NCBI GenBank assembly: GCA_020724465.1
Contig: DYGX01000004.1
Span: forward strand, 186,001-250,000
Source of the DNA: Thermoflexus sp.
GTDB taxonomy: Bacteria > Chloroflexota > Anaerolineae > Aggregatilineales > Aggregatilineaceae
Direction of reading: 5' to 3'
Length of the DNA stretch: 64,000 bases
Below the pieces are notes generated by a model, which did no database searches, was not told where the DNA came from, and worked only from the letters and a program-made list of their open reading frames with translations. This document shows, piece after piece, positions 1 to 64,000 of this stretch. Position 1 is the stretch's first letter. The number at the start of each line of letters is the position of its first letter. Position numbers and translations under genes: made by a program.

Positions 1-1886
1 GCGATGTAGATATCGACCCCGGCCAGGTCTTCCAGACGTGTCGGCAGCGCCTCAAAATCGCGGCTGTTACGGATGTCCCAGGTCGGGAAGAAGAACGGCA
101 GCCGATCCTCACCGGGCGCACTGACGGCCGGCTCGCCATGTGCGGCGGCGTAGTCTTCCAGCATATGCACGACCACCATCAGCGCCGGGTTGCCCGCGTC
201 GTACTTGGCCCGGTCGTCGCGCAGGTTCCCCTCAAGCCAGGGCCGCGCGCTGAACTCCACCGCCGCCGCGACCGCCATCCCCGCGGCAACCACCACCAGC
301 AGCGCGCCGATCGCCCGCCCGGCCCGCCGCGCCGCCAGCCCCGGCCACGCCCAGCCGTCGATCAGAGCCGCGGCCTGGACCGCCAGGAGCGGCACGATGG
401 CGAAGCTCAGCCGGTAGTGGTACGAGAAATTGACGAACCACACCGCGCCATACGGCAGCAGCAGCGCCCACAGCAGCCAGATCGTCTCGCGGCGGGCGCG
501 GGTCCAGCGCGCCCACGCCTGGCGCCCCAAAGCCAGCAACAGCCCCCCACCTGCCACGACCAGCGCCGCCTCCAGCAGAGTCATCCGCCCGCGCGCGGTG
601 AGGTCGCCCCGCAGCCAGCGCCACAACTCGCGCAGCGGATCGCCCTGCGCGATGCGCTCCACGTCGACCGCGCTGGGCAGCGCCCCGGCCAGCAACAGCC
701 CGACCGCCAGCAGCGGCAGGCCGATTCGCGCCAACGCCGTCCGGCGTTCCGCCGGGTGCGCGATCAGCCCACCCGCCGCCAGCGCCGCCAGCAGGATCGG
801 CCAGCCCAGCTCCTGCCCGGATCGCTGCGCAAACCCGTGCCAGTAGTCCGCCGGGAAGGTCACCGCCTCATAGCCCAGCAGCACGTTGCGGGCGTACCAG
901 GCGCCGCCCAGAGGCACGCTCGCCAGCCCGGCGATCAGCGCCACGCGCAGCTTCGGCCAGACCGCCGCCGGACGCAGGCGCACGCCGATCGCCCAGCCCG
1001 CCACGGCCAGCATCACGCCCAGCGCCCACGCGCCGCCGGTCGGTTTGGTCCACAGCGCCCCGCCCAGCAGCACGCCGCTGAGCACCGCCTCGCGGGCGCG
1101 CTCGTTGCGCCACGCCTCGATGAAGAACGCGCTCGCCCCGGTCAGGTAGAGAGTCAGCGGGATTTCGAGGTCGCCCGCCCCGGCCCACGCCGCGCTGTGC
1201 GGGTAGAGCGCCCAGATCGCCGCCGTCAGCAGCCCCACCCGCCGCGAGTAGAACACCATCCGCCCCAGCGTGTACGCCATCAGCACCAGCGCCGTGTTGT
1301 ACCAGGGGATAATCGCGCGCGCCGCGTGGTCGTCGATCGCCCCCCACGCCTGCTGCATCGCCGTGTAGCCCAGCGAGATGTGCGGGGGGTAATAGCCGAT
1401 CGTGTCCGGGATCGCCTCGCGCATCACGAACAGTTTGGCGTTGTAGGCGTAGACCCACTGCGGGTCATAGGCCAGGAACGGCCAGTAGGCGATGACGGCA
1501 AACGTCGCCACCAGCACGAGCGCGATCGCCGCCACCATCAGGCGCTCGACCGCGCCCCAGCGCCGGTCCGCGCCCCGCGCGGGGAACGCCTCGCCCGGCG
1601 GCTCGCGCCGCCAGCGCCGCAGCGCGATCCCCGCGCCGATGGCCGCCACCGCCACCGAGCCGGCCAGAGCCGGGCCAAAACGGAGCGCCCCCGCCGTGCC
1701 CAGCCCGGCCATCACGGCGGTGTAGCCCAGCGGACCCAGCGCCAGCGCGACCGCCAGCACGACCGCCCGCTCGCGCCACAGCGATCGCGGCAGCAGCGCC
1801 AGCGCCCAGGGCAGGCCCACGCCCAGAAAGATCCACGCCGCCAGCGGCGCCAGCGCGAAGGTAGGAACCAGCCAGTCGGGGATCAT
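1..1886 (-). CDS. GT-C family membrane glycosyltransferase (partial, 3' end off window)
   Basis: The minus-strand frame opens with ATG at 1886 (MIPDWLVPTF...) and stays open to base 1, so at least 628 residues are seen and the C-terminus is missing. It is a polytopic protein with about ten or more hydrophobic helices. An early extracytoplasmic loop contains AYDPQWVYAYNAKLF, and the last visible part is a soluble tail (DRLPFFFPTWDIRNS). This matches the ArnT/PMT-like GT-C fold, which moves sugars from polyprenyl-phosphate donors outside the membrane. Its ATG overlaps the stop of the next gene upstream by 4 bp (ATGA), so translation is probably coupled. Acceptor and sugar cannot be told. Confidence 0.75.
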   Translation of the reverse strand, partial: MIPDWLVPTFALAPLAAWIFLGVGLPWALALLPRSLWRERAVVLAVALALGPLGYTAVMAGLGTAGALRFGPALAGSVAVAAIGAGIALRRWRREPPGEAFPARGADRRWGAVERLMVAAIALVLVATFAVIAYWPFLAYDPQWVYAYNAKLFVMREAIPDTIGYYPPHISLGYTAMQQAWGAIDDHAARAIIPWYNTALVLMAYTLGRMVFYSRRVGLLTAAIWALYPHSAAWAGAGDLEIPLTLYLTGASAFFIEAWRNERAREAVLSGVLLGGALWTKPTGGAWALGVMLAVAGWAIGVRLRPAAVWPKLRVALIAGLASVPLGGAWYARNVLLGYEAVTFPADYWHGFAQRSGQELGWPILLAALAAGGLIAHPAERRTALARIGLPLLAVGLLLAGALPSAVDVERIAQGDPLRELWRWLRGDLTARGRMTLLEAALVVAGGGLLLALGRQAWARWTRARRETIWLLWALLLPYGAVWFVNFSYHYRLSFAIVPLLAVQAAALIDGWAWPGLAARRAGRAIGALLVVVAAGMAVAAAVEFSARPWLEGNLRDDRAKYDAGNPALMVVVHMLEDYAAAHGEPAVSAPGEDRLPFFFPTWDIRNSRDFEALPTRLEDLAGVDIYI

Positions 1887-3640
1887 GGCTCCGGGCCACC
1901 CGCGTAGGTGATGCGAAACACGCGATAGCCGTCGATCTCGGCCAGCAGGGCGGCGTCGGCGTCGGTCATCGCCCCCGGCAGCGGGCTGCCCGGCGACAGC
2001 ACCAGATAGCGGTATCCGGCCAGCGCGTCGCGGCGCGGCAGGCCGCCCACCACCACCGGGGCGGTGCGGACGTGAAACGGCAGGAAATACGTGTCGCTGA
2101 GGATCGGCCCGTCGGCGGGCAGCGCGTCCAGATAGCGCGCCACGTCGTACACGCCCCCCAGCGTGACCCGGTGCCGTTCGGCGTCGCTCATGCGCGGCGC
2201 GCGCGCGATCTCGTCCTTGTATTGCACGGCCTTGCGCGCCGCCGGCAGCGCCAGCGCAACCACCAGCACTGCCGCGGTGATCAGCGCCACGCGCCGGGCT
2301 GCCTCGTCCGAGGGGAGCGGCAGCCACTCGCCCAGCCGAACGAGCACCCGCGCGCCCATCACCGCCACCAGCGGCAGGATCGTCATCAGAAAGCGCACCT
2401 CATAGGACGCCATGCGCCACCACGCCACCGCGAAGGGCAACGCGAAGATCAACAGCACGCGCGCGCTGTCTCGCTCGCGGCCCGGCAGGCGCAGCGCCTC
2501 AATCGCGCACGCCGCGCTGCCCAGCGTCAGGATCGCGCCCGGCACGAAGAACTGCTCGATCCCCGCGTGCATCAGAAAGGGAATGAGGTTCTGCAGCGTG
2601 GGCTGGGCGCGATCGGTCCACACCGTGGCCGGAACCAGACGCCCGAATTCGATCACGTTGCGCGCGTACCACGGCCCCGCCGTGACCAGCAGCCCCAGCG
2701 CGGCCAGCGCCGCGTGGCGCAGCGTCAGGCGCGCCCCGTCGTGCCGCGGCAGCATCCCGTAGAAGACCGCCAGCGCCGCCGATGCTGCCAGCGCCAGCGC
2801 GCTGTTCTTCGTCCAGGCCGCCAGCCCGGCCATCACACCGGTCAGGAGCGCGTCGCGCTGGCCGCCTGCGCGCAGCATCCGCCAGGCGAACAGCGCCGCC
2901 AGTGCCGCGAAAAACCCCGCCGGCACGTCTGTGTAGCCGGTCGCTGACCAGCGCACGAAAATCGGCGTCAGCGCCAGCAGCAGCGCGGCCAGCAGACCCG
3001 TTCGCGCGTCGTAAAGCGCCGCGCCCAGCGCGCCCGTCGCGGCAAACGCCCCCACCGACAGCGCCGCCGCGAACGCCAGCGCCAGATATTCGTGTACCGC
3101 CCCGGCGACGAGATGCGCGTAGGCGTAGCTCAGCGGCACCAGCAGCGGATAGGCTTCGTACAGGCCGTTGTCCTGCGGAAGCGCGCGCGCCTCGAAGATA
3201 ACGCGGCTCTGCATGGCGTAGATCGACACCGCGTCATCGGCGTTGAAGGGCCAGTAGAGCAGGTTGAAGGTCACCAGCGCGCCGATCGCGAGGATCACGG
3301 CCAGCGCCAGCGCCGCCAGCGGATCGCTACGCAGGCGCCGCCAGCCGTCCCGCAGCCGGGCACGCGACCGGGCAGCGCGCAGCGACCCGCGCCAGGCCAG
3401 CAGCGCCATCCCCAGCACGAAGACCGCCAGCATCCCGCCCCACACCAGGCCCAGGCGCAGCGCGCCCGTCAGCGCCAGCCCCAACATGCCGAGCGTCAGC
3501 GCGCCCAGGCTGAGCGCCAGCGTCGTCAGCGCGGTCAGCAGCGCCGGACGATCGCGCCCCAGCGCCAGCGCCGCCCACGGATAGGCGAAGGCCAGGGCCG
3601 CCAGCGCCGGCAGCAGATCGCGCGCGTCAATCAGCAGCAT
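1883..3640 (-). CDS. GT39-like polytopic membrane glycosyltransferase
   Basis: 585 residues, almost all hydrophobic helices with short Arg-rich cytoplasmic loops. The first large outer loop has FNADDAVSIYAMQSR, the acidic pair expected of GT-C enzymes using lipid-phosphate sugars. A soluble C-terminal stretch (about residues 480-585, ILSDTYFLPFHVRTAP) resembles the periplasmic domain of ArnT/PMT-like proteins. It begins 2 bp after the stop of the gene at 3643-5049 and overlaps the gene at 1-1886 by 4 bp, so the three form one transcription unit, probably for cell-surface glycan or glycolipid decoration. Substrate unknown. Confidence 0.8.
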   Translation of the reverse strand: MLLIDARDLLPALAALAFAYPWAALALGRDRPALLTALTTLALSLGALTLGMLGLALTGALRLGLVWGGMLAVFVLGMALLAWRGSLRAARSRARLRDGWRRLRSDPLAALALAVILAIGALVTFNLLYWPFNADDAVSIYAMQSRVIFEARALPQDNGLYEAYPLLVPLSYAYAHLVAGAVHEYLALAFAAALSVGAFAATGALGAALYDARTGLLAALLLALTPIFVRWSATGYTDVPAGFFAALAALFAWRMLRAGGQRDALLTGVMAGLAAWTKNSALALAASAALAVFYGMLPRHDGARLTLRHAALAALGLLVTAGPWYARNVIEFGRLVPATVWTDRAQPTLQNLIPFLMHAGIEQFFVPGAILTLGSAACAIEALRLPGRERDSARVLLIFALPFAVAWWRMASYEVRFLMTILPLVAVMGARVLVRLGEWLPLPSDEAARRVALITAAVLVVALALPAARKAVQYKDEIARAPRMSDAERHRVTLGGVYDVARYLDALPADGPILSDTYFLPFHVRTAPVVVGGLPRRDALAGYRYLVLSPGSPLPGAMTDADAALLAEIDGYRVFRITYAGGPEP

Positions 3641-3642
3641 CC

Positions 3643-5049
3643 CTAGACGCTCCCGTGGCGGCGCAACACGGCCGCTTCACGCGCCACGCTCGACACTTCG
3701 GCAGCAAGCCACCCTACGCCGATCCCGGCCAGCACCGCGATCGCCGGCTGGAGCGGCAGGTAATAGCGTTGCCAGTTGAGCGGCGTCGCGATCAGCAATC
3801 CCAGCGCGGTAAGCCCGACCCACATCAGCACCAGCAGCGCCCGGCCATCCCGCCAGCGCCGGGCCAGTGCCAGCCCGCCGGCGGTGCTCGCGACGACCAG
3901 CAGCCAGCCCCACACCGGCCCGCCCAACCGCCCGGCCAGCCCGCTTGCCTCATAAGCTGCGATCTGGTCGCCGATGTATTCCTGCCACACCGGGACCTCG
4001 TAATACTGCGGCGAGGAAAAGAACGCGTGGTTGATCAGGGCGCGGACGCGCTCGCCAACCGTCTCGAATCCGCCGAAGCCGCTGGCCTGCAACGCCAGCA
4101 GGGCGCGCCGCGCAGCCAGCACCCGCCCCGGCATATGGAGCGGATCGGACCACCACGCCGGATTGAGCGCGACGAAAATGGCGACCGCCAGCCCGCCCGC
4201 CAGCGCCAGCCGCGCCACGTGCCCCAGGTCGAAGGGCACACCGCCCACCCCGCGCCGGATCAGCGGCTCGATCAGCACGGCGCAGAAGGCGATCCCCACG
4301 GCGAGCGCGCTGTTGTGCTTGTTCGCCAACGCGAAGCCGCCTGCCACCCCCAGCGCCGCCATCGCGAGCCACAGCGCGCGCCCGCGGGGCGGCGCGCTCG
4401 TGTGAGCGCGGATCGCCAGCAGCGCCGCCAGCATCACCAGCGTCGAGCCGAGCAGCATCCCGCCTTCCATCATCGCGCGCCGCCCGTTGAGCAGCACATC
4501 CGGCGTGGTGATGTAGATCGCGGTCGCCGCCCAGGCCGCCGCGCGAGATGGGAAGACCTGCCGCGTCAGCGCGAACAGGGCGACCACGCTCAGCGCCAGC
4601 AGCGCCGCCGACGACGCGCGCCCCGCCCGCAGCAACTCGTCGGACGGCACATGGCCGAACGTGTGATTCCACGTCCATTCGTCCCATGCGCCAGCCGGAT
4701 CGTTGAACCCCCACACCCACTGGTCATTGAGGTCACGCACAGTCAGCCCGGCCAGGTCCCACGCCAGCCCCATCGCCATCTTGGGGACAGTTCCATTGAG
4801 GATACGAAGCTCTTGCTCGGACGGATCGGCGGGCGTGTCGGTGTAGTACACCCGCTTGAAGTCGCGCTGCTGGACCAGGTAGTGATAGTCGCGGCTCATA
4901 GAGAGCAGGGTCGCCTCGTCCCCATGAAAGGGCGCGGCGTCCAGCCCGGCGAAGATGTAAACTGCCAGGGCCGCCAGCCACAACCCATCCAGCACCCGTC
5001 CCGCCCACCGGCGGCGCGCGTTCTGCTGACCCTGTCTATCCGCTTGCAT
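3643..5049 (-). CDS. Glycosyltransferase family 39-like membrane protein
   Basis: 468 residues from the ATG at 5049 (MQADRQGQQ...). An in-frame ATG at 5169 overlaps the upstream stop, but I prefer 5049: it has GAGGTGAG 9 nt upstream, and a TATAAT box (5114-5119) lies inside the would-be extension, which reads like non-coding sequence. One N-terminal helix is followed by the outer-loop motif FHGDEATLLSMSRDY, typical of GT39/ArnT enzymes, then about ten helices. It heads the three-gene glycosyltransferase unit running to the window edge. Likely role: transfer of a sugar from a polyprenyl-phosphate carrier on the outer membrane face; the acceptor is unknown. Confidence 0.82.
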   Translation of the reverse strand: MQADRQGQQNARRRWAGRVLDGLWLAALAVYIFAGLDAAPFHGDEATLLSMSRDYHYLVQQRDFKRVYYTDTPADPSEQELRILNGTVPKMAMGLAWDLAGLTVRDLNDQWVWGFNDPAGAWDEWTWNHTFGHVPSDELLRAGRASSAALLALSVVALFALTRQVFPSRAAAWAATAIYITTPDVLLNGRRAMMEGGMLLGSTLVMLAALLAIRAHTSAPPRGRALWLAMAALGVAGGFALANKHNSALAVGIAFCAVLIEPLIRRGVGGVPFDLGHVARLALAGGLAVAIFVALNPAWWSDPLHMPGRVLAARRALLALQASGFGGFETVGERVRALINHAFFSSPQYYEVPVWQEYIGDQIAAYEASGLAGRLGGPVWGWLLVVASTAGGLALARRWRDGRALLVLMWVGLTALGLLIATPLNWQRYYLPLQPAIAVLAGIGVGWLAAEVSSVAREAAVLRRHGSV

Positions 5050-5113
5050 CACAACCGGCTCACCTCGTCCGAAAAGAACAGCGCGCCCAGGACTCGCTCG
5101 CCCAGGCGCGCGT

Positions 5114-5119
5114 ATTATA
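5114..5119 (-). promoter_or_regulatory. -10 box for the glycosyltransferase operon
   Basis: A perfect TATAAT on the minus strand lies about 65 bp before the ATG at 5049, in the gap after the biotin carrier gene. No good -35 hexamer is seen 16-18 bp upstream. Expected transcript start is near 5107. Confidence 0.5.
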
Positions 5120-5165
5120 CCGCAGGGTCTCCCTACCGGTGCCCCCCGCTTCGCCTTCGCACTGG

Positions 5166-5663
5166 TCACGTGATCGTGACCAGCACCTTGTTCTGCTCCA
5201 CGCTGTCGCCCGCCTTTACATTGACGCGGTGCACCTTGCCCTCGCGCGGGGCTTTCAGCTCGTTCTCCATCTTCATCGACTCGAGGATGACGACCGTGTC
5301 GCCTTTGGCGATCACATCGCCTTCCTGCACCGGAACACGCACAATCAGGCCGGGCATGGGCGCGCGGATCGCCACCTCGCCCGACACGTCGCCCAGCGCC
5401 ATGAAGGCGCTCGCCAGGCGGCGGCTGCGCTCGTCCGTGACAGACACCTCATACAGGTCGCCCGCCATCAAGACGTGGTACGTGTCGTCGCGCTCTTCGA
5501 CCACCGCCTCGTAGCTGAGGTAGTCGACCAGCACCGAATACAGCTCGCCCTCGCGCAGCTCGCGAAAGTCAATCGTGCGTGGCTGGTTGTTCACCAGGAT
5601 GCGCCCGTCCTGGTTGATCTCGATCTCGAACGTCCGGCCGTTGACCGTCGCCTGGTATTTCAT
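5166..5663 (-). CDS. Biotin carboxyl carrier protein of acyl-CoA carboxylase
   Basis: 165 residues. The C-terminal half (about 95-165) is a biotinyl domain: APMPGLIVRVPVQEGDVIAKGD, then ESMKM with Lys131 as the biotinylation site, then a KVHRVNVKAGDSV closing segment. The N-terminal ~90 residues (MKYQATVNGRTFEIEI...) form the extra beta-rich domain seen in stand-alone carriers of propionyl/acetyl-CoA carboxylases. Start has AGGAG 7 nt upstream. The biotin carboxylase (8218-9738) and carboxyltransferase (10677-12236) are encoded upstream on the same strand, separated by an antiporter and a cyclophilin, so the three proteins likely form one carboxylase. Confidence 0.92.
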   Translation of the reverse strand: MKYQATVNGRTFEIEINQDGRILVNNQPRTIDFRELREGELYSVLVDYLSYEAVVEERDDTYHVLMAGDLYEVSVTDERSRRLASAFMALGDVSGEVAIRAPMPGLIVRVPVQEGDVIAKGDTVVILESMKMENELKAPREGKVHRVNVKAGDSVEQNKVLVTIT

Positions 5664-5681
5664 CCGCGCTCTCCTGCCGCG

Positions 5682-7001
5682 CTAGTCCGCCAGATTGCCG
5701 CGCTCAAGCGGGCCGCCCAGCGATCCGGCCAGAACCTGATCCAGCAGGTAGACCAGGAACTGCTCCGGCGTGACATCCGCATCCGCGTTGACGACCGTCT
5801 CGTCCAGCACGGACTCGACCGCCAGCACATAGCGGCCCAACGCCACCTCGAAGCGATAGCGCGCCGCTTCGTCGCCGCACGGGTTGCCCGCGACCGGCTG
5901 GCGATAGATGCGCCCGCCGATTAGCTCCCCGTCGGTGTACGAGGCAAACGCCCCGCTGTCGACCAGTTCATCGGAGCGCGCGTCGTCCAGGGCAACGGCG
6001 GCGGCGCTTTCTGCGTTCCCATAGTCGTTAACCTCGAAGCGCAGCGTCCAGAAGGGCAGTTCGGCCGGGTTTGCCGGGCAATCCTCGACCGCCAGAGCGA
6101 TCGTGGCCGCGCCCATAAAATCGTTCGCCGCCAGATACTCGCGCATGTACGCCGCCAGCTCGTCGCCCCCGGCCTCGCCCCACTCCACGGCGCGGCTTTC
6201 CAGCGTGCTCGTCCCGGAGTGCTCCGCGTCCAGCGCGAAGGGCGCCCCGATCTGGTCCCCGATCAGGCGCTGGAGCAGGGTTTGCCAGTGCTCAAAGGTC
6301 GGCGCTCCGTCCGGCTCGACGCTGATGCTCGCCGGGTCGTCCACGATCACCACCGTGTAAAGCGCGTCCCCCTCGTAGGTGGGCGACTGTTCCGGGTTGC
6401 GCGGGAGCAGCAGTTCGGTTGACGCCTGCCCGGCGTAGACCCGCCCGAAGATGGTGTGATAGCCGTTCAGCCACGGCGTCGGCACGTAGGTGATGAAGAA
6501 CTGGCTGCCGTTGGTGTTGGGACCGGCGTTGGCCATCGCCAGCAGGCCCGGCCGGTCGAAGAGCAGCCCGGTATCGGTCTCGTCCTCGAACTGGTAGCCC
6601 GGCCCGCCGGTTCCGGTCGCGGTCGGGTCGCCGCCCTGGGCCATAAAGCCCGGCAGCACGCGGTGAAAGGTCGTGTTGTTGAAGTATCCCTGCTGCGCCA
6701 GAAAAACGAAGTTATTGACTGCGATCGGCGCCACGTCTTCGAGCAGGTCGATGGTGATGGGCCCCTGCTCCGTGCACAGCACCGCCCAGTAGTCCGTCCC
6801 GTCTTCCAGCACCTCTTCGGCCCGCTCGAACTGGCGCGTGGCCGGTTCGCTGAGGTTCTCGGTCGCCTCGGCGCAAATCTGCTCCGGCGTGCGCCCGTCC
6901 TGGGCCGCTGCCATCTCGCCCGGTGCCAGCGCACCCGCCGCCAGCGCCACAGCGATCGCTGCCGCCAGGGTCGCCGCGCCGCTCACTCGCTTGAAAAACA
7001 T
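5682..7001 (-). CDS. Secreted cyclophilin-type peptidyl-prolyl isomerase
   Basis: 439 residues. A signal peptide (MFFKRVSGAATLAAAI...) ends in AAAQDG. The cyclophilin domain spans about 75-225: FHRVLPGFMAQGGDPTATGT, GPGYQFEDE, LLAMANAGPNTNGSQFFIT and the later NGYHTIFGRV are hallmark segments including the catalytic Arg and the Gln/Phe site residues. The ~200-residue C-terminal domain has no motif I recognise (ESAAAVALDDARSDELVDSG; paired Cys in EDCPANP and GNPCGDE). It probably assists folding of exported proteins by proline isomerisation outside the cytoplasm. Start has GGAG 6 nt before ATG. It is twice the length of a simple cyclophilin because of the C-terminal extension. Confidence 0.88.
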   Translation of the reverse strand: MFFKRVSGAATLAAAIAVALAAGALAPGEMAAAQDGRTPEQICAEATENLSEPATRQFERAEEVLEDGTDYWAVLCTEQGPITIDLLEDVAPIAVNNFVFLAQQGYFNNTTFHRVLPGFMAQGGDPTATGTGGPGYQFEDETDTGLLFDRPGLLAMANAGPNTNGSQFFITYVPTPWLNGYHTIFGRVYAGQASTELLLPRNPEQSPTYEGDALYTVVIVDDPASISVEPDGAPTFEHWQTLLQRLIGDQIGAPFALDAEHSGTSTLESRAVEWGEAGGDELAAYMREYLAANDFMGAATIALAVEDCPANPAELPFWTLRFEVNDYGNAESAAAVALDDARSDELVDSGAFASYTDGELIGGRIYRQPVAGNPCGDEAARYRFEVALGRYVLAVESVLDETVVNADADVTPEQFLVYLLDQVLAGSLGGPLERGNLAD

Positions 7002-7078
7002 GCCTTGCTCCTTAATCTGTCATCCACCATTCAGCAAGCCGGCCCTGACGAGCGACCCGCCGCACCCCTGCCGGCGCG

Positions 7079-8149
7079 CTACGCTGCTTCGGGCAGCAGG
7101 AAGAACGCCAGCGCCACAATCAGATACACACCCAGCAACATCAAGCCTTCAAACCAGTTGGTTTCGCCGTCTTCGGCCACCAGCGCGCCGACATACGACG
7201 CCGCCGCCAGCGCGATCACTTCCGGCATGGTGAAGGCCAGGATCAGCTTGTCTTCGAACAGCAGGCTGATGAAGACCAGCACCGGCGCCACGAACAGCGC
7301 GATCTGCAGGCTGGAGCCGAGGGCGATCGTCATCGCCAGCTCCATCCGGTTCTTGATGGCCTGCTGCACAGCGACCAGGTGCTCGGCCACGTTGCCGATG
7401 ATCGGCACGATGATCACGCCCACGAACAACTCGCTCCAGCCCAGCTCCTCGACCACCGGCTCGACCGTCCCGACCAGGAACTCGGACATGAACACGATCC
7501 CCAACGTGGCCGCGGCCAGCACACCCAGCGCCACCGGCATCGACCACTCCGGCTCGTGGTGGATGACCGCCGCGCCCAGGCCGTTCTTGGCCACCAGCGA
7601 GTAAACGATGGACGCCGCGTAGAGCACGATCAAAATCAGGGCGATGCCCTCGCTGAGCAGCAGCTCGCTCTCGAACGCCTTCAGCTCGACAAACGTCACA
7701 TCGAACAGCGAGGGGATCGCCAGCGCCATGAAAGCCAGGATCAACAGCGTGGCGTTCATCATCGCACCGCGCCGGTCGAAGCTCTGGATGCCGTTCTTCA
7801 ACCCGCCGAACAGCAGCGCCAGCCCCATCACCAGCAACAGGTTGCCCAGGATCGACCCGATGATCGACGCGCGGACCAGCTCCAGCAGTCCTTCGCGCAG
7901 CGCGAAGATCGTGATAATCAGCTCGGCGGCGTTGCCCAGCGTCGCGTTGAGCAGCCCGCCGATCTGCGGGCCGGTGCGGGCGGCGATCTCTTCCGTCGCG
8001 GTTCCCATCAACTCGGCCAGCGGGATGATCGCCAGCGCCGACGCCGCAAAGATCGTCACCGCGTCACCATCCGACAGCCGCAGCACCGCCGCGATCGGCA
8101 CGAATATCAGCAGAGTCCGGATACCCACCAGCTTGCGTAAGACGTCCAC
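7079..8149 (-). CDS. Calcium/proton antiporter, CaCA superfamily (CAX/ChaA type)
   Basis: 356 residues with about 11 hydrophobic helices. The two inverted alpha repeats characteristic of CAX exchangers are visible: LLNATLGNAAELIITIFAL near residue 65-85 and IPIIGNVAEHLVAVQQA near 245-260, each with the Gly-Asn-x-Ala-Glu cation-binding core. An acidic helix (PLAELMGTATEEIAARTG) precedes the first repeat, as in CAX proteins. The start codon is GTG at 8149 with a GGGGG stretch close upstream. It should export Ca2+ in exchange for H+ across the cytoplasmic membrane. It lies inside the carboxylase gene run but has no evident biochemical link to it. Confidence 0.9.
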   Translation of the reverse strand: MDVLRKLVGIRTLLIFVPIAAVLRLSDGDAVTIFAASALAIIPLAELMGTATEEIAARTGPQIGGLLNATLGNAAELIITIFALREGLLELVRASIIGSILGNLLLVMGLALLFGGLKNGIQSFDRRGAMMNATLLILAFMALAIPSLFDVTFVELKAFESELLLSEGIALILIVLYAASIVYSLVAKNGLGAAVIHHEPEWSMPVALGVLAAATLGIVFMSEFLVGTVEPVVEELGWSELFVGVIIVPIIGNVAEHLVAVQQAIKNRMELAMTIALGSSLQIALFVAPVLVFISLLFEDKLILAFTMPEVIALAAASYVGALVAEDGETNWFEGLMLLGVYLIVALAFFLLPEAA

Positions 8150-8217
8150 AGCACCCCCTTATACCGGGCCAGGGCCGGTTTTGGACTCAGGTCGATGCAC
8201 CACGCGGCAGACAACCA

Positions 8218-9738
8218 TCACCGGTGCATACGCTCCCAGCGGCCGATCCACTTCCAGTTCGACACGTCGCGCTTGGGCCGCGCCACGATCTGCGACGCCT
8301 GCTGGCGCTGCTGGTGCTCGACCAGCGTCGCCAGAATGGCCGCCACTTCCTCGCGGTGCGGATCGGGCGTGTCGGCTTGCTGCAGGTTCATGAATTCCTC
8401 GACGAAGTTGGTATCGTAGCGGCCCGCCAGAAAGCGCGTGCTGTCGATCAGCTTCTGGTGAAAGGGCAGGTTCGTCTTCAGGCCCATGATCTTGTACTCG
8501 GCCAGCGCGCGCCGCATCCGCAGCAGCGCCTCGCCGCGCGTGTCGCCCCAGGTGATCAGCTTCGCCAGCAGCGAGTCGTAATAGGGCGTAACCGTGTACC
8601 CGGCGTAGATGCCGCTGTCCAGCCGGACGCCCGGCCCGGTCGGCGCGATGTGGACCGTCACCTCGCCCACCGACGGCAGGAAGTTGTTGTACGGATCTTC
8701 GGCGTTGATGCGGCACTCGACCGCCCAGCCCTTGAAGCTCACTCCACCCTCAGCAGGACCCATCCGCCGCCCGCGCGCGATGCGAATCTGCTCCTTGACC
8801 AGATCGATGCCCGTCACCAGCTCGGTAACCGGGTGCTCGACCTGCAAGCGCGTGTTCATCTCCAGGAAGTAGAAGTTCTTCTCGGCGTCGACCAGAAACT
8901 CGATCGTCCCGGCGTTGACGTAATCGACCGCCTGCGCGGCGCGGATGGCGGCTTCGCCCATCCGGGCGCGTAGCGACTCGTCCATGAACGGGCTGGGCGA
9001 CTCCTCGAACAGCTTTTGGTGCCGCCGCTGGATACTGCACTCGCGCTCGCCCAGGTGAATGGTATTGCCGTGCTGGTCCGCCAGAATCTGAAACTCGATG
9101 TGCCGCGCCCCATCGAGCAGCTTCTCCAGGTACACCGTGCCGTCGCCGAACGCAGCCTCGGCCTCGCGATGTGCCGCAGCCAGCGCGCCCGCAAGCTGCG
9201 ACGGCTCGCGCACCACCCGCATGCCCTTGCCGCCGCCGCCCGCCGCCGCCTTGACCATCAGCGGGTAGCCCACGCGCTCTGCCGCCGCCATCAACTCGCT
9301 GTCGTTCAATCCCGGCTCGGTCCCCGGCACAACCGGCACTCCCGCCGCCTGCATCAGCGCGCGCGCCGCCAGTTTGTCGCCCATCTGGGCGATCGCCTTC
9401 GCCGGCGGGCCGATGAAGACGATCCCGGCGTCGTGGCACGCCTGGGCAAAGTCTGCCCGCTCGCTGAGGAACCCGTAGCCGGGGTGAATCGCATCCGCGC
9501 CGGATTGCAGCGCCACGTCGATGATGCGCTCGATGTCCAGATAGCTTTCGCGTGGGGCCGGCGGCCCGATGCGGTACGCCTCATCCGCATAACGCACGTG
9601 CAGCGCCTCGCGGTCGGCGTCCGAATAGACCGCCACCGTGCGGATACCGCCCAGCTCGCGGCAGGCGCGGATCACGCGCACGGCGATCTCGCCCCGGTTG
9701 GCGATCAGAACCTTTTTGATCAGGGTCGTTTCAGCCAT
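8218..9738 (-). CDS. Biotin carboxylase subunit of acetyl/propionyl-CoA carboxylase
   Basis: 506 residues from ATG 9738 (MAETTLIKKVLIANRGEIAV). Longer in-frame translations exist upstream but are Arg/Cys-rich and lie over the preceding gene. Order: biotin carboxylase N-domain (KVLIANRGEIAVRV), ATP-grasp with AAAGGGGKGMR near residue 165, metal-binding FYFLEMNTRLQVEHPVTE near 290, and C-domain with INAEDPYNNFLPS. There is no fused biotinyl domain, so it needs the separate carrier at 5166-5663. It carboxylates biotin using ATP and bicarbonate. The ATG overlaps the upstream hypothetical gene by 8 bp, indicating coupling. The last ~60 residues (QQRQQASQIVARPKRD) are an extra tail. Confidence 0.95.
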   Translation of the reverse strand: MAETTLIKKVLIANRGEIAVRVIRACRELGGIRTVAVYSDADREALHVRYADEAYRIGPPAPRESYLDIERIIDVALQSGADAIHPGYGFLSERADFAQACHDAGIVFIGPPAKAIAQMGDKLAARALMQAAGVPVVPGTEPGLNDSELMAAAERVGYPLMVKAAAGGGGKGMRVVREPSQLAGALAAAHREAEAAFGDGTVYLEKLLDGARHIEFQILADQHGNTIHLGERECSIQRRHQKLFEESPSPFMDESLRARMGEAAIRAAQAVDYVNAGTIEFLVDAEKNFYFLEMNTRLQVEHPVTELVTGIDLVKEQIRIARGRRMGPAEGGVSFKGWAVECRINAEDPYNNFLPSVGEVTVHIAPTGPGVRLDSGIYAGYTVTPYYDSLLAKLITWGDTRGEALLRMRRALAEYKIMGLKTNLPFHQKLIDSTRFLAGRYDTNFVEEFMNLQQADTPDPHREEVAAILATLVEHQQRQQASQIVARPKRDVSNWKWIGRWERMHR

Positions 9739-10366
9739 CGTTGTCTTCTGCCTTGTCCTCGTGCGAACCGCTGCGGCCCCGGCCGGGCACCCACTCAACC
9801 GCGGGCGCCTGAACGGTGTGTGTTTGCAGGATATCCCCGCACGACGAGCGGACGCTGACCCGCACCACGTCGCCCGGTTCCACCGCCCGCAGCGCCTCGA
9901 CGGTCTGCTGCCAGGTCGGGTTAACATCCTCGGCGTCGTCCGGCGGCAGCACCACCCGCAGCGCCACATGACTCAGGATGCGGTAAAAATCCCACACCCA
10001 GATCACCTGCAGCCGGCTGACCACGTCGTAACCGCTCCACACCACCTGGCGCTCGTTGATTTCCACGTTCTTCAGCCGCGCCGCGTTCCGTTGCAGGCGC
10101 GTCTTGTGGCGCGCGTCCTCAACCGTCAGGTCGAGCGTCAGGGTGGCAGCGTCTTCGGTGGCTGCCGCGCCGGGTGGGCGGCTGTAGCAGACGTAGTTCT
10201 GCGCCGCGACCGACGACAGCACCGCGCTCGCGCTCACGATCAGCCAGCGCTGGGCCTGCACGCCGGGCCGCGCCTCAGAGCGCGGGTGTGCTGCCAGCCC
10301 GGCCTGAGCCGCGCTGCCCGGCGCGTCGTTCTGCGCCTTTCCCCCGCCGTTTTGCGCGTCGTTCAC
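9731..10366 (-). CDS. Hypothetical protein in the acyl-CoA carboxylase locus
   Basis: 211 residues from a GTG start preceded by GAGGTGAG. I do not recognise a family. The N-terminal 35 residues are Gly/Ala/Gln-rich and probably disordered. The core (about 40-195) looks alpha/beta with many Val and Arg residues (LTLDLTVEDARHKTRLQRNA; VVWSGYDVVSRLQVIWVWDFYRI). The end is acidic (HEDKAEDNDG). One weakly hydrophobic stretch (WLIVSASAVLSSVAAQNYVC) is too polar for a sure membrane helix. It sits between the small membrane protein and the biotin carboxylase, overlapping the latter by 8 bp, so a role with the carboxylase is a fair guess only. Confidence 0.7.
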   Translation of the reverse strand: MNDAQNGGGKAQNDAPGSAAQAGLAAHPRSEARPGVQAQRWLIVSASAVLSSVAAQNYVCYSRPPGAAATEDAATLTLDLTVEDARHKTRLQRNAARLKNVEINERQVVWSGYDVVSRLQVIWVWDFYRILSHVALRVVLPPDDAEDVNPTWQQTVEALRAVEPGDVVRVSVRSSCGDILQTHTVQAPAVEWVPGRGRSGSHEDKAEDNDG

Positions 10367-10449
10367 CGCTCACCTCTGCGGACCTGTCTGCCCGCCCGAT
10401 CACCTATCACCTGATGTTCGCTGTTGCCGCGCTCAGTCCGCGGCGCAAA

Positions 10450-10665
10450 CTAAACCCCATGCTCGCCGTTCAGCCAGCGATTGAGTAGCGCGTCAATCCC
10501 GGCGCCGATCGTCAGCCCTGCCGCGACCCCCAGGGGGACGATCCCGATCGCCAGGCCGCCCAGCGCCCCCGCCAACAGCCCCACCAGCATCACGATCCCG
10601 GTTGGGTAGCGGCGCGGGTCAGGCGGTGGATCGACCACATCGCGCTCGAAGCGATCGTCCAGCAT
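10450..10665 (-). CDS. Small Gly-rich membrane protein
   Basis: 71 residues starting at ATG 10665, with GAGGG 5 nt upstream and only 11 bp after the carboxyltransferase stop. A charged N-terminus with a PPPDPRRYP turn is followed by a hydrophobic segment of about 35 residues (IVMLVGLLAGALGGLAIGIV then GVAAGLTIGAGIDALL), consistent with a helical hairpin of two Gly-zipper membrane helices. I know no function. Actinobacterial acyl-CoA carboxylases often have a small extra (epsilon) subunit encoded beside the beta subunit; this gene occupies that place but is a membrane protein, so homology is not implied. Confidence 0.65.
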   Translation of the reverse strand: MLDDRFERDVVDPPPDPRRYPTGIVMLVGLLAGALGGLAIGIVPLGVAAGLTIGAGIDALLNRWLNGEHGV

Positions 10666-10676
10666 GGCCGCCCTCG

Positions 10677-12236
10677 CTACAGCGGAATATTCCCGTGCTT
10701 CTTGGGCGGGTTGCTGTCGCGCTTGTTCTGGAGCATCTCCAGCGCGTTGATCAGGCGGGGCCGCGTCTCCGAGGGCACGATCACATCGTCGATGAACCCG
10801 CGCGACGCCGCCACATACGGGTTCGCGAAACGCTCGCGGTATTCCTGCACCAGCTCGGCTTTGCGCTGCGCCGGGTCTTCGGCCTCGGCCAGCTCGCGCC
10901 GGAAGATGATGTTCACCGCGCCATCCGGCCCCATCACGGCGATCTCCGCCGTCGGCCAGGCCAGGTTGAGATCGCTGCGGATGTGCTTGGAGTTCATCAC
11001 GCAGTACGCGCCGCCATAGGCTTTCCGCGTGACGACGGTGATTTTGGGGACGGTCGCCTCGCAGTAGGCATAGAGCAGCTTCGCGCCGGAGCGGATGATC
11101 CCGCCGTGCTCCTGCGCCAGCCCCGGCATGAAGCCCGGCACGTCCTCGAAGGTGATGAGCGGGATGTTGAACGCGTCGCAGAAGCGGATGAAGCGGGCCG
11201 CCTTCTCGCTGGCGTCGATGTCCAGCACGCCCGCCAGCACCGCCGGCTGGTTGGCGACGATCCCGACGCTGTGCCCGCCCAGCCGCGCAAAACCGACGAC
11301 GATGTTCTTGGCAAAATGCTCGTGGATTTCGAAGAACCGGCCCTCGTCGACAATCAACCTGATCAGCTCTTTGACGTCGTAGGGCTTACTCGGGTCGTCG
11401 GGCACCAGCGTGTTGAGCGCCTCTTCGGTGCGCAGTGGATCGTCCTTCGTCGGCTCGAAGGGCGGGTCTTCCATGTTGTTCTGCGGGATGTAGGTGAGGA
11501 TCTCGCGGATCAGGAACAGCGCGTCTTCTTCGGAGTTGGCGGCGACATGGCTCACGCCGCTGATCGCGTTGTGGATCATCGCGCCGCCCAGTTCCTCGAA
11601 CGTGACATCTTCGTGCGTCACAGCGCGGACCACATCCGGTCCGGTCACGAACATGTACGAGGTATCTTTGACCATGAAGATGAAATCGGTCAGCGCCGGG
11701 CTATAGACCGCCCCGCCCGCGCACGGCCCCATGATCACGCTGAGCTGCGGGATGAAGCCGCTGGCGAGGGTGTTGCGCAAGAAGATATCGGCGTATCCGC
11801 CCAGGCTGAACACGCCTTCCTGAATCCGCGCGCCACCCGAATCGTTCAGGCCGATGATCGGCGCGCCGTTTTTCATCGCCATGTCCATGATCTTGCAGAT
11901 CTTCTCCGCGTGCGCCTCGCTGAGCGAGCCGCCCATCACCGTGAAGTCCTGCGAATAGACGTAAACCAGCCGCCCGTTGATCGTCCCCCAACCCGTCACC
12001 ACACTGTCGCCCAGGAACTGGTTTTCCGGCCTGTCCATGCCGAAATTGCGCTCGCGGTGCACCACAAATGCATCGACTTCGCGAAAGCTGCCGGGGTCCA
12101 GCAGCAGATCGAGCCGCTCGCGCGCGGTCAGCTTGCCGGCCTTACGCTGCTTCTCGACGCGGGCAGGGCCGCCGCCCGCCATGCTCTGCAGGCGCATCTG
12201 GTTGAGACGCTCAAGCTTGGGATCCTGGTTCGTCAT
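10677..12236 (-). CDS. Acyl-CoA carboxylase carboxyltransferase (beta) subunit, PccB-like
   Basis: 519 residues, the normal length for PccB/AccD-type subunits. N-terminal carboxyltransferase domain: [18 protein letters not shown], then [19 protein letters not shown], then [12 protein letters not shown] forming the acyl-CoA oxyanion site. C-terminal domain: [19 protein letters not shown], then [16 protein letters not shown], then [18 protein letters not shown]. It moves the carboxyl group from biotin to acyl-CoA. Human PCCB has Asp after GGAY where this protein has Cys, a position linked to acyl-chain choice in Streptomyces enzymes, so propionyl versus acetyl preference is open. The upstream gene's stop overlaps its ATG (ATGA). 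Its partners are at 8218-9738 and 5166-5663. Confidence 0.95.
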
Positions 12237-12721
12237 GCAGACATTTCTCCCGAATTGTGTTCGAACGTTTCGGCATGCGGCAGATCGCGCGCCGGCCCCG
12301 GCTCAAACGCGCGCCGGATCCGGCGCCAGCGCATCACCCACACTGCCAGCGCGACCAGCAGCGCGCTCAGCGCCGCCTGAAACGCGACGCGGCCCTGGTC
12401 GAAATCGGCGCGGGCGTAGATCACCAGCCATAACACGCCAAACGCGGCATAGTTGCTCAGTGCCGCGAGAAACCAGCGCCGCGCCCAGCGCCGCCGTCGG
12501 GCCAGCCCCAGCGCCAGCGCGCCAAACACCCCCGCCCAGATCAGTGCGAAGGCCGCGCGCAACAGCGGCGGGTAGGACACGCCCAACGCCCGGTAGGCGT
12601 CCGCTTGAGCCACGTGATCGACCGCCAATGCCGCGTTGATGGCGGCGATCAGCGCAACGAGCGCGCTCAGCACCCACAGCGTCCACGGGCGAGGGGCGCG
12701 CTGCAAGGATGTGTTCGCCAT
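12233..12721 (-). CDS. Four-helix membrane protein leading the carboxylase operon
   Basis: 162 residues from ATG 12721 ([12 protein letters not shown]). Four hydrophobic helices are visible at about 17-38, 57-75, 83-105 and 110-130, with Arg-rich cytoplasmic turns ([21 protein letters not shown]) and a soluble acidic C-terminus. I do not recognise a family. Its stop overlaps the carboxyltransferase start by 4 bp, so it is the first gene of that operon. The start is supported by a promoter whose -10 box ends 7 nt before this ATG, which predicts a leaderless mRNA and excludes the longer in-frame translation running back to 12916. Confidence 0.72.
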
Positions 12722-12728
12722 AATTGGC

Positions 12729-12757
12729 ATTATAGCTTGGCGGATGGAGCGTTCCAA
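12729..12757 (-). promoter_or_regulatory. Sigma-70-type promoter, predicted leaderless transcript
   Basis: Minus strand: TTGGAA (12752-12757), 17-bp spacer, TATAAT (12729-12734), then 7 nt to ATG at 12721. Initiation 6-8 nt after the -10 box would put the mRNA 5' end at the start codon. It drives the carboxylase operon's first gene. Confidence 0.7.
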
Positions 12758-12890
12758 AACCGCCATGGTTGGGGGATCAAAAATCCGCGACGATCGAGCG
12801 GAAAAACAAGAGCCGGACGGGATAAGCGCCCGATGATCCTGCGCGCGAAAGATAAGAAGGGGGTTGCTCGCAAAAGAACGCACAAGACAA

Positions 12891-12913
12891 GCGGGCGGAG
12901 ACGCTCCGCCCGC
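12891..12913 (-). terminator. Hairpin after the mutase gene
   Basis: A 10-bp stem (GCGGGCGGAG, 3-nt loop, CTCCGCCCGC) lies about 75 bp past the mutase stop on the minus strand. It is followed by TTGTCTTGTGCG, a poor U-tract, so termination efficiency is uncertain. Confidence 0.55.
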
Positions 12914-12988
12914 CATGCCGCGGAAAAGACAATAACTGGGTGCAGCAAGCTGCGCCCCCTACAAGAAATCAACGCGCCGCGCCACCCG

Positions 12989-14665
<1,677 letters not shown>

Positions 14666-14814
14666 TGTCCTTGCTCACCCGACCGCCGACAGAACCACGA
14701 GCCGCGGCGCGCGCCGGGACTCGACATACGCCACCTACTATACCCGATGCGGGCGGCTGCATCAGTTATAACCCTCATGCAATTTCCGGTTACGCATCAG
14801 GTTCGCCCCGTCAC

Positions 14815-14847
14815 AAAAAAAAGCCCCCTCTCGCGCAAAGAGGGGGC
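14815..14847 (-). terminator. Intrinsic terminator of the MerR-family gene
   Basis: Perfect 9-bp stem (GCCCCCTCT / AGAGGGGGC, 7-nt loop, 14823-14847) followed on the minus strand by eight T (14822-14815). It starts 23 bp past the stop of the regulator gene at 14870. Confidence 0.92.
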
Positions 14848-14869
14848 CAGGATGGGCGTGCGGCCTGGC

Positions 14870-15643
14870 TTACGGCTCGCGGTGGCCCTGCAACCGTTCG
14901 ACGTACACCTTCACCGCCTCGCGCATGAACGGCGCCAGGTCCGGGTGCATCTTGACGAACGTCGCGTTGAACTGCGGATCCTCGTTGTAGAGGTCCGCCA
15001 GCCCCAGCAGGCCCTCGAGCGCCGGCTCGTAGAAGTTCCTCAGGTGCTCGTGCCAGCGGCGAACGCAGTCCTGCACCCTGGGGCTGGCCGGCCCCTCAGG
15101 CATGGCGGCGATCAAGTCGGTGTAGATCGCGCGGCCCTCGTCCAGAATGGCGCGCTTCTTCTCGTCGGAATAGCTGCGCCACCGCCGGTTAGACTCGCGC
15201 ACCGTCTGTTCATCCCAGCGCCGCGCGGCTTCCTCTTCGTAGGCCGCCTGCTGTTCCTCGCTGAAGCCCGCGAACAGGTCGTGACTGCTCATCTCGATCT
15301 CTCCCTTCAGATGCTGGATCGTGCGCTCCACCGTGTCCAGCAGCCGCGCCAGCCGCCGCTGTCGCTCGCGCAGGGCCTCGCGGTGCTGTTCCAGCGCGGC
15401 CAGCAGGTCAAAGTCCGGCCGGTCTAGAACGTCGCGGATCGCGTCCAGGCTCAACCCCAGCTCGCGCAGGAAGAGAATCTGCTGCAAGCGCAGCAGGGCC
15501 GCGTGGTCGTAGCGGCGGTAGCCGTTCGACGGGTCGCGCGGCGGACGCAGCAGGCCAATCGCGTCGTAGTGGTGCAGCGTGCGGACGCTGACGCCCGCGA
15601 TGCTGGCAAGCTGCCGGACGGTGTAGCGCGTGTCGGTCACCAT
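14870..15643 (-). CDS. MerR-family transcriptional activator, TipA-like
   Basis: 257 residues. The N-terminal MerR winged helix (YTVRQLASIAGVSVRTLHHY, then NGYRRYDHAALLRLQQI) is followed by a coiled-coil dimer helix (about 75-115, LLAALEQHREALRERQRR). The C-terminal ~140 residues (FAGFSEEQQAAYEEEA, RRWHEHLRNFYEP, FNATFVKMHPDLAPFMREAV) match the TipAS ligand-binding domain, which binds hydrophobic or peptide antibiotics. It probably senses a drug-like ligand and remodels its own promoter, which has a 19-bp spacer and an ACGT-N-ACGT dyad (15651-15681). No efflux pump is adjacent, so other targets lie outside the window or autoregulation dominates. Start: ATG 15643, 7 nt after the -10 box. Confidence 0.92.
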   Translation of the reverse strand: MVTDTRYTVRQLASIAGVSVRTLHHYDAIGLLRPPRDPSNGYRRYDHAALLRLQQILFLRELGLSLDAIRDVLDRPDFDLLAALEQHREALRERQRRLARLLDTVERTIQHLKGEIEMSSHDLFAGFSEEQQAAYEEEAARRWDEQTVRESNRRWRSYSDEKKRAILDEGRAIYTDLIAAMPEGPASPRVQDCVRRWHEHLRNFYEPALEGLLGLADLYNEDPQFNATFVKMHPDLAPFMREAVKVYVERLQGHREP

Positions 15644-15650
15644 GATGAGC

Positions 15651-15681
15651 AGTCTAAACCATCACGTTACGTCAGAGTCAA
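15651..15681 (-). promoter_or_regulatory. MerR-type promoter/operator with 19-bp spacer
   Basis: Minus strand: TTGACT (15676-15681), 19-bp spacer, TAGACT (15651-15656), then 7 nt and the regulator's ATG. The spacer holds TGACGTAACGTGA, an imperfect dyad. A 19-bp spacer is the known signature of MerR-activated promoters, where the activator untwists DNA. The position again predicts a leaderless mRNA. Confidence 0.82.
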
Positions 15682-15719
15682 GCGAGTTTTCAGAGATGCG
15701 CGAAATCGGGCATCCGCCG

Positions 15720-15742
15720 TAGGGGCGACGCTTGCATCGCCC
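15720..15742 (+). repeat. 23-bp intergenic repeat, copy 1
   Basis: Starts TAGGGGCGACGCTTGC and ends ATCGCCC. A second copy, inverted and with two differences, lies at 42742-42764; a related palindrome forms the terminator near 62953-62980. It sits in the gap between the MerR promoter and the kinase gene. Confidence 0.6.
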
Positions 15743-15818
15743 GGTTGGTGCGCAATCGCGGGCCAAACGTGACGCGGGCCGGCTCGCCCACGACCGGTCG
15801 CCAGCAAGGGGGCGGCGC

Positions 15819-16856
15819 TCAGTCTTCCAGCAAATCCTCGCAGCGCAGATCGTAGTAGGCCAGCATGGCACGTTCGAAGTTCGGCCACCACAACGCCGGG
15901 TCGCCCTTGACCGACCAGTGATAGACCGGGAAAAACAGGTTGTGGATGGCGGACAGCCGGTAGTCGAGCCAGCAGTCGTCCCAGGAATAGCCCTCGACGC
16001 CCAGCTTCACCAGCCGGTCGTAGTACGAGCGGACCAGCGGGCGCTCCATGCGCGAGCGGTAGTCGGGAAAATCGTGCATGGCAATCATGTAGGCCAGGTC
16101 GTTCGTCGCCGGGCCGATCTGCCACAGCGCCCAATCCAGGATGCGTACCCGATGCGCCTCAGGATCGCGCGGGTAGAGGAAGTTCCAGGCGTGCGCGTCC
16201 CCGTGAATGAGCGTCAGCCCCTTGTTCTGCGCCATGCGCTCGCGGAAGTGGCGCGGCGGCCACAGGGCGAACAGCCGCTCGTAAACCGCCCGCCGCTGAT
16301 CCGACATCCGATCGCCCATGAAATCCACGAAGCCGGGAAAGCTCTCGCGGGCGCGGGCGATGGTGGTGTCGTGCACGTCGCCCGCCAGCGCGCCGACATC
16401 CCCGTAGATGCGCGGGTGATCCCACCAGAAGGCGTGAAACTGGGCCAACGCGTGCGTAAGCTGCTCGTAGCGCGGCGTAGACGGGGGCAGCGTCATCTCG
16501 GACGTCATGTGCGTGGCCGAGACGTCTTCAAGCAGCAGGTGCGACGCGCCGGCGTCCTCGTCCCACTCCGCGTCATAACAGGCGAGGATCAGCGGCGTGG
16601 ACTCCATCGCGGGAACCACCGTCCGGTAGAAATCGACCTCGCGCCGGAAGTCGCTCAGCTTGAGAAAAAGCGCGCGCGGGGCGCGGGTCTGCGCGTCTTC
16701 GCTGTAGGTCAGCTTGAGGTTCGCGACGGTGGCGGTGTTCGTCTTCTGCGGCGTCACCTCGACCGACACCACCGTGCCCTGCTGCAGAAAACCGCCGCGC
16801 CTCAAAACCTCGGTGAGCCACTCGGCCGTCACCTGCTCAAAATCAGTGATCGCCAA
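15819..16856 (-). CDS. APH/EcKinase-like phosphotransferase
   Basis: 345 residues from a TTG start at 16856. A TTG is preferred because GGAGG lies 6 nt upstream at 16863-16867; the longer frame to 16898 would overlap the CYTH gene further. Kinase features: NLKLTYSEDAQTRAPRALFLKL (ATP-binding lobe Lys), catalytic loop LIHGDAHAWNFLYPRD and metal-binding VRILDWALWQIGPATNDLAYM, as in aminoglycoside phosphotransferase and ecdysteroid-kinase-like (DUF1679) families. It likely phosphorylates a small molecule such as an amino alcohol or sugar; the substrate is unknown. It overlaps the CYTH gene by 14 bp, so the two are translationally coupled and may act together. Confidence 0.85.
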   Translation of the reverse strand: MAITDFEQVTAEWLTEVLRRGGFLQQGTVVSVEVTPQKTNTATVANLKLTYSEDAQTRAPRALFLKLSDFRREVDFYRTVVPAMESTPLILACYDAEWDEDAGASHLLLEDVSATHMTSEMTLPPSTPRYEQLTHALAQFHAFWWDHPRIYGDVGALAGDVHDTTIARARESFPGFVDFMGDRMSDQRRAVYERLFALWPPRHFRERMAQNKGLTLIHGDAHAWNFLYPRDPEAHRVRILDWALWQIGPATNDLAYMIAMHDFPDYRSRMERPLVRSYYDRLVKLGVEGYSWDDCWLDYRLSAIHNLFFPVYHWSVKGDPALWWPNFERAMLAYYDLRCEDLLED

Positions 16857-17454
16857 CCAGAACCTCCGCCGGCACGCGCACGCCCTCGAAATTGGCAAAG
16901 GTCAAGTCGTGCACATCGAGCTGCAGTGCCCGCTTGACACGCTCAAACAGCGCCAGATAGCTGTCCAGGATGCGCGGCGCGTCCGACAGCCCCAGCACGG
17001 CGAGCGCCGACTCAATCGCTGCCGCCGGTCCCTCGACCTCGACGAAGGTCCCAAACGGCAATTCGTCCAGCACGATCTCCGCCTCGCCGAGCCGGTAGGT
17101 GGTGCGATACTTCTCGTAGACGACGTGCGGGTGAAAGCCGAGCCGCTGGAGAATGGTGTCCATCGTGTCAAAATCGCTCACCGTCACTTCTGCCTCGAAG
17201 CGGGTGCGTAGGTTGGGCGGCAGCCTGACGTCGTCGCTGGGCGGCGCCTTGTAGGTCAGGCGCGCGACGGTATCCTGCCGCAGACGCAGGACAATCTCGT
17301 TCGGCGTCAGCGTCTCGCCGGCGTCCTCATAGCGAATGTTGTGCTCGTAGACCCGCGCCGCGGTTTGCACGGCGCCTGCCGCGGCCAGCCGCGCCGCGAT
17401 GGCGTCCAGGTCGGGCACGGCGATTTTGACTTCGGTCTCGGTCAGTGCGTTCAT
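16843..17454 (-). CDS. CYTH-domain protein, class IV adenylate cyclase (CyaB) type
   Basis: 203 residues from ATG 17454 (a GTG one codon earlier is also possible; AGGAG precedes both). The N-terminal ETEVKI gives the E-x-E-x-K signature (Glu6, Glu8, Lys10) of the CYTH triphosphate tunnel. Charged strands follow: IVLRLRQD, ARLTYKAP, FEAEVTV, YEKYRTTY, IVLDELPFGTFVEVEG. This order matches CyaB-type enzymes, which make cAMP from ATP; many relatives are instead thiamine-triphosphatases or inorganic triphosphatases, and sequence alone does not decide. It overlaps a kinase-like gene downstream. Confidence 0.85.
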   Translation of the reverse strand: MNALTETEVKIAVPDLDAIAARLAAAGAVQTAARVYEHNIRYEDAGETLTPNEIVLRLRQDTVARLTYKAPPSDDVRLPPNLRTRFEAEVTVSDFDTMDTILQRLGFHPHVVYEKYRTTYRLGEAEIVLDELPFGTFVEVEGPAAAIESALAVLGLSDAPRILDSYLALFERVKRALQLDVHDLTFANFEGVRVPAEVLVGDH

Positions 17455-17540
17455 CACGGCGATCTCCTGCGCCCTTTCTGGCGCGGCAGCCTGGCTCGAT
17501 CATAGCACGCTCGCGGTGGAATGACAGACGCCCCGGCGCG

Positions 17541-18014
17541 TCAGGGCACGATGGTGCGGACCGCCGGTTTGAGCAGGCGGTGGATAGTCAGGATCAGCTC
17601 GCGGTAGAAGCCGCGCGCGCTCTCCGGCGAGAGCACGACATCGTGATAGAAGCTGCCGGACGCACGCTCGACCAGCCACAGGTCTACCCCAAAGAACGGG
17701 ACGTCCGGCTGGTCGTCCAGGCTGTCGAATTTCAGGCGGCGCAGCGCCGCGTTCAGCTCCTGGAAGCGTTCGTGCTCAACCGGATAGGTGAAAAAGACCT
17801 CTTTGCCGGGCTTGTCGTAGACGACTTTGAGCGCAGCGCCCGTCCCATGCCCGCGCGTCAGCGTGGCGACCTGATTGGGGAAACGCCCGTCGTGATACTC
17901 AATCGTGACGCGAAACGCCTCGCTGATCAGCGGGCTGCGCGTCAGATTGCGCAGCTCGTCCTGGCGCAGACGCAGCGCAATCAGGCGGATTGGATCCGCC
18001 CGCCGTGCTTCCAT
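17541..18014 (-). CDS. Hypothetical protein
   Basis: 157 residues, ATG at 18014 with a GGGGGG run just upstream. I do not recognise a family. It looks soluble, mixed alpha/beta: a basic helix at the start (ARRADPIRLIALRLRQDEL), strands such as FRVTIEYHDG and KEVFFTYPVEHE, and a C-terminal helix (GFYRELILTIHRLLKP). No signal peptide, membrane helix or metal motif is visible. It is encoded 21 bp after the 3-methyladenine glycosylase gene and about 90 bp before the CYTH gene, in the same direction. Confidence 0.7.
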   Translation of the reverse strand: MEARRADPIRLIALRLRQDELRNLTRSPLISEAFRVTIEYHDGRFPNQVATLTRGHGTGAALKVVYDKPGKEVFFTYPVEHERFQELNAALRRLKFDSLDDQPDVPFFGVDLWLVERASGSFYHDVVLSPESARGFYRELILTIHRLLKPAVRTIVP

Positions 18015-18035
18015 TTGCCCCCCATCGTCCGTCGA

Positions 18036-18608
18036 TCAGGCTTGCACTTGATTATAACGAAAACACGTCACCAGATGGTCGTTGACCAGCCCGCACGCCT
18101 GCATGAAGGCATAACAGATCGTCGGCCCCACAAACTGAAATCCTCGCTTCAGCAGGTCCTTGCTCATGGCGCGTGATTCGGGTGTCTCGGCGGGGATCTG
18201 GCGCAGTTCGGTGAACGCGTTCTGGCGCGGGACGCCGCCGACAAACTGCCAGATATAGGCGTCGAACGACCCGAACGCCGCCTGCACGTCGAGGAAGGCG
18301 CGCGCGTTGTGCACCGCGGCGTTGATCTTCAGCCGGTTGCGGATGATGCCCGGATCCGCCAGCAGCGCCGCGATCTTGGCGTCGTCGTAGCGCGCGACAA
18401 TGGCCGGGTCGAAGCCGTCGAAAGCGCGGCGGTAGTTCTCGCGGCGCTTGAGGATGGTGCTCCAGCTCAGCCCTGCCTGCGCCCCCTCCAGAATCAGCAT
18501 CTCAAACAACTTGCGATCGTCGTGCTCCGGGACGCCCCACTCCTCGTCGTGATAGGCAACGTATAGCGGATCGCCGGTTCCCCATGCGCAACGCGACAGC
18601 TCGCCCAT
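18036..18608 (-). CDS. tag: DNA-3-methyladenine glycosylase I
   Basis: 190 residues from ATG 18608, with GGAG/GAGG upstream; the in-frame extension to 18692 is not convincing. Tag hallmarks: RCAWGTGDPLYVAYHDEEWG at the N-terminus, EGAQAGLSWSTIL with the base-pocket Glu and Trp, FVGPTICYAFMQACGLVNDH and a final HLVTC; the terminal His/Cys with the N-terminal Cys bind the structural zinc. It removes 3-methyladenine from alkylated DNA for base excision repair. Length matches E. coli Tag (187). It appears to be transcribed with the hypothetical gene downstream (21-bp gap). Confidence 0.95.
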   Translation of the reverse strand: MGELSRCAWGTGDPLYVAYHDEEWGVPEHDDRKLFEMLILEGAQAGLSWSTILKRRENYRRAFDGFDPAIVARYDDAKIAALLADPGIIRNRLKINAAVHNARAFLDVQAAFGSFDAYIWQFVGGVPRQNAFTELRQIPAETPESRAMSKDLLKRGFQFVGPTICYAFMQACGLVNDHLVTCFRYNQVQA

Positions 18609-18676
18609 AGTTCCCTCACTCCTTTCGCGCTCGAAATCACCAGTTGATCGGGCGTGATATAAGACGCACAAACGGA

Positions 18677-18700
18677 ACGGGAGAGCACACACTCTCCCGT
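18677..18700 (-). terminator. Hairpin after the alcohol dehydrogenase family gene
   Basis: Perfect 9-bp stem (ACGGGAGAG, 6-nt loop, CTCTCCCGT) 30 bp past the dehydrogenase stop on the minus strand, followed by TCCGTTTGTG. The T-tract is short, so it may be a weak terminator or a processing hairpin. Confidence 0.6.
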
Positions 18701-18729
18701 TTTCGCTCCGGGCGCGCCCCGTCCGGCGG

Positions 18730-19764
18730 CTAAAGCTCCAGCACGGCCTTGCCGAACAGATCGCCGGCTTCCATGCGCGCCATCGCGGTCCGCACCTCGT
18801 CGAGCGGATACGTCGCGTCGATGACCGCCTTCAGCCTGCCCTTGAACAGCAACCGCATGACGCGTACGTAATCGCGGTGCGGCCCCATCGTGCTGCCCAG
18901 GATCGAAAGGTGCTTGCCAAAGATGAGCCGGTTGTCGATCTCGACCTTCGGGCCGCCGGTGTTGCCCACCGTCACCAGGCGCCCGCCGCGTGCCAGCGCG
19001 CGCAGGCTGTCGTTGTACGTAGGCGCGCCCACGTTGTCCACCACCACGTCGACGCCGCGCTTGGCGGTGAGCTGGTACACCGCGCGCGACCAGCCGCCTT
19101 CCACGTCGCGCAGGATGGTCGCGTCGGCACCCAGCGCCTGCGCCTTCGCCAGCTTGTCCTCGCTGCTGCCCACCACGTAGACGGTGCAGCCGGTCAGCTT
19201 GGCGATCTGCAGGCTGGCCGTGTTGACACCACCCCCCGCGCCGATGATCAGCACCAGCTCGCCGGGGCGCAGGTTGGCGCGCGTGATCAGGCTGTGCCAC
19301 GCCGTCACAAACACCAGCGACGCTGCCGCCGCCTCGGCAAACGAGACGTGATCCGGCAGCGCGATCAGATTGCGGGCGGGGACGGTGATGTACTCCGCGA
19401 AGGTCCCGCTCACATGCTCGCCCATCAGGCGGAAGCGCGCGCAGCGGTTCTCCCATCCGGCGCGGCAAAACTCGCACTCCCCGCACGAAATGGTCGGGTC
19501 GACGGCGACGCGCGCTCCGGCCTCCCAATCCTGCACCGCCTCGCCCAGCGCGTCGATCGTCCCGGCGGCGTCTGCGCCAAGAATGTGCGGCAGGCTGAGC
19601 TTGATGCCCGGCCAGCCATTGCGCACCCAGATGTCCAGGTAGTTCAGCGCAGCAGCCCGGACGCGCAGCCGCACCTCGCCCGGCCCCGGCTCCGGAACGG
19701 GCAGATCGGTCGCAATCGTCACATTCTCGACCGGGCCGTGCTCGCGAATGATGGCTGCTTTCAT
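18730..19764 (-). CDS. Zinc-containing alcohol dehydrogenase/quinone oxidoreductase family protein
   Basis: 344 residues from ATG 19764 (MKAAIIREHGPVENV) with GGGGAGAG about 7 nt upstream. The MDR fold is clear: an N-terminal GroES-like domain with the structural-zinc site CGECEFCRAGWENRC (four Cys), then a Rossmann NAD(P)-binding domain with LVLIIGAGGGVNTASLQIAK, and a C-terminal RLLFKGRLKAVIDATYPL. The usual catalytic-zinc Cys (GxDxxG/GHE region) is replaced by NYLDIWVRNG and there is no GHE, as in quinone-reductase-like or crotonyl-CoA-reductase-like members. It likely reduces an activated double bond or carbonyl with NAD(P)H; the substrate is unknown. Confidence 0.88.
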   Translation of the reverse strand: MKAAIIREHGPVENVTIATDLPVPEPGPGEVRLRVRAAALNYLDIWVRNGWPGIKLSLPHILGADAAGTIDALGEAVQDWEAGARVAVDPTISCGECEFCRAGWENRCARFRLMGEHVSGTFAEYITVPARNLIALPDHVSFAEAAAASLVFVTAWHSLITRANLRPGELVLIIGAGGGVNTASLQIAKLTGCTVYVVGSSEDKLAKAQALGADATILRDVEGGWSRAVYQLTAKRGVDVVVDNVGAPTYNDSLRALARGGRLVTVGNTGGPKVEIDNRLIFGKHLSILGSTMGPHRDYVRVMRLLFKGRLKAVIDATYPLDEVRTAMARMEAGDLFGKAVLEL

Positions 19765-19835
19765 CGTGTTCTCTCCCCTGTTGTTCACATGAGTCCCGCT
19801 CAGACCAGCTTGGCGGCGGCCCCGCTCCGGAGTGG

Positions 19836-20243
19836 TCAGAACCGCACGCGAAACGACAGGCTGTGCGTCTGTTCGCCGTTGAGATACACCTCGGCGCGGT
19901 AGTCGCCCACCCGCCACTGCCGTTCGGGATGCTCCGCACTGAACACCAGCGTGCCGCTGCCGGAGCGCACCACGTCCTCGCCGACGACCCGGTCGGCGCC
20001 GTCTTCGCCCGCGCCCACCTGGACCCACACCACCTTCACCTCGCTGTCGGCGGGCGCGTTCGCCAGCTCGACGATCAGATAGAAGGTATCGTCCGGGCGG
20101 AACGACAGCGTGCGCGTTGCGCCGTCGGGGTCGCGCACCAGGTTCGCCGCCCGGATGTGAGCGGTCGTCACCCGGATACTGCACGCCAGCCCGGCCCCGA
20201 TCAGGGCCAGCGCCGCGATCCACAGCGACCATCGAGCTTTCAT
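19836..20243 (-). CDS. Probable small lipoprotein with beta-sandwich domain
   Basis: 135 residues from ATG 20243 (MKARWSLWIAALALIGAGLAC). The N-terminus is a signal peptide ending in GLAC, close to a lipobox, so Cys21 may be lipidated. The rest is Val/Thr-rich and beta-like (TRTLSFRPDDTFYLIVELAN, VKVVWVQV, GTLVFSAEHPERQWRVGDYR, AEVYLNGEQTHSLSFRV), resembling an Ig-like fold. No enzyme motif is seen. It follows no close upstream gene and ends 71 bp before the dehydrogenase start. Probably a surface-anchored binding or structural protein. Confidence 0.7.
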   Translation of the reverse strand: MKARWSLWIAALALIGAGLACSIRVTTAHIRAANLVRDPDGATRTLSFRPDDTFYLIVELANAPADSEVKVVWVQVGAGEDGADRVVGEDVVRSGSGTLVFSAEHPERQWRVGDYRAEVYLNGEQTHSLSFRVRF

Positions 20244-20401
20244 CGCCTTCCCCTTGCTGCGAGCAGCCACCGATCGGGCTGCGGGTGGCTCTAGCATACT
20301 CAGACGCGGGTGTTTCCGGCAACCTGCCGCCGCGCCTCGCCAGCAGGACGAGCGGCATCAGCGATGCGCCGGTCTGCCGCCCGTGACTTCTGCGCGCGGC
20401 G

Positions 20402-20410
20402 TGTTATGAT
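20402..20410 (+). promoter_or_regulatory. Extended -10 promoter before the SH3b/propeller protein
   Basis: TGTTATGAT: an extended -10 (TG-N) with TATGAT at 20405-20410, 32 bp before the ATG at 20443. No convincing -35. Confidence 0.45.
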
Positions 20411-20442
20411 CGGCCCGCGCTCAACGTGTGGGAGGTTCCGAT

Positions 20443-22026
20443 ATGCTCCACCAGGTCTTGCGCCGGGCGCTGGCGCTGCTGATCCTGGCGTTCGCGCTGA
20501 TGCCGGGGCCGCTTGCCGACCGCGCGCTGGCTCAGGATGCCTGCGCCGGGCTGGTCGAGCCGCGTCTGGCGGCGGGCGGCATGGGCCGCGTCAGCTCGCC
20601 CTACGGCGTCAGCCTCAAGGACCGGCCCAATACCGGCGCCGCCGGGGCGGTCGAGGTGGCGCTGCTGCCGCCCGGCACCGTGTACGTGGTGGTCGATGGC
20701 TTTCGCTGCGCCAACGGCTACCGCTGGTGGCAGGTGCGGCTCTCCAACGGCACCACCGGCTGGGCCGCCGAAGGCGACGCGGCCAATTACTTCCTTGAGC
20801 CGCACATCGCCGGGCTGGACCTGTTTCATCCCACGCCCGACCGCACGCAGATCGCGCATACCTTCGTCCTGCCGGATGGCCGCGCCGAGGTGCGTTCGCC
20901 GTTCCCTGTCGCGCCGGTCGAGGCGACGCCTGCCGATATCTGGCAACCGGTCGAGATCGAGCGGCTCGTTCCGGCGGTCGAGCAGGTCCGCCAGGCGTGC
21001 CCGCAGCGCCTGGAAGGCACGCCCCTTGCCGCGCTGCCGAGCGCCGAAGACGCCCTGCGCCTGCCGCTGCCCCCGCTGGATTACGAAGTCTTTCCCGCGC
21101 CGGACGGCTCGCGCCTGTTGCTGGTCCGCCACCTGCACCTGCTCGTGCCGCGCTGCGACCACGCCCTGCCCGAGCGCATCGGCATCAGCCGCGTGAGCGT
21201 GCTGGACGCGGATGGAACCGAAACCGAGCTGTTCCCCTTCGCGCAGCACAGCTCCATTCCTCCGTCGGAAGACGTTTATGCAGCCGACACGCTCGACGCC
21301 TGGGCGATCTATCTGGACGAGATCGTCTGGTCGCCACATGGCCGCTATATCGCCTTCGTGGCCGCCTACCGCGACACCTGCGGCGAGACGGACTGCTACC
21401 GCTTCCATATGTACGTCGCCAACCTGGAAAGCGGGCAGCTCTACATCCTGGGCGAGGGGCGGCACGTCGCCTGGGCGGACGGCGGCGAGCGGCTCGTCTT
21501 CTTCCGGCTGGTGACCGGCGCGGAAGGCCAGCGGGTCGCGCGCCTGTTCTCCGCCCGGCCCGACGGCACCGACCGCCAGGAAATCTGGCTGCCCGGCGGC
21601 GCTGTGTACGTCTCCGCCACGCAAACGGCGCTCGGCCTGCCCTGGAACGAGAGCGGCACGCGCCTGATGGTCGGCAACGCGGGCGGCACCGACGAGGTGA
21701 TGGTCTTCACCCTGGCAGACAAGAGCTTCACACCGCCCGTAGCCGTCCCGGCGCTGGCGATGCCGCTCAACCGGCTGTCTGTCCATCTGGTCCAGGGAGA
21801 AACGGCGTATCTGTGGACGACCATCCGGGGCGATTTCGTCGTCCAGAATGTGCGCCGGGGCGACGCTGTGCCCCTGGAAAGCGCGCTTGGCCGGACCGGC
21901 GTGCCGCTGAAGTGGGTTAAGCCGTTTGCCAGCGGCGAAACGGTGCTGGCCGCTATGGCCGACGGCAGCGCCTACGTGCTGGACATCGGCGCAGACACGC
22001 TGACGCCGGTTGCGCTTTCCCGGTAG
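20443..22026 (+). CDS. Secreted SH3b-domain / beta-propeller-like protein
   Basis: 527 residues from ATG 20443, with GGGAGG 7 nt upstream; a GTG 15 bp earlier falls on the SD itself. A signal peptide (MLHQVLRRALALLILAFAL...) ends at ALAQDAC. Residues ~35-110 form a bacterial SH3 domain (GVSLKDRPNTGAAG, GYRWWQVRLSNGTTGWAAEG). The rest (about 200-520) has repeated strand motifs like TolB/WD40-type blades (IVWSPHGRYIAFVAAY, HVAWADGGERLVFFRL, LPWNESGTRLMVGNAG), with Cys pairs (DTCGETDCYRF). It probably binds glycans or peptides outside the cell. The next gene starts 7 bp after its stop, so they are co-transcribed. Confidence 0.82.
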   Translation: MLHQVLRRALALLILAFALMPGPLADRALAQDACAGLVEPRLAAGGMGRVSSPYGVSLKDRPNTGAAGAVEVALLPPGTVYVVVDGFRCANGYRWWQVRLSNGTTGWAAEGDAANYFLEPHIAGLDLFHPTPDRTQIAHTFVLPDGRAEVRSPFPVAPVEATPADIWQPVEIERLVPAVEQVRQACPQRLEGTPLAALPSAEDALRLPLPPLDYEVFPAPDGSRLLLVRHLHLLVPRCDHALPERIGISRVSVLDADGTETELFPFAQHSSIPPSEDVYAADTLDAWAIYLDEIVWSPHGRYIAFVAAYRDTCGETDCYRFHMYVANLESGQLYILGEGRHVAWADGGERLVFFRLVTGAEGQRVARLFSARPDGTDRQEIWLPGGAVYVSATQTALGLPWNESGTRLMVGNAGGTDEVMVFTLADKSFTPPVAVPALAMPLNRLSVHLVQGETAYLWTTIRGDFVVQNVRRGDAVPLESALGRTGVPLKWVKPFASGETVLAAMADGSAYVLDIGADTLTPVALSR

Positions 22027-22033
22027 CGCCGGA

Positions 22034-23611
22034 ATGGGCCAACAGCGGGGCACGCTCGCGCTGATGGTGGCGCTGTTGCTGGTGGGGTTTGCCCTGCGCG
22101 CACGGCAGATCACCGCTCTGCCGCTCTATCAGGACGAAACCTATCACCTGCGCCGCGCCCAGGCCGTCATGCGCTTCGCGGACAACCCGATCGCCTACGC
22201 GCACGGCAAGCTGCTGCTCTACTACTGGATCGGCCTGTTCCGCCCCGCCTACACCGAAGCCGGGCTGGCCGCCGCCCGCCTGGGGGTCGCGCTGACGGGG
22301 CTGCTCGCCGCGGCGGGGAGCGCCGCCCTGGCGCGGACGCTATCCGGCAGGGGAGCCGCGCTGCTGGCGCTTGGCTTCGTGGTTTTCGCGCCCTGGGCGC
22401 TGTTCTACGACCGCCTCGCCATGTCGGACACACCCGCGGCGGCGCTGACCGTGCTGGCCGGGTGGTGGACCCTGGCCGCCATCCGCCGACCGACGCACCA
22501 GCGCGGGATCGCGCTCGGCGCGCTGCTGGGGCTGGCACTGCTCGCCAAGCTCTCAACCGCGCCGCTGCTCGGTCTGCCGCCGCTGGCCGCGCTGCTGTTC
22601 GGCGGCGAAGGGCTGCCGCTCCGCGAGCGATGGGCGCGCGCCCGCCCCGCGCTGCTGCCCGCCGTGGCGATTGTGCTGGCGGTCGGCGGGCTATACGCGC
22701 TCGGCGCGCTCGAAAACGCGCTCTCCGGACGCCCGCAAGAACCCTACGACCCGGAGCTGTTCGACGCGGCGCGTGGATGGGGCGGCGCGCGCGATAACCT
22801 GCGGGTGGTGTGGGAAGCGTCCGCCCGCTACCTGAGCCGCCCGCTGGTGATCGCGCTGCCGGTGCTGGCTGCCGCCCTCGTCTGGCGGCGTCCACGCGCC
22901 GGGATCTATCTGCTGGCGTGGCTGCTGGGCCTATCGGTGCCGTTCATCGCCTTCGCTGTCGCGCTCCAGACGCGCTATTTCGTGCCCGCGCTGCCCGTCC
23001 TGGGCGCGATATTCGGCGTCGGGTGGATTGCGCCGGGCAAGCCGGAGCGCCGCCCAACCGCGATCGTCTTGGGCGCGGGGGCGCTGGCGATCTGGGCGCT
23101 GGGCTTCGCGCTGCCCTTCGCCCGCACCCTGAGCGGCGATCCCGCCGCCCTGGATGTGGCCGCCATCGACCGGCGCAACTTCTTCCGCTATACCTCGAAC
23201 GCCTGGGGCACGCGGGAAGCCATCGCCGATCTGGAAGCGAGCGGGAACCGCCTGGCGGGGCGTGTGCCGCTGATCGGCGCCATGCACTACTGCACGCTGC
23301 CCGCTCTCTACATCACGCCCGCGTTCGACTGGACATGCATGGACGCGCGCTTCTCGTTCCTGCCGCAAACGCGCATGCCGGACGATGTGTACGCCTGGCC
23401 CGCCCTGATCGACGCCGTGCGGCGCCAGCCCTTCACCTACCTGCTGACCGACTACCTGCCGCCGGAGCGCGATCCGTCCGACGACGCGCTGGGGTGGGAG
23501 CCGGTCGCCGCCTACCGGCGCCCGCAGGGCGAGCAATGGGTGACGGTCTGGCGCGTCACACTGGTCGATCCAGCGGCGCTGGCCCGCCGCCTGGATGCAC
23601 CGGGCGAGTGA
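22034..23611 (+). CDS. GT39-like membrane glycosyltransferase (paralog 1 of tandem pair)
   Basis: 525 residues from ATG 22034. About eleven membrane helices follow an N-terminal TALPLYQDETYHLRRAQAV loop, whose acidic DE pair is the GT-C catalytic signature. The C-terminal soluble part holds AWGTREAIADLEASGN, then LYITPAFDWTCMDARF. Several stretches match the next gene (HGKLLLYYWIGLF versus HGKLLYYYWLGLF), so the two are tandem paralogs. It starts 7 bp after the SH3b protein with no strong SD, suggesting translational coupling. Probably transfers a sugar from a lipid carrier on the outer membrane face; substrate unknown. Confidence 0.82.
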   Translation: MGQQRGTLALMVALLLVGFALRARQITALPLYQDETYHLRRAQAVMRFADNPIAYAHGKLLLYYWIGLFRPAYTEAGLAAARLGVALTGLLAAAGSAALARTLSGRGAALLALGFVVFAPWALFYDRLAMSDTPAAALTVLAGWWTLAAIRRPTHQRGIALGALLGLALLAKLSTAPLLGLPPLAALLFGGEGLPLRERWARARPALLPAVAIVLAVGGLYALGALENALSGRPQEPYDPELFDAARGWGGARDNLRVVWEASARYLSRPLVIALPVLAAALVWRRPRAGIYLLAWLLGLSVPFIAFAVALQTRYFVPALPVLGAIFGVGWIAPGKPERRPTAIVLGAGALAIWALGFALPFARTLSGDPAALDVAAIDRRNFFRYTSNAWGTREAIADLEASGNRLAGRVPLIGAMHYCTLPALYITPAFDWTCMDARFSFLPQTRMPDDVYAWPALIDAVRRQPFTYLLTDYLPPERDPSDDALGWEPVAAYRRPQGEQWVTVWRVTLVDPAALARRLDAPGE

Positions 23612-23634
23612 CACGCAGAACACACGCTCCCCGC

Positions 23635-23662
23635 TTGACAGCGCCCCGCCCGATGCTATGCT
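23635..23662 (+). promoter_or_regulatory. Sigma-70-type promoter for the second GT39 gene
   Basis: TTGACA (23635-23640), 16-bp spacer, TATGCT (23657-23662) with TG-C before it. The stretch TTGACAGCGCCCC is shared with the pfkA-like promoter at 26710. Transcript start near 23669, about 31 nt before the ATG. Confidence 0.7.
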
Positions 23663-23699
23663 TGCGGCGATATGATCCGCGCACTCTGAAGGAGTCTGC

Positions 23700-25304
23700 A
23701 TGCCGGCCCGCGCTCGCCTCTGGTTGATCACGCTGTTATTGCTCGGCGGCTTCTTCCTGCGCGCCCACCGGCCCGGCGCGCTGCCCGGCTTCGTGGACGA
23801 GCTGAGCCACATCGAGCGCGGCGAGATCATCTACACGCTGGAGCGCAACCCAAGCGAGATCAGCCACGGCAAGCTGCTCTACTACTACTGGTTGGGCCTG
23901 TTCGAAACGTCGCGCGGCGGGGCGCTGGTCACCGCGCGGCTGGCGACGGCGCTGTTCGCGCTGCTCGGCCTGGCGGGGGTGGCAGCGACGGCGCGGGTGT
24001 TGTTCGGGCCGGGCGCGGTGCTGCCCGCGACGGCGTTCTACGCCATCGTCCCCTTCGCGGTGTTCTTCGAGCGCATGGCCCTGGCCGATCCGATGGCGGC
24101 GGCGCTGGGCGCGCTGGCCGCGTGGCACAGTGTTCTGCTGGCGCGCGCGCCGGGCCAGCGCCGCGGGCTGATCACCGGTCTGCTCGCCAACGGCGCCATG
24201 GGCGCCAAGCTGACCGCCGCCCCGGTGCTGGCGCTGCCTGTCCTGGCAGCCGCGATCTTCGGTGACGTGCCCTGGCCAGACCGCAGGCGCGCCAGCCTGA
24301 GCATCTACGCCAAAGCCCTGTGGCGCCGCTATGAGTCCGCCTGGCGCCCGATCGGGCTGATCTTCGCCGCCGGATGGGCGCTCTTCGCCGCGATGGCGCT
24401 CGTGGCGCTGGTACGCGGCGGGCATCCGATTCTGCTCGACACCTATCTGACCGAAGCCAGCGCCCAGCCCGAAGACGTGCTGGATAAGCTCGGCGGGCTG
24501 GCCGGACGGGTCGAGCTGCTGCTGACACCCGGTATGGCGCTCGTGGTGCTGGCGCTGACCGGGCTGGCGCTCTGGTGGCGCCCGTCCGCTGCGCTCTACA
24601 CGCTGGCGTGGCTGGCGCTGCTGTGGGGGCCAAGCACGCTGCTCGCCAGCAGCCTGCAAACGCGCTATCTGGTGGCGGGCGTCCCGGCGGTGGCGGTGCT
24701 GGTCGGCGGGGGGATTGCGGCGCTCGGCCAGGCGCCGGCGCTCCGCCGGCGACCCCGAACAACCACCCTGGCGCGCGGCGCGGCGACGATTGCGCTCGGC
24801 GTGTGGGCGGTGGCCTTCGCCCTGCCGTTCGGCTGGCGCGCCAGCAGCGACCCCGCCGCCCTGACTCTGCCTCGCCGCGACACCTACGATTATTTCTGGG
24901 GATCGTTCAACACCTGGGGCACGCGCGAAGCGCTGGCTTATCTGTCCGCGCACGGCGAGCCGGCGCAGGGGCGCGTCCCGGCGGTCGGCGTGCTGCAACT
25001 CTGCCCGCTGGCGACGCTCTATGTGACCCCCGCGCTCGATTGGACGTGTCACGACTATTACCGTCTCGGCGCCGAGGTAGCCTTTGACCCGGCACGCTGG
25101 GACTTCGTGCGCCAGCGGCTCGACACGACACCGTGGCTGTATGTCGTCACCGAGTTCTCGGAAATCGTATCGCCGGACAACCCGCCCTCGCGCCTGGGAG
25201 AGCGGTGGGACCCGGTGTTCAGCTTCGCCAAACCGCACGGCGAGCGGGTGATCAGCGTCTGGCGCGTGACGGCGGCAGCAGAAGCCCGCTCCGCGCCGGG
25301 GTGA
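23700..25304 (+). CDS. GT39-like membrane glycosyltransferase (paralog 2 of tandem pair)
   Basis: 534 residues; ATG 23700 has AAGGAG 7 nt upstream. An N-terminal helix is followed by LPGFVDELSHIERGEII with the acidic DE pair of GT-C enzymes, then about ten helices and a soluble C-terminal part with FNTWGTREALAYLSAHGE and LYVTPALDWTCHDYYR. These match the preceding gene block for block, including the Thr-Pro-Ala-x-Asp-Trp-Thr-Cys motif. It has its own promoter in the 88-bp gap, so the copies can be regulated apart. Likely a cell-surface glycan enzyme; substrate unknown. Confidence 0.82.
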   Translation: MPARARLWLITLLLLGGFFLRAHRPGALPGFVDELSHIERGEIIYTLERNPSEISHGKLLYYYWLGLFETSRGGALVTARLATALFALLGLAGVAATARVLFGPGAVLPATAFYAIVPFAVFFERMALADPMAAALGALAAWHSVLLARAPGQRRGLITGLLANGAMGAKLTAAPVLALPVLAAAIFGDVPWPDRRRASLSIYAKALWRRYESAWRPIGLIFAAGWALFAAMALVALVRGGHPILLDTYLTEASAQPEDVLDKLGGLAGRVELLLTPGMALVVLALTGLALWWRPSAALYTLAWLALLWGPSTLLASSLQTRYLVAGVPAVAVLVGGGIAALGQAPALRRRPRTTTLARGAATIALGVWAVAFALPFGWRASSDPAALTLPRRDTYDYFWGSFNTWGTREALAYLSAHGEPAQGRVPAVGVLQLCPLATLYVTPALDWTCHDYYRLGAEVAFDPARWDFVRQRLDTTPWLYVVTEFSEIVSPDNPPSRLGERWDPVFSFAKPHGERVISVWRVTAAAEARSAPG

Positions 25305-25308
25305 GAAG

Positions 25309-25338
25309 TTGTCGCGACGCGCTAAAGTGAAGCATAAT
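25309..25338 (+). promoter_or_regulatory. Promoter for the TPR/proline-rich protein
   Basis: TTGTCG (25309-25314), 18-bp spacer, CATAAT (25333-25338); about 60 nt leader before ATG 25406. Confidence 0.5.
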
Positions 25339-25405
25339 GCACGGTGCCGCTGCGGTGACGTCCCCACTGCGGCGCGCGTGAAGGGATACAGGCAGGAGAC
25401 GTGAG

Positions 25406-26617
25406 ATGGCCTCTCTACTGCACGAAGCGGTTCAGCATGCTCAGGCTGGTAACCGTGCGGAAGCGCGCCGCCTGCTGTGGCAGGTCGTCCAGAGCGAGCC
25501 GAACAACGAGATCGCGTGGCTGTGGCTGGCGTCGGTCGCCGCCGATCTGCCCGAATACGAGCGCGCGCTGACGGAAGTCCTGCGCATCAACCCCACCAAC
25601 CAGCAGGCGCGCCAGCTTCTCGCCCAGTTCCGCGAGCAGTACGGGACGGTCATGCCGGCGGCGCAGCCAGCTCCCACGCCCTACACGCCACAGCCGGCGC
25701 CGCAGACGCCCCCGCCGGGTTACTACCCGCCGGTCCAGCCGCAGCCGCCCGCGTATGGCTATCCCGCAGCGCCGGGCGGCTACGCGCCAGAGCAGCCCGC
25801 CCCGTCGCAGCCCGCGCCGCCCGCGCCCGCCCCTGCCGCGCGCGGACCGCGTTTTCCGGGCTGCCTGCTGCCGATGGGCTGCGGCTGCGGCGGGGGATGC
25901 CTGCGCGGCTGCCTGATCACGCTCTTCGTGTTTGTAATCCTGCCCGCCGTCGCGTGCGGCGTGCTCAGCTACGCCCGCTTCAGCCTCGGCCCGCTCGACT
26001 GGATCGCCACTTACCTGCCGGGCGACCTGGGGCGCAAGGATGTGTCGTTTACCCTGACGGCGGGCGCCGGCCAGCCCGACCAGTACGACGTCTCTGTAAC
26101 CGTCCCGCGAAGCTGGTTCCCCGCCGTCGAGCAGAATCGCTGGTGGCGCTCCCTGCGCGACCTGGGCGACGATTTTCTGCCGCTGGAAGAAGCCGGCGCA
26201 AGCTGGCGCGACCTGGAAGCTGACCTGACAACGGCCACCACCGACACGGTGATCCGCATTGTGGAGACCAACCCCGAACGGTTGATCACCGGCGGCGCTC
26301 CGAGCGTGCTGTCCTACGAAGGGCTGGAGAGCGCCAACACGGCGTGCAGCGCGGTGGAAGGCAGCCTGCCCCCCGGCGGCTCGGTGGTGCGGCGCGGGTC
26401 GCTGTGCGGCGCGCGGGCAGATACCACCCAGCCGGTCGAAGGGAACATCCTTCAGAACTTCGCCCCACCCACGCAGACCCGCTTCATCACCTTCACCGTC
26501 CCGGTCGAGGAAGGCCGCGTCGCGCGCTGGGGGATCGAGCTGCCCGCCGATCTCTACGCCGACTTCGAGGGTGACATCGCGCGCATCCTGGAAACCGCCG
26601 AGGTCACCCGGCGCTAG
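25406..26617 (+). CDS. TPR-like, proline-rich, single-pass membrane protein
   Basis: 403 residues; AGGAG lies 8 nt before ATG 25406. Residues ~1-75 are two TPR-like helical repeats (AQAGNRAEARRLLWQVVQSE, then PEYERALTEVLRINPTNQQA). About 85-150 is a Pro/Tyr/Gln-rich linker (PPPGYYPPVQPQPP). A Cys/Gly-rich patch (GCLLPMGCGCGGGCLRGC) leads into one membrane helix (LITLFVFVILPAVACGVLSY). The ~220-residue outer domain has repeated strands but no motif known to me. TPR plus linker suggests assembly with partner proteins on the inner face. The Cys cluster just before the helix could be acylated or bind metal; this is inference. Confidence 0.75.
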   Translation: MASLLHEAVQHAQAGNRAEARRLLWQVVQSEPNNEIAWLWLASVAADLPEYERALTEVLRINPTNQQARQLLAQFREQYGTVMPAAQPAPTPYTPQPAPQTPPPGYYPPVQPQPPAYGYPAAPGGYAPEQPAPSQPAPPAPAPAARGPRFPGCLLPMGCGCGGGCLRGCLITLFVFVILPAVACGVLSYARFSLGPLDWIATYLPGDLGRKDVSFTLTAGAGQPDQYDVSVTVPRSWFPAVEQNRWWRSLRDLGDDFLPLEEAGASWRDLEADLTTATTDTVIRIVETNPERLITGGAPSVLSYEGLESANTACSAVEGSLPPGGSVVRRGSLCGARADTTQPVEGNILQNFAPPTQTRFITFTVPVEEGRVARWGIELPADLYADFEGDIARILETAEVTRR

Positions 26618-26663
26618 CCCACACGGCACGCGCCCATGTCCGCTCATCATGCCCGGACTCCAC

Positions 26664-26691
26664 CGCCCCAGGCCCGCGCGGACCTGGGGCG
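26664..26691 (+). terminator. Hairpin terminator after the TPR protein gene
   Basis: 9-bp stem (CGCCCCAGG / CCTGGGGCG, 10-nt GC-rich loop) 47 bp past the stop, followed by TCTCGTC rather than a clean T-tract. Confidence 0.55.
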
Positions 26692-26709
26692 TCTCGTCGG
26701 GTCACCCAA

Positions 26710-26738
26710 TTGACAGCGCCCCCTGACCGATGTATAAA
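26710..26738 (+). promoter_or_regulatory. Strong sigma-70-type promoter for phosphofructokinase 1
   Basis: Perfect TTGACA (26710-26715), 17-bp spacer, TATAAA (26733-26738). Predicted start near 26745 gives a ~50-nt leader with AAGGAG before ATG 26795. Confidence 0.85.
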
Positions 26739-26794
26739 CCAGCCGGGTAAATTCCAACTGAGCGCAGTTCTACTCGCTCAAGGAGAGCACGACT

Positions 26795-27763
26795 ATGATG
26801 CAACGCATCGCCGTGATGACCAGCGGCGGTGACGCGCCCGGCATGAACCCGGCGATTCGGGCCGTGGTGCGCACGGCTGTGAGCAAGGGCGTTGAAGTCT
26901 ACGGGGTTCGCCAGGCGTTCGCAGGGCTGCTGGCAGGCGATTTCGAGCGGATGACCAGCCGCGACGTCAGCGGCATCATGCAGCGCGGGGGGACGATCCT
27001 GCAGACCGCGCGCAACCAGGAATTCACCACGCCGCAGGGGCAAAAGCGCGCGCTGCGACGCCTCAACGAGCACGGCATCGAGGGGCTGATTGTGATCGGC
27101 GGCGACGGCAGCCTGCGGGGCGCTCAGGCGCTGCACGAGCTGGGTTTCCCGGTGGTCGGCGTGCCGGGCAGCATCGACAACGACATCTGGGGCACCAACA
27201 TGAGCATCGGCGTCGACACCGCGCTCAACACCATCCTCGACGCCGTCGACAAGCTGCGCGACACCGCCAGCAGCCACGAACGCTGCTTTCTGCTGGAAGT
27301 GATGGGGCGCAACTGCGGCTATCTGGCGACGATGGGCGGCATTCTCGGCGGGGCCGAGTTCATTGTCATCCCCGAGCGCCCGACCACGCTGGAGGAAATC
27401 GGCAGAATTCTCGAAGACGCCTACATGCGTGGCAAGAGCCACGCGATGGGCATCGTCGCCGAAGGCGCCAACCTCAAGACGCACGAGATCGCTGAGTATC
27501 TGGAGAACCACGAAGTCGGCTTCGAGGTCCGCGTGACCGTCCTGGGCCACGTGGTGCGCGGCGGCAAGCCGAGCGCGTTCGACCGCCTGCTGGCCACGCG
27601 GATGGGCGTCGCAGCAGTCGAGCACCTGCTGGCCGGGGACACCGGGGTCATGGTCGGGCTGCACGGGCGCGATATCGGCACGGTCACGCTGGTCGAAGCC
27701 ACCACCAAGCAGCGCTCGACCAGCGAGAGCTACATCGAGATGGCCGATATGCTGTCGAAATAG
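26795..27763 (+). CDS. pfkA: ATP-dependent 6-phosphofructokinase
   Basis: 322 residues, the length of E. coli PfkA (320). Motifs: TSGGDAPGMNPAIRA at the N-terminus, GGDGS at 102-106 with Gly105 (E. coli Gly104) and VPGSIDND with Gly125 (E. coli Gly124), the two glycines that permit ATP binding; Asp128 is the catalytic base. MGRNCGYLA and the HVVRGGKPSAFDRLLATR region bind fructose-6-phosphate and phosphate. It phosphorylates fructose-6-phosphate, the committed glycolytic step. It has a near-consensus promoter. The adjacent gene encodes a second, PPi-type homolog. Confidence 0.95.
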   Translation: MMQRIAVMTSGGDAPGMNPAIRAVVRTAVSKGVEVYGVRQAFAGLLAGDFERMTSRDVSGIMQRGGTILQTARNQEFTTPQGQKRALRRLNEHGIEGLIVIGGDGSLRGAQALHELGFPVVGVPGSIDNDIWGTNMSIGVDTALNTILDAVDKLRDTASSHERCFLLEVMGRNCGYLATMGGILGGAEFIVIPERPTTLEEIGRILEDAYMRGKSHAMGIVAEGANLKTHEIAEYLENHEVGFEVRVTVLGHVVRGGKPSAFDRLLATRMGVAAVEHLLAGDTGVMVGLHGRDIGTVTLVEATTKQRSTSESYIEMADMLSK

Positions 27764-27854
27764 CGCACGCCGGGGTGCCTGGCCGCCGCGCCGAGTCCCA
27801 CTGAATGGGAGCCAAATTTCGTGATAAATGTCAAGGGCCGGCGCGAAACGCGGC

Positions 27855-27863
27855 TGGTATAAT
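27855..27863 (+). promoter_or_regulatory. Extended -10 promoter for phosphofructokinase 2
   Basis: TGGTATAAT with a perfect TATAAT at 27858-27863; no clear -35. It predicts an untranslated leader of about 140 nt before ATG 28010. Confidence 0.6.
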
Positions 27864-28009
27864 GGGGCACAGTGCGGGCGCCAGCGCCCTTGCCCGGTGG
27901 CCTGCCCGCCGGCCACCTCAGTTACCCCGCGCCTAAGCCCCTGCACAAGCTGGGAGATTGTTAACGTGGCGAACCGCCACCTGGATGTTGCAGCAAGAGG
28001 GAGGAAGCA

Positions 28010-29185
<1,176 letters not shown>

Positions 29186-29202
29186 TCTTTCCCCGAACGA
29201 CG

Positions 29203-29240
29203 AGCGGGGCGCGTGCGCGGCATGCGCCCCGCTTGCTTTT
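29203..29240 (+). terminator. Intrinsic terminator of phosphofructokinase 2
   Basis: 10-bp stem (AGCGGGGCGC arm at 29203-29212, partner at 29224-29233) with an 11-nt loop, followed by TGCTTTT. It ends where the first decamer array begins. Confidence 0.8.
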
Positions 29241-29300
29241 GCTGCCCTCTGCTGCCCCTCGCTGTTCTTCGCTGCTGCTGGCTGTTCATTGCGCTCTTTC
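29241..29300 (+). repeat. Decamer array 1 (GCTG + six mostly pyrimidine bases), six units
   Basis: Six consecutive exact 10-bp units, each starting GC and mostly GCTG: GCTGCCCTCT, GCTGCCCCTC, GCTGTTCTTC, GCTGCTGCTG, GCTGTTCATT, GCGCTCTTTC. The array ends about 30 bp upstream of the extended -10 box of the AIM24-family gene. Confidence 0.75.
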
Positions 29301-29329
29301 GCTCCCGGCAAACGCGCCGCCCGCGATTG

Positions 29330-29338
29330 TGCTACAAT
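29330..29338 (+). promoter_or_regulatory. Extended -10 promoter for the AIM24-family gene
   Basis: TGCTACAAT with TACAAT at 29333-29338; about a 30-nt leader before ATG 29375, with GAGGAGG in between. Confidence 0.55.
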
Positions 29339-29374
29339 TCGCGCCTGACATAAGGCAAGCACGAGGAGGGTCGG

Positions 29375-30055
29375 ATGGAGTACAAAATCAACGGGACAGT
29401 GATGCAATCGCTTGAGATCACCCTCACCCGGGGCGAGGCGATTTTCACCGAATCCGGCGGCATGGCGTGGATGAGCGACGGGCTGGAGATGCAAACGGGC
29501 AGCCGGGGCGGGCTGGGCAAGGCGCTTGGACGCATGCTCGCCGGGGAAAGCCTTTTCCTCACCACCTACACCTGCACGGCGCCCCAAGCCACGATCACGT
29601 TCACGCCCGAAAGCCCCGGCAAGATCTTGCCCGTCCCGCTGCGCGAAGGGTTCAGCATCATCTGCCAGAAGGACGCTTTCATGTGCGCCGAGACTTCCGT
29701 CGATCTCGCGATGCACTTCCGCAAGCGGCTGGGGACCGGACTGTTCGGCGGCGAAGGGTTCATCCTGCAAAAGCTGACCGGGCCGGGCACGGCCTTTGTC
29801 GAGATCGCCGGCGAGGTCCAGATGTACGACCTGCAGCCCGGCCAGCGCCTGCGCATCGACCCCGGCCACATCGCGATGTACGAGCCGACCTGCGACTATG
29901 ACATCGAGATGGTCAAGGGCATTATGAACTGGATCGGCGGCGGCGAAGGGTTGTTCCTGGCAACCATCACCGGCCCCGGCAAGGTCTGGCTGCAAACCAT
30001 GCCGCTCAGCAACCTGGCCGCCAAGCTGAAAGCGTACCTGCCGAAGGGTGGCTAG
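29375..30055 (+). CDS. AIM24/TIGR00266-family protein
   Basis: 226 residues. Family features: MEYKINGTVMQSLEITLTRGEAIFTESGGMAWM at the start, GESLFLTTYTCTAPQATITF, GGEGFILQKLTGPGTAFVEIAGEV and GEGLFLATITGPGKVWLQTMP at the end: a repeated beta-rich architecture with Gly-Pro-Gly turns. Members (mitochondrial AIM24, bacterial TIGR00266) form trimeric double-psi-like barrels of unknown biochemical role. There is no signal peptide. It has its own promoter and strong SD (GAGGAGG). It is flanked on both sides by decamer repeats; its stop codon lies inside the first unit of array 2. Confidence 0.9.
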   Translation: MEYKINGTVMQSLEITLTRGEAIFTESGGMAWMSDGLEMQTGSRGGLGKALGRMLAGESLFLTTYTCTAPQATITFTPESPGKILPVPLREGFSIICQKDAFMCAETSVDLAMHFRKRLGTGLFGGEGFILQKLTGPGTAFVEIAGEVQMYDLQPGQRLRIDPGHIAMYEPTCDYDIEMVKGIMNWIGGGEGLFLATITGPGKVWLQTMPLSNLAAKLKAYLPKGG

Positions 30056-30134
30056 AAACAGCGAAGAGCAGCCAGGAACAGCAAAGAACAGCAAATGGCA
30101 GCTAGAAGCAGCTAGAAAAACAGCGAGAAGCGAC
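30053..30134 (-). repeat. Decamer array 2, opposite orientation
   Basis: Read on the minus strand, about eight units of the same decamer family: GCTGTTTCTA, GCTGCTCTTC, GCTGTTCCTG, GCTGTTCTTT, GCTGCCATTT, GCTGCTTCTA, then a 12-bp and a degenerate unit. It begins at the AIM24-family stop codon and is inverted relative to arrays 1 and 3, so it could pair with array 3 in RNA. Confidence 0.75.
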
Positions 30135-30149
30135 AGCCCGCCGCTCTCC

Positions 30150-30300
30150 GCTGCTTGTGGCTGTCTTTAGCTGCTTGTAGCTGTCTTTAGCTGCTTGTAG
30201 CTGTCTTTAGCTGCTTGTGGCTGTCTTTAGCTGCTTGTAGCTGTCTTTAGCTGCTTGTAGCTGTCTTTAGCTGTTTTTAGCTGCTCTTGCTGCCTTTCAC
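30150..30300 (+). repeat. Decamer array 3 with six-copy 20-bp tandem repeat
   Basis: Six copies (30150-30269) of a 20-bp unit made of two decamers, GCTGCTTGTA then GCTGTCTTTA (A/G varies at the last base of the first), followed by GCTGTTTTTA, GCTGCTCTTG and a decayed unit. No spacers, so not CRISPR. It runs directly into the promoter of the UbiA gene. Confidence 0.9.
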
Positions 30301-30309
30301 TGCTATGAT
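30301..30309 (+). promoter_or_regulatory. Extended -10 promoter abutting decamer array 3
   Basis: TGCTATGAT with TATGAT at 30304-30309. The -35 region is occupied by the last decamer units. Leader of about 35 nt with GAGG 7 nt before ATG 30352. Confidence 0.55.
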
Positions 30310-30351
30310 CTGCGTGGCAATTCGCACACCAGAGGAACCTGAGGAACTGAG

Positions 30352-31404
30352 ATGTCCACCCAACCCACCACAGCGGACACTGTCCGCACGACCTCGCTGC
30401 CGCGGCGCTGGCAGATCGCGCTCGACTCGTGCAACTATCCAGACGTGCATCACGCCGACGTGCTGACGCGCTGGCTGGTGATCGCCCGCGCCTGCGTCTT
30501 CTCGATGACGATCACATCCGGTCTGATCGGCGTGCTGCTGGCGCTGGAGATGGGCGCATTCGCCGAGCAGACGCTGGCGCGCGCCGTCTACGCGCTGCTG
30601 GCGGTCATCGGGCTGGTCGCCGCGCACGCCGCCAACAACCTGATCAACGACTGGACCGACGTCCGGCGCGGTGTGGACACCGAGGACTATCCCCGCGCGC
30701 AGTACAGCCCGCACCCGGTGCTCGGCGGCCTGACGACACCCGCCCGCCTGCTGCAGGTAGCCCTCGGCCTCACCGTGCTGGACGGGCTGATCATGCTGTT
30801 TCTGGCCTGGGCCAGCGGCCCGCTGGTGATCGCCTTCGCGGTGAGCGGGCTGGCGCTCAGCCTGGGTTACACCGTCTTCCTCAAACGCTTCGCGCTGGGC
30901 GAGCTGACCGCGCTGATCGTCTGGGGACCGCTGATGATTGGCGGGACGGTCTACGCCATCGCGGGCGAGCTTCCGCGCGACGCGCTGCTGCAGTCCCTGC
31001 CCTATGGCCTGATCGTCGCCTCGGTTCTGATCGGCAAGCACACGGACAAAATCGACAGCGACGCGCCGGTCGGCGTGCACTCGGTGCCCGTGCTGCTCGG
31101 CACCCAGCGCGCGCTGGCGCTCAACAAGGTCACGTTCGTGGTGTTCTATATCCTGATCGTGGCGCTGGTCGCCGGCGGCGTGAGCGGCCCCTGGATTCTG
31201 CTCAGCTTCCTGGCGCTGCCCCGGCTGATCACCGCCTGGAAAGTGTACTCGCAGCCCAAGCCCGCCACCCGGCCGGACGACTGGCCGGTCTGGCCGCTGT
31301 GGTACGTCGGCTGGGCGATGTATTTCAACCGCGAGGCGGGCAAATATTTCATTCTGGGGCTGCTGCTCAACACGCTGGTGCCCTGGCTGGCGGGGCTGAT
31401 CTAG
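30352..31404 (+). CDS. UbiA-family prenyltransferase (MenA-like)
   Basis: 350 residues with eight or nine membrane helices. The first Asp-rich prenyl-diphosphate site NNLINDWTDVRRGVDTED (N-x3-D-x-x-D) is near residue 95, and the second, KHTDKIDSDAPVG, near 228. Both face the cytoplasm in UbiA enzymes and bind Mg2+ and the prenyl donor. MenA (1,4-dihydroxy-2-naphthoate prenyltransferase, menaquinone synthesis) is the nearest type I would name, but tocopherol, chlorophyll and heme prenyltransferases share these motifs. There are no menaquinone genes nearby. The hydrophilic N-terminal ~45 residues are longer than usual. Confidence 0.85.
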   Translation: MSTQPTTADTVRTTSLPRRWQIALDSCNYPDVHHADVLTRWLVIARACVFSMTITSGLIGVLLALEMGAFAEQTLARAVYALLAVIGLVAAHAANNLINDWTDVRRGVDTEDYPRAQYSPHPVLGGLTTPARLLQVALGLTVLDGLIMLFLAWASGPLVIAFAVSGLALSLGYTVFLKRFALGELTALIVWGPLMIGGTVYAIAGELPRDALLQSLPYGLIVASVLIGKHTDKIDSDAPVGVHSVPVLLGTQRALALNKVTFVVFYILIVALVAGGVSGPWILLSFLALPRLITAWKVYSQPKPATRPDDWPVWPLWYVGWAMYFNREAGKYFILGLLLNTLVPWLAGLI

Positions 31405-31447
31405 GGCGCCGGCAGATGCTGCGCGCGGCAATCTGGCGGCCAAGCGC

Positions 31448-31481
31448 AAAAAAACCGGGGCGGATCATGGGTCCGCCCCGG
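31448..31481 (-). terminator. Intrinsic terminator of the 31551-31955 gene
   Basis: Perfect 10-bp stem (CCGGGGCGGA / TCCGCCCCGG, 7-nt loop, 31455-31481) followed on the minus strand by seven T (31454-31448). It also lies just past the UbiA stop on the other strand, without T residues for that direction. Confidence 0.88.
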
Positions 31482-31550
31482 CAGGCCCGGCGCGCGCCGG
31501 CCAGAAAAGAGGTGGTGTCGGGCCGGGCGCGCACCGGATGCCACACGCGA

Positions 31551-31955
31551 TCAGCCGTTCGGCTCATACGGCGTGCGCGGGGGTCCGTCGTACTGCGGGA
31601 CGTAAAGCTCGCCGAGCTGGCGCGCCCACCACGCCTGGTAGACCGCATTGCTGATGTCGAAGATGAAGCTGTAGCGCGCGCGACACCGCCGGCACACGGC
31701 GACGACCTCGTTCAGCCCCTGCCACGCGCGGTTGATCTGGGCGATCACCGCCAGCGTGCCGCCGCACTCGGCGCACGCGCACATCGCGACGTACTCAAGC
31801 TGGCACGCCTGGTCGTGCGCGATGATGTAGCCGTCTTGCGTCCACCAGAATAGCGTTTCGTCGCGATCCGGATTGTAGTCCGGCGGCAGATCCTTTTCTT
31901 CAAGCCCAGGCCGCCCGGCGACTTCCTCGCGCGGGCGCCACTTCCGGAACGCCAT
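31551..31955 (-). CDS. Hypothetical protein with zinc-ribbon-like cysteines
   Basis: 134 residues. Two Cys pairs (CACAECGG near 59-66 and CRRCRARY near 88-95) are spaced as in a zinc ribbon. The N-terminus is charged (FRKWRPREEVAGRPGLEEKD), and the C-terminus is aromatic with a Pro-rich tail (QYDGPPRTPYEPNG). No family recognised. It may bind nucleic acid or protein through the ribbon. It is encoded 21 bp after the YbaK-like deacylase gene and ends before a strong terminator, so the two are probably one transcript. Confidence 0.7.
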   Translation of the reverse strand: MAFRKWRPREEVAGRPGLEEKDLPPDYNPDRDETLFWWTQDGYIIAHDQACQLEYVAMCACAECGGTLAVIAQINRAWQGLNEVVAVCRRCRARYSFIFDISNAVYQAWWARQLGELYVPQYDGPPRTPYEPNG

Positions 31956-31976
31956 GCTGCCCCTTTCCCCCGGCTG

Positions 31977-32474
31977 CTAGCTTTCGTCCGCTCCTTCCTC
32001 GCCGATAGCATCGATCACACGCGCGTTCAGCACGCGCACCAGATCTTCGACCTTGACCTTCACATTCACCCCGCGCTCGCCGGCGTTCACCAGGATCGCG
32101 TCGAACTGCTCGGCGCTTTTGTCCAGATAGACGCCCCACCGTTTGTGAGTCAGTGCCAGCGCGCCGATCCCGCCTTTCTTCAGGCCGGTCGCGGCTTCGG
32201 CGCCGCGCTGGGTGGGCATGGTCGCTTTCTTCTCGCCGATGGCGCGTGCGAACTTCTTCAAATCGAGCGTGCGCCCGGCCGGGATCATCACCAGCGCGTG
32301 GTCGCCCTTACCGACCTGCACGACCAGCGTCTTGAACACCTGCTCGACCGGCTGGCCCATCGCTTCTGCCGCGTGAACGCCGTCTTGAATGGACGGGTCG
32401 TAGGTAAAGGTCTCGTAGGCCACACCCTGCGCCTCAAGAAAGCGCATCGAGTTCAGCTTCCTATGCTCAGCCAT
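31977..32474 (-). CDS. ybaK: Cys-tRNA(Pro)/Cys-tRNA(Cys) deacylase, YbaK type
   Basis: 165 residues from ATG 32474 (MAEHRKLNSMRFLE); the in-frame extension to 32567 overlaps the upstream gene. YbaK/ProXp domain: AYETFTYDPSIQDGVHAAEAMG, VFKTLVVQ with Lys48 as the conserved catalytic lysine, TLDLKKFARAIGEKKATM and GGIGALALTHKRWGVYLD (GGxSP region). It hydrolyses mischarged Cys-tRNA(Pro), protecting translation fidelity. Length equals E. coli YbaK (159). SD AGGA lies 12 nt upstream, rather far. A small repeat protein gene just upstream ends about 70 bp before its ATG. Confidence 0.9.
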   Translation of the reverse strand: MAEHRKLNSMRFLEAQGVAYETFTYDPSIQDGVHAAEAMGQPVEQVFKTLVVQVGKGDHALVMIPAGRTLDLKKFARAIGEKKATMPTQRGAEAATGLKKGGIGALALTHKRWGVYLDKSAEQFDAILVNAGERGVNVKVKVEDLVRVLNARVIDAIGEEGADES

Positions 32475-32547
32475 CGTGAATTCCATCCTGTTCGATACGG
32501 CAAACCGGCGCACTTTTGCCTGAGAATCCCGGCGACGGGGCGCCGCC

Positions 32548-32769
32548 TCATTCGTCGTCGCGCACACCCTCGCCCAGATACCCGATCACGTTGCCCTGCA
32601 GATCGATCACCGCGTGACCGTCCAGCAGCCACCGCCGCGTCTCGTGCAGGTCGTAAACCACGCCCTCGCGCACCGAGCCGGTCGGATTCCCTTCCAGATC
32701 GTACACGCGATCGCCTTCGAGATAGCCCAACGGTTCTCCGTTGCGATCGTAGATCCCTTGTCGTGCCAT
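32548..32769 (-). CDS. Small repeat protein, resembles 4-fold beta-flower
   Basis: 73 residues; GGGAG lies 7 nt before ATG 32769. The sequence is three to four degenerate copies of an ~18-residue unit with the pattern (V/I)YDxxGxPxGxxxGD: IYDRNGEPLGYLEGD, VYDLEGNPTGSVREG, VYDLHETRRWLLDG, VIDLQGNVIGYLGEG. Such tandem short beta units match small proteins annotated as 4-fold beta-flower. Function unknown. The repeats suggest a closed four-bladed fold in one short chain. It ends about 70 bp before the deacylase start. Confidence 0.72.
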   Translation of the reverse strand: MARQGIYDRNGEPLGYLEGDRVYDLEGNPTGSVREGVVYDLHETRRWLLDGHAVIDLQGNVIGYLGEGVRDDE

Positions 32770-32898
32770 CCCTCTGCTCCCTTCCAGCCATCCAGATCAG
32801 GCCCCACAGGTACGCTTCAGTCGGGCAATAGAACAGAACCGGCCCGGTCGATGCGGTGGCGCTTTCCCGGCAACACTCGCGCCGGCCAACCTACCTGT

Positions 32899-32904
32899 AT
32901 TATA
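32899..32904 (-). promoter_or_regulatory. -10 box upstream of the repeat-protein gene
   Basis: TATAAT on the minus strand, about 130 bp before ATG 32769, in a 201-bp gap with no other gene. No good -35 hexamer. Confidence 0.4.
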
Positions 32905-32970
32905 GAGACTCTTCGGCTCCCCAGACACCCGAACTATCCAGCACCCGGAGCAGGAAGCTCGGCAAGCAGG

Positions 32971-33384
32971 TCAGCTATCCTCTTCCCCGGTTTCAGCCTC
33001 GCGAGCCGGGTTGCCATAGGTAGGCCGGTTCTGCTTCTGCAGAACTTCCCAGTCCTGGCCGCGATACTCCCGCAGCGTAAACGCGATCTGCTCGTCGAAA
33101 GCGGCGGGACTGCGCGAAAAGATCAGCGGGCGCAGCGTAACCTCCCACCCTTGCAGCGCGGTTGAACTCAGCAGCGCCTGACGTTGCTCCGGTGTCTCGG
33201 TAAAGAAGATGGCGACGCCGCCCGGCGGCTGGCCGATGAAGTGGTCATGAAACAGCACCAGCGGCAGCGCCGGGTCGAGAATATAGTCGTTGAATACATG
33301 ATTGGCGTCGGCAGGCGACATGCCCGCCGGCGCCAGCGCGTACACCAGAATACAGCGCGGCTGCCGGAGACGTTCGAGCGTCAT
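32971..33384 (-). CDS. Hypothetical protein
   Basis: 137 residues from ATG 33384, with AGGAGG 5 nt upstream; an in-frame ATG at 33402 precedes the SD and is less likely. The core looks alpha/beta (RQPRCILVYALAP, LPLVLFHDHFIGQPPGGVAIFF, LQGWEVTLRPLIFSRSP), reminiscent of ferredoxin-like or stress-responsive domains but with no motif I can name. The C-terminal ~15 residues are acidic and probably disordered. It lies 100 bp downstream of the large histidine kinase, same strand. Confidence 0.7.
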   Translation of the reverse strand: MTLERLRQPRCILVYALAPAGMSPADANHVFNDYILDPALPLVLFHDHFIGQPPGGVAIFFTETPEQRQALLSSTALQGWEVTLRPLIFSRSPAAFDEQIAFTLREYRGQDWEVLQKQNRPTYGNPAREAETGEEDS

Positions 33385-33484
33385 GACGACCTCCTCATGC
33401 AACGATGGTGGGCTGTCAATCTCCGTTAGTTATCGCATCACTGCTCCCATGTCCTATTGTGCGCCGGCAAGCCGTTCGATGCGA

Positions 33485-36400
33485 TCACGCGCCCGCGCGC
33501 TGCACCTCGACTGCCAGCGGGATCGTAAAGTGGAACGTTGTGCCTTCGTCCAGCTTGCTTTCGACCCACACGCGCCCGCCGTGCTGCTCGACCAGCCCGC
33601 GCGTGATCGCCAGCCCCAGACCCGTCCCCGGCTGCTCGCGGGTGCGCGGATCCTCGCTGCGGAAGTAGGGCACGAAAAGTTGCGCCAGGTCTTCTTCGCT
33701 CATGCCGATGCCCGTATCGCTCACCGTGCAGTGCACCACCTGGGGCGCGCCCTGCGGGTCCCACACGTTGCGCGCCACTTCCGCCCGGATCGCGATTGTC
33801 CCGCCCTCGCCGGTGTACTTGTTCGCGTTGGATACGAAATTGGTCATGATCTGGATCAGGCGGTTGAAGTCCGCCCAGACCGGCGGCAGGTCGTCCGGCA
33901 CCTCGACAACTAGCGTCTGCTCCTTCTCCTCGATCAGGCGCTGCTGGGCGCGCAGGGTCTCCGCCAGCGCCTCGCGCAGATCGACCGCCGCCAGATCCAG
34001 GCGCAGGTTGTTGGTCTGCTGCTTGGTCAGGTCGTTCAGGTCGCTGACCAGCGTCTCCATGCGGATGACGTTGTTGAAGATCGTCCTGAGGAAATCCGCC
34101 TGTTGCTCGTTCACCGGGCCGACCACGCCCTTCAACAGCAGATCGGTGTAGCCGCGCATGCTGGTCATCGGGTTCTTCAGCTCGTGCGCCACGATGCTGA
34201 CAAACTCGCTGCGCGCCTCGTTGGCGCGGGTGAGCTCCTGGAACAGGCGGGCGTTGACGATGGCCGGGCTGGCGTGCTCCGCCAGACGGGAGACAAAGTC
34301 CAGATCGAGCAGGTCCAGCACGCCTTCTTCCGCGCTTTCGAGGATGATCACGCCGATTACCTGGTTGGCGCTGAACAGCGGGACGGTGAGCTGGGCCACA
34401 CAGCCGGGCAGCGTTTCCTCATAGGCCGGATCCAGCGACACGTCGGTGACCAGCGAGGGCTGGCCGGACCGGATCCCGCGCCCAATCGCGCCGCGGTCGG
34501 CGGGATAGGTCGAGCCGGGGGGCTGCCCGAAGGGGCTGTCCGGCTCGTAGCCGTACGAGGCGACAAGCTGAAGCTCGTTGCGCTCGCGGTCCAGAATAAA
34601 CAGCGCGCCCGCCGAGGCCCCGCTCTTGCGCAGCGCCCAATCCATCGTGATGTCGACAACGTTGTTGAGGTTGAGCGTGCGGTTCAGTTCCTGGTCGATG
34701 CGCTGCATGGTGTCCAGTTCCTGCACGCGCAGCGCGAGCTGCTGGTCGGTCATGTCGAACAGGCGCGCGTTCTCGATGGCGATGGCGGCCTGCCCGGCGA
34801 AGGTCGCCAGCAAATCGGCGTCTTCCGGCACGAAGATGCTGCCGTCAAGCTTGTTGATGGTCTGCAGCACGCCGATGGCGCGGCCCTGCGCCAGCAGCGG
34901 CACCGAGAGGATCGCGCGCGACTCAAACCCATCGCCGCCCGCCTCGGTCTCGCTGGCGAGCAGATCGCCGTACCAGCGCGAGTCGCGGCTGGGATCGTTG
35001 ACGATGATCGGCGCGCCGCGCTGGACCGTCGCGCCCGCCAGCCCGGTCCCCGCCGGGATGCGCCGCCCGACCAGCTCGGCGCTGCCGCCAACCACCACGC
35101 GAAACTCCAGGTCGCCGGTGTCCTCGTCTACCAAGAGCAGGCTGCCCGCCTCGGCACCCAGGATCTGCACGGCGTTTTCGGTGATCAACTGCAGCAGGCG
35201 ATCGACGTTCCCCAGCTCGGACGCCAGCCGGGTTGCGATCTCGTTGATCGCGCTAAGCTGGCGGGCGCGCTGCTGCGTCTTGTTGAACAACTGGAACTTG
35301 TCGATGGCGCTCGCCGCCAGGTTGGCGATGTCCCAGAACAGGCTTTGCTGCTCGTCGGTAAAGGTGACGCCCGGCTCGCTGGTCGCGGCGACCATCACGC
35401 CCAGCACACCGCCGCCGGTGTCCGCCAGCAGCGGCACGCCCATCCAGGCTTTGAGGTGGGGGTTTTCGACCTGCCCGCGCGGGTCCCGCTGCAAGGACTC
35501 GCGCACATAATCGTCGGTGCGCAGCGTTTGCTGCGTGCGGGCGATCTCGCTGACAAGATCCAGCCCCATGCGCCAGCGTTTGCCCTCGCGCGAGGGGTCG
35601 CGCTCGTCGCCGTCGTTGTAGAAGACGTAGGTCAGCTCGTCGGTGGTGGGGTTGCGCAGCGCGATTGTGAAATAGGGTGCCGGGATCACGCGCCGCGTCT
35701 GGGCGTAGAGCAGTTCCAACAGCGTGTCGAAGTCGATGGCGAAGTTCAGCGCCCGGCTGACCTGGCTGAGCACATCCTGCACGCGGACGCGCCGCTCCAG
35801 GTCGCTGATCGCCTGCGCGCGCTCGACCGCCAGCGCCAGCGGGTCGGCCAGGCTGGCAAAGAAGCGCAGGTCCTCGTGCAAATAGGGCGCCCCGCTCCGG
35901 CGCGGCCCCACAGCCAGAAAGCCGTTCAGCGCGCGCTGCCCGCGCAGCCCGATCAGCACCGGTGCCGCCAGCACGCCCAGCGCCGCCCGGTCGCTGACCA
36001 CCTCCAGCGGCAGCGGGCGGCCCGGCTCCAGATACAACACGCTTTCCTGCTCAGACAGATAGCGGACCAGCCCGCTCTGCGGCGTGAAGATCAGATCGGT
36101 GGGCCGCCGGCCGGTGTCCGGATCGAGTTCGGCGCGGTATTGCTCGGATTCCGCGTCGAGCACAAACAAGATCGCATGCGCCGGGGCGACGGTGTCGGCC
36201 AGGGTGTGTCGGACCAGCGCCAGGACTTCGCCCGGGCTGACCGCGCTGGTCACCTCGCGCGAGAAGCGTTCCAGCGCCGCCTGATAGCTGCGCCGCGTGC
36301 GATAGTACGCCGCGTCAATCGCCCGCTGGAGCAGCCCGCGCAGCGGCACAAACGCCACCGCCACGACGAAGATCGCGGCCACCACCGCGACCGGGCTGAG

Positions 36401-37630
36401 CGCCGTCTCGCGCGCCGAGCGCCCGATCCACAGCGCCACACCGCTGACGACCAGCCAGTATGCCGCCGTCAAGAGGACGATCATCGCCCCGTACAGCAGC
36501 GACTGCGTGATGACTCGATCCGTATCAACCAGCCGGAACTGCAACACGGCATAGGCCGCCGAGATGGGAAACAGCACCGCCAGCACCGCCAGAAACGGAA
36601 CCAGCGTGCTGGAAAGGTGGCCCGTTGCGAACCACCAGCCGGCCAGCGCCAGCCCCGGCACCAGCGCCGGGATGGCACCGAGCAGCACCATCGCCGCCTG
36701 GTTGCGGGCCGCGGGCGAGGCGGCGCGCGCGCGGCGCCAGGCCATCGTCGCCAGCAGCGCCAGCGCCCCCGCCAGCAAGACCCCGCTGGCAAACGGCATG
36801 GCAAGCTGGCGCGTGGCCGCGTCCGCAGAGCCGTACAGCACCACCGCGACCCCGCCCAGCGCCGCCGAGGCCACCAGCGGCGCCCCGCTCAGCGCCGGCA
36901 GGCGCATCAGCGCCGCAAACTCGTAGGGGAACGTCAGCGCAAACAGCACGGCCAGGCCGCCCGCCAGCGCCTGCGCCGCCAGCCACGCGGGCACAAAATA
37001 CTGCGTCGTGAGCGAATCGAAGCGCCCGGCGACCACCACCGCCAGCAGCGCCGCCAGCCCGGCCAGAATTCGCAGCGGGCGGCGGTCCGGCCAGCGCACG
37101 ATCAGGCCGAGCGCCACCAGCCACATCGCGACCGCCGCAACCCAGCTCACGCCGAAGAAGCCCAGAAAATCGCCCATCGAAAACCGCGCCAGCGTGATCA
37201 GCACCGTGCAGATCGCGGTGCCGTCCACCGTCTGGCAGGTCGCCCCGCGTACACCAGCCCCGTCCTGCGGCGCGAAGCGCAGCGCGACGCGCTCGCCGGG
37301 CGCGCGCGCCGCCAGCTCGCGGTTGAACGCGGCGACGCGCTCGCCAGGCAGCAACACGTCGAGCGCCACACTCCCCACGCCCACGATCCGGTCGCCAGGG
37401 GCCAGCCCGGCATCCAACGCGGGCCAGGGATCGCTGCCGAATGGGCCGCTGTCGCTCACAGTCAGCTCGCGCGTGGGCAAAAAGCCCGCGAAAGCGTGCC
37501 CGCGCCAGTCCCACGCGGCGTAGGCATAGGCGCCCAGTATGGCGCCCGCCGCCACCACCGCCGCGATCGCGAGTACCAACCCGGCCCGCGCGCCCGGACT
37601 CCAGCGTGAAAGGATGGACGAAGTCTGCAT
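33485..37630 (-). CDS. Large membrane sensor histidine kinase with multiple GAF domains
   Basis: 1381 residues from ATG 37630, with GGAG 8 nt upstream. An N-terminal helix is followed by a PDZ-like outer segment (LAPGDRIVGVGSVALDVLLPGERVAAFNRE), then a block of about 8-10 membrane helices (to ~425), then three to four GAF domains (~460-1130). Each has a LSxxAP/WxGVPLLA-type core such as AWMGVPLLADTGGGVLGVM and SVPLLAQGRAIGVLQTINK. HisKA is at SIVAHELKNPMTSMRG (His1149); HATPase_c has NFVSNANKY, DTGIGM and GTGLGLAI. No receiver is fused and none is encoded nearby. It probably senses membrane or small-ligand cues and phosphorylates an unlinked response regulator. Confidence 0.92.
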   Translation of the reverse strand: MQTSSILSRWSPGARAGLVLAIAAVVAAGAILGAYAYAAWDWRGHAFAGFLPTRELTVSDSGPFGSDPWPALDAGLAPGDRIVGVGSVALDVLLPGERVAAFNRELAARAPGERVALRFAPQDGAGVRGATCQTVDGTAICTVLITLARFSMGDFLGFFGVSWVAAVAMWLVALGLIVRWPDRRPLRILAGLAALLAVVVAGRFDSLTTQYFVPAWLAAQALAGGLAVLFALTFPYEFAALMRLPALSGAPLVASAALGGVAVVLYGSADAATRQLAMPFASGVLLAGALALLATMAWRRARAASPAARNQAAMVLLGAIPALVPGLALAGWWFATGHLSSTLVPFLAVLAVLFPISAAYAVLQFRLVDTDRVITQSLLYGAMIVLLTAAYWLVVSGVALWIGRSARETALSPVAVVAAIFVVAVAFVPLRGLLQRAIDAAYYRTRRSYQAALERFSREVTSAVSPGEVLALVRHTLADTVAPAHAILFVLDAESEQYRAELDPDTGRRPTDLIFTPQSGLVRYLSEQESVLYLEPGRPLPLEVVSDRAALGVLAAPVLIGLRGQRALNGFLAVGPRRSGAPYLHEDLRFFASLADPLALAVERAQAISDLERRVRVQDVLSQVSRALNFAIDFDTLLELLYAQTRRVIPAPYFTIALRNPTTDELTYVFYNDGDERDPSREGKRWRMGLDLVSEIARTQQTLRTDDYVRESLQRDPRGQVENPHLKAWMGVPLLADTGGGVLGVMVAATSEPGVTFTDEQQSLFWDIANLAASAIDKFQLFNKTQQRARQLSAINEIATRLASELGNVDRLLQLITENAVQILGAEAGSLLLVDEDTGDLEFRVVVGGSAELVGRRIPAGTGLAGATVQRGAPIIVNDPSRDSRWYGDLLASETEAGGDGFESRAILSVPLLAQGRAIGVLQTINKLDGSIFVPEDADLLATFAGQAAIAIENARLFDMTDQQLALRVQELDTMQRIDQELNRTLNLNNVVDITMDWALRKSGASAGALFILDRERNELQLVASYGYEPDSPFGQPPGSTYPADRGAIGRGIRSGQPSLVTDVSLDPAYEETLPGCVAQLTVPLFSANQVIGVIILESAEEGVLDLLDLDFVSRLAEHASPAIVNARLFQELTRANEARSEFVSIVAHELKNPMTSMRGYTDLLLKGVVGPVNEQQADFLRTIFNNVIRMETLVSDLNDLTKQQTNNLRLDLAAVDLREALAETLRAQQRLIEEKEQTLVVEVPDDLPPVWADFNRLIQIMTNFVSNANKYTGEGGTIAIRAEVARNVWDPQGAPQVVHCTVSDTGIGMSEEDLAQLFVPYFRSEDPRTREQPGTGLGLAITRGLVEQHGGRVWVESKLDEGTTFHFTIPLAVEVQRAGA

Positions 37631-37682
37631 AAGACGTGCTCCGGCCACAACGCTATTTTATGGCTTTCGTGACAGTACCCGC

Positions 37683-37691
37683 ATTGTATCA
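37683..37691 (-). promoter_or_regulatory. Extended -10 promoter for the GAF histidine kinase
   Basis: TGATACAAT on the minus strand (TACAAT 37683-37688), about 50 nt before ATG 37630. No clear -35. Confidence 0.5.
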
Positions 37692-37852
37692 CACAACGAA
37701 TTGCCGTACCGCACGCGCCCCACGCGAACACTAGTTCTAAAGTCCTATTCCGTCCGGCGCGTAGACCGCGTAAGATGGGGCGCCCGCCTGTCCGGGAAGG
37801 ACCCGCCGGGCGAGGGTTGTATCGGTAGCACTTGGATTGGAGAGCAGTTGAA

Positions 37853-39064
37853 ATGACAAAGTGGTTGTGTCGTGTTCTTGTACTGGCGCTGGCGCTGACT
37901 CTGCTGCCGGGAGGATCGGCGGCCCAGGCGCAGCGCCAACCGACCGTGCTGGCCTATTTCTACGGCTGGTTCAACACCGATCAGTGGAACGATCCGCAGT
38001 TGATCGATCGCCCCGCCGAACCGTACAACTCGGCGGACGGCGGCGTGATGGCGCGCCAGATCGGCCAGGCGCAGTCCGCCGGGATCGACGGCTTCGTAAT
38101 GAGCTGGTTCGGGCCGGACGAGCCATACACCACCGGCGTGTTCCATGGGCTGCTCGATCAGGCGGCAGCGCAGGGCTTTCGCGCGGCGGTCGATGTGGAC
38201 ATGGGCCAGGGCTTCCTCAGCACGGTCGAGGCCGCGCAAAACGCGGTCAGCTATGCGGTGCATACGCTTGCCAATCACCCGGCCTACCTGCGCTATGACG
38301 GCAAGCCGGTGATCTTCTTCTGGAAGCAGCAGCGCTTCACCCCGGCGCAGTGGCGCGACATCCGCGCCCAGGTCGATCCGGACCACAACACGATCTGGAT
38401 CGCAGAAGGCGACGCGCTGGCCTACGTGGGTGTGTTCGATGGGCTGAATCTGTACAACATCGCCTGGAGCGCCAACCCGGCGAGCACCAATGCAGCCTGG
38501 GCCAGCCGCACCATAAACCGGGGTGGGTACTTCGTGGCGACGGCCATGCCGGGCTTCGACGAATCGCGGCTGGGGCGCGCCAATCCGGTCGTGCGGGGCC
38601 GGGGCAACGGCGACTACTTCCGGCGCAGCTTCGCCGGCGCGGCAGCCGCCACCCCGCACATGATCATCATCACCAGTTGGAACGAGTTCCCCGAGAACAG
38701 CCACATCGAGCCGAGCCAGCAGTACGGGACGTTCTACCTGGACCTGGCGCGCGAGATGATCGCCGCCTACAAGAGCGGCGCGGCGGTCCCGGCCGGTCCG
38801 GCGGGCGGCGCGGCAGGCCCTGTTCCGGCAGAATCGCCGACGGGGGTCTTCGCCGCGCCGACGGTCAGCACGCTCAACGTGCGCCAGAGTCCCTCGACGG
38901 ACACCGAGATCCTGGGCCGGGTTGGCGCCCCAAGCCGCTACCCGCTGCTTGCCCGGAACGCGGACGCGAGCTGGTACCTGATTGACTTCGGCAGCGGCCA
39001 GGGCTGGGTGTCGGCCACCTACGCCCGCGCCGAGGGCAATCTCGACGCCGTGCCGGTGCAGTAG
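37853..39064 (+). CDS. Secreted GH99-like protein with C-terminal SH3b domain
   Basis: 403 residues from ATG 37853 (MTKWLCRVLVLALAL) with GGAGAG 8 nt upstream. A signal peptide ends at AQAQRQ. Residues ~30-320 resemble the endo-alpha-mannanase/GH99-GH71-like TIM barrel: VLAYFYGWFNTDQW, AGIDGFVMSWFGPDE, GFRAAVDVDMGQ, DGKPVIFFWKQQR and TSWNEFPENSHIEPS with the acidic residues near the C-terminus. A Gly/Pro-rich linker leads to a bacterial SH3 domain (STLNVRQSPSTDTEILGRVG). It likely cleaves or binds alpha-mannan-type polysaccharide outside the cell, with the SH3b for wall attachment. Catalytic activity is inferred, not shown. Confidence 0.85.
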   Translation: MTKWLCRVLVLALALTLLPGGSAAQAQRQPTVLAYFYGWFNTDQWNDPQLIDRPAEPYNSADGGVMARQIGQAQSAGIDGFVMSWFGPDEPYTTGVFHGLLDQAAAQGFRAAVDVDMGQGFLSTVEAAQNAVSYAVHTLANHPAYLRYDGKPVIFFWKQQRFTPAQWRDIRAQVDPDHNTIWIAEGDALAYVGVFDGLNLYNIAWSANPASTNAAWASRTINRGGYFVATAMPGFDESRLGRANPVVRGRGNGDYFRRSFAGAAAATPHMIIITSWNEFPENSHIEPSQQYGTFYLDLAREMIAAYKSGAAVPAGPAGGAAGPVPAESPTGVFAAPTVSTLNVRQSPSTDTEILGRVGAPSRYPLLARNADASWYLIDFGSGQGWVSATYARAEGNLDAVPVQ

Positions 39065-39096
39065 CCCGTTACGGCTTCAGCGTAGCATCGCGCACG

Positions 39097-39125
39097 CGGG
39101 GCGGGCCACCCGATGGTCCGCCCCG
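39097..39125 (+). terminator. Hairpin terminator after the GH99-like gene
   Basis: 8-bp GC-rich stem (CGGGGCGG / CCGCCCCG) 33 bp past the stop, followed by TATTCGTTG; the T-tract is imperfect. Confidence 0.6.
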
Positions 39126-39276
39126 TATTCGTTGCAAGCTCGCGGGCGCGCCCGCACAAAGTGAGTAGAATAGGTGGCGAGCGTCCGCGCTCGTTCTGCT
39201 GCCCAGCACCCCAGCCCCCGCCGCCCGCAGAACCGTTCGCCGCCACTGCACCTGCTGACGGAGTTCTCGACCACGT

Positions 39277-40227
39277 ATGGACCAGACCACCGAGATCATC
39301 AACCGGGTTTTGCCGATTTTCCTGCTGATTGGCCTGGGCGCCTGGATCCGGCGCAGCCAGTTTCTGCCCGACCGCGCCATCGACGACCTGCGCAAGATCG
39401 CGGTCAACCTGGCGCTGCCGTCGGTGCTGTTCATCTCGTTTCTGCAGATCGAGATGAAATCGACCTATCTGGTCGTGTTCGTGATGATGGCCGCGCTGTG
39501 TATCGCGCTCTATGGGCTGGGATTGGCGCTGCGCCGCCGGCTCGACGTGCCGCACCCCTATTTCCCCTTCCTGATGACCGGCTTTGAATACGGGATGCTG
39601 GGCGTCAGCCTGTTCGGCAGCGCCTACGGCCTGGAGAACATCGGTTATATCGCGGTGATCGACCTGGGGCACGAGTTGTTCATCTGGTTTGTCTTTCTGG
39701 CGCTGCTGCTGATGACCCGCGACGGGCTGCAAAGCCCTGGGCAGCTCGTCGGGTCGTTCTTCCGCTCGCCGGTCATCGTGGCGATCCTGGCCGGGATCGC
39801 GCTCAACCTGCTCGGCGCGGAAGCGTTCCTCTACGAACAACCGGTCACCGGCGGCCTCATGGCGACGCTCGGCTTCCTCAGCGCGCTCACCATCCCGCTG
39901 ATTCTGATCATCGTCGGCTACGGGATCCGGCTGGACCGGGCCGGGGTGCGCGAGGCGGCGCTGGTGATCGCCATCCGGCTGGCGATCCTCATTCCGCTGG
40001 CGCTGATCCTGAACGCGGTCGTCATTCGCGGCCTGCTGGACCTGGAGCGCCCCTTCGAGATCGCGCTCTTCACGCTGCTGGTCATGCCGCCCCCGTTCAT
40101 CATCCCGCTCTACATGCGGCAGGACATGCCCGAGGAAAAGCGCTACGTCAACAACGTGCTGATGCTCTACACGGTGTTCTCGCTGGCGATCTTCTCGATC
40201 TTTTTCGTGCTCAATCCGCAGCTCTGA
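39277..40227 (+). CDS. AEC-family transporter
   Basis: 316 residues with about ten hydrophobic helices in two similar halves, typical of the auxin efflux carrier / bile-acid fold. Conserved family parts include [18 protein letters not shown] at the start, [17 protein letters not shown] with the broken helix containing Asn and Pro, and [17 protein letters not shown] near the end, where the second half's Pro-rich break should be. It probably exports or imports an organic anion; the substrate is unknown. It ends 34 bp before the mutase small-subunit promoter, with no link to that gene beyond direction. Confidence 0.85.
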
Positions 40228-40261
40228 GCAGCGCCCGCCGCCCTGGTTGCGCGCTTTCCGG

Positions 40262-40267
40262 TATAAT
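40262..40267 (+). promoter_or_regulatory. -10 box for the mutase B12 subunit / meaB pair
   Basis: Perfect TATAAT about 40 bp before ATG 40308; the upstream -35 is not clear. Confidence 0.5.
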
Positions 40268-40307
40268 CGGGGTGCCAAAGAGCATACTTCACACGGAGCC
40301 AACACGG

Positions 40308-40721
40308 ATGAGCGAACGAAAAATCCGCGTGCTGATCGCCAAGCCGGGCCTGGACGGGCACGACCGGGGCGCCAAAGTGGTGGCGCGGGCGCTGCGCGAC
40401 GCGGGCATGGAAGTCATTTACACCGGGCTGCGCCAGACTCCCGAGATGATCGCCGAGGCGGCGCTGCAGGAAGACGTCGATGTCGTCGGCCTGTCGATCC
40501 TCAGCGGGGCGCATATGGCCCTCGTCCCGCGCGTGATCGAGCTGCTGCGCGCCGAAGGGTTGGACGATGTGATCGTGATCGTCGGCGGGATCATCCCGGA
40601 CGACGACATCCCCGCGCTGCATGCCATGGGCGTCAGCGCCGTCTTCGGGCCGGGCACCAGCACCGAAGACACCATCGCGCATATCCGCCAGGCTGTGGCA
40701 TCCCGTTCGGCGCCCCAATGA
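40308..40721 (+). CDS. Methylmalonyl-CoA mutase small (B12-binding) subunit
   Basis: 137 residues from ATG 40308. Cobalamin-binding fold: [20 protein letters not shown] carries the D-x-H-x-x-G motif (Asp16, His18, Gly21) whose His replaces the lower axial ligand. It is followed by [14 protein letters not shown] (S-x-L motif) and [16 protein letters not shown] (GG motif). Such stand-alone domains pair with a separate catalytic subunit, here the gene at 12989-14665, about 26 kb away. The stop overlaps the meaB start by 4 bp. Confidence 0.95.
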
Positions 40722-41731
40722 CCCGCGCCTCAGCTCAGGATTGGGTCGACGATCTCCTCGCCGGCGATCGCCGCACGCTCGCGCGCCTGATCACCCGCGT
40801 GGAGAACCGCACGCCGGATTCGCACGCGGCCCTGGCGCGGCTCTATCCTCACACCGGCCGGGCGTATCTGGTGGGCATTACCGGCGCGCCGGGCACCGGC
40901 AAATCGACCGTCGTCAACGCGCTCACGCGCACCCTGCGCGAGCGGGAGCAGACCGTCGGGATCATCGCCGTCGACCCGACCAGCCCGTTCAGCGGCGGGG
41001 CGGTGCTGGGCGACCGGATCCGCATGGTCGATCTGGCCGGCGATCGGGGTGTGTTCATTCGCAGCATGGCGAACCGGGGCAGCCTGGGCGGGCTGGCGGC
41101 CACCACCGGCGACGTGGCGCGCGTACTGGACGCCGCCGGATTCGACGTCATCCTGATCGAGACGGTCGGCGCGGGCCAGAGCGAAGTGGATATCGCGCGC
41201 ACGGCCTACACCACGATTGTGGTCGATGCGCCGGGCATGGGCGACGACGTGCAGGCCATCAAGGCCGGCATCCTGGAGATCGCGGATATCCTGGTAGTCA
41301 ACAAGGCCGACCGGCCGGGCGCCGAGAACACCGTCCGCGCGCTGCGCGCCATGCTGGAGCTGGGCCACCGCCTGCGGACCAACCTGCACCACGGCGAGCT
41401 GCTGGCCCGTCCCGCCAGTCCGGACGCGTCCATCTACGATTTCTGGCAGGTGCCCATTCTCAAGACGATCGCCACCGAGGGCGAGGGGCTGGGCGCGTTG
41501 GCCGACGCCATCGAACGCCACCGCGCTTACCTGGCAGACAGCGGCCTGCTGGTCGAGCGGCAGCGCGCCGGGATCGAGGCGGAACTCGCCGCGCGCCTGC
41601 GCGAAGCCCTGCTGGACCAGCTTATTCGGCAGCGCACACCCGCCGCCCTCGAAGAGTTGATCGAGCGCGTCCTCGCGCGCCAGCTCGATCCCGGCAGCGC
41701 CGTGCGCATGCTGATGGATGGCTCCGCCTGA
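40718..41731 (+). CDS. meaB: MeaB-type GTPase, mutase chaperone
   Basis: 337 residues from ATG 40718, overlapping the B12 subunit by 4 bp (ATGA). G-protein motifs: Walker [18 protein letters not shown] near 48-63, Asp in switch [31 protein letters not shown], then [11 protein letters not shown] (NKxD). The C-terminal dimer arm ([20 protein letters not shown]) is long. MeaB binds methylmalonyl-CoA mutase, protects it and gates cofactor exchange. Co-translation with the B12 subunit fits that role. It is near the MeaB/ArgK length. Confidence 0.94.
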
Positions 41732-41738
41732 ATCAACA

Positions 41739-41761
41739 GCGCCCGGCAGACAGCCGGGCGC
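41739..41761. terminator. Hairpin between convergent meaB and the 41784-42443 gene
   Basis: Perfect 9-bp stem (GCGCCCGGC, 5-nt loop, GCCGGGCGC) between two converging stops. No T-tract in either direction; it could serve both. Confidence 0.55.
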
Positions 41762-41783
41762 CGCCACGTGTGCTACAGCGCGC

Positions 41784-42443
41784 TTACTCGACGACGGTGG
41801 TGGGCAGCGGCGCGCCCTGCCAGACCTCGTCGTAATTCGGACCCATCGTGTCCGCCGGAACCCACAGGAACGTGCAGTTCAGCAGCACCTTACGGAACTC
41901 GCCGCTCTCGTCCACACCGAACGTCCACAGCGTGGTGTTCCACGGAATCTCGATGGTGGGGGTGGTCTTCTTGCTGAAGTCAGGCGCCCAATAGGCTTCG
42001 GCAGAGTGCAGGAAACGGCCAACCACAGCGCCCGCCAGCGAAATCGCGGTGTCGCAGCCACCCACCGCTAACGCTTCGGGGGTGCAGGTTTCGTCGATGT
42101 CGGTATACGGATCGACCACTTCTAGCGAGGTATCGCCCAGGTAAATGTAGATGCCGATGCCGGGAGCAACATCCCCGATCTCGGTGAACGTGTAGCTGAA
42201 CACCAGTGTCTGCTCGCCGGTCATGATGGTCTGCGACGGTTCGGCCTTCAGCTCGCCATCATCCCAGAACTCAACAATATATGTGCCCGCCTCCCCGGCA
42301 AAGAAGCTGACTGTCACGGTGCAGTTTTCGCTGGTGATGGTCAGATCTTGGAGCTGCGCGGACGCCAGGCCCACCGGCCCGAGAATCACAACCGACAGCA
42401 TAATCACGAATGTGAGTGCTGGCACGTAGAACTTGGTCTTCAT
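41784..42443 (-). CDS. Secreted hypothetical beta-rich protein
   Basis: 219 residues from ATG 42443 (MKTKFYVPALTFVIMLSVVI), with AAGGAG 7 nt upstream. A signal peptide ends at ASAQLQ. The mature protein is acidic, beta-rich and has several Cys (ENCTVTVSFFAGEAGTYIV, ETCTPEALAVGGCDTA, VLLNCTFLW), with an Ig/PKD-like first half (LVFSYTFTEIGDVAPGIGIYIYLG). No catalytic motif. Its A+T content is visibly higher than that of its neighbours, which may mark recent acquisition or relaxed bias. Function unknown. Confidence 0.72.
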   Translation of the reverse strand: MKTKFYVPALTFVIMLSVVILGPVGLASAQLQDLTITSENCTVTVSFFAGEAGTYIVEFWDDGELKAEPSQTIMTGEQTLVFSYTFTEIGDVAPGIGIYIYLGDTSLEVVDPYTDIDETCTPEALAVGGCDTAISLAGAVVGRFLHSAEAYWAPDFSKKTTPTIEIPWNTTLWTFGVDESGEFRKVLLNCTFLWVPADTMGPNYDEVWQGAPLPTTVVE

Positions 42444-42513
42444 GTTCCGCTCCTTTTGTAACTGCGCTTTCAAAGAAGTAGGCGGCATGTTGCACCGGGT
42501 CACTTCATCATGG

Positions 42514-42522
42514 ATTATGACA
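42514..42522 (-). promoter_or_regulatory. Extended -10 promoter for the secreted hypothetical
   Basis: TGTCATAAT on the minus strand (CATAAT 42514-42519), giving a ~65-nt leader before ATG 42443. Confidence 0.4.
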
Positions 42523-42527
42523 CACAA

Positions 42528-42877
42528 GCACTTATTCTACCATTAGTATGCTGGTGAACAGGTGCAAAAAAGCTGTAAAAATTCAGTTCTGGGTGCGTCG
42601 CCGATGGCCAGCTCGCGGTCTGCGAGAGCGACAAACGGCGCATCAGGCACGCGCGACACCCGCCTGCCAGCCCCACGCGCAGGAGCCGGGCTTGCTCGGC
42701 CCACACAAAAGACGGGGGCAACCGCGCGGGGATCGGGCTGCGGGCAACGCAAGCATCGCCCCTAGAGAACATCCAACACCGCCGCTTCCCGTCAAGTTCA
42801 TATCAGCTTCTAGGTGGGCTGCGGCGAATACGGTACACTGGAGAGCAGGGGGTTCGATCGGAAGAAAGGGACGAGTG
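42528..42877. other. 350-bp intergenic region without a gene
   Basis: I see no gene here. The first ~60 bp are AT-rich and belong to the minus-strand promoter region. The middle is GC-rich and holds the second copy of the 23-bp repeat (42742-42764). Open frames across it are Arg/Ala-rich and lack a start signal, so the gene downstream is taken to begin at 42878. Confidence 0.5.
42742..42764 (-). repeat. 23-bp intergenic repeat, copy 2 (inverted)
   Basis: Minus strand begins TAGGGGCGATGCTTGC and ends GTTGCCC; it differs at two positions from the copy at 15720-15742. Confidence 0.6.
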
Positions 42878-43369
42878 ATGGACGACTACGACCCGCGTTT
42901 CCCCGACAACCCGCGTCGCAGACGCCGCCCCGAGAACGAAGCCGACGATGCCTGGGCCGCCGCCGAGGAAGACAGCCTGGCCGATCCGGAGAGCGAGATC
43001 GAAGACCTGGCCGCCGGGTACGAGTGGAACGACCCGGACGAGTTGTTTTCCGAGCCGCCCCTGCAACCGCGCTCGGATTCGCGCCCCCTTATCCCGCCAA
43101 CGCCGGTTGCGCCGCCGGACCCGCCCACCGGTGGCAGCTACCACCCCGCCCGCGGGTATCCGACCCAGGGCCCGATCTCAAGTGAGCCGGTCTTCGATCC
43201 GTACCGGCCGCCGCGCCGCCCCGAGGGCGTCGGTGTCGAGCCTGCTCCCAATCCCGGCTGTCTGGCCGGGTTGCCGTTGTGGAGCATCGTGCTGATTGTC
43301 ATCCTCTCGCTGGTGGCGCTGCTGGTGGTCGTGCTGGCCTTTGCCTCGCTGCGGCTGTTGCTCGGCTGA
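42878..43369 (+). CDS. Acidic, proline-rich protein with C-terminal membrane anchor
   Basis: 163 residues from ATG 42878. The N-terminal ~125 residues are low complexity: charged DDYDPRFPDNPRRRRRPENE, an acidic stretch (AAAEEDSLADPESEIEDL) and Pro-rich segments (LIPPTPVAPPDPPTGG). One C-terminal membrane helix (LWSIVLIVILSLVALLVVVLAF) leaves almost nothing outside. No family known. It lies just upstream of secA in the same direction, but secA has its own promoter. A disordered cytoplasmic scaffold held at the membrane is a plausible guess. Confidence 0.7.
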   Translation: MDDYDPRFPDNPRRRRRPENEADDAWAAAEEDSLADPESEIEDLAAGYEWNDPDELFSEPPLQPRSDSRPLIPPTPVAPPDPPTGGSYHPARGYPTQGPISSEPVFDPYRPPRRPEGVGVEPAPNPGCLAGLPLWSIVLIVILSLVALLVVVLAFASLRLLLG

Positions 43370-43404
43370 GCGCGGCGCGGGCCATAGAACCCAGGGTCGG
43401 TCTA

Positions 43405-43413
43405 TGCTATAAT
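43405..43413 (+). promoter_or_regulatory. Extended -10 promoter for secA
   Basis: TGCTATAAT with a perfect TATAAT at 43408-43413; leader of about 75 nt containing a GC-rich hairpin-prone stretch (GACGGCGCCTGGCGGCGTC) just before the SD. Confidence 0.65.
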
Positions 43414-43495
43414 CTCACGCATCATTACCATCCAGCCGGATTGTCAGGGAGCGGGGACGGCGCCTGGCGGCGTCGTCCTTCCGTGGTGAGGAACG

Positions 43496-46345
<2,850 letters not shown>

Positions 46346-46417
46346 CTTGAAACGACCCGGCCGGGCGGCACCAATGTGCCTGCTGCCGCCCGCCGGACCT
46401 GCGGACAGGAGAGCGCC

Positions 46418-46792
46418 GTGCCCGAAGCCGACGAGCTGCCCGATCACCTGATGAACGCGATGGACCCGCGCCTGCTGGATCTGGTGCGAACCCGGCTCAC
46501 CTCGTTCGTCCAGTGGGATCTGGTGCGGTTCTTCCACGAGCACCCGCAGATCACAGACACCGCCGAGAATATCGCGCGCTACACCGGGCGCGACCTGCGC
46601 GTCGTCGAGCTGGAGCTGATGAAGCTGGCGCGGCAGAATATCGTCGAGGCCGAAATGCTGACCGGGCTGCGCGTCTATACCCTGAGCGACGATCCCGCCG
46701 TCCGGCGGCTCATCGCCGATTTCATCGAGGCCTGCCGCGATCCCCGCTTCTGCATCAGGGCCACCTATCACGTAATCGCGAACCTGCATTGA
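46418..46792 (+). CDS. Small winged-helix-like protein
   Basis: 124 residues from a GTG start at 46418, chosen because AGGAG lies 6 nt upstream. Helix-rich, with a wHTH-like centre (LVRFFHEHPQITDTAENIARYTGRDLRVVELELMKLARQNIVEAE) that looks like a MarR/ArsR-style helix-turn-helix with a hairpin wing (LRVYTLSDDP), followed by a helix (VRRLIADFIEACRDP). It lies 72 bp after secA, with a GC-rich hairpin (46362-46392) in the gap, so co-transcription with secA is likely. DNA binding is inferred from fold only. Confidence 0.72.
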   Translation: MPEADELPDHLMNAMDPRLLDLVRTRLTSFVQWDLVRFFHEHPQITDTAENIARYTGRDLRVVELELMKLARQNIVEAEMLTGLRVYTLSDDPAVRRLIADFIEACRDPRFCIRATYHVIANLH

Positions 46793-46984
46793 GGCGTCGC
46801 AGCCTGGCTATAACCGGCCATTTGCCCATTGCGCTCAAAGATCGTTTAATAGAGCCAACCGGGCAGACCGCGCCCGGGCCGTCTCGCCAGACGTCCGCCG
46901 CTGGCGCCGATAACCCTGCATCGGAAGCTCGCCAGCGCGCCGCAGGCAAAAGGGGCATGCGTTCGCGCGAGGCTGGTAAGGTTT

Positions 46985-49900
46985 GTGCAAGCGATGATGA
47001 GACCACCTGACTCGTCCGCCGATCGGGCCATGGCAGCGCTGTCTCTGACCAGCGAAATTGTGCTGCTGATTGACCGCAGGGGAATCATCCGTTTCGCAAC
47101 GCCCAACGTCGCCGAGCACTTCGCTGCCACAGCGGACGAGGTCGTGGGGCGCTCCGTGCTGGAATATATCGCTCCGAATGAGCACGAGACCGTCATCGCC
47201 CGCTGGAACAGCCTGCTCAACTCGCCGGACCATCTATCGAGCGAGATCGTGGTCAACCTCGACCAGCGCCTCCAGTACAACCGGCCTCTGCGCGTGAGCG
47301 CGTGGCGGCTGCGCGGCGGCGATGAATTCCTGCTGCTGTTTCACCTGTCCGATCACATCCGCGACCGCCTGGAAACGCTCTACGCCATCCTGACGGCGCT
47401 CTCAGGCGCGCTCACCCTCGACCAGGTGATGGATGTGGTGCTTGGCGAAGCCCTGCGCCTGATCCCCTGCGATCGCTGCGCACTGCTGGTCTTGGAGCCG
47501 GATGGCACTTTCCAGATGGCGCGCTCGCTTGGCGCACCGTCTGTGACCGAGCGCAACCCGCAGCAGGCCGAGCGCGAGACGCTGCGCATTCTGCGCGAAA
47601 CCGGCCGGCCGCTCATCATCCCCAACTGCGACCAGGACCCGCGCTGGGTCCACAGCCCGACCTCGGTGCCTGTCCGGAGCTGGCTGGGCGCGCCGCTCGT
47701 CCACCGGGGCGAGTTTCTGGGGACGCTCAACCTGGACAGCCTGCAGCCGAACTTCTTCACGCACGAAGACGCGGCGCTGGCCCAGGCCCTGGCGACGCAG
47801 GTCGCCGCCGCCATCTACACCGCGCGCCAATATGAGAAGGAATTGAACCGGGCCGAGCGCTTCCGCGCCCTGAGCGAGGTCAGCCTGGCCATCAGCCGCC
47901 TGGACCTGGCCAGCGTCCTGGAAGTGGTCTACCGCAAAGTCAGCAGCCTGATGGACACCAGCTCGTTCTACATCGGGCTGTTCGACGCCGAAGCGAACCT
48001 GCTGCATATCGTCGGCTCCTACGAGCAGGGCGAGCGCATCCCGGACAAAACTCAGCACGCCAGCCAGGGGCTGACCGGGCTGATCCTGCGCACGCGCGAG
48101 CGGCTGATCATCCACGACACCCTGGCCGAATCGCTGCCCGACGCGGTGATCATCGACGGCGAAATGCCGCGCAGCCTGATGATGTTCCCGTTGATCACGC
48201 AGGATCAGGCGGTCGGCGTGATCAGCGTCCAGAGCTACCGGCCCAATGCCTACACGCAGAGCGACATTGGGATGCTGGAAACCATCGCGGGCGCCGTCGC
48301 CATCGCCATCGCCAACGCGCAATTGTACGACGCCACCTCGGACCAACTCGCCGCTCTCGAAACGCTGCACCAGATGTCGCTGCAACTGGCGTCCGTCCAG
48401 TACCGGGAGCGCGTCGCGGCGCTGGTCCTGGATGCGGTGATAGAGCTGTTCGCACCGTCCGAGGTCTGCCTGTACCTCGCCAGTGATCCGCCGCAGCAAC
48501 CCGCTCTGTGGGAAGGCTGCCTGGATGATGCCAGCGGGCAGCGGATCATCCGCCCCGGTGACCCGGTCACCAGCCCGCTGGCGCAGCAGATCGCCGAAAC
48601 CGGCGAGCCGGTTGTGCTGCACGACCTGAGCGCGGCCGGCGCCATCTTGCTCCCGCGAGAGCGCCCGGCGCTGGCCCTGGCCGGGTATCCGCTGATGCGC
48701 GGCGACTCCCGGCTGGGCGCGCTGGTCCTGCGCTACGCCCAGCCTCACTTCTTCCGCGCCACCACCCTGCGCACGCTGGAACTGCTGTGCATGCAGGCCG
48801 CGACGGCGCTCGAGAACGCCCTGTACTACCAGCGGCTGCGCACCCGCCTGGACGAGGTCTCGGCCCTGCACGACCTGGCTCGCCAGGTGAGCTGCAGCGA
48901 GTCCTTGCAGGAGATGCTGGAGCTGGTCACCCACCGCATGCGCGATGTGTACGGCTGCCGCTCGGCGTCGATCGCGCTCTACGAGCCGGAAACGAACCAG
49001 GTAGTCACGCGCGCAGCGGTGGGCCTCAGACCGGAATACGTCGCCGCGGCGCGCTTTGAATATGGCGAGTTCGTCGCGGGGCATGTGGTCGCCACGGGCG
49101 AAGTAGTCTACGTGCCGGATACCCTCGCCGACCCCCGCTTCCGCGTGATCGACCCGGATATCCGCTCGCTGCTCACCGTCCCGCTGACCGTCCACGATCA
49201 GGTGATCGGCGCGCTGAGTATCGACAGCGCCAGCCCGCATGCCTTCACCCCCGATCACGAGCGCCTGCTGACCATCGCCGGCAGCCAGATCGCCGCCGCG
49301 ATCGAGACGTTGCGCCTGCTGAAAGAAACCCGCGAGCGCGCCGCCCAACTGGCGGAAGCGAACAAAACCCTTCAGGCGGTCGACGCGCTGCGCGACGAGC
49401 TGGTGCAGAACGTCAGCCACGAACTGCGCAGCCCGCTGGCGCTGGTGCGCGGCTACGCCGGCCTGATGCGCGACGGCGAGCTGGGCCCGGTGACGCCTGA
49501 GCAGATCGACGCGCTCGACACCATCGAGCAAAAAGCCGAGTCGATCAGCCGCCTGATCAACGACATTCTCTCGCTCGAAACCATCCGGCGCGACACGCTC
49601 GACCTGCGCCTGCTCGACCTGGGCGAGCTGGCCGAGCAGGCGGTCAACGGCGCGCGTCTGGTTCACGGCAGCCGGGGCTACACCTTCGCCTACGAGGCCG
49701 TTCCCGGTCGCTACCCGGTCGAAGGCGACCGCGACCGTCTGGCGCAGGTGATCGACAATCTGCTGGGCAACGCCATCAAGTTCTCGCCCGCCGGCTCGAC
49801 GATCACGGTCCGGCTGGCGCCTGGCGCCGATGCCCGCTCGACCACGCTGTCGGTCATCGACGAAGGGATCGGCATCCCCCCCGACAAACTGGATCACATC

Positions 49901-50092
49901 TTCGAGCGGTTCTACCAGGTCGAGCGCGGCGATCGCGGCCACCGGGGCGGCGCGGGGCTTGGTCTGTCGATCGTCAAGCGCATCCTCGAAGCGCACGGCG
50001 GCTCGATTACCGTCGCCAGTGAAGTGGGCCGCGGCAGCACCTTTACCTGCACGCTTCCGCTGGCAGAAAGGCGGCCGGACGGTGACGTTTGA
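46985..50092 (+). CDS. PAS/GAF sensor histidine kinase, soluble
   Basis: 1035 residues if the GTG at 46985 is used; ATG at 46994 or 46997 is equally possible, as the SD is weak. Order: PAS (~20-125; [24 protein letters not shown]), then four GAF-type domains (~135-290, 300-450, 460-610, 630-780; e.g. [41 protein letters not shown]), a coiled coil ([19 protein letters not shown]), HisKA ([15 protein letters not shown], His812) and HATPase_c ([24 protein letters not shown]). No membrane helix, so it is cytosolic. It overlaps the adenosine deaminase start by 11 bp. No response regulator gene is adjacent. Confidence 0.92.
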
Positions 50093-51152
50093 CGCCCACA
50101 AGGTGGTCGACCGCACCAGCGCCGTCTGGCAAACGCTCCGCCGCTGGCCCAAGATCGAGCTGCACCGCCACCTCGAAGGCTCGCTGCGCCTGGATACGCT
50201 GGTCGACATCGCGCGCGAATACGGGATCCCGCTGCCCGCCCACAACCCCGACGACCTGCGCCCGTTCGTGCAGATGACCGGCGCCGACCAATCCAGCTAC
50301 ATTCACTTCCTCAGCAAGTTCGACGTACTGCGCCAGTTTTATCGCTCGCTGGCCGTGATCGAGCGCCTGACGGTCGAGACGATTGTCGACGCCGCCGACG
50401 ACGCGGTGCGCTATATGGAGCTGCGCTTCACGCCGCACGCGCTGGCCCGCCAGAACGAGCACACCTACGCCGAGATCATCCGCTGTGTGTGCGCGGCAGC
50501 CGCCCAGGCCGAGGGTCAGGCACCGATCCGCGTCCGGCTGATCGCGTCGGTGAACCGCCACGAAAGCCTTGCCATCGCCGCAGAAGTGCTCGACGCCGTG
50601 CTGAGCGTCGGGGACTCTCGTCTGGTGGGGCTGGACCTGGCCGGGCTGGAAGTAGGGCACCCCGCGCGGCACTTCGCGCCGATCCTGGCGCGCGCGCGCC
50701 AGGCCGGGCTGCATCTGACCGTTCATGCGGGGGAATGGGACGGACCCGAAAGCGTGCGCGAGGCCGTCGAGGTGGGCGCGGAGCGCATCGGGCACGGCGT
50801 GCGCGCGGTCGAGGACCCGGCCGTGGTCGCGCTGGTGCGCGAGCGAAATATCGCGCTCGAAGTCTGCCCGACCAGCAACCTGCAAAGCGGGGTCGTGGAC
50901 CGGGTCGACCGGCACCCGCTGATCACCCTGAGCGAGCTTGGCGTGCCGGTCACGATCAACACCGACGACCCGCTGCTATGCAATATCACCCTGACCGACG
51001 AGCTGGCTGTGGCGCACGTCGGGTTGGGGCTGCCGCTGAGCGCCCTCAAGCGCCACATCCTGACCGCCGCACGCGCCAGCTTCCTGCCGCCGGACGAGCG
51101 CGCCGCCCTCGTCGCCGAGTTCGAGCAGGCGCTCGCCGCGCTGCCGGCCTGA
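50082..51152 (+). CDS. add: Adenosine deaminase
   Basis: 356 residues from GTG 50082 ([16 protein letters not shown]), which lies inside the end of the kinase gene. Zinc and catalytic motifs: [11 protein letters not shown] (His28, His30), GVRAVEDP after [16 protein letters not shown] and GAERIGHG (His, Glu), and [12 protein letters not shown] (catalytic Asp-Asp). It deaminates adenosine to inosine in purine salvage. The 11-bp overlap with the sensor kinase implies translational coupling, and an unusual link between a signalling kinase and purine metabolism. Length is as for bacterial ADA. Confidence 0.93.
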
Positions 51153-51180
51153 TTCTCCCTGCCACGCAACCAGCCGGAAG

Positions 51181-51213
51181 AAAAAAATCGCGCGCGGGGG
51201 TTAGCTCGCGCGC
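51181..51213 (-). terminator. Terminator overlapping the SRAP gene's 3' end
   Basis: Stem 51190-51196 with 51207-51213 (GCGCGCG/CGCGCGC); the TAA stop sits in the loop. On the minus strand a 7-T run follows (51187-51181). Confidence 0.75.
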
Positions 51214-51878
51214 TCGATCAGGCCGGGGTCGTCGTTGGTTGGCGTGTTCACGCGCGGTGAGACCGGATAGGCCATCATCGCGTCGGCGGGGTACGGCCGC
51301 AAGAGTTCGGCCAGGCGGCTTGTGTTCGTTTCCAGCGGATCAAGCCACAGATCGTACGCCTCGGGCGGCAGGATGATCGGCATCCGGTCGTGGATCGAGG
51401 CGACCAGCTCGTTGGCCGGGCCGGTGATGATCGTACAGGTGGTCAGGCTCGCGCCGCTTTCCAGCTCGGTCCAGATCTCATACAGCCCGGCGAAGCCGAA
51501 CGGCTGGCGGTCTTTGAGCGTAATGAACATGGGGAGCTTGCCGCCGGCCCGCTTCTGCCACTCGTAAAAGCCATCCGCCACGATCAGGCAGCGCCGCCGC
51601 TTGAACGCGTTGCGAAAGGCCGGCTTCTCGGCCAGCGTCTCGCTGCGCGCATTGATCATCCGCGCGCCGATGGTCGGGTCCTTGGCCCAGCCTGGGATCA
51701 GCCCCCAGCGCATCATGCGCAGGACGGTGCTGCCGTCGTTTTCGCGCACAACCGTTGCGACCGGCTGCGTGGGCGCGATATTATAGCGCGGGGGCAGCGG
51801 CTCCGGCGGGTGCGTCAGCGAGAACGTCTCGAGCAAGACGCCGACATCGGGTTCGGTGAGTGTGAATCGTCCGCACAT
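51201..51878 (-). CDS. SRAP-domain (HMCES/YedK-type) abasic-site protein
   Basis: 225 residues from ATG 51878. After Met removal Cys2 (MCGRFTL) is the nucleophile that forms a thiazolidine link to abasic sites in single-stranded DNA. Other conserved parts: PPRYNIAPTQPVATVV (Asn), MMRWGLIPGWAKDP, INARSETLAEKPAFRNAFKRRRCLI (Glu), ADGFYEWQK and IHDRMPIIL (His). It should shield or process abasic sites during replication. It has a strong promoter with the -10 box 7 nt before ATG, predicting a leaderless mRNA. It converges with adenosine deaminase. Confidence 0.95.
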   Translation of the reverse strand: MCGRFTLTEPDVGVLLETFSLTHPPEPLPPRYNIAPTQPVATVVRENDGSTVLRMMRWGLIPGWAKDPTIGARMINARSETLAEKPAFRNAFKRRRCLIVADGFYEWQKRAGGKLPMFITLKDRQPFGFAGLYEIWTELESGASLTTCTIITGPANELVASIHDRMPIILPPEAYDLWLDPLETNTSRLAELLRPYPADAMMAYPVSPRVNTPTNDDPGLIERAS

Positions 51879-51885
51879 GTGTTCG

Positions 51886-51914
51886 ATTATAGCGCATCTG
51901 CGGCGCGATGGCAA
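51886..51914 (-). promoter_or_regulatory. Strong promoter with leaderless architecture
   Basis: Minus strand: TTGCCA (51909-51914; 5/6 match to TTGACA), 17-bp spacer, perfect TATAAT (51886-51891), then 7 nt to ATG 51878. Confidence 0.8.
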
Positions 51915-51953
51915 CCCGTTCCCCCGCCCGGTTTCCTCAAAGGCAGCGAGCGC

Positions 51954-52820
51954 ATGATCACCATTGGCGAGATCGAAATTCACCTGATTAGCGACGGCGT
52001 GGTGTGGGTCGATCGCGGCGGCCCGTTCGGGCTGGTGCCGCTGGCGCTCTGGCGCGACTACCTGCCGCCGGACGACCAGCAGCGCGTCCCGATGATCCTG
52101 ACCTGCCTGCTGGTGCGCGCCGCCGGTCAGACGATCGTGGTCGACACGGGCCTGGGCGACAAGCTGGCACCCAAAGAAATCGCGATCTGGGGGTTGGAGC
52201 GCCCGACCGGGACGCTGCTCGACGGGCTGGCGCGGTTGGGCGTGCCGCCGGACGCGGTGGATATCGTGATCGACACGCATCTGCACGGCGATCACTGCTC
52301 GGGCAACACAACCTTCGCCGGCAGCGGCCAGGACGCCGTGCGCGCCACCTTCCCCACCGCGCGCTACGTCGTGCAGCGCCGCGAATACGCAGACGCCATG
52401 CGCCCCAACGAGCGCACCCGCGCCACCTATTTCCCGATCAACTACGAGCCGCTGGTCCGCGCCGGGCAGATGACCCTGCTCGACGGCGACACCGAGATCG
52501 TGCCGGGGGTGCGGGTGGTGGTCACGCCGGGGCACACGCCCGGTCACCAGTCGGTGCTGTTCGAAAGCGGCGGCGAGCAGGCGCTCTTCGTGGCCGACCT
52601 GGCAAGCTACGCGATCCATTTCGAGCGGTTGGGCTGGATGACGGCCTACGACGTCGAGCCGCTGGTCACGCTGGAGACCAAGCGCCGCTGGCAGCAGTGG
52701 GCGCTGGAGACGGGCGGCCTGCTGATCTTCCAGCACGACACGCGCATCCCCGCCGGGCGGCTGGTCGAAGACCAGAACGGGCGACCGCGCATCGAGCCGG
52801 TCGCGGTCGAGCTGGCCTGA
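51954..52820 (+). CDS. MBL-fold metallohydrolase
   Basis: 288 residues from ATG 51954 (MITIGEIEIHLI). Metallo-beta-lactamase motifs: IVVDTGLGDKLAP, THLHGDHCSGN (H-x-H-x-D-H metal site) near residue 104, VTPGHTPGHQSVLF (third His), ALFVADLA (bridging Asp) and a final His in QHD. It resembles lactonase/N-acyl hydrolase-like members; the substrate is unknown. It is divergent from the SRAP gene, starting 76 bp apart, so the two may share regulation. SD AAAGG lies about 11 nt upstream. Confidence 0.87.
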   Translation: MITIGEIEIHLISDGVVWVDRGGPFGLVPLALWRDYLPPDDQQRVPMILTCLLVRAAGQTIVVDTGLGDKLAPKEIAIWGLERPTGTLLDGLARLGVPPDAVDIVIDTHLHGDHCSGNTTFAGSGQDAVRATFPTARYVVQRREYADAMRPNERTRATYFPINYEPLVRAGQMTLLDGDTEIVPGVRVVVTPGHTPGHQSVLFESGGEQALFVADLASYAIHFERLGWMTAYDVEPLVTLETKRRWQQWALETGGLLIFQHDTRIPAGRLVEDQNGRPRIEPVAVELA

Positions 52821-52829
52821 CCGGCGCGC

Positions 52830-53759
52830 CTACTGGTCCGCTTCCCACTCGCGCACCACGTCCTCGATCAGCGCGCGCACCTCGGGGTCGTCGATGTCGC
52901 CCACGCCTTCGTATTGGCGATCGTCGACCACGATCTGCACCCCGCCGTGCAGCGACGGCTTGACGTGGATCTCGCGCCCGTGAAAGGCCGGGGCAGCGGC
53001 CAGCCGCTGCTGGAGCAGGTCTTCGATCTGGTCGGCAATCGAGCGCGGCGCAGGCGCGGCGGGCGATGTCGTGGGCTGGCCCATGGCCACACGCGCGATA
53101 TGCCGCAGCGAGGACTCGGCGGGCGGCGCCGGGGGTTCTTCGGCGGCAGGGCGCGGCGGGCCGGCGGCTGCGCGTCCGATCAGCGCGTTGAGGTCTTGCA
53201 TCACGCCGTTGAGACGGCGCTCCAGCCCGGCGCGGCGCAGCTCGTCGGCGGACTGGAAGCGCCGCCCGTCGATCTCCACGATCAGCGCGCCGGACGCCAG
53301 ATCGCGCCACACGCGCAGCAACTCGACCGCGTCCGCCGGCTCGCCTTCGGCGGGCGGTACGCCGCCCAAGAGATCCGGCTCCGGCTCAGGCTCGGGCGGC
53401 AGCGGGCCCGGCGCGGGGACCTCGCCAGTCAGCAGGCTGAGATCGGGTAGAGGCGCAGCGGGGCGTCGCGCAGGCGCGGCAGGCTCCAGGCGGGCAGCGG
53501 GAGTGCTCGCGGCCCGCTCGCCGCGCAGCGCATGCCACAGGCCGGCGTAGAACGGCGGCAGAGGGTCGAGGCCCAGCGCGGCCCGGCGGCGGCGCTCCGC
53601 CGCGCGCTGCATGACAAACATCGTCAGCGCCACCCAGACGATTCCGGCGACGCACGTCAGCGCCACCAGGCCGGACACCTGCCCCAAAAAATCGCGGATA
53701 TTCGACGATTCCGTCTGTGCCAGAAACAACCACGAGAGAGTGAGAAAGGATGCCATCAT
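52830..53759 (-). CDS. Hypothetical single-pass membrane protein, proline-rich
   Basis: 309 residues. One N-terminal membrane helix (LVALTCVAGIVWVALTMFVM, ~33-52) follows a short outer segment (MMASFLTLSWLFLAQTESSN). The cytoplasmic part has an Arg-rich start (QRAAERRRRAALG), long Pro/Ala/Glu linkers (PGPLPPEPEPEPDLLGG) and two small alpha/beta modules (ALIVEIDGRRFQSADELRR; GREIHVKPSLHGGVQIVVDD). No family recognised. It is encoded 63 bp downstream of fpg, same strand, and converges with the MBL gene. Confidence 0.72.
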   Translation of the reverse strand: MMASFLTLSWLFLAQTESSNIRDFLGQVSGLVALTCVAGIVWVALTMFVMQRAAERRRRAALGLDPLPPFYAGLWHALRGERAASTPAARLEPAAPARRPAAPLPDLSLLTGEVPAPGPLPPEPEPEPDLLGGVPPAEGEPADAVELLRVWRDLASGALIVEIDGRRFQSADELRRAGLERRLNGVMQDLNALIGRAAAGPPRPAAEEPPAPPAESSLRHIARVAMGQPTTSPAAPAPRSIADQIEDLLQQRLAAAPAFHGREIHVKPSLHGGVQIVVDDRQYEGVGDIDDPEVRALIEDVVREWEADQ

Positions 53760-53822
53760 CCGCCTCGCTTTTCTGGCCGGACTCTGCCCCGGCTGCCGGC
53801 CCCAGCTTGAGTATCGTCGCGC

Positions 53823-54641
53823 TCAGAGGGTTTGGCAAGCGGGGCACAGGTGCGTCCCGCGCTGGCCGACGACGATCCGCGCGATCGGCGTGCCGCAGCG
53901 CAGGCAGGGTTCTCCGGCGCGCCCGTAGACGTTCAGCCCGGTTTGCGCGCTGCCTTTCGTCCCGTCCGGTTTGCGATACCAGTTGACGCTCGCCCCCTCG
54001 CGCCGGATGCCATCTGCCAGCACCTGGCGGATCGCGCCGTACAGGGCGGCCAGCTCGTCCGGGGTAAGGGTGCCGGCGCGCCGCAGCGGATGCAAACGCG
54101 CCAGAAAGAGCGCCTCGTCCGCGTAGATGTTGCCGATTCCGGCCAGCACCGTCTGGTTGAGCAGCAGCGGCTTGAGCGCCCCGCTCCGGCGGGCCAGGCA
54201 CGCGCAGAACGCGTCGAACGTCAGCGCGTCGTCGAGCGGCTCCGGGCCAAGCGCGCCGAGCACCTCAGCAGGATCCTCGACCAGATACACGCGCCCGAAC
54301 TTGCGCGCGTCGGAAAAGCGGAGCTGGTGCGCGTTATCCAGTTGGAAGGTGAAATGCACCCAGCGGTCGGCGTACTGGACATCATCGTCGGGCGCGACGT
54401 ACAGCCGGCCGGTCATCTTGAGGTGGATGATCAGCGTATCGGGGTCGAGCGTGATCACAACGTACTTGCCGCGCCGGTTGATCGCGCGGATCGGCTGGCC
54501 CGCGATGCGCCCCGTGAAGATCGGGCCATCGGGCCGGACCAGCCCGCCGGGATAGTCATAGCTGGCGGCGGTGATGGTGCGCCCGACCAGCGGCGTGCGC
54601 AGGCCGCGCACCACGGTTTCGACTTCGGGCAGTTCGGGCAT
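53823..54641 (-). CDS. mutM: Formamidopyrimidine-DNA glycosylase
   Basis: 272 residues from ATG 54641. After Met removal Pro2 is the catalytic nucleophile (PELPEVETVVRGL; Glu3 too), and Lys in INRRGKYVVITL is the conserved proton shuttle. The lesion-recognition loop LHPLRRAGTLTPDEL and the zinc finger CLRCGTPIARIVVGQRGTHLCPAC (C-x2-C-x16-C-x2-C) follow. It excises 8-oxoguanine and formamidopyrimidines, with AP-lyase activity. GGGAGC precedes the ATG. Confidence 0.96.
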   Translation of the reverse strand: MPELPEVETVVRGLRTPLVGRTITAASYDYPGGLVRPDGPIFTGRIAGQPIRAINRRGKYVVITLDPDTLIIHLKMTGRLYVAPDDDVQYADRWVHFTFQLDNAHQLRFSDARKFGRVYLVEDPAEVLGALGPEPLDDALTFDAFCACLARRSGALKPLLLNQTVLAGIGNIYADEALFLARLHPLRRAGTLTPDELAALYGAIRQVLADGIRREGASVNWYRKPDGTKGSAQTGLNVYGRAGEPCLRCGTPIARIVVGQRGTHLCPACQTL

Positions 54642-54799
54642 GGGTGCTCCCTGGCGATTTTCTCGCGCCGGGCGCGCGGCCCGGCCGGGCTTGATACAAT
54701 CTCGCGCTCCAGTGTAGCCGATTTCGCGCCAGTCCGGCATAGGCTTTTGCACCCATCTGGCGGTTTTGGAGCACAAGACCGCGCACAAACTGCGTCACA

Positions 54800-54808
54800 T
54801 GGTATATT
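54800..54808 (+). promoter_or_regulatory. Weak extended -10 promoter before the 61-residue protein
   Basis: TGGTATATT on the plus strand, about 90 bp before ATG 54900. No good -35. Confidence 0.35.
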
Positions 54809-54899
54809 AGACAGTGAGCGAGCAACATCCCAGCCTGTGCCAGCCGCGCGATGATCGGCGGCTGGACGGGCCGGTTCGGCCATCGCCGGAGGAGTGACG

Positions 54900-55085
54900 A
54901 TGCCCAAGACGATGACTTTCGGAGCAGATGGGGGCAGCGCCGCGCGGTATTACATCGTGCTCAGTGACCGGCTCAGTGTGGCGGCGCTGGCGTTCACCTG
55001 GGTGATCCTGCTGGTGGCGTACCTGCGCGCCGCTCACCGGAACCGCACACTCCAGCGCCGGCTTGCCGCGTTGAGCAGCGCCTGA
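54900..55085 (+). CDS. 61-residue single-helix membrane protein
   Basis: ATG 54900 has an excellent SD (GGAGGAG, 5 nt spacing). A short polar N-terminus (MPKTMTFGADGGSAARYY) leads to one membrane helix (SVAALAFTWVILLVAYLRAA), then a basic cytoplasmic tail (HRNRTLQRRLAAL). No family known; the real SD, helix and strong terminator behind it argue it is expressed. It lies alone between fpg (diverging) and the M23 gene (converging). Confidence 0.65.
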   Translation: MPKTMTFGADGGSAARYYIVLSDRLSVAALAFTWVILLVAYLRAAHRNRTLQRRLAALSSA

Positions 55086-55112
55086 GCCAGACTCCCCAGC
55101 GCGAATGATCAG

Positions 55113-55138
55113 ACACGGGGAGCGTCCGCTCCCCGTGT
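55113..55138. terminator. Bidirectional terminator, 12-bp stem
   Basis: Perfect stem (ACACGGGGAGCG / CGCTCCCCGTGT, 2-nt loop) between converging genes, followed by TTGGTTGC on the plus strand. It can end both transcripts. Confidence 0.75.
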
Positions 55139-55174
55139 TGGTTGCTACGCCGAGCCGTGCGCGCCGCGCTGCCC

Positions 55175-57505
55175 TCAGAAGGGACCTGTGCCATCCAGCG
55201 GATACGGCTCGAAGCTGCGCGCCCAGTCCAGCAGCCTGTCCAGCGGATAGACCCCTTCCGGCCACGGCTCCGAACGCGTGACCTGATGATCCCACACAAT
55301 CGTAGCCGGCTCGTAGCTGAACGCGCCCACGCTGAAGAACCCCAGCCGCCCGAACGGCTGCCCATCCGACGGATAGGGCGCGCCGTTGCGCTGCGTCGCC
55401 AGACGCGCCTGCCACGCCACCAGTCGCGGCGTGAAAAACAGCAGCGGGTTAAGCGGCGTCTGCGCGTCCAGGCGCGCGCGCCCATCGGTCGCAAAGTGCA
55501 CTTCCAGGTGCAGATGCGCGTTGTTGCGCTGGGCGATGACGCTGCCCTCGTCGGTCGTGAGCAGCGGGCAGCCGGAGTTCCCGATGATCTCCCCGGCACG
55601 CACTTCCTGCCCGCTGTGGACCAGGGGCGGCGAGCCGGTGGACACGTGCCCGTACCCGACGATCACATTCGACAACACGCGCGAGCCGTCGTCGCGCCGG
55701 AACTTCTCCGGCAGGAAAGGCCGCAGCGCCAGCGAGCGGTCCGCCGGGTCGTGCAGAAAGGGGAACTCGACGATCACCCCGTCCGCCACGGCGATCAGCG
55801 GCGTGCCTTCCGGCACCAGGTAGTCCACGCCGGGGTGCAGCCCGCGCGAGGCATCGTACTCGTACATCCAGTTGTCCAGGGCGTAGGTTGTCGGCCCAAA
55901 GCCGCTGAAGCCCATCGCCTCGATCCCGGCGGGGGGCGTGGTCTGCACCGGCAGGAAGGTAAACGGGTCCGGCAGCCCCAGATGAAGCTGCATGGCCCAG
56001 AAATCGTGATAGAGCGGCGGGATCGTCTCGCGGGTGAGCGCGATCTCCAGTTCTTCGAGCGCGGCCCCGCTCAGCGTATCGACTTCGGCGAGCCGGTCCC
56101 GGTCGGCGTTCCGCACCCGCAACAGATCGCGCACCAGCGAGCGGCGAAAAGCCAGCACCGCCTCGCTTTCGTACCAGGAGCCGTCCACCTGATTGTAGGC
56201 TGTGGAGCGCGGGAAATCGGTGTCTTCGCCGGGGATCCAGGCATCCTGATCCGGCCCCGCTTCCGGCCCTTCCCACGGCGTGCGCAGCCAGGTGAACTCG
56301 CCGAAGACCAGGCCGTCGGCCTCACGGCGCGTGCCTTCCGGCAGCGTCCCCAGTGTCTCGGCGTCCAGCGATGGCTCCGCGCGTGCCGTTGTTCCGCCTT
56401 CGTGAACCGTCACCTGGACGTCGTGCAGGGGCAGGAAATCCCCCGGCTGCGCGTGCCGCTCCGGCCCGGCGGCGCCCTGGGGGGCGGGCGTGATGCCGAA
56501 CGGCATGATCCCGGCGCTCGCCACCCGCAGGCCGGATGTCACGCTGGCTTCGGCGCTGCTGCCGCCTGCTGCCGGCTCGTCGTCCGGCGCCGGGGGCATG
56601 GCAGACGCCGCAGCGGAGACGGCCACCATGGACCCCGGCCCACCGCCCAGCACGCGCGAGCGCAGGTCGTTGAGCTGGCGCCCAAACTCTTCCTGAACGG
56701 CGGCAGACGTCATGTTCGCGATCTGATCGGGGTTCATCTGCGTCCCCGTCGCCGCCCGCCCCAATAACCCTTTGCCGTTGACCAGCAGGCCGACCACCTG
56801 GTGAACCCAATCGGTTCCCAGGCCCATCAGCACACCGGCCAGGATCGTATCCAGCAGGCGGAACGGCTCGACAATCTGGCTTGCCACCTGCACGCCCAGC
56901 GGTTCAAACAGGCGCAGGTTGCCCATCAGCGCCAGAGTCACGCCGAACACCAGACTGAGCACCATTGCCGTGAGCTTCTTGCGCGCCACATACACGGGTG
57001 ATTTCAGCGCGGCCTCGATGGTCCGCTGGGCCTGCTCGAAGAGGGCGCGCGCCTGTTCCAGGCGTTCTTCGAGCACCGCCAGAGGCCAGTCCTCCGGGTT
57101 TGGGCTATCCGGATCGGCAACGGCCAGATCCGGGTTTGCCTGGCGCCGCCCAAAAGCCACCGACAGCTCGGACATGCTGACCCAGGCGTTGTGCACATCG
57201 ACCTGCACCAGCCCGGCTACCCGTGCCAGAAAGGTGTGCAGGCTGTGGCTGGCGTCCAGCAGCGCCCGCTCCACCCAGTTGAACAGGAACTCCAGCGTGC
57301 GCTCGATCAGGGCCGCGCCGACCAGCAACGGGGTCAGCTTGACCGCGATATCGTCCAGATCGCGCGGGGGTTCGCTGCCCGCGTTGAAGGTCTCCGGCTG
57401 AGGGGTGCCTTCGTCATCCTGTGCCAGAGCTGTCCCGACTACCAGTAACGCCACGACCACCCACACGGCAAGCATGAACAGTCGAAATCGCCTGACCGCC
57501 TGCAT
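55175..57505 (-). CDS. Membrane-anchored M23 family peptidase with SH3-like domain
   Basis: 776 residues from ATG 57505. A signal peptide or anchor (MQAVRRFRLFMLAVWVVVAL) ends at ALAQDD. Residues ~50-260 include several hydrophobic segments (LTPLLVGAALIERTLEFLFNWV; LTAMVLSLVFGVTLALMGNL; LLDTILAGVLMGLGTDWVHQVVGLL) with a charged, helical stretch between them. A SH3-like module is near 375-435 (VHEGGTTARAEPSLDAETLG). The C-terminal M23 domain has GLHPGVDYLVPEGTPL (His/Asp), HVSTGSPPLVHSGQEV and NNAHLHLEVHF (H-x-H). It probably cleaves peptidoglycan cross-links or acts as a lytic regulator. The membrane-rich N-terminus is unusual for M23 enzymes. Confidence 0.87.
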   Translation of the reverse strand: MQAVRRFRLFMLAVWVVVALLVVGTALAQDDEGTPQPETFNAGSEPPRDLDDIAVKLTPLLVGAALIERTLEFLFNWVERALLDASHSLHTFLARVAGLVQVDVHNAWVSMSELSVAFGRRQANPDLAVADPDSPNPEDWPLAVLEERLEQARALFEQAQRTIEAALKSPVYVARKKLTAMVLSLVFGVTLALMGNLRLFEPLGVQVASQIVEPFRLLDTILAGVLMGLGTDWVHQVVGLLVNGKGLLGRAATGTQMNPDQIANMTSAAVQEEFGRQLNDLRSRVLGGGPGSMVAVSAAASAMPPAPDDEPAAGGSSAEASVTSGLRVASAGIMPFGITPAPQGAAGPERHAQPGDFLPLHDVQVTVHEGGTTARAEPSLDAETLGTLPEGTRREADGLVFGEFTWLRTPWEGPEAGPDQDAWIPGEDTDFPRSTAYNQVDGSWYESEAVLAFRRSLVRDLLRVRNADRDRLAEVDTLSGAALEELEIALTRETIPPLYHDFWAMQLHLGLPDPFTFLPVQTTPPAGIEAMGFSGFGPTTYALDNWMYEYDASRGLHPGVDYLVPEGTPLIAVADGVIVEFPFLHDPADRSLALRPFLPEKFRRDDGSRVLSNVIVGYGHVSTGSPPLVHSGQEVRAGEIIGNSGCPLLTTDEGSVIAQRNNAHLHLEVHFATDGRARLDAQTPLNPLLFFTPRLVAWQARLATQRNGAPYPSDGQPFGRLGFFSVGAFSYEPATIVWDHQVTRSEPWPEGVYPLDRLLDWARSFEPYPLDGTGPF

Positions 57506-57609
57506 TCGCCTCGTGCCTCCTTGCCTCACTTCGCCAACAGCACTCATCCCCCTCAGTATAGTCCGGTCCGGGTGGCAGGGAAAATCCCCCTGCCTGGCCG
57601 GCTATCGGC

Positions 57610-57627
57610 GCGCAAGGTTCCTTGCGC
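57610..57627. promoter_or_regulatory. 18-bp perfect palindrome, candidate operator
   Basis: GCGCAAGG TT CCTTGCGC lies in the 192-bp divergent gap, covering the expected -35 region (57615-57620) of the -10 box at 57638. The placement is that of a repressor or activator site for the oxidoreductase gene and possibly the M23 gene. Confidence 0.55.
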
Positions 57628-57637
57628 CGCACGGGTC

Positions 57638-57643
57638 TATAAT
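57638..57643 (+). promoter_or_regulatory. -10 box for the Gfo/Idh/MocA gene
   Basis: Perfect TATAAT, about 55 bp before ATG 57698; the -35 position is occupied by the palindrome. Confidence 0.6.
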
Positions 57644-57697
57644 GAGGGCAGGCGGCGCGAGTCAGCCGCGCGGACAGGACATGCGAAGGAGACGGAG

Positions 57698-58699
57698 ATG
57701 GATCGGGTGCGCTGGGGCATCATCGGCTGCGGCGACGTGACAGAGGTCAAAAGCGGCCCCGCGCTGCAACAGGCCGCCGGCTCCGAGCTGGTGGCGGTCA
57801 TGCGCCGGACGGGCGCGCTGGCAGAAGACTACGCCCGGCGGCACGGCGTTCCCAAATGGACGGACAACGCCGACGCGCTGATCCACGACCCCGACGTCAA
57901 CGCGATCTACATCGCCACGCCCCCCGACACCCACTGCGCATACACCCTGCGCGCCGCCGACGCGGGCAAACCCGTCTACGTCGAAAAACCGATGGCCCGC
58001 ACCTACGCCGAATGCCAGACTATGATCGAGGCGTGCCACGCAGCGGGGGTGCCGCTGTTCGTCGCCTATTACCGGCGGGCGCTGCCGCGCTTCGTCAAGA
58101 TCAAAGAGCTGATCGACGCCGGGGCAATCGGCGAGGTGCGCGCCGTCCATATGCAGCTCTTTGACGATGCGCGCCCCGACCCATCCGCCCTGCCCTGGCG
58201 CTTCCGGCCCGAGATCGCGGGGGGCGGCCTGTTCGTGGACCTCGGCGCGCACATGATCGACTTTCTGCTCTACGCGCTGGGGCCGATTGTCGCGGCGCAC
58301 GGCGACGCCGGCAACCAGACCGGCCGCTACCCCGCCGAAGATATCGTCAGCGGCAGCTTCACCTTTGCCAGCGGCGCGCAGGGGACCGGGCTATGGTGGT
58401 TCTCCAGCCCGCAGCGCGCAGACTTCACCGAGATCTACGGCGCGGAAGGCACGCTGCGCTACGCGTGTTTTGACAACGCCCCGGTGATCTTGCGGCGCGG
58501 CGACCGTGAGGAGCAGTTCGTCATCGACCACCCGCCGCACGTCCAGCAACCGCTGATCCAGACGGTGGTCGATACGCTGCTGGGCGGCGGCCCGTGCCCC
58601 AGCACCGGCGAGTCCGCCGCCGAAACCAATCGGATCATGGACCGGCTTCTGGCGGGCTACCGCGCCCGCCGCGACGAGGGACATGCATTGCGTTCTTGA
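57698..58699 (+). CDS. Gfo/Idh/MocA family NAD(P)-dependent oxidoreductase
   Basis: 333 residues from ATG 57698, with AAGGAG 9 nt upstream. Rossmann N-terminus VRWGIIGCGDVTEVKSGPA; NAIYIATPPDTHCAYTLRAADAG, then the catalytic motif VYVEKPMARTYAEC (EKP Lys); LGAHMIDFLLYALG carries the conserved His and Asp of the C-terminal domain. Members oxidise or reduce sugars, inositols or related polyols. No sugar-transport or kinase gene is adjacent, so the substrate is open. A palindromic candidate operator sits at its promoter. Confidence 0.93.
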   Translation: MDRVRWGIIGCGDVTEVKSGPALQQAAGSELVAVMRRTGALAEDYARRHGVPKWTDNADALIHDPDVNAIYIATPPDTHCAYTLRAADAGKPVYVEKPMARTYAECQTMIEACHAAGVPLFVAYYRRALPRFVKIKELIDAGAIGEVRAVHMQLFDDARPDPSALPWRFRPEIAGGGLFVDLGAHMIDFLLYALGPIVAAHGDAGNQTGRYPAEDIVSGSFTFASGAQGTGLWWFSSPQRADFTEIYGAEGTLRYACFDNAPVILRRGDREEQFVIDHPPHVQQPLIQTVVDTLLGGGPCPSTGESAAETNRIMDRLLAGYRARRDEGHALRS

Positions 58700-58740
58700 C
58701 GGTTTCTGATCACAAGCTCACGCCTCGCCAGACGCCGGTA

Positions 58741-58749
58741 TGCTATAAT
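58741..58749 (+). promoter_or_regulatory. Extended -10 promoter for dnaE
   Basis: TGCTATAAT with a perfect TATAAT at 58744-58749; ~85-nt leader before ATG 58840. Confidence 0.6.
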
Positions 58750-58839
58750 GCGGGGCGGCTGCGCCGGTGCTGGCGCGCAGTCGTTCTTTCCTCTTTATTG
58801 GCACACACCAAAGCGGGTTCTAGCGGGTGATTGCATCCC

Positions 58840-61800
58840 ATGCCTGACAAAAAAGAGTTCGTTCATCTGCACGTGCACACCGAATTCAGTTTGCTCGACG
58901 GCATGAGCCGCATCAACCAGCTCGTCAGCCGGGCAGCGGAGACCGGTATGAAAGCCCTGGCGATCACCGATCACGGGACCATGTACGGCGTGATCGATTT
59001 CTACCGGGCCTGTAAGAGCGCCGGGATCAAGCCGATTATCGGCATGGAAGCCTATCTGGCGCGGCGCAGCATGCGCGATCGCGATCCGCAGTTCGACACC
59101 AAGCCGTACCATCTACTGCTGCTGGCGCGCAACGAAACCGGCTACAAGAACCTGCTGAAGATCGCCTCGGCAGCCCAGCTCGAAGGCTACTACTACCGCC
59201 CGCGCATCGATCATGACTTTCTGGCGGCGCACGCCGAAGGGCTGATCGCCACGTCGGGTTGCCTGGCCGCCGAGATCCCGCGCATGGTGGAAGAAGGGCG
59301 CGAAGCCGAAGCCCTGGCCCAGATCGGCTGGTATCAGGATGTCTTCGGAGCAGAGAACTTCTTCCTGGAGCTACAGCATCACGACATCGACGAACTGCAC
59401 CGGCTCAACCAGTGGCTGCGCGCCAACCAGGATTACACGCGCGCGCGCCTGCTGGCCACCAACGATGTGCATTATATCCTTGAGGATGATTACGACGCGC
59501 ACGACACCCTGCTGTGCATCCAGACCGGCAACGTCAAGAACGAGCAGAACCGGCTGCGCTTCGCCAGCCGCACCTTCCATCTGCGCACGCCCGGCGAGAT
59601 GTGGCGCCTGTTCGCCGACGTGCCCGAGGCGCTTTCCAACACCCTGCTCGTCGCCGAAATGTGCGAGCTGAACCTGGATTCGAACGGCTATCATCTGCCC
59701 GTCTTCCCCGTGCCGCCCGGCTTCACCGCCGAAACGTATCTACGACATCTGTGCGAGCGCGGTCTGCGCTGGCGGTACGGCAGCCGTGCCGACGACCCGG
59801 AGATTCGCCAGCGGCTCGACTACGAACTGGGCGTCATTCACAACATGGGGTTCGACACCTACTTCCTGATCGTGTGGGACCTGTGCGAGTTCGCGCGCCA
59901 TGCCGATATCTGGTGGAACGTGCGCGGGTCGGGGGCGGGCAGCGTCGCCGCCTATGCGCTCGGCATCACCAACATCGACCCGCTGAGCAACGGCCTGCTC
60001 TTCGAGCGCTTCCTCAACCCGGGGCGCGTCTCGATGCCGGATATCGACCTCGACTATCCCGAAGACCGTCGCGCCGAGATGATCGAGTACTGCGCGCGCA
60101 AATACGGCGAGGACAAGGTCGCCGCCATCATCACCTTTGGGACGCTGGGCAGCAAGGCCGCCATCCGCGACGTGGGGCGCGCCCTGGACTATCCCCCGAC
60201 CGAGGTCGATCGCATCGCCCGGCTGATCCCCTCGAGCGGCAAGCCGATCAAGTTCGACGACGCGCTGGGCGACGACCCGGAAACAGCACTGCCCGATCTG
60301 AAAGCGGTTTATGAGGGCGATCCGGCTGCGCGCCGCCTGATCGACGCGGCACGCCAGCTTGAGGGCATCACGCGCCACGCCAGCACGCACGCCGCGGGCG
60401 TGATCGTCGCCGACAAGCCGCTGGTCGAGTACATCCCGCTCCATCGCCCGACCAAAGGCTCCGGCGAGGACGCGCCGGTGAAGATGGTGACGCAGTTTCC
60501 GATGGAAACCTGCGAATCCATCGGGCTGCTCAAGGTGGACTTTCTGGGGCTGTCGACGCTGACCATCATGCGCCTGGCGTGCGAGCTGATCGAGCGCTAT
60601 CACGGCATCCATTACGATCTGTCGAACATCCCCTACCGCCCCGACCCGAACGACCCCGAAAAAACGCGGATGGTGCAGGAAACGTTCGAGATGATGGGGC
60701 GCGGCGAGACGATCGGCGTCTTCCAGCTTGAGTCGCAAGGGATGCGGCGCATGCTCACCGAGATGCGCCCGCAGCGGTTCGAGCATATCGTCGCCGGGAT
60801 CTCGCTCTACCGCCCCGGCCCGATGGACTACATCTCGACCTATAACCGGCGCCTGCATGGCCTGGAACCGGTGGAGTACAAGCACCCCAAGCTCAAGCCG
60901 ATCCTCGAAGAAACCTACGGCATCATCGTCTATCAGGAGCAGATCATGCAGATCGGCGCGGAGCTGTTCGGCTACTCGCTGGGCGAAGCCGACCTGATGC
61001 GCCGCGCTGTGTCGAAGAAGAAGAAAGAGGCGCTGCTCGAACACCGCGCGATCTTCGTTGAGCGCGGCCCCAAGCACGGCGTCGACGCGGAAACCGCGAA
61101 CCGCATCTTCGACGACATCGAGTTCTTCGCGCGTTACGGCTTTAACAAATCACATAGTGCCGACTACGCCGTGCTGACGTGCCAGACAGCCTTCCTGAAA
61201 TGCCACTATCCGCACGAGTACATGGCCGCGTTGATGTCCGTCCACCGCGACGATTCGTCCAAGGTCAGCCTGTTCGCGGCGGACTGCGCGCGGATGGGCA
61301 TTCAGGTGCTGCCGCCGGACGTGAACACCAGCCAGCTCGATTTCACCATCGAGGAACAGCCGGACGGCTCGCGCGCGATCCGCTTTGGGCTGGGTGCGAT
61401 CAAGAATGTGGGTGTGGGGCCGCTGCAGCACATCCTGGCGGTGCGCGAGGAAGGCGGCCCATTCACCGATATTGACGACTTCTGCCGGCGGGTTGATCTG
61501 CGCGTTGTGCAAAAGCGCGCGCTGGACTCGATGATCCGGGTCGGCGCGCTCGACCGTTTCGCCCCCCGCCCAACCCTGCTGGCGGCGCTCGACCGGATGC
61601 TGAGCGTCTCAGCCGAGCATCACAAGGCACGCGAGGTGGGGCAGATCAGCCTGTTCGGCGAGGCGACGGGGGTCGCCTACGGCGCCACGGACAGCGTGTT
61701 GAGCTACCTGACCGATGTCAAGCCGGTGACCAAGCGCGAGATGCTCCGCTGGGAGAAAGAGCTGGTCGGTCTCTACGTGACCGATCACCCTTTGCAAGCG

Positions 61801-62928
61801 GTCATGGCACAGCTTCAGCACGCCATCACGCACACCAGCGCGGAGCTGGTCGAACTGGGCGACCAGGCGAACGGCATCCCCGTCACGATCGCCGGGCTGG
61901 TCGCCGACGTGCGCAGCATCATCACCAAGAAGGGCGACGCGATGGCGATCCTGACCATCGAGGACATCACGGGGATGATCAGCGCAGTGATGTTCCCCCG
62001 CGTCTGGAACGAATACCGCGATCGCGTCGAGGCGGACAGCGTTCTGATCGTGCGTGGCAAAGCCGATACCTCGCGCGGCGACGTGCAGATCATCGCGGAG
62101 TCGGTTTCGCAGAACTTCGAGGTGGTGACGGCTGACCACGAGCCGCCCGCCATGACCGCCTGGACGCCGTCCTGGCTGGCAGACGAGGACGCCGACCTGT
62201 ACGATGAGGAGACCGGCGAGGTCGCCGTCCCCGCGTCTGCAGCACCGGAGCCGCCGCCTGCCACCGAAGCCGTGATGCCCGCCAGCGCAGGCGCCAGCGT
62301 CCCGACCGCCCCGCCGTTGGAGCCGCCGCGCATCGCTGCGGAACCGGTCCCGCGCGAGCCGGGGCTGATCACCGACCGCGAGGTGCCCGGCTGGCTGGAT
62401 GCCGAGCCGGACTACGGCGGCGAGCTGCCCGATTGGGAATACCGCGACGATACCGGTCACATCATCGGGCCGCACCGCGCCGACGAGAACGGCAACGGCC
62501 GCTCGCCCGCCATCGATGCGGCTGGCCGGCTGACACCACCGCCCGCTCCGGCAGCCCGCACCCGCGACGAACTGGCCGCCGGCGAAGCCCCCGCGCAAAC
62601 CGAGCGACCGCTGCGCCGCCCTCCGCGCCGCCCGAACCGGGAGCCGGAAGCACCGCCTCAGCCGGGGCGCTTGCTGGTGCTGACCATCACCCGCAGCGAC
62701 AACGCCGCTCACGACCGCCTGCGGCTGCGACGCCTGCACGGCTTTCTCACCCAGTATCCGGGCCGTGACCATTTCTGCTTCATCATCCAGGGCGGCGGCG
62801 GGCGGCCCGCCCGGCTTGACTTTCCGCGCCACCCCATCGGGATCAACGACGACATTCTAGAGTTCGCCCGCAACCAGCTTGGCGAGGAAAACGTCTCCAT
62901 CGAAGACCAAACGCCTTTCGGGCGCTAG
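58840..62928 (+). CDS. dnaE: DNA polymerase III alpha subunit with C-terminal extension
   Basis: 1362 residues from ATG 58840; an in-frame TTG 9 bp earlier has no better signal. The PHP domain keeps its metal ligands (HLHVHTEFS, ITDHGTMYG, GMEAYLARR, TNDVHYI), so it may proofread, as in Thermus. The palm has PDIDLDYPEDRR (catalytic Asp pair) with a third Asp further on; KVDFLGLSTL, GFNKSHSADYAVL and GLGAIKNVG follow, then HhH and an OB domain (VTIAGLVADVRSIITKKGDAM). The last ~270 residues are a Pro/Ala/Glu linker plus a small domain (GRLLVLTITRSDNAAH...), ~200 longer than E. coli DnaE. It is the main replicase. Confidence 0.96.
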   Translation: MPDKKEFVHLHVHTEFSLLDGMSRINQLVSRAAETGMKALAITDHGTMYGVIDFYRACKSAGIKPIIGMEAYLARRSMRDRDPQFDTKPYHLLLLARNETGYKNLLKIASAAQLEGYYYRPRIDHDFLAAHAEGLIATSGCLAAEIPRMVEEGREAEALAQIGWYQDVFGAENFFLELQHHDIDELHRLNQWLRANQDYTRARLLATNDVHYILEDDYDAHDTLLCIQTGNVKNEQNRLRFASRTFHLRTPGEMWRLFADVPEALSNTLLVAEMCELNLDSNGYHLPVFPVPPGFTAETYLRHLCERGLRWRYGSRADDPEIRQRLDYELGVIHNMGFDTYFLIVWDLCEFARHADIWWNVRGSGAGSVAAYALGITNIDPLSNGLLFERFLNPGRVSMPDIDLDYPEDRRAEMIEYCARKYGEDKVAAIITFGTLGSKAAIRDVGRALDYPPTEVDRIARLIPSSGKPIKFDDALGDDPETALPDLKAVYEGDPAARRLIDAARQLEGITRHASTHAAGVIVADKPLVEYIPLHRPTKGSGEDAPVKMVTQFPMETCESIGLLKVDFLGLSTLTIMRLACELIERYHGIHYDLSNIPYRPDPNDPEKTRMVQETFEMMGRGETIGVFQLESQGMRRMLTEMRPQRFEHIVAGISLYRPGPMDYISTYNRRLHGLEPVEYKHPKLKPILEETYGIIVYQEQIMQIGAELFGYSLGEADLMRRAVSKKKKEALLEHRAIFVERGPKHGVDAETANRIFDDIEFFARYGFNKSHSADYAVLTCQTAFLKCHYPHEYMAALMSVHRDDSSKVSLFAADCARMGIQVLPPDVNTSQLDFTIEEQPDGSRAIRFGLGAIKNVGVGPLQHILAVREEGGPFTDIDDFCRRVDLRVVQKRALDSMIRVGALDRFAPRPTLLAALDRMLSVSAEHHKAREVGQISLFGEATGVAYGATDSVLSYLTDVKPVTKREMLRWEKELVGLYVTDHPLQAVMAQLQHAITHTSAELVELGDQANGIPVTIAGLVADVRSIITKKGDAMAILTIEDITGMISAVMFPRVWNEYRDRVEADSVLIVRGKADTSRGDVQIIAESVSQNFEVVTADHEPPAMTAWTPSWLADEDADLYDEETGEVAVPASAAPEPPPATEAVMPASAGASVPTAPPLEPPRIAAEPVPREPGLITDREVPGWLDAEPDYGGELPDWEYRDDTGHIIGPHRADENGNGRSPAIDAAGRLTPPPAPAARTRDELAAGEAPAQTERPLRRPPRRPNREPEAPPQPGRLLVLTITRSDNAAHDRLRLRRLHGFLTQYPGRDHFCFIIQGGGGRPARLDFPRHPIGINDDILEFARNQLGEENVSIEDQTPFGR

Positions 62929-62948
62929 CGCGGGTGACACAATAGACG

Positions 62949-62980
62949 AAAAAGCGGGGCGATGCTCGTATCGCCCCGCT
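62949..62980. terminator. Bidirectional terminator between dnaE and VOC gene
   Basis: 11-bp stem (AGCGGGGCGAT / ATCGCCCCGCT, 6-nt loop, 62953-62980) with five A before it (T-tract for the minus strand) and GCGTTTGAG after it. The stem resembles the 23-bp repeat. Confidence 0.8.
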
Positions 62981-63011
62981 GCGTTTGAGCCGGGTTGCCC
63001 CAATTCCAGGT

Positions 63012-63057
63012 CCCTCTCCAAGCGAAGCGCACAGGGAGAGGGATTTAGGGTGAGGGT
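63012..63057 (+). repeat. Palindromic intergenic repeat (CCCTCTCC ... GGGAGAGGG type)
   Basis: CCCTCTCC, a 15-nt spacer and GGAGAGGG, then ATTTAGGGTGAGGG. This phrase is a common dispersed intergenic repeat in many bacterial genomes, recalled from general knowledge, not checked here. It lies between the terminator and the VOC gene's 3' end. Confidence 0.6.
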
Positions 63058-63065
63058 CCCAGCCG

Positions 63066-63947
63066 TCAGCCGCTAACCAGCAGCACGCCGTTGCCGTCAG
63101 GGTCGTAAAGTTGCACGGCGTCCGCGCTGCCGTTGCGCTTCTGCCGCTCGAAGGGCTGCCCGGCCTCTTCCAGGCGCCGCACCAGCGTCTCCCACGAGGC
63201 GCGATCGGGAAGCTGCACCTCAAAGGCGATCAGCCCGGCAGCGTCTGACGGCGGGGGCGGCGCGCCCCGCCCTGCCCAGATGTTGAGGCCGAGGTGATGG
63301 TGGTAGCCACCTGCTGCCAGGAAGAGCGCGCCGGGATACGACCGCTGGGTTACCTCAAAGCCCAGCAGCCCGCTGTAGAACGCCTCGGCGCGGCCCAGGT
63401 CCGAAACGTGCAGGTGCACGTGGCCGATGTCGGTTCGCGGGTCGATGGATCGGCTGGACCGGAGATCATCGCGGATCGTATCGAGCAGCGCGCCGACGTC
63501 GAGCGGCTCGGTCACCATCACAAGCTGTCCGTTCGACCAGACCCACTGGTCGCGGGGCCGGTCGGTGTATAGCTCGATCCCGCTCCCGTCCGGATCCGCC
63601 AGATAAATCGCTTCGCTGACCCCATGGTCGGCGGCGCCCTGCAACGGCCAGCCATGATCCATCAATCGCTTGAGGACACGCGCCAGCGCCGGGCGGTCTG
63701 GCAGGCGGATCGCGACATGGTACAGGCCGGTTGTGCGGGGCGGCTTGGGGCGCGCCCCGGCCACCTCGGTCAGCAGGATGTGATAGGGTCGGTTCTGGTT
63801 GGCGGATAAATAGGCGGTGTTATGCTTGCGTACCACCTGGTGCAGGCCGAGCAGGCGCCCATAGAAATCCAGGGCGGCAGACAGGTCCGAGACGCGCAGG
63901 TGAACATAGCCAATGTGAGCTGCCGCGGGCAGGCGGAACTCGGACAT
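63066..63947 (-). CDS. Two-domain VOC (glyoxalase/dioxygenase-like) protein
   Basis: 293 residues from ATG 63947 (MSEFRLPAAAHIGYVHLRVS). Two vicinal-oxygen-chelate domains are fused: one at ~10-130 (GYVHLRVSDLSAALDFYGRLLG, then LYHVAIRLPDRPAL, AIYLADPDGSGIELY) and one at ~165-290 (GHVHLHVSDLGRAEAFYSGLLG, HHHLGLNIWAG, VQLYDPDGNGVLL). The HVHLHV and Glu residues supply a metal site. It resembles CatE-type catechol 2,3-dioxygenases of Bacillus; it is not a single-domain methylmalonyl-CoA epimerase. It may open an aromatic ring or act on a related substrate. The window ends 53 bp upstream. Confidence 0.88.
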   Translation of the reverse strand: MSEFRLPAAAHIGYVHLRVSDLSAALDFYGRLLGLHQVVRKHNTAYLSANQNRPYHILLTEVAGARPKPPRTTGLYHVAIRLPDRPALARVLKRLMDHGWPLQGAADHGVSEAIYLADPDGSGIELYTDRPRDQWVWSNGQLVMVTEPLDVGALLDTIRDDLRSSRSIDPRTDIGHVHLHVSDLGRAEAFYSGLLGFEVTQRSYPGALFLAAGGYHHHLGLNIWAGRGAPPPPSDAAGLIAFEVQLPDRASWETLVRRLEEAGQPFERQKRNGSADAVQLYDPDGNGVLLVSG

Positions 63948-64000
63948 GAACGCATCATCCTCTCCCAAACTTGTCGGACAGCGACGGCCTGGCGCGCTGC

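Follow-up and report, generated by a model that had tools for sequence, protein, structure and literature searches.

A unit of 10 bp, GCTG followed by mostly C or T, recurs in exact register on both sides of an AIM24-family gene of Thermoflexus sp., and the question raised by this locus is what such arrays are and why they should be found there. The stretch of DNA analyzed, which we call the window, is 64,000 nucleotides long. The first-pass annotation described three separate arrays, and a pattern and repeat search of the window found all three in the places reported (Table 1); they are the only chains of at least four GCTG units in the 64 kb. Arrays 2 and 3, although correctly located, are not independent arrays; together they form the arms of a single inverted element. 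This two-armed build was overlooked in the annotation, as were the placement at stop codons and the restriction to one genus described below. The exclusion of CRISPR stands, given that the arrays have no unique spacers between repeats, as does the statement that no transposase is present in the element.

Table 1. Arrays of the 10-bp unit in the window and the features that adjoin them.
Feature	Position	Strand	Description
Conventional hairpin resembling an intrinsic terminator	29201-29235	+	3' of the second phosphofructokinase gene; outside the repeat family
Array 1	29241-29290	+	5 GCTG units, every step 10 bp; single-armed
AIM24-family gene	29375-30055	+	PF01987, E 9e-72
Complete two-armed element	30053-30298		Between the AIM24 and UbiA genes
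Array 2	30053-30112	-	5' arm of the element (CAGC, purine); 6 exact in-phase units, all steps 10 bp; fades to about 30134
Loop or degenerate center of the element	30113-30149
Array 3	30150-30298	+	3' arm of the element (GCTG, pyrimidine); 15 units, thirteen 10-bp steps and one 9-bp step
UbiA-family prenyltransferase gene	30352-31404	+	Starts 53 bp past the element

The stop codon of the AIM24 gene, TAG, sits within the first unit of array 2, and array 3 contains a 20-bp higher-order repeat, GCTGCTTGTAGCTGTCTTTA, in 6.9 copies (TRF score 241). Folding of the element predicts a long imperfect hairpin from either strand, with z scores of -7.0 on the plus strand and -4.0 on the minus strand. Array 1 is of a different nature. 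It starts 55 bp beyond the stop codon of the second phosphofructokinase gene, after a terminator hairpin with a 16-pair stem (12 of the pairs G-C) and the tail CTTTTGCTGC. This hairpin is also present in both congeneric genomes, the nearest relative (G001) and a more distant one (G002); of array 1, G001 has a degenerate form and G002 none. Beyond the fold of the terminator array 1 adds none of its own (z -1.0), and it is best read as a single-armed remnant. The two phosphofructokinase-family genes that lie in tandem 5' of AIM24 (26795-27763 and 28010-29185) are different from each other.

The three-unit pattern GCTGYYYYYNGCTGYYYYYNGCTG matched 325 times in the 4.42-Mb genome, while the reversed pattern, used as a control, had no match. 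In 833 kb of the genome there were 52 arrays of up to 16 units, compared with two three-unit arrays after dinucleotide shuffling, and these two controls exclude a chance origin. Fifty-seven elements were counted in stretches of the genome containing 271 of the 325 matches, from which we estimate about 70 elements genome-wide. The same pattern is found in both congeneric genomes (230 and 53 matches) and is absent from all 38 further genomes searched in the family and order; a four-unit pattern, applied to a sample of 400 genomes of the phylum, identified beyond this genome a lone single-armed array, whose unit is different. The intergenic repeats of the genus are predominantly tandem repeats with a period of 10, 20, or 30, and none of these occurred in 389 kb from four sister genera. 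The family is thus genus-specific and consists of about 70 extragenic inverted arrays of a 10-bp minisatellite unit, GCTGYYYYYN. Rfam 15 covariance models gave no match to the element at E up to 1, and a published description of the 10-bp repeat was not found in the literature. The first-pass annotation named as a refuting outcome that the arrays occur only here and vary freely in spacing, as slippage debris would; they are instead distributed throughout the genome, and their spacing is kept between species.

A full element consists of a CAGC purine arm with units N-RRRRR-CAGC, a gap (median 12.5 bp), and a GCTG pyrimidine arm with units GCTG-YYYYY-N. This arm order matched 55 times, each place being counted on both strands, and the opposite order did not occur. 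Arms have from 3 to 17 units and elements are 100-270 bp long, interrupted every 10 bp; the composition of the arrays is T-rich rather than C-rich. The next GCTG followed at 10 bp in 733 cases, at 11 bp in 26, at 9 bp in 12, and at 20 bp in 36, in agreement with the constant 10-bp phase first noticed in the window. The accompanying proposal that the spacing rather than the sequence is selected is not supported, since an exact GCTG is retained in 523 of 593 interior in-phase cores (88%) and unit positions 5-9 are almost only C or T, with position 10 free. Compared with dinucleotide shuffles, the elements have a mean fold z of -5.6, and 84% of them are below -3. Within an element, the lengths of the two arms are uncorrelated (r 0.04).

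The placement of the elements was studied with genes called by a simple, purpose-written codon-usage finder, the calls being uncurated except that window genes were checked by Pfam. Convergent gaps, which account for 139 of 867 gaps (16%), hold 42 of the 102 placeable elements (odds ratio 4.8, p 5e-11), and divergent gaps are depleted, with 7 of the 102 (odds ratio 0.22, p 1e-5). The convergent preference was invisible in one unselected 600-kb sample, where the numbers are small (2 of 13 elements). Only 4.7% of arm bases overlap called genes, and for most elements the nearest stop codon is no more than 10 bp away. In the 10-bp phase, the offset from stop codon to array was 7 in 50 cases and 2 in 23 cases; at the phase 7 contacts, the outermost bases of a unit are TAA or TAG. 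In about half of all contacts the array contains the stop codon, in phase, and TAA is enriched (33 of 85 contacts, versus 17% overall). Every arm that touches a stop codon is purine in the mRNA of that gene (100 of 100 contacts, comprising all 81 at two-armed elements and all 19 at single-armed ones), and no gene-direction bias of the arm types was seen. Some arrays run into the coding end of a gene, as in G2C276, where the array gives the protein a new C-terminal tail. In convergent gaps an average of 28 nt is left beside the element, which leaves little room for another terminator. Some elements are found between operon-like tandem genes, less than 25 bp ahead of the next start codon (for example, C4:175498). 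Several genes are flanked by elements, and a gene cassette or composite transposon was considered, but these are ordinary housekeeping genes.

Comparison with the congeneric genomes separated what is kept in these elements from what is not. Between this genome and G001, which have a flank identity of about 94% and AIM24 proteins that are about 99.6-100% identical, the element was present in both at every compared site, the sole mismatch being a coding false positive; the G001 contigs were chosen for carrying arrays, and the comparison therefore gives no loss rate over all sites. Orthologous arms share few units but keep the 10-bp spacing. Behind AIM24, for example, there are GCTGCTTGTAGCTGTCTTTA repeats in this genome and GCTGTTTCTAGCTGTTCTTT repeats in G001. 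Local tandem duplication replaces the units; the position of the element, its polarity, and the 10-bp phase persist. On G001 contig C228 (L197, 6698-6950) there are also about 250 bp of extra sequence behind AIM24, and a single-armed array past the element.

In the more distant G002, only some of the element sites are common with this genome. In several of the other cases the gap of the element-less genome contains a conventional GC-rich hairpin (behind AIM24 in G002, and at G000 C4:212605, C38:2150, and C4:104513). Filled and empty sites differ across the whole gap, so that no insertion point can be defined. The lack of such a point with a target duplication speaks against an origin as a MITE or IS-derived element. 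At the position of one 10-bp array of this genome, G002 (contig C3; L260, 1392-1623) has inverted arrays that are short and have a 7-bp unit, GCGRTTA, and that may be an element of this type that arose independently.

The two arms of an element are unlike in a systematic way. Unit types vary at positions 6 and 7, which are C-T or T-C, and in this genome the share of units that have C at position 7 is strongly anticorrelated between the arms (r -0.76, n = 35, permutation p <2e-4). Cognate arms have a predicted duplex energy of -46.9 kcal/mol, versus -51.6 kcal/mol for swapped arms, and were worse in almost every permutation; their longest perfect stem averages 8.9 bp (maximum 17), versus 11.2 bp (maximum 40) for swapped pairs. 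Fine RNA covariation between the arms was thus rejected, the outcome being the opposite of that expected, and the significantly lower complementarity of cognate arms shows that perfect palindromes are avoided. G-U pairs are not preferred in register (280, versus 290 A-C mismatches), which together with the uncorrelated arm lengths gives no sign of fine-tuned RNA pairing. REPs likewise favor heterodimers, for which escape from SbcCD has been suggested as the reason (PMC3733652), and the unlike arms of the element parallel this preference. SbcD is encoded in the genome.

We infer that the element functions in RNA, as a slippage-maintained 3'-end hairpin working like a REP or BIME, either as a partial bidirectional terminator or as a shield of the mRNA 3' end; we would give this reading about an even chance of being correct. 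In a transcript of either strand the stop codon would be followed by the purine arm and this by the pyrimidine arm, and purine first is the order that an intrinsic terminator requires. As the pyrimidine arm was transcribed, CAGC:GCTG clamps would close one unit at a time behind the weak U/C-rich hybrid in RNA polymerase. The result would be a ladder of sites at which polymerase weakly terminates or pauses, effective in both directions, and the hairpin left behind would protect the mRNA 3' end. Slippage would keep regenerating the arms, with selection retaining only the R/Y polarity, the GCTG core, and the register, and removing elements whose arms had become a perfect palindrome.

Several of the findings favor such a hairpin: the fixed arm order, the enrichment in convergent gaps and depletion in divergent ones, the contact with stop codons, the purine sense of the contacting arms, the fold z scores, and the sites kept in G001. 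Further support comes from the GC-rich hairpins at element-less sites, the shortage of room for another terminator in convergent gaps, the poorer pairing of cognate than of swapped arms, and the presence of SbcD. Arms that are rewritten between close species at sites that are kept look like a fast-evolving counterpart, built of repeats, of the hairpins with which other bacteria terminate or protect their mRNAs. A generic terminator scan recovered no consensus terminator inside the element; the pyrimidine arm is U-rich. This outcome of the scan, the uncorrelated arm lengths, the lack of a G-U preference, the few elements in divergent gaps, and the small unselected sample with its invisible convergent preference are points against this function, and the elements between operon-like genes also count against it, since a strong terminator so close to the next start codon would be harmful. 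More tentatively, the genus may have replaced part of its sequence-specific terminators by a self-renewing 3'-end signal, an expandable 10-bp minisatellite of which only the polarity, the 4-bp clamp, and the register would be selected. The sequence would be rewritten by slippage, and the arms would be kept unlike, retaining the hairpin without an unstable perfect palindrome.

The operon-like neighbors, short gaps, uncorrelated arms, and absence of a G-U preference hold our confidence in a 3'-end hairpin function to an evenly balanced judgment, and leave slippage debris as a lesser possibility. The arrays could, with a rather low but appreciable probability, be a non-functional minisatellite, in which a GC-rich hairpin or chance repeat was expanded by slippage and inverted duplication and was tolerated behind stop codons as the least harmful place. 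Tolerance alone would favor convergent gaps, and fast unit turnover, arm lengths that vary independently, the lack of base-level optimization of pairing, and confinement to one genus all agree with it. The invariant arm order and the purine sense of all single-arm contacts argue against it, as do the retention of the GCTG core while C and T vary freely and the presence of the element at every site compared in two species with about 94% flank identity. A founder copy with such properties could still account for the polarity.

A role for the DNA itself is unlikely. One GCTG per helical turn could be a platform at gene ends for a protein of the nucleoid, a gyrase-like protein, or one that forms filaments, as has been proposed for BIMEs, or phased T-runs could bend the DNA, as the first-pass annotation suggested. 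The phase is constant, the inverted arms form a dyad, and the arms as a whole have a raised predicted bend per 50 bp (48.5 degrees, versus 36.4 degrees in shuffles and 28.6 degrees in other intergenic DNA). The case for bending is nevertheless weak, arrays 3 and 2 of the window reaching only 34 and 29 degrees. The mean step is about 10.0 bp, as slippage copying of a 10-bp unit gives, and not the 10.5 bp or so needed to stay on a single helical face over arms of up to 170 bp; long arms would drift off that face, and selection for helical phase is not borne out. A platform also predicts neither contact with stop codons, nor the polarity of the arms, nor their purine sense relative to the stop. 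Still less probable is a Rho-dependent terminator in which the pyrimidine arm would be a repeated rut-like site with one YC-rich segment per Rho subunit, placed after stop codons on both strands. Rho is encoded in the genome and pyrimidine-rich 10-nt repeats do lie downstream of a stop codon on either strand, but pairing with the purine arm would occupy the pyrimidine arm, the arrays are rich in T rather than C, and the arms that touch stop codons, being purine, are of the wrong kind. A REP or MITE family mobilized by an IS200/IS605-type transposase is very improbable: placement and stop-codon supply are as in GTAG REPs and the genome has one short Y1_Tnp gene, but the array closest to this gene is 3.5 kb away, the array-bearing G001 and G002 have no like gene of its size, and the filled and empty sites compared above have neither an insertion point nor a target duplication.

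Returning to the 3'-end hairpin, its nearest counterparts in placement are the REPs and BIMEs tagged with GTAG or CGTC, which are extragenic, lie in convergent and tandem gaps at less than 20 bp from the 3' ends of genes, frequently contribute the stop codon through their termini, can form larger hairpins as inverted pairs, and in many families prefer unlike partners (PMC3733652). The element resembles them in its extragenic location near 3' ends in convergent and tandem gaps, in often supplying the stop codon, and in its unlike partners. It does not belong to them, having no discrete 20-40 bp palindrome, no GTAG or CGTC tag at one end, and no associated RAYT (Y1_Tnp) transposase, and its 10-bp units are non-palindromic alone, number 3 to 17 per arm, and turn over almost completely between close species. 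In Neisseria, inverted pairs of the DNA uptake sequence (DUS), a 10-bp repeat, act as terminators behind genes (PMC2397512); these have one exact DUS per arm, function in uptake, and show no unit turnover. Cyanobacterial short tandem repeats and TAACTGA heptamer arrays are likewise intergenic in many regions and taxonomically patchy (PMC4679880), but have a 7-bp unit, are always direct repeats with no inverted arms, and lie mostly a short distance 5' of start codons. Both are relatives in kind and not in sequence. Bidirectional intrinsic terminators share with the element the location between convergent genes, the hairpin, and the purine-to-pyrimidine polarity on both strands, but are usually short GC-rich single stems and not interrupted structures of 100-270 bp.

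REP-like repeats have been known for decades as elements that are located at 3' ends and whose inverted partners are usually unlike. In this genus a REP-like placement, the supply of stop codons, and the rule of unlike partners arise with a quite different building block, so that evolution has here been replicated independently. The features in common (contact with 3' ends, polarity, and imperfect pairing) are likely to be those that matter, and the fast turnover of units lets selection on each feature be measured directly across close genomes.

Further arrays were recorded. In G212, of a distant genus of Chloroflexota, there is a single-armed 10-bp array of GCTGTTTCCC/GCTGTTCCCC in 8 copies (L287, 8346-8424). 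In viral contigs (IMG/VR), a related unit of 10 bp, GCTGCCTCC[T/G], forms long single-armed arrays of 13 to 49 copies, with no inverted partner seen (L239:7979-8488, L224:3795-4145, L228:8-357, L230:11393-11692, and L225:2830-2959). Three arrays at L129/L130 (contig C4, 111-124 kb) lie in or adjoin a prophage-like region with capsid and terminase domains, and one of these adjoins the stop codon of a gene for a TIR-HEAT protein.
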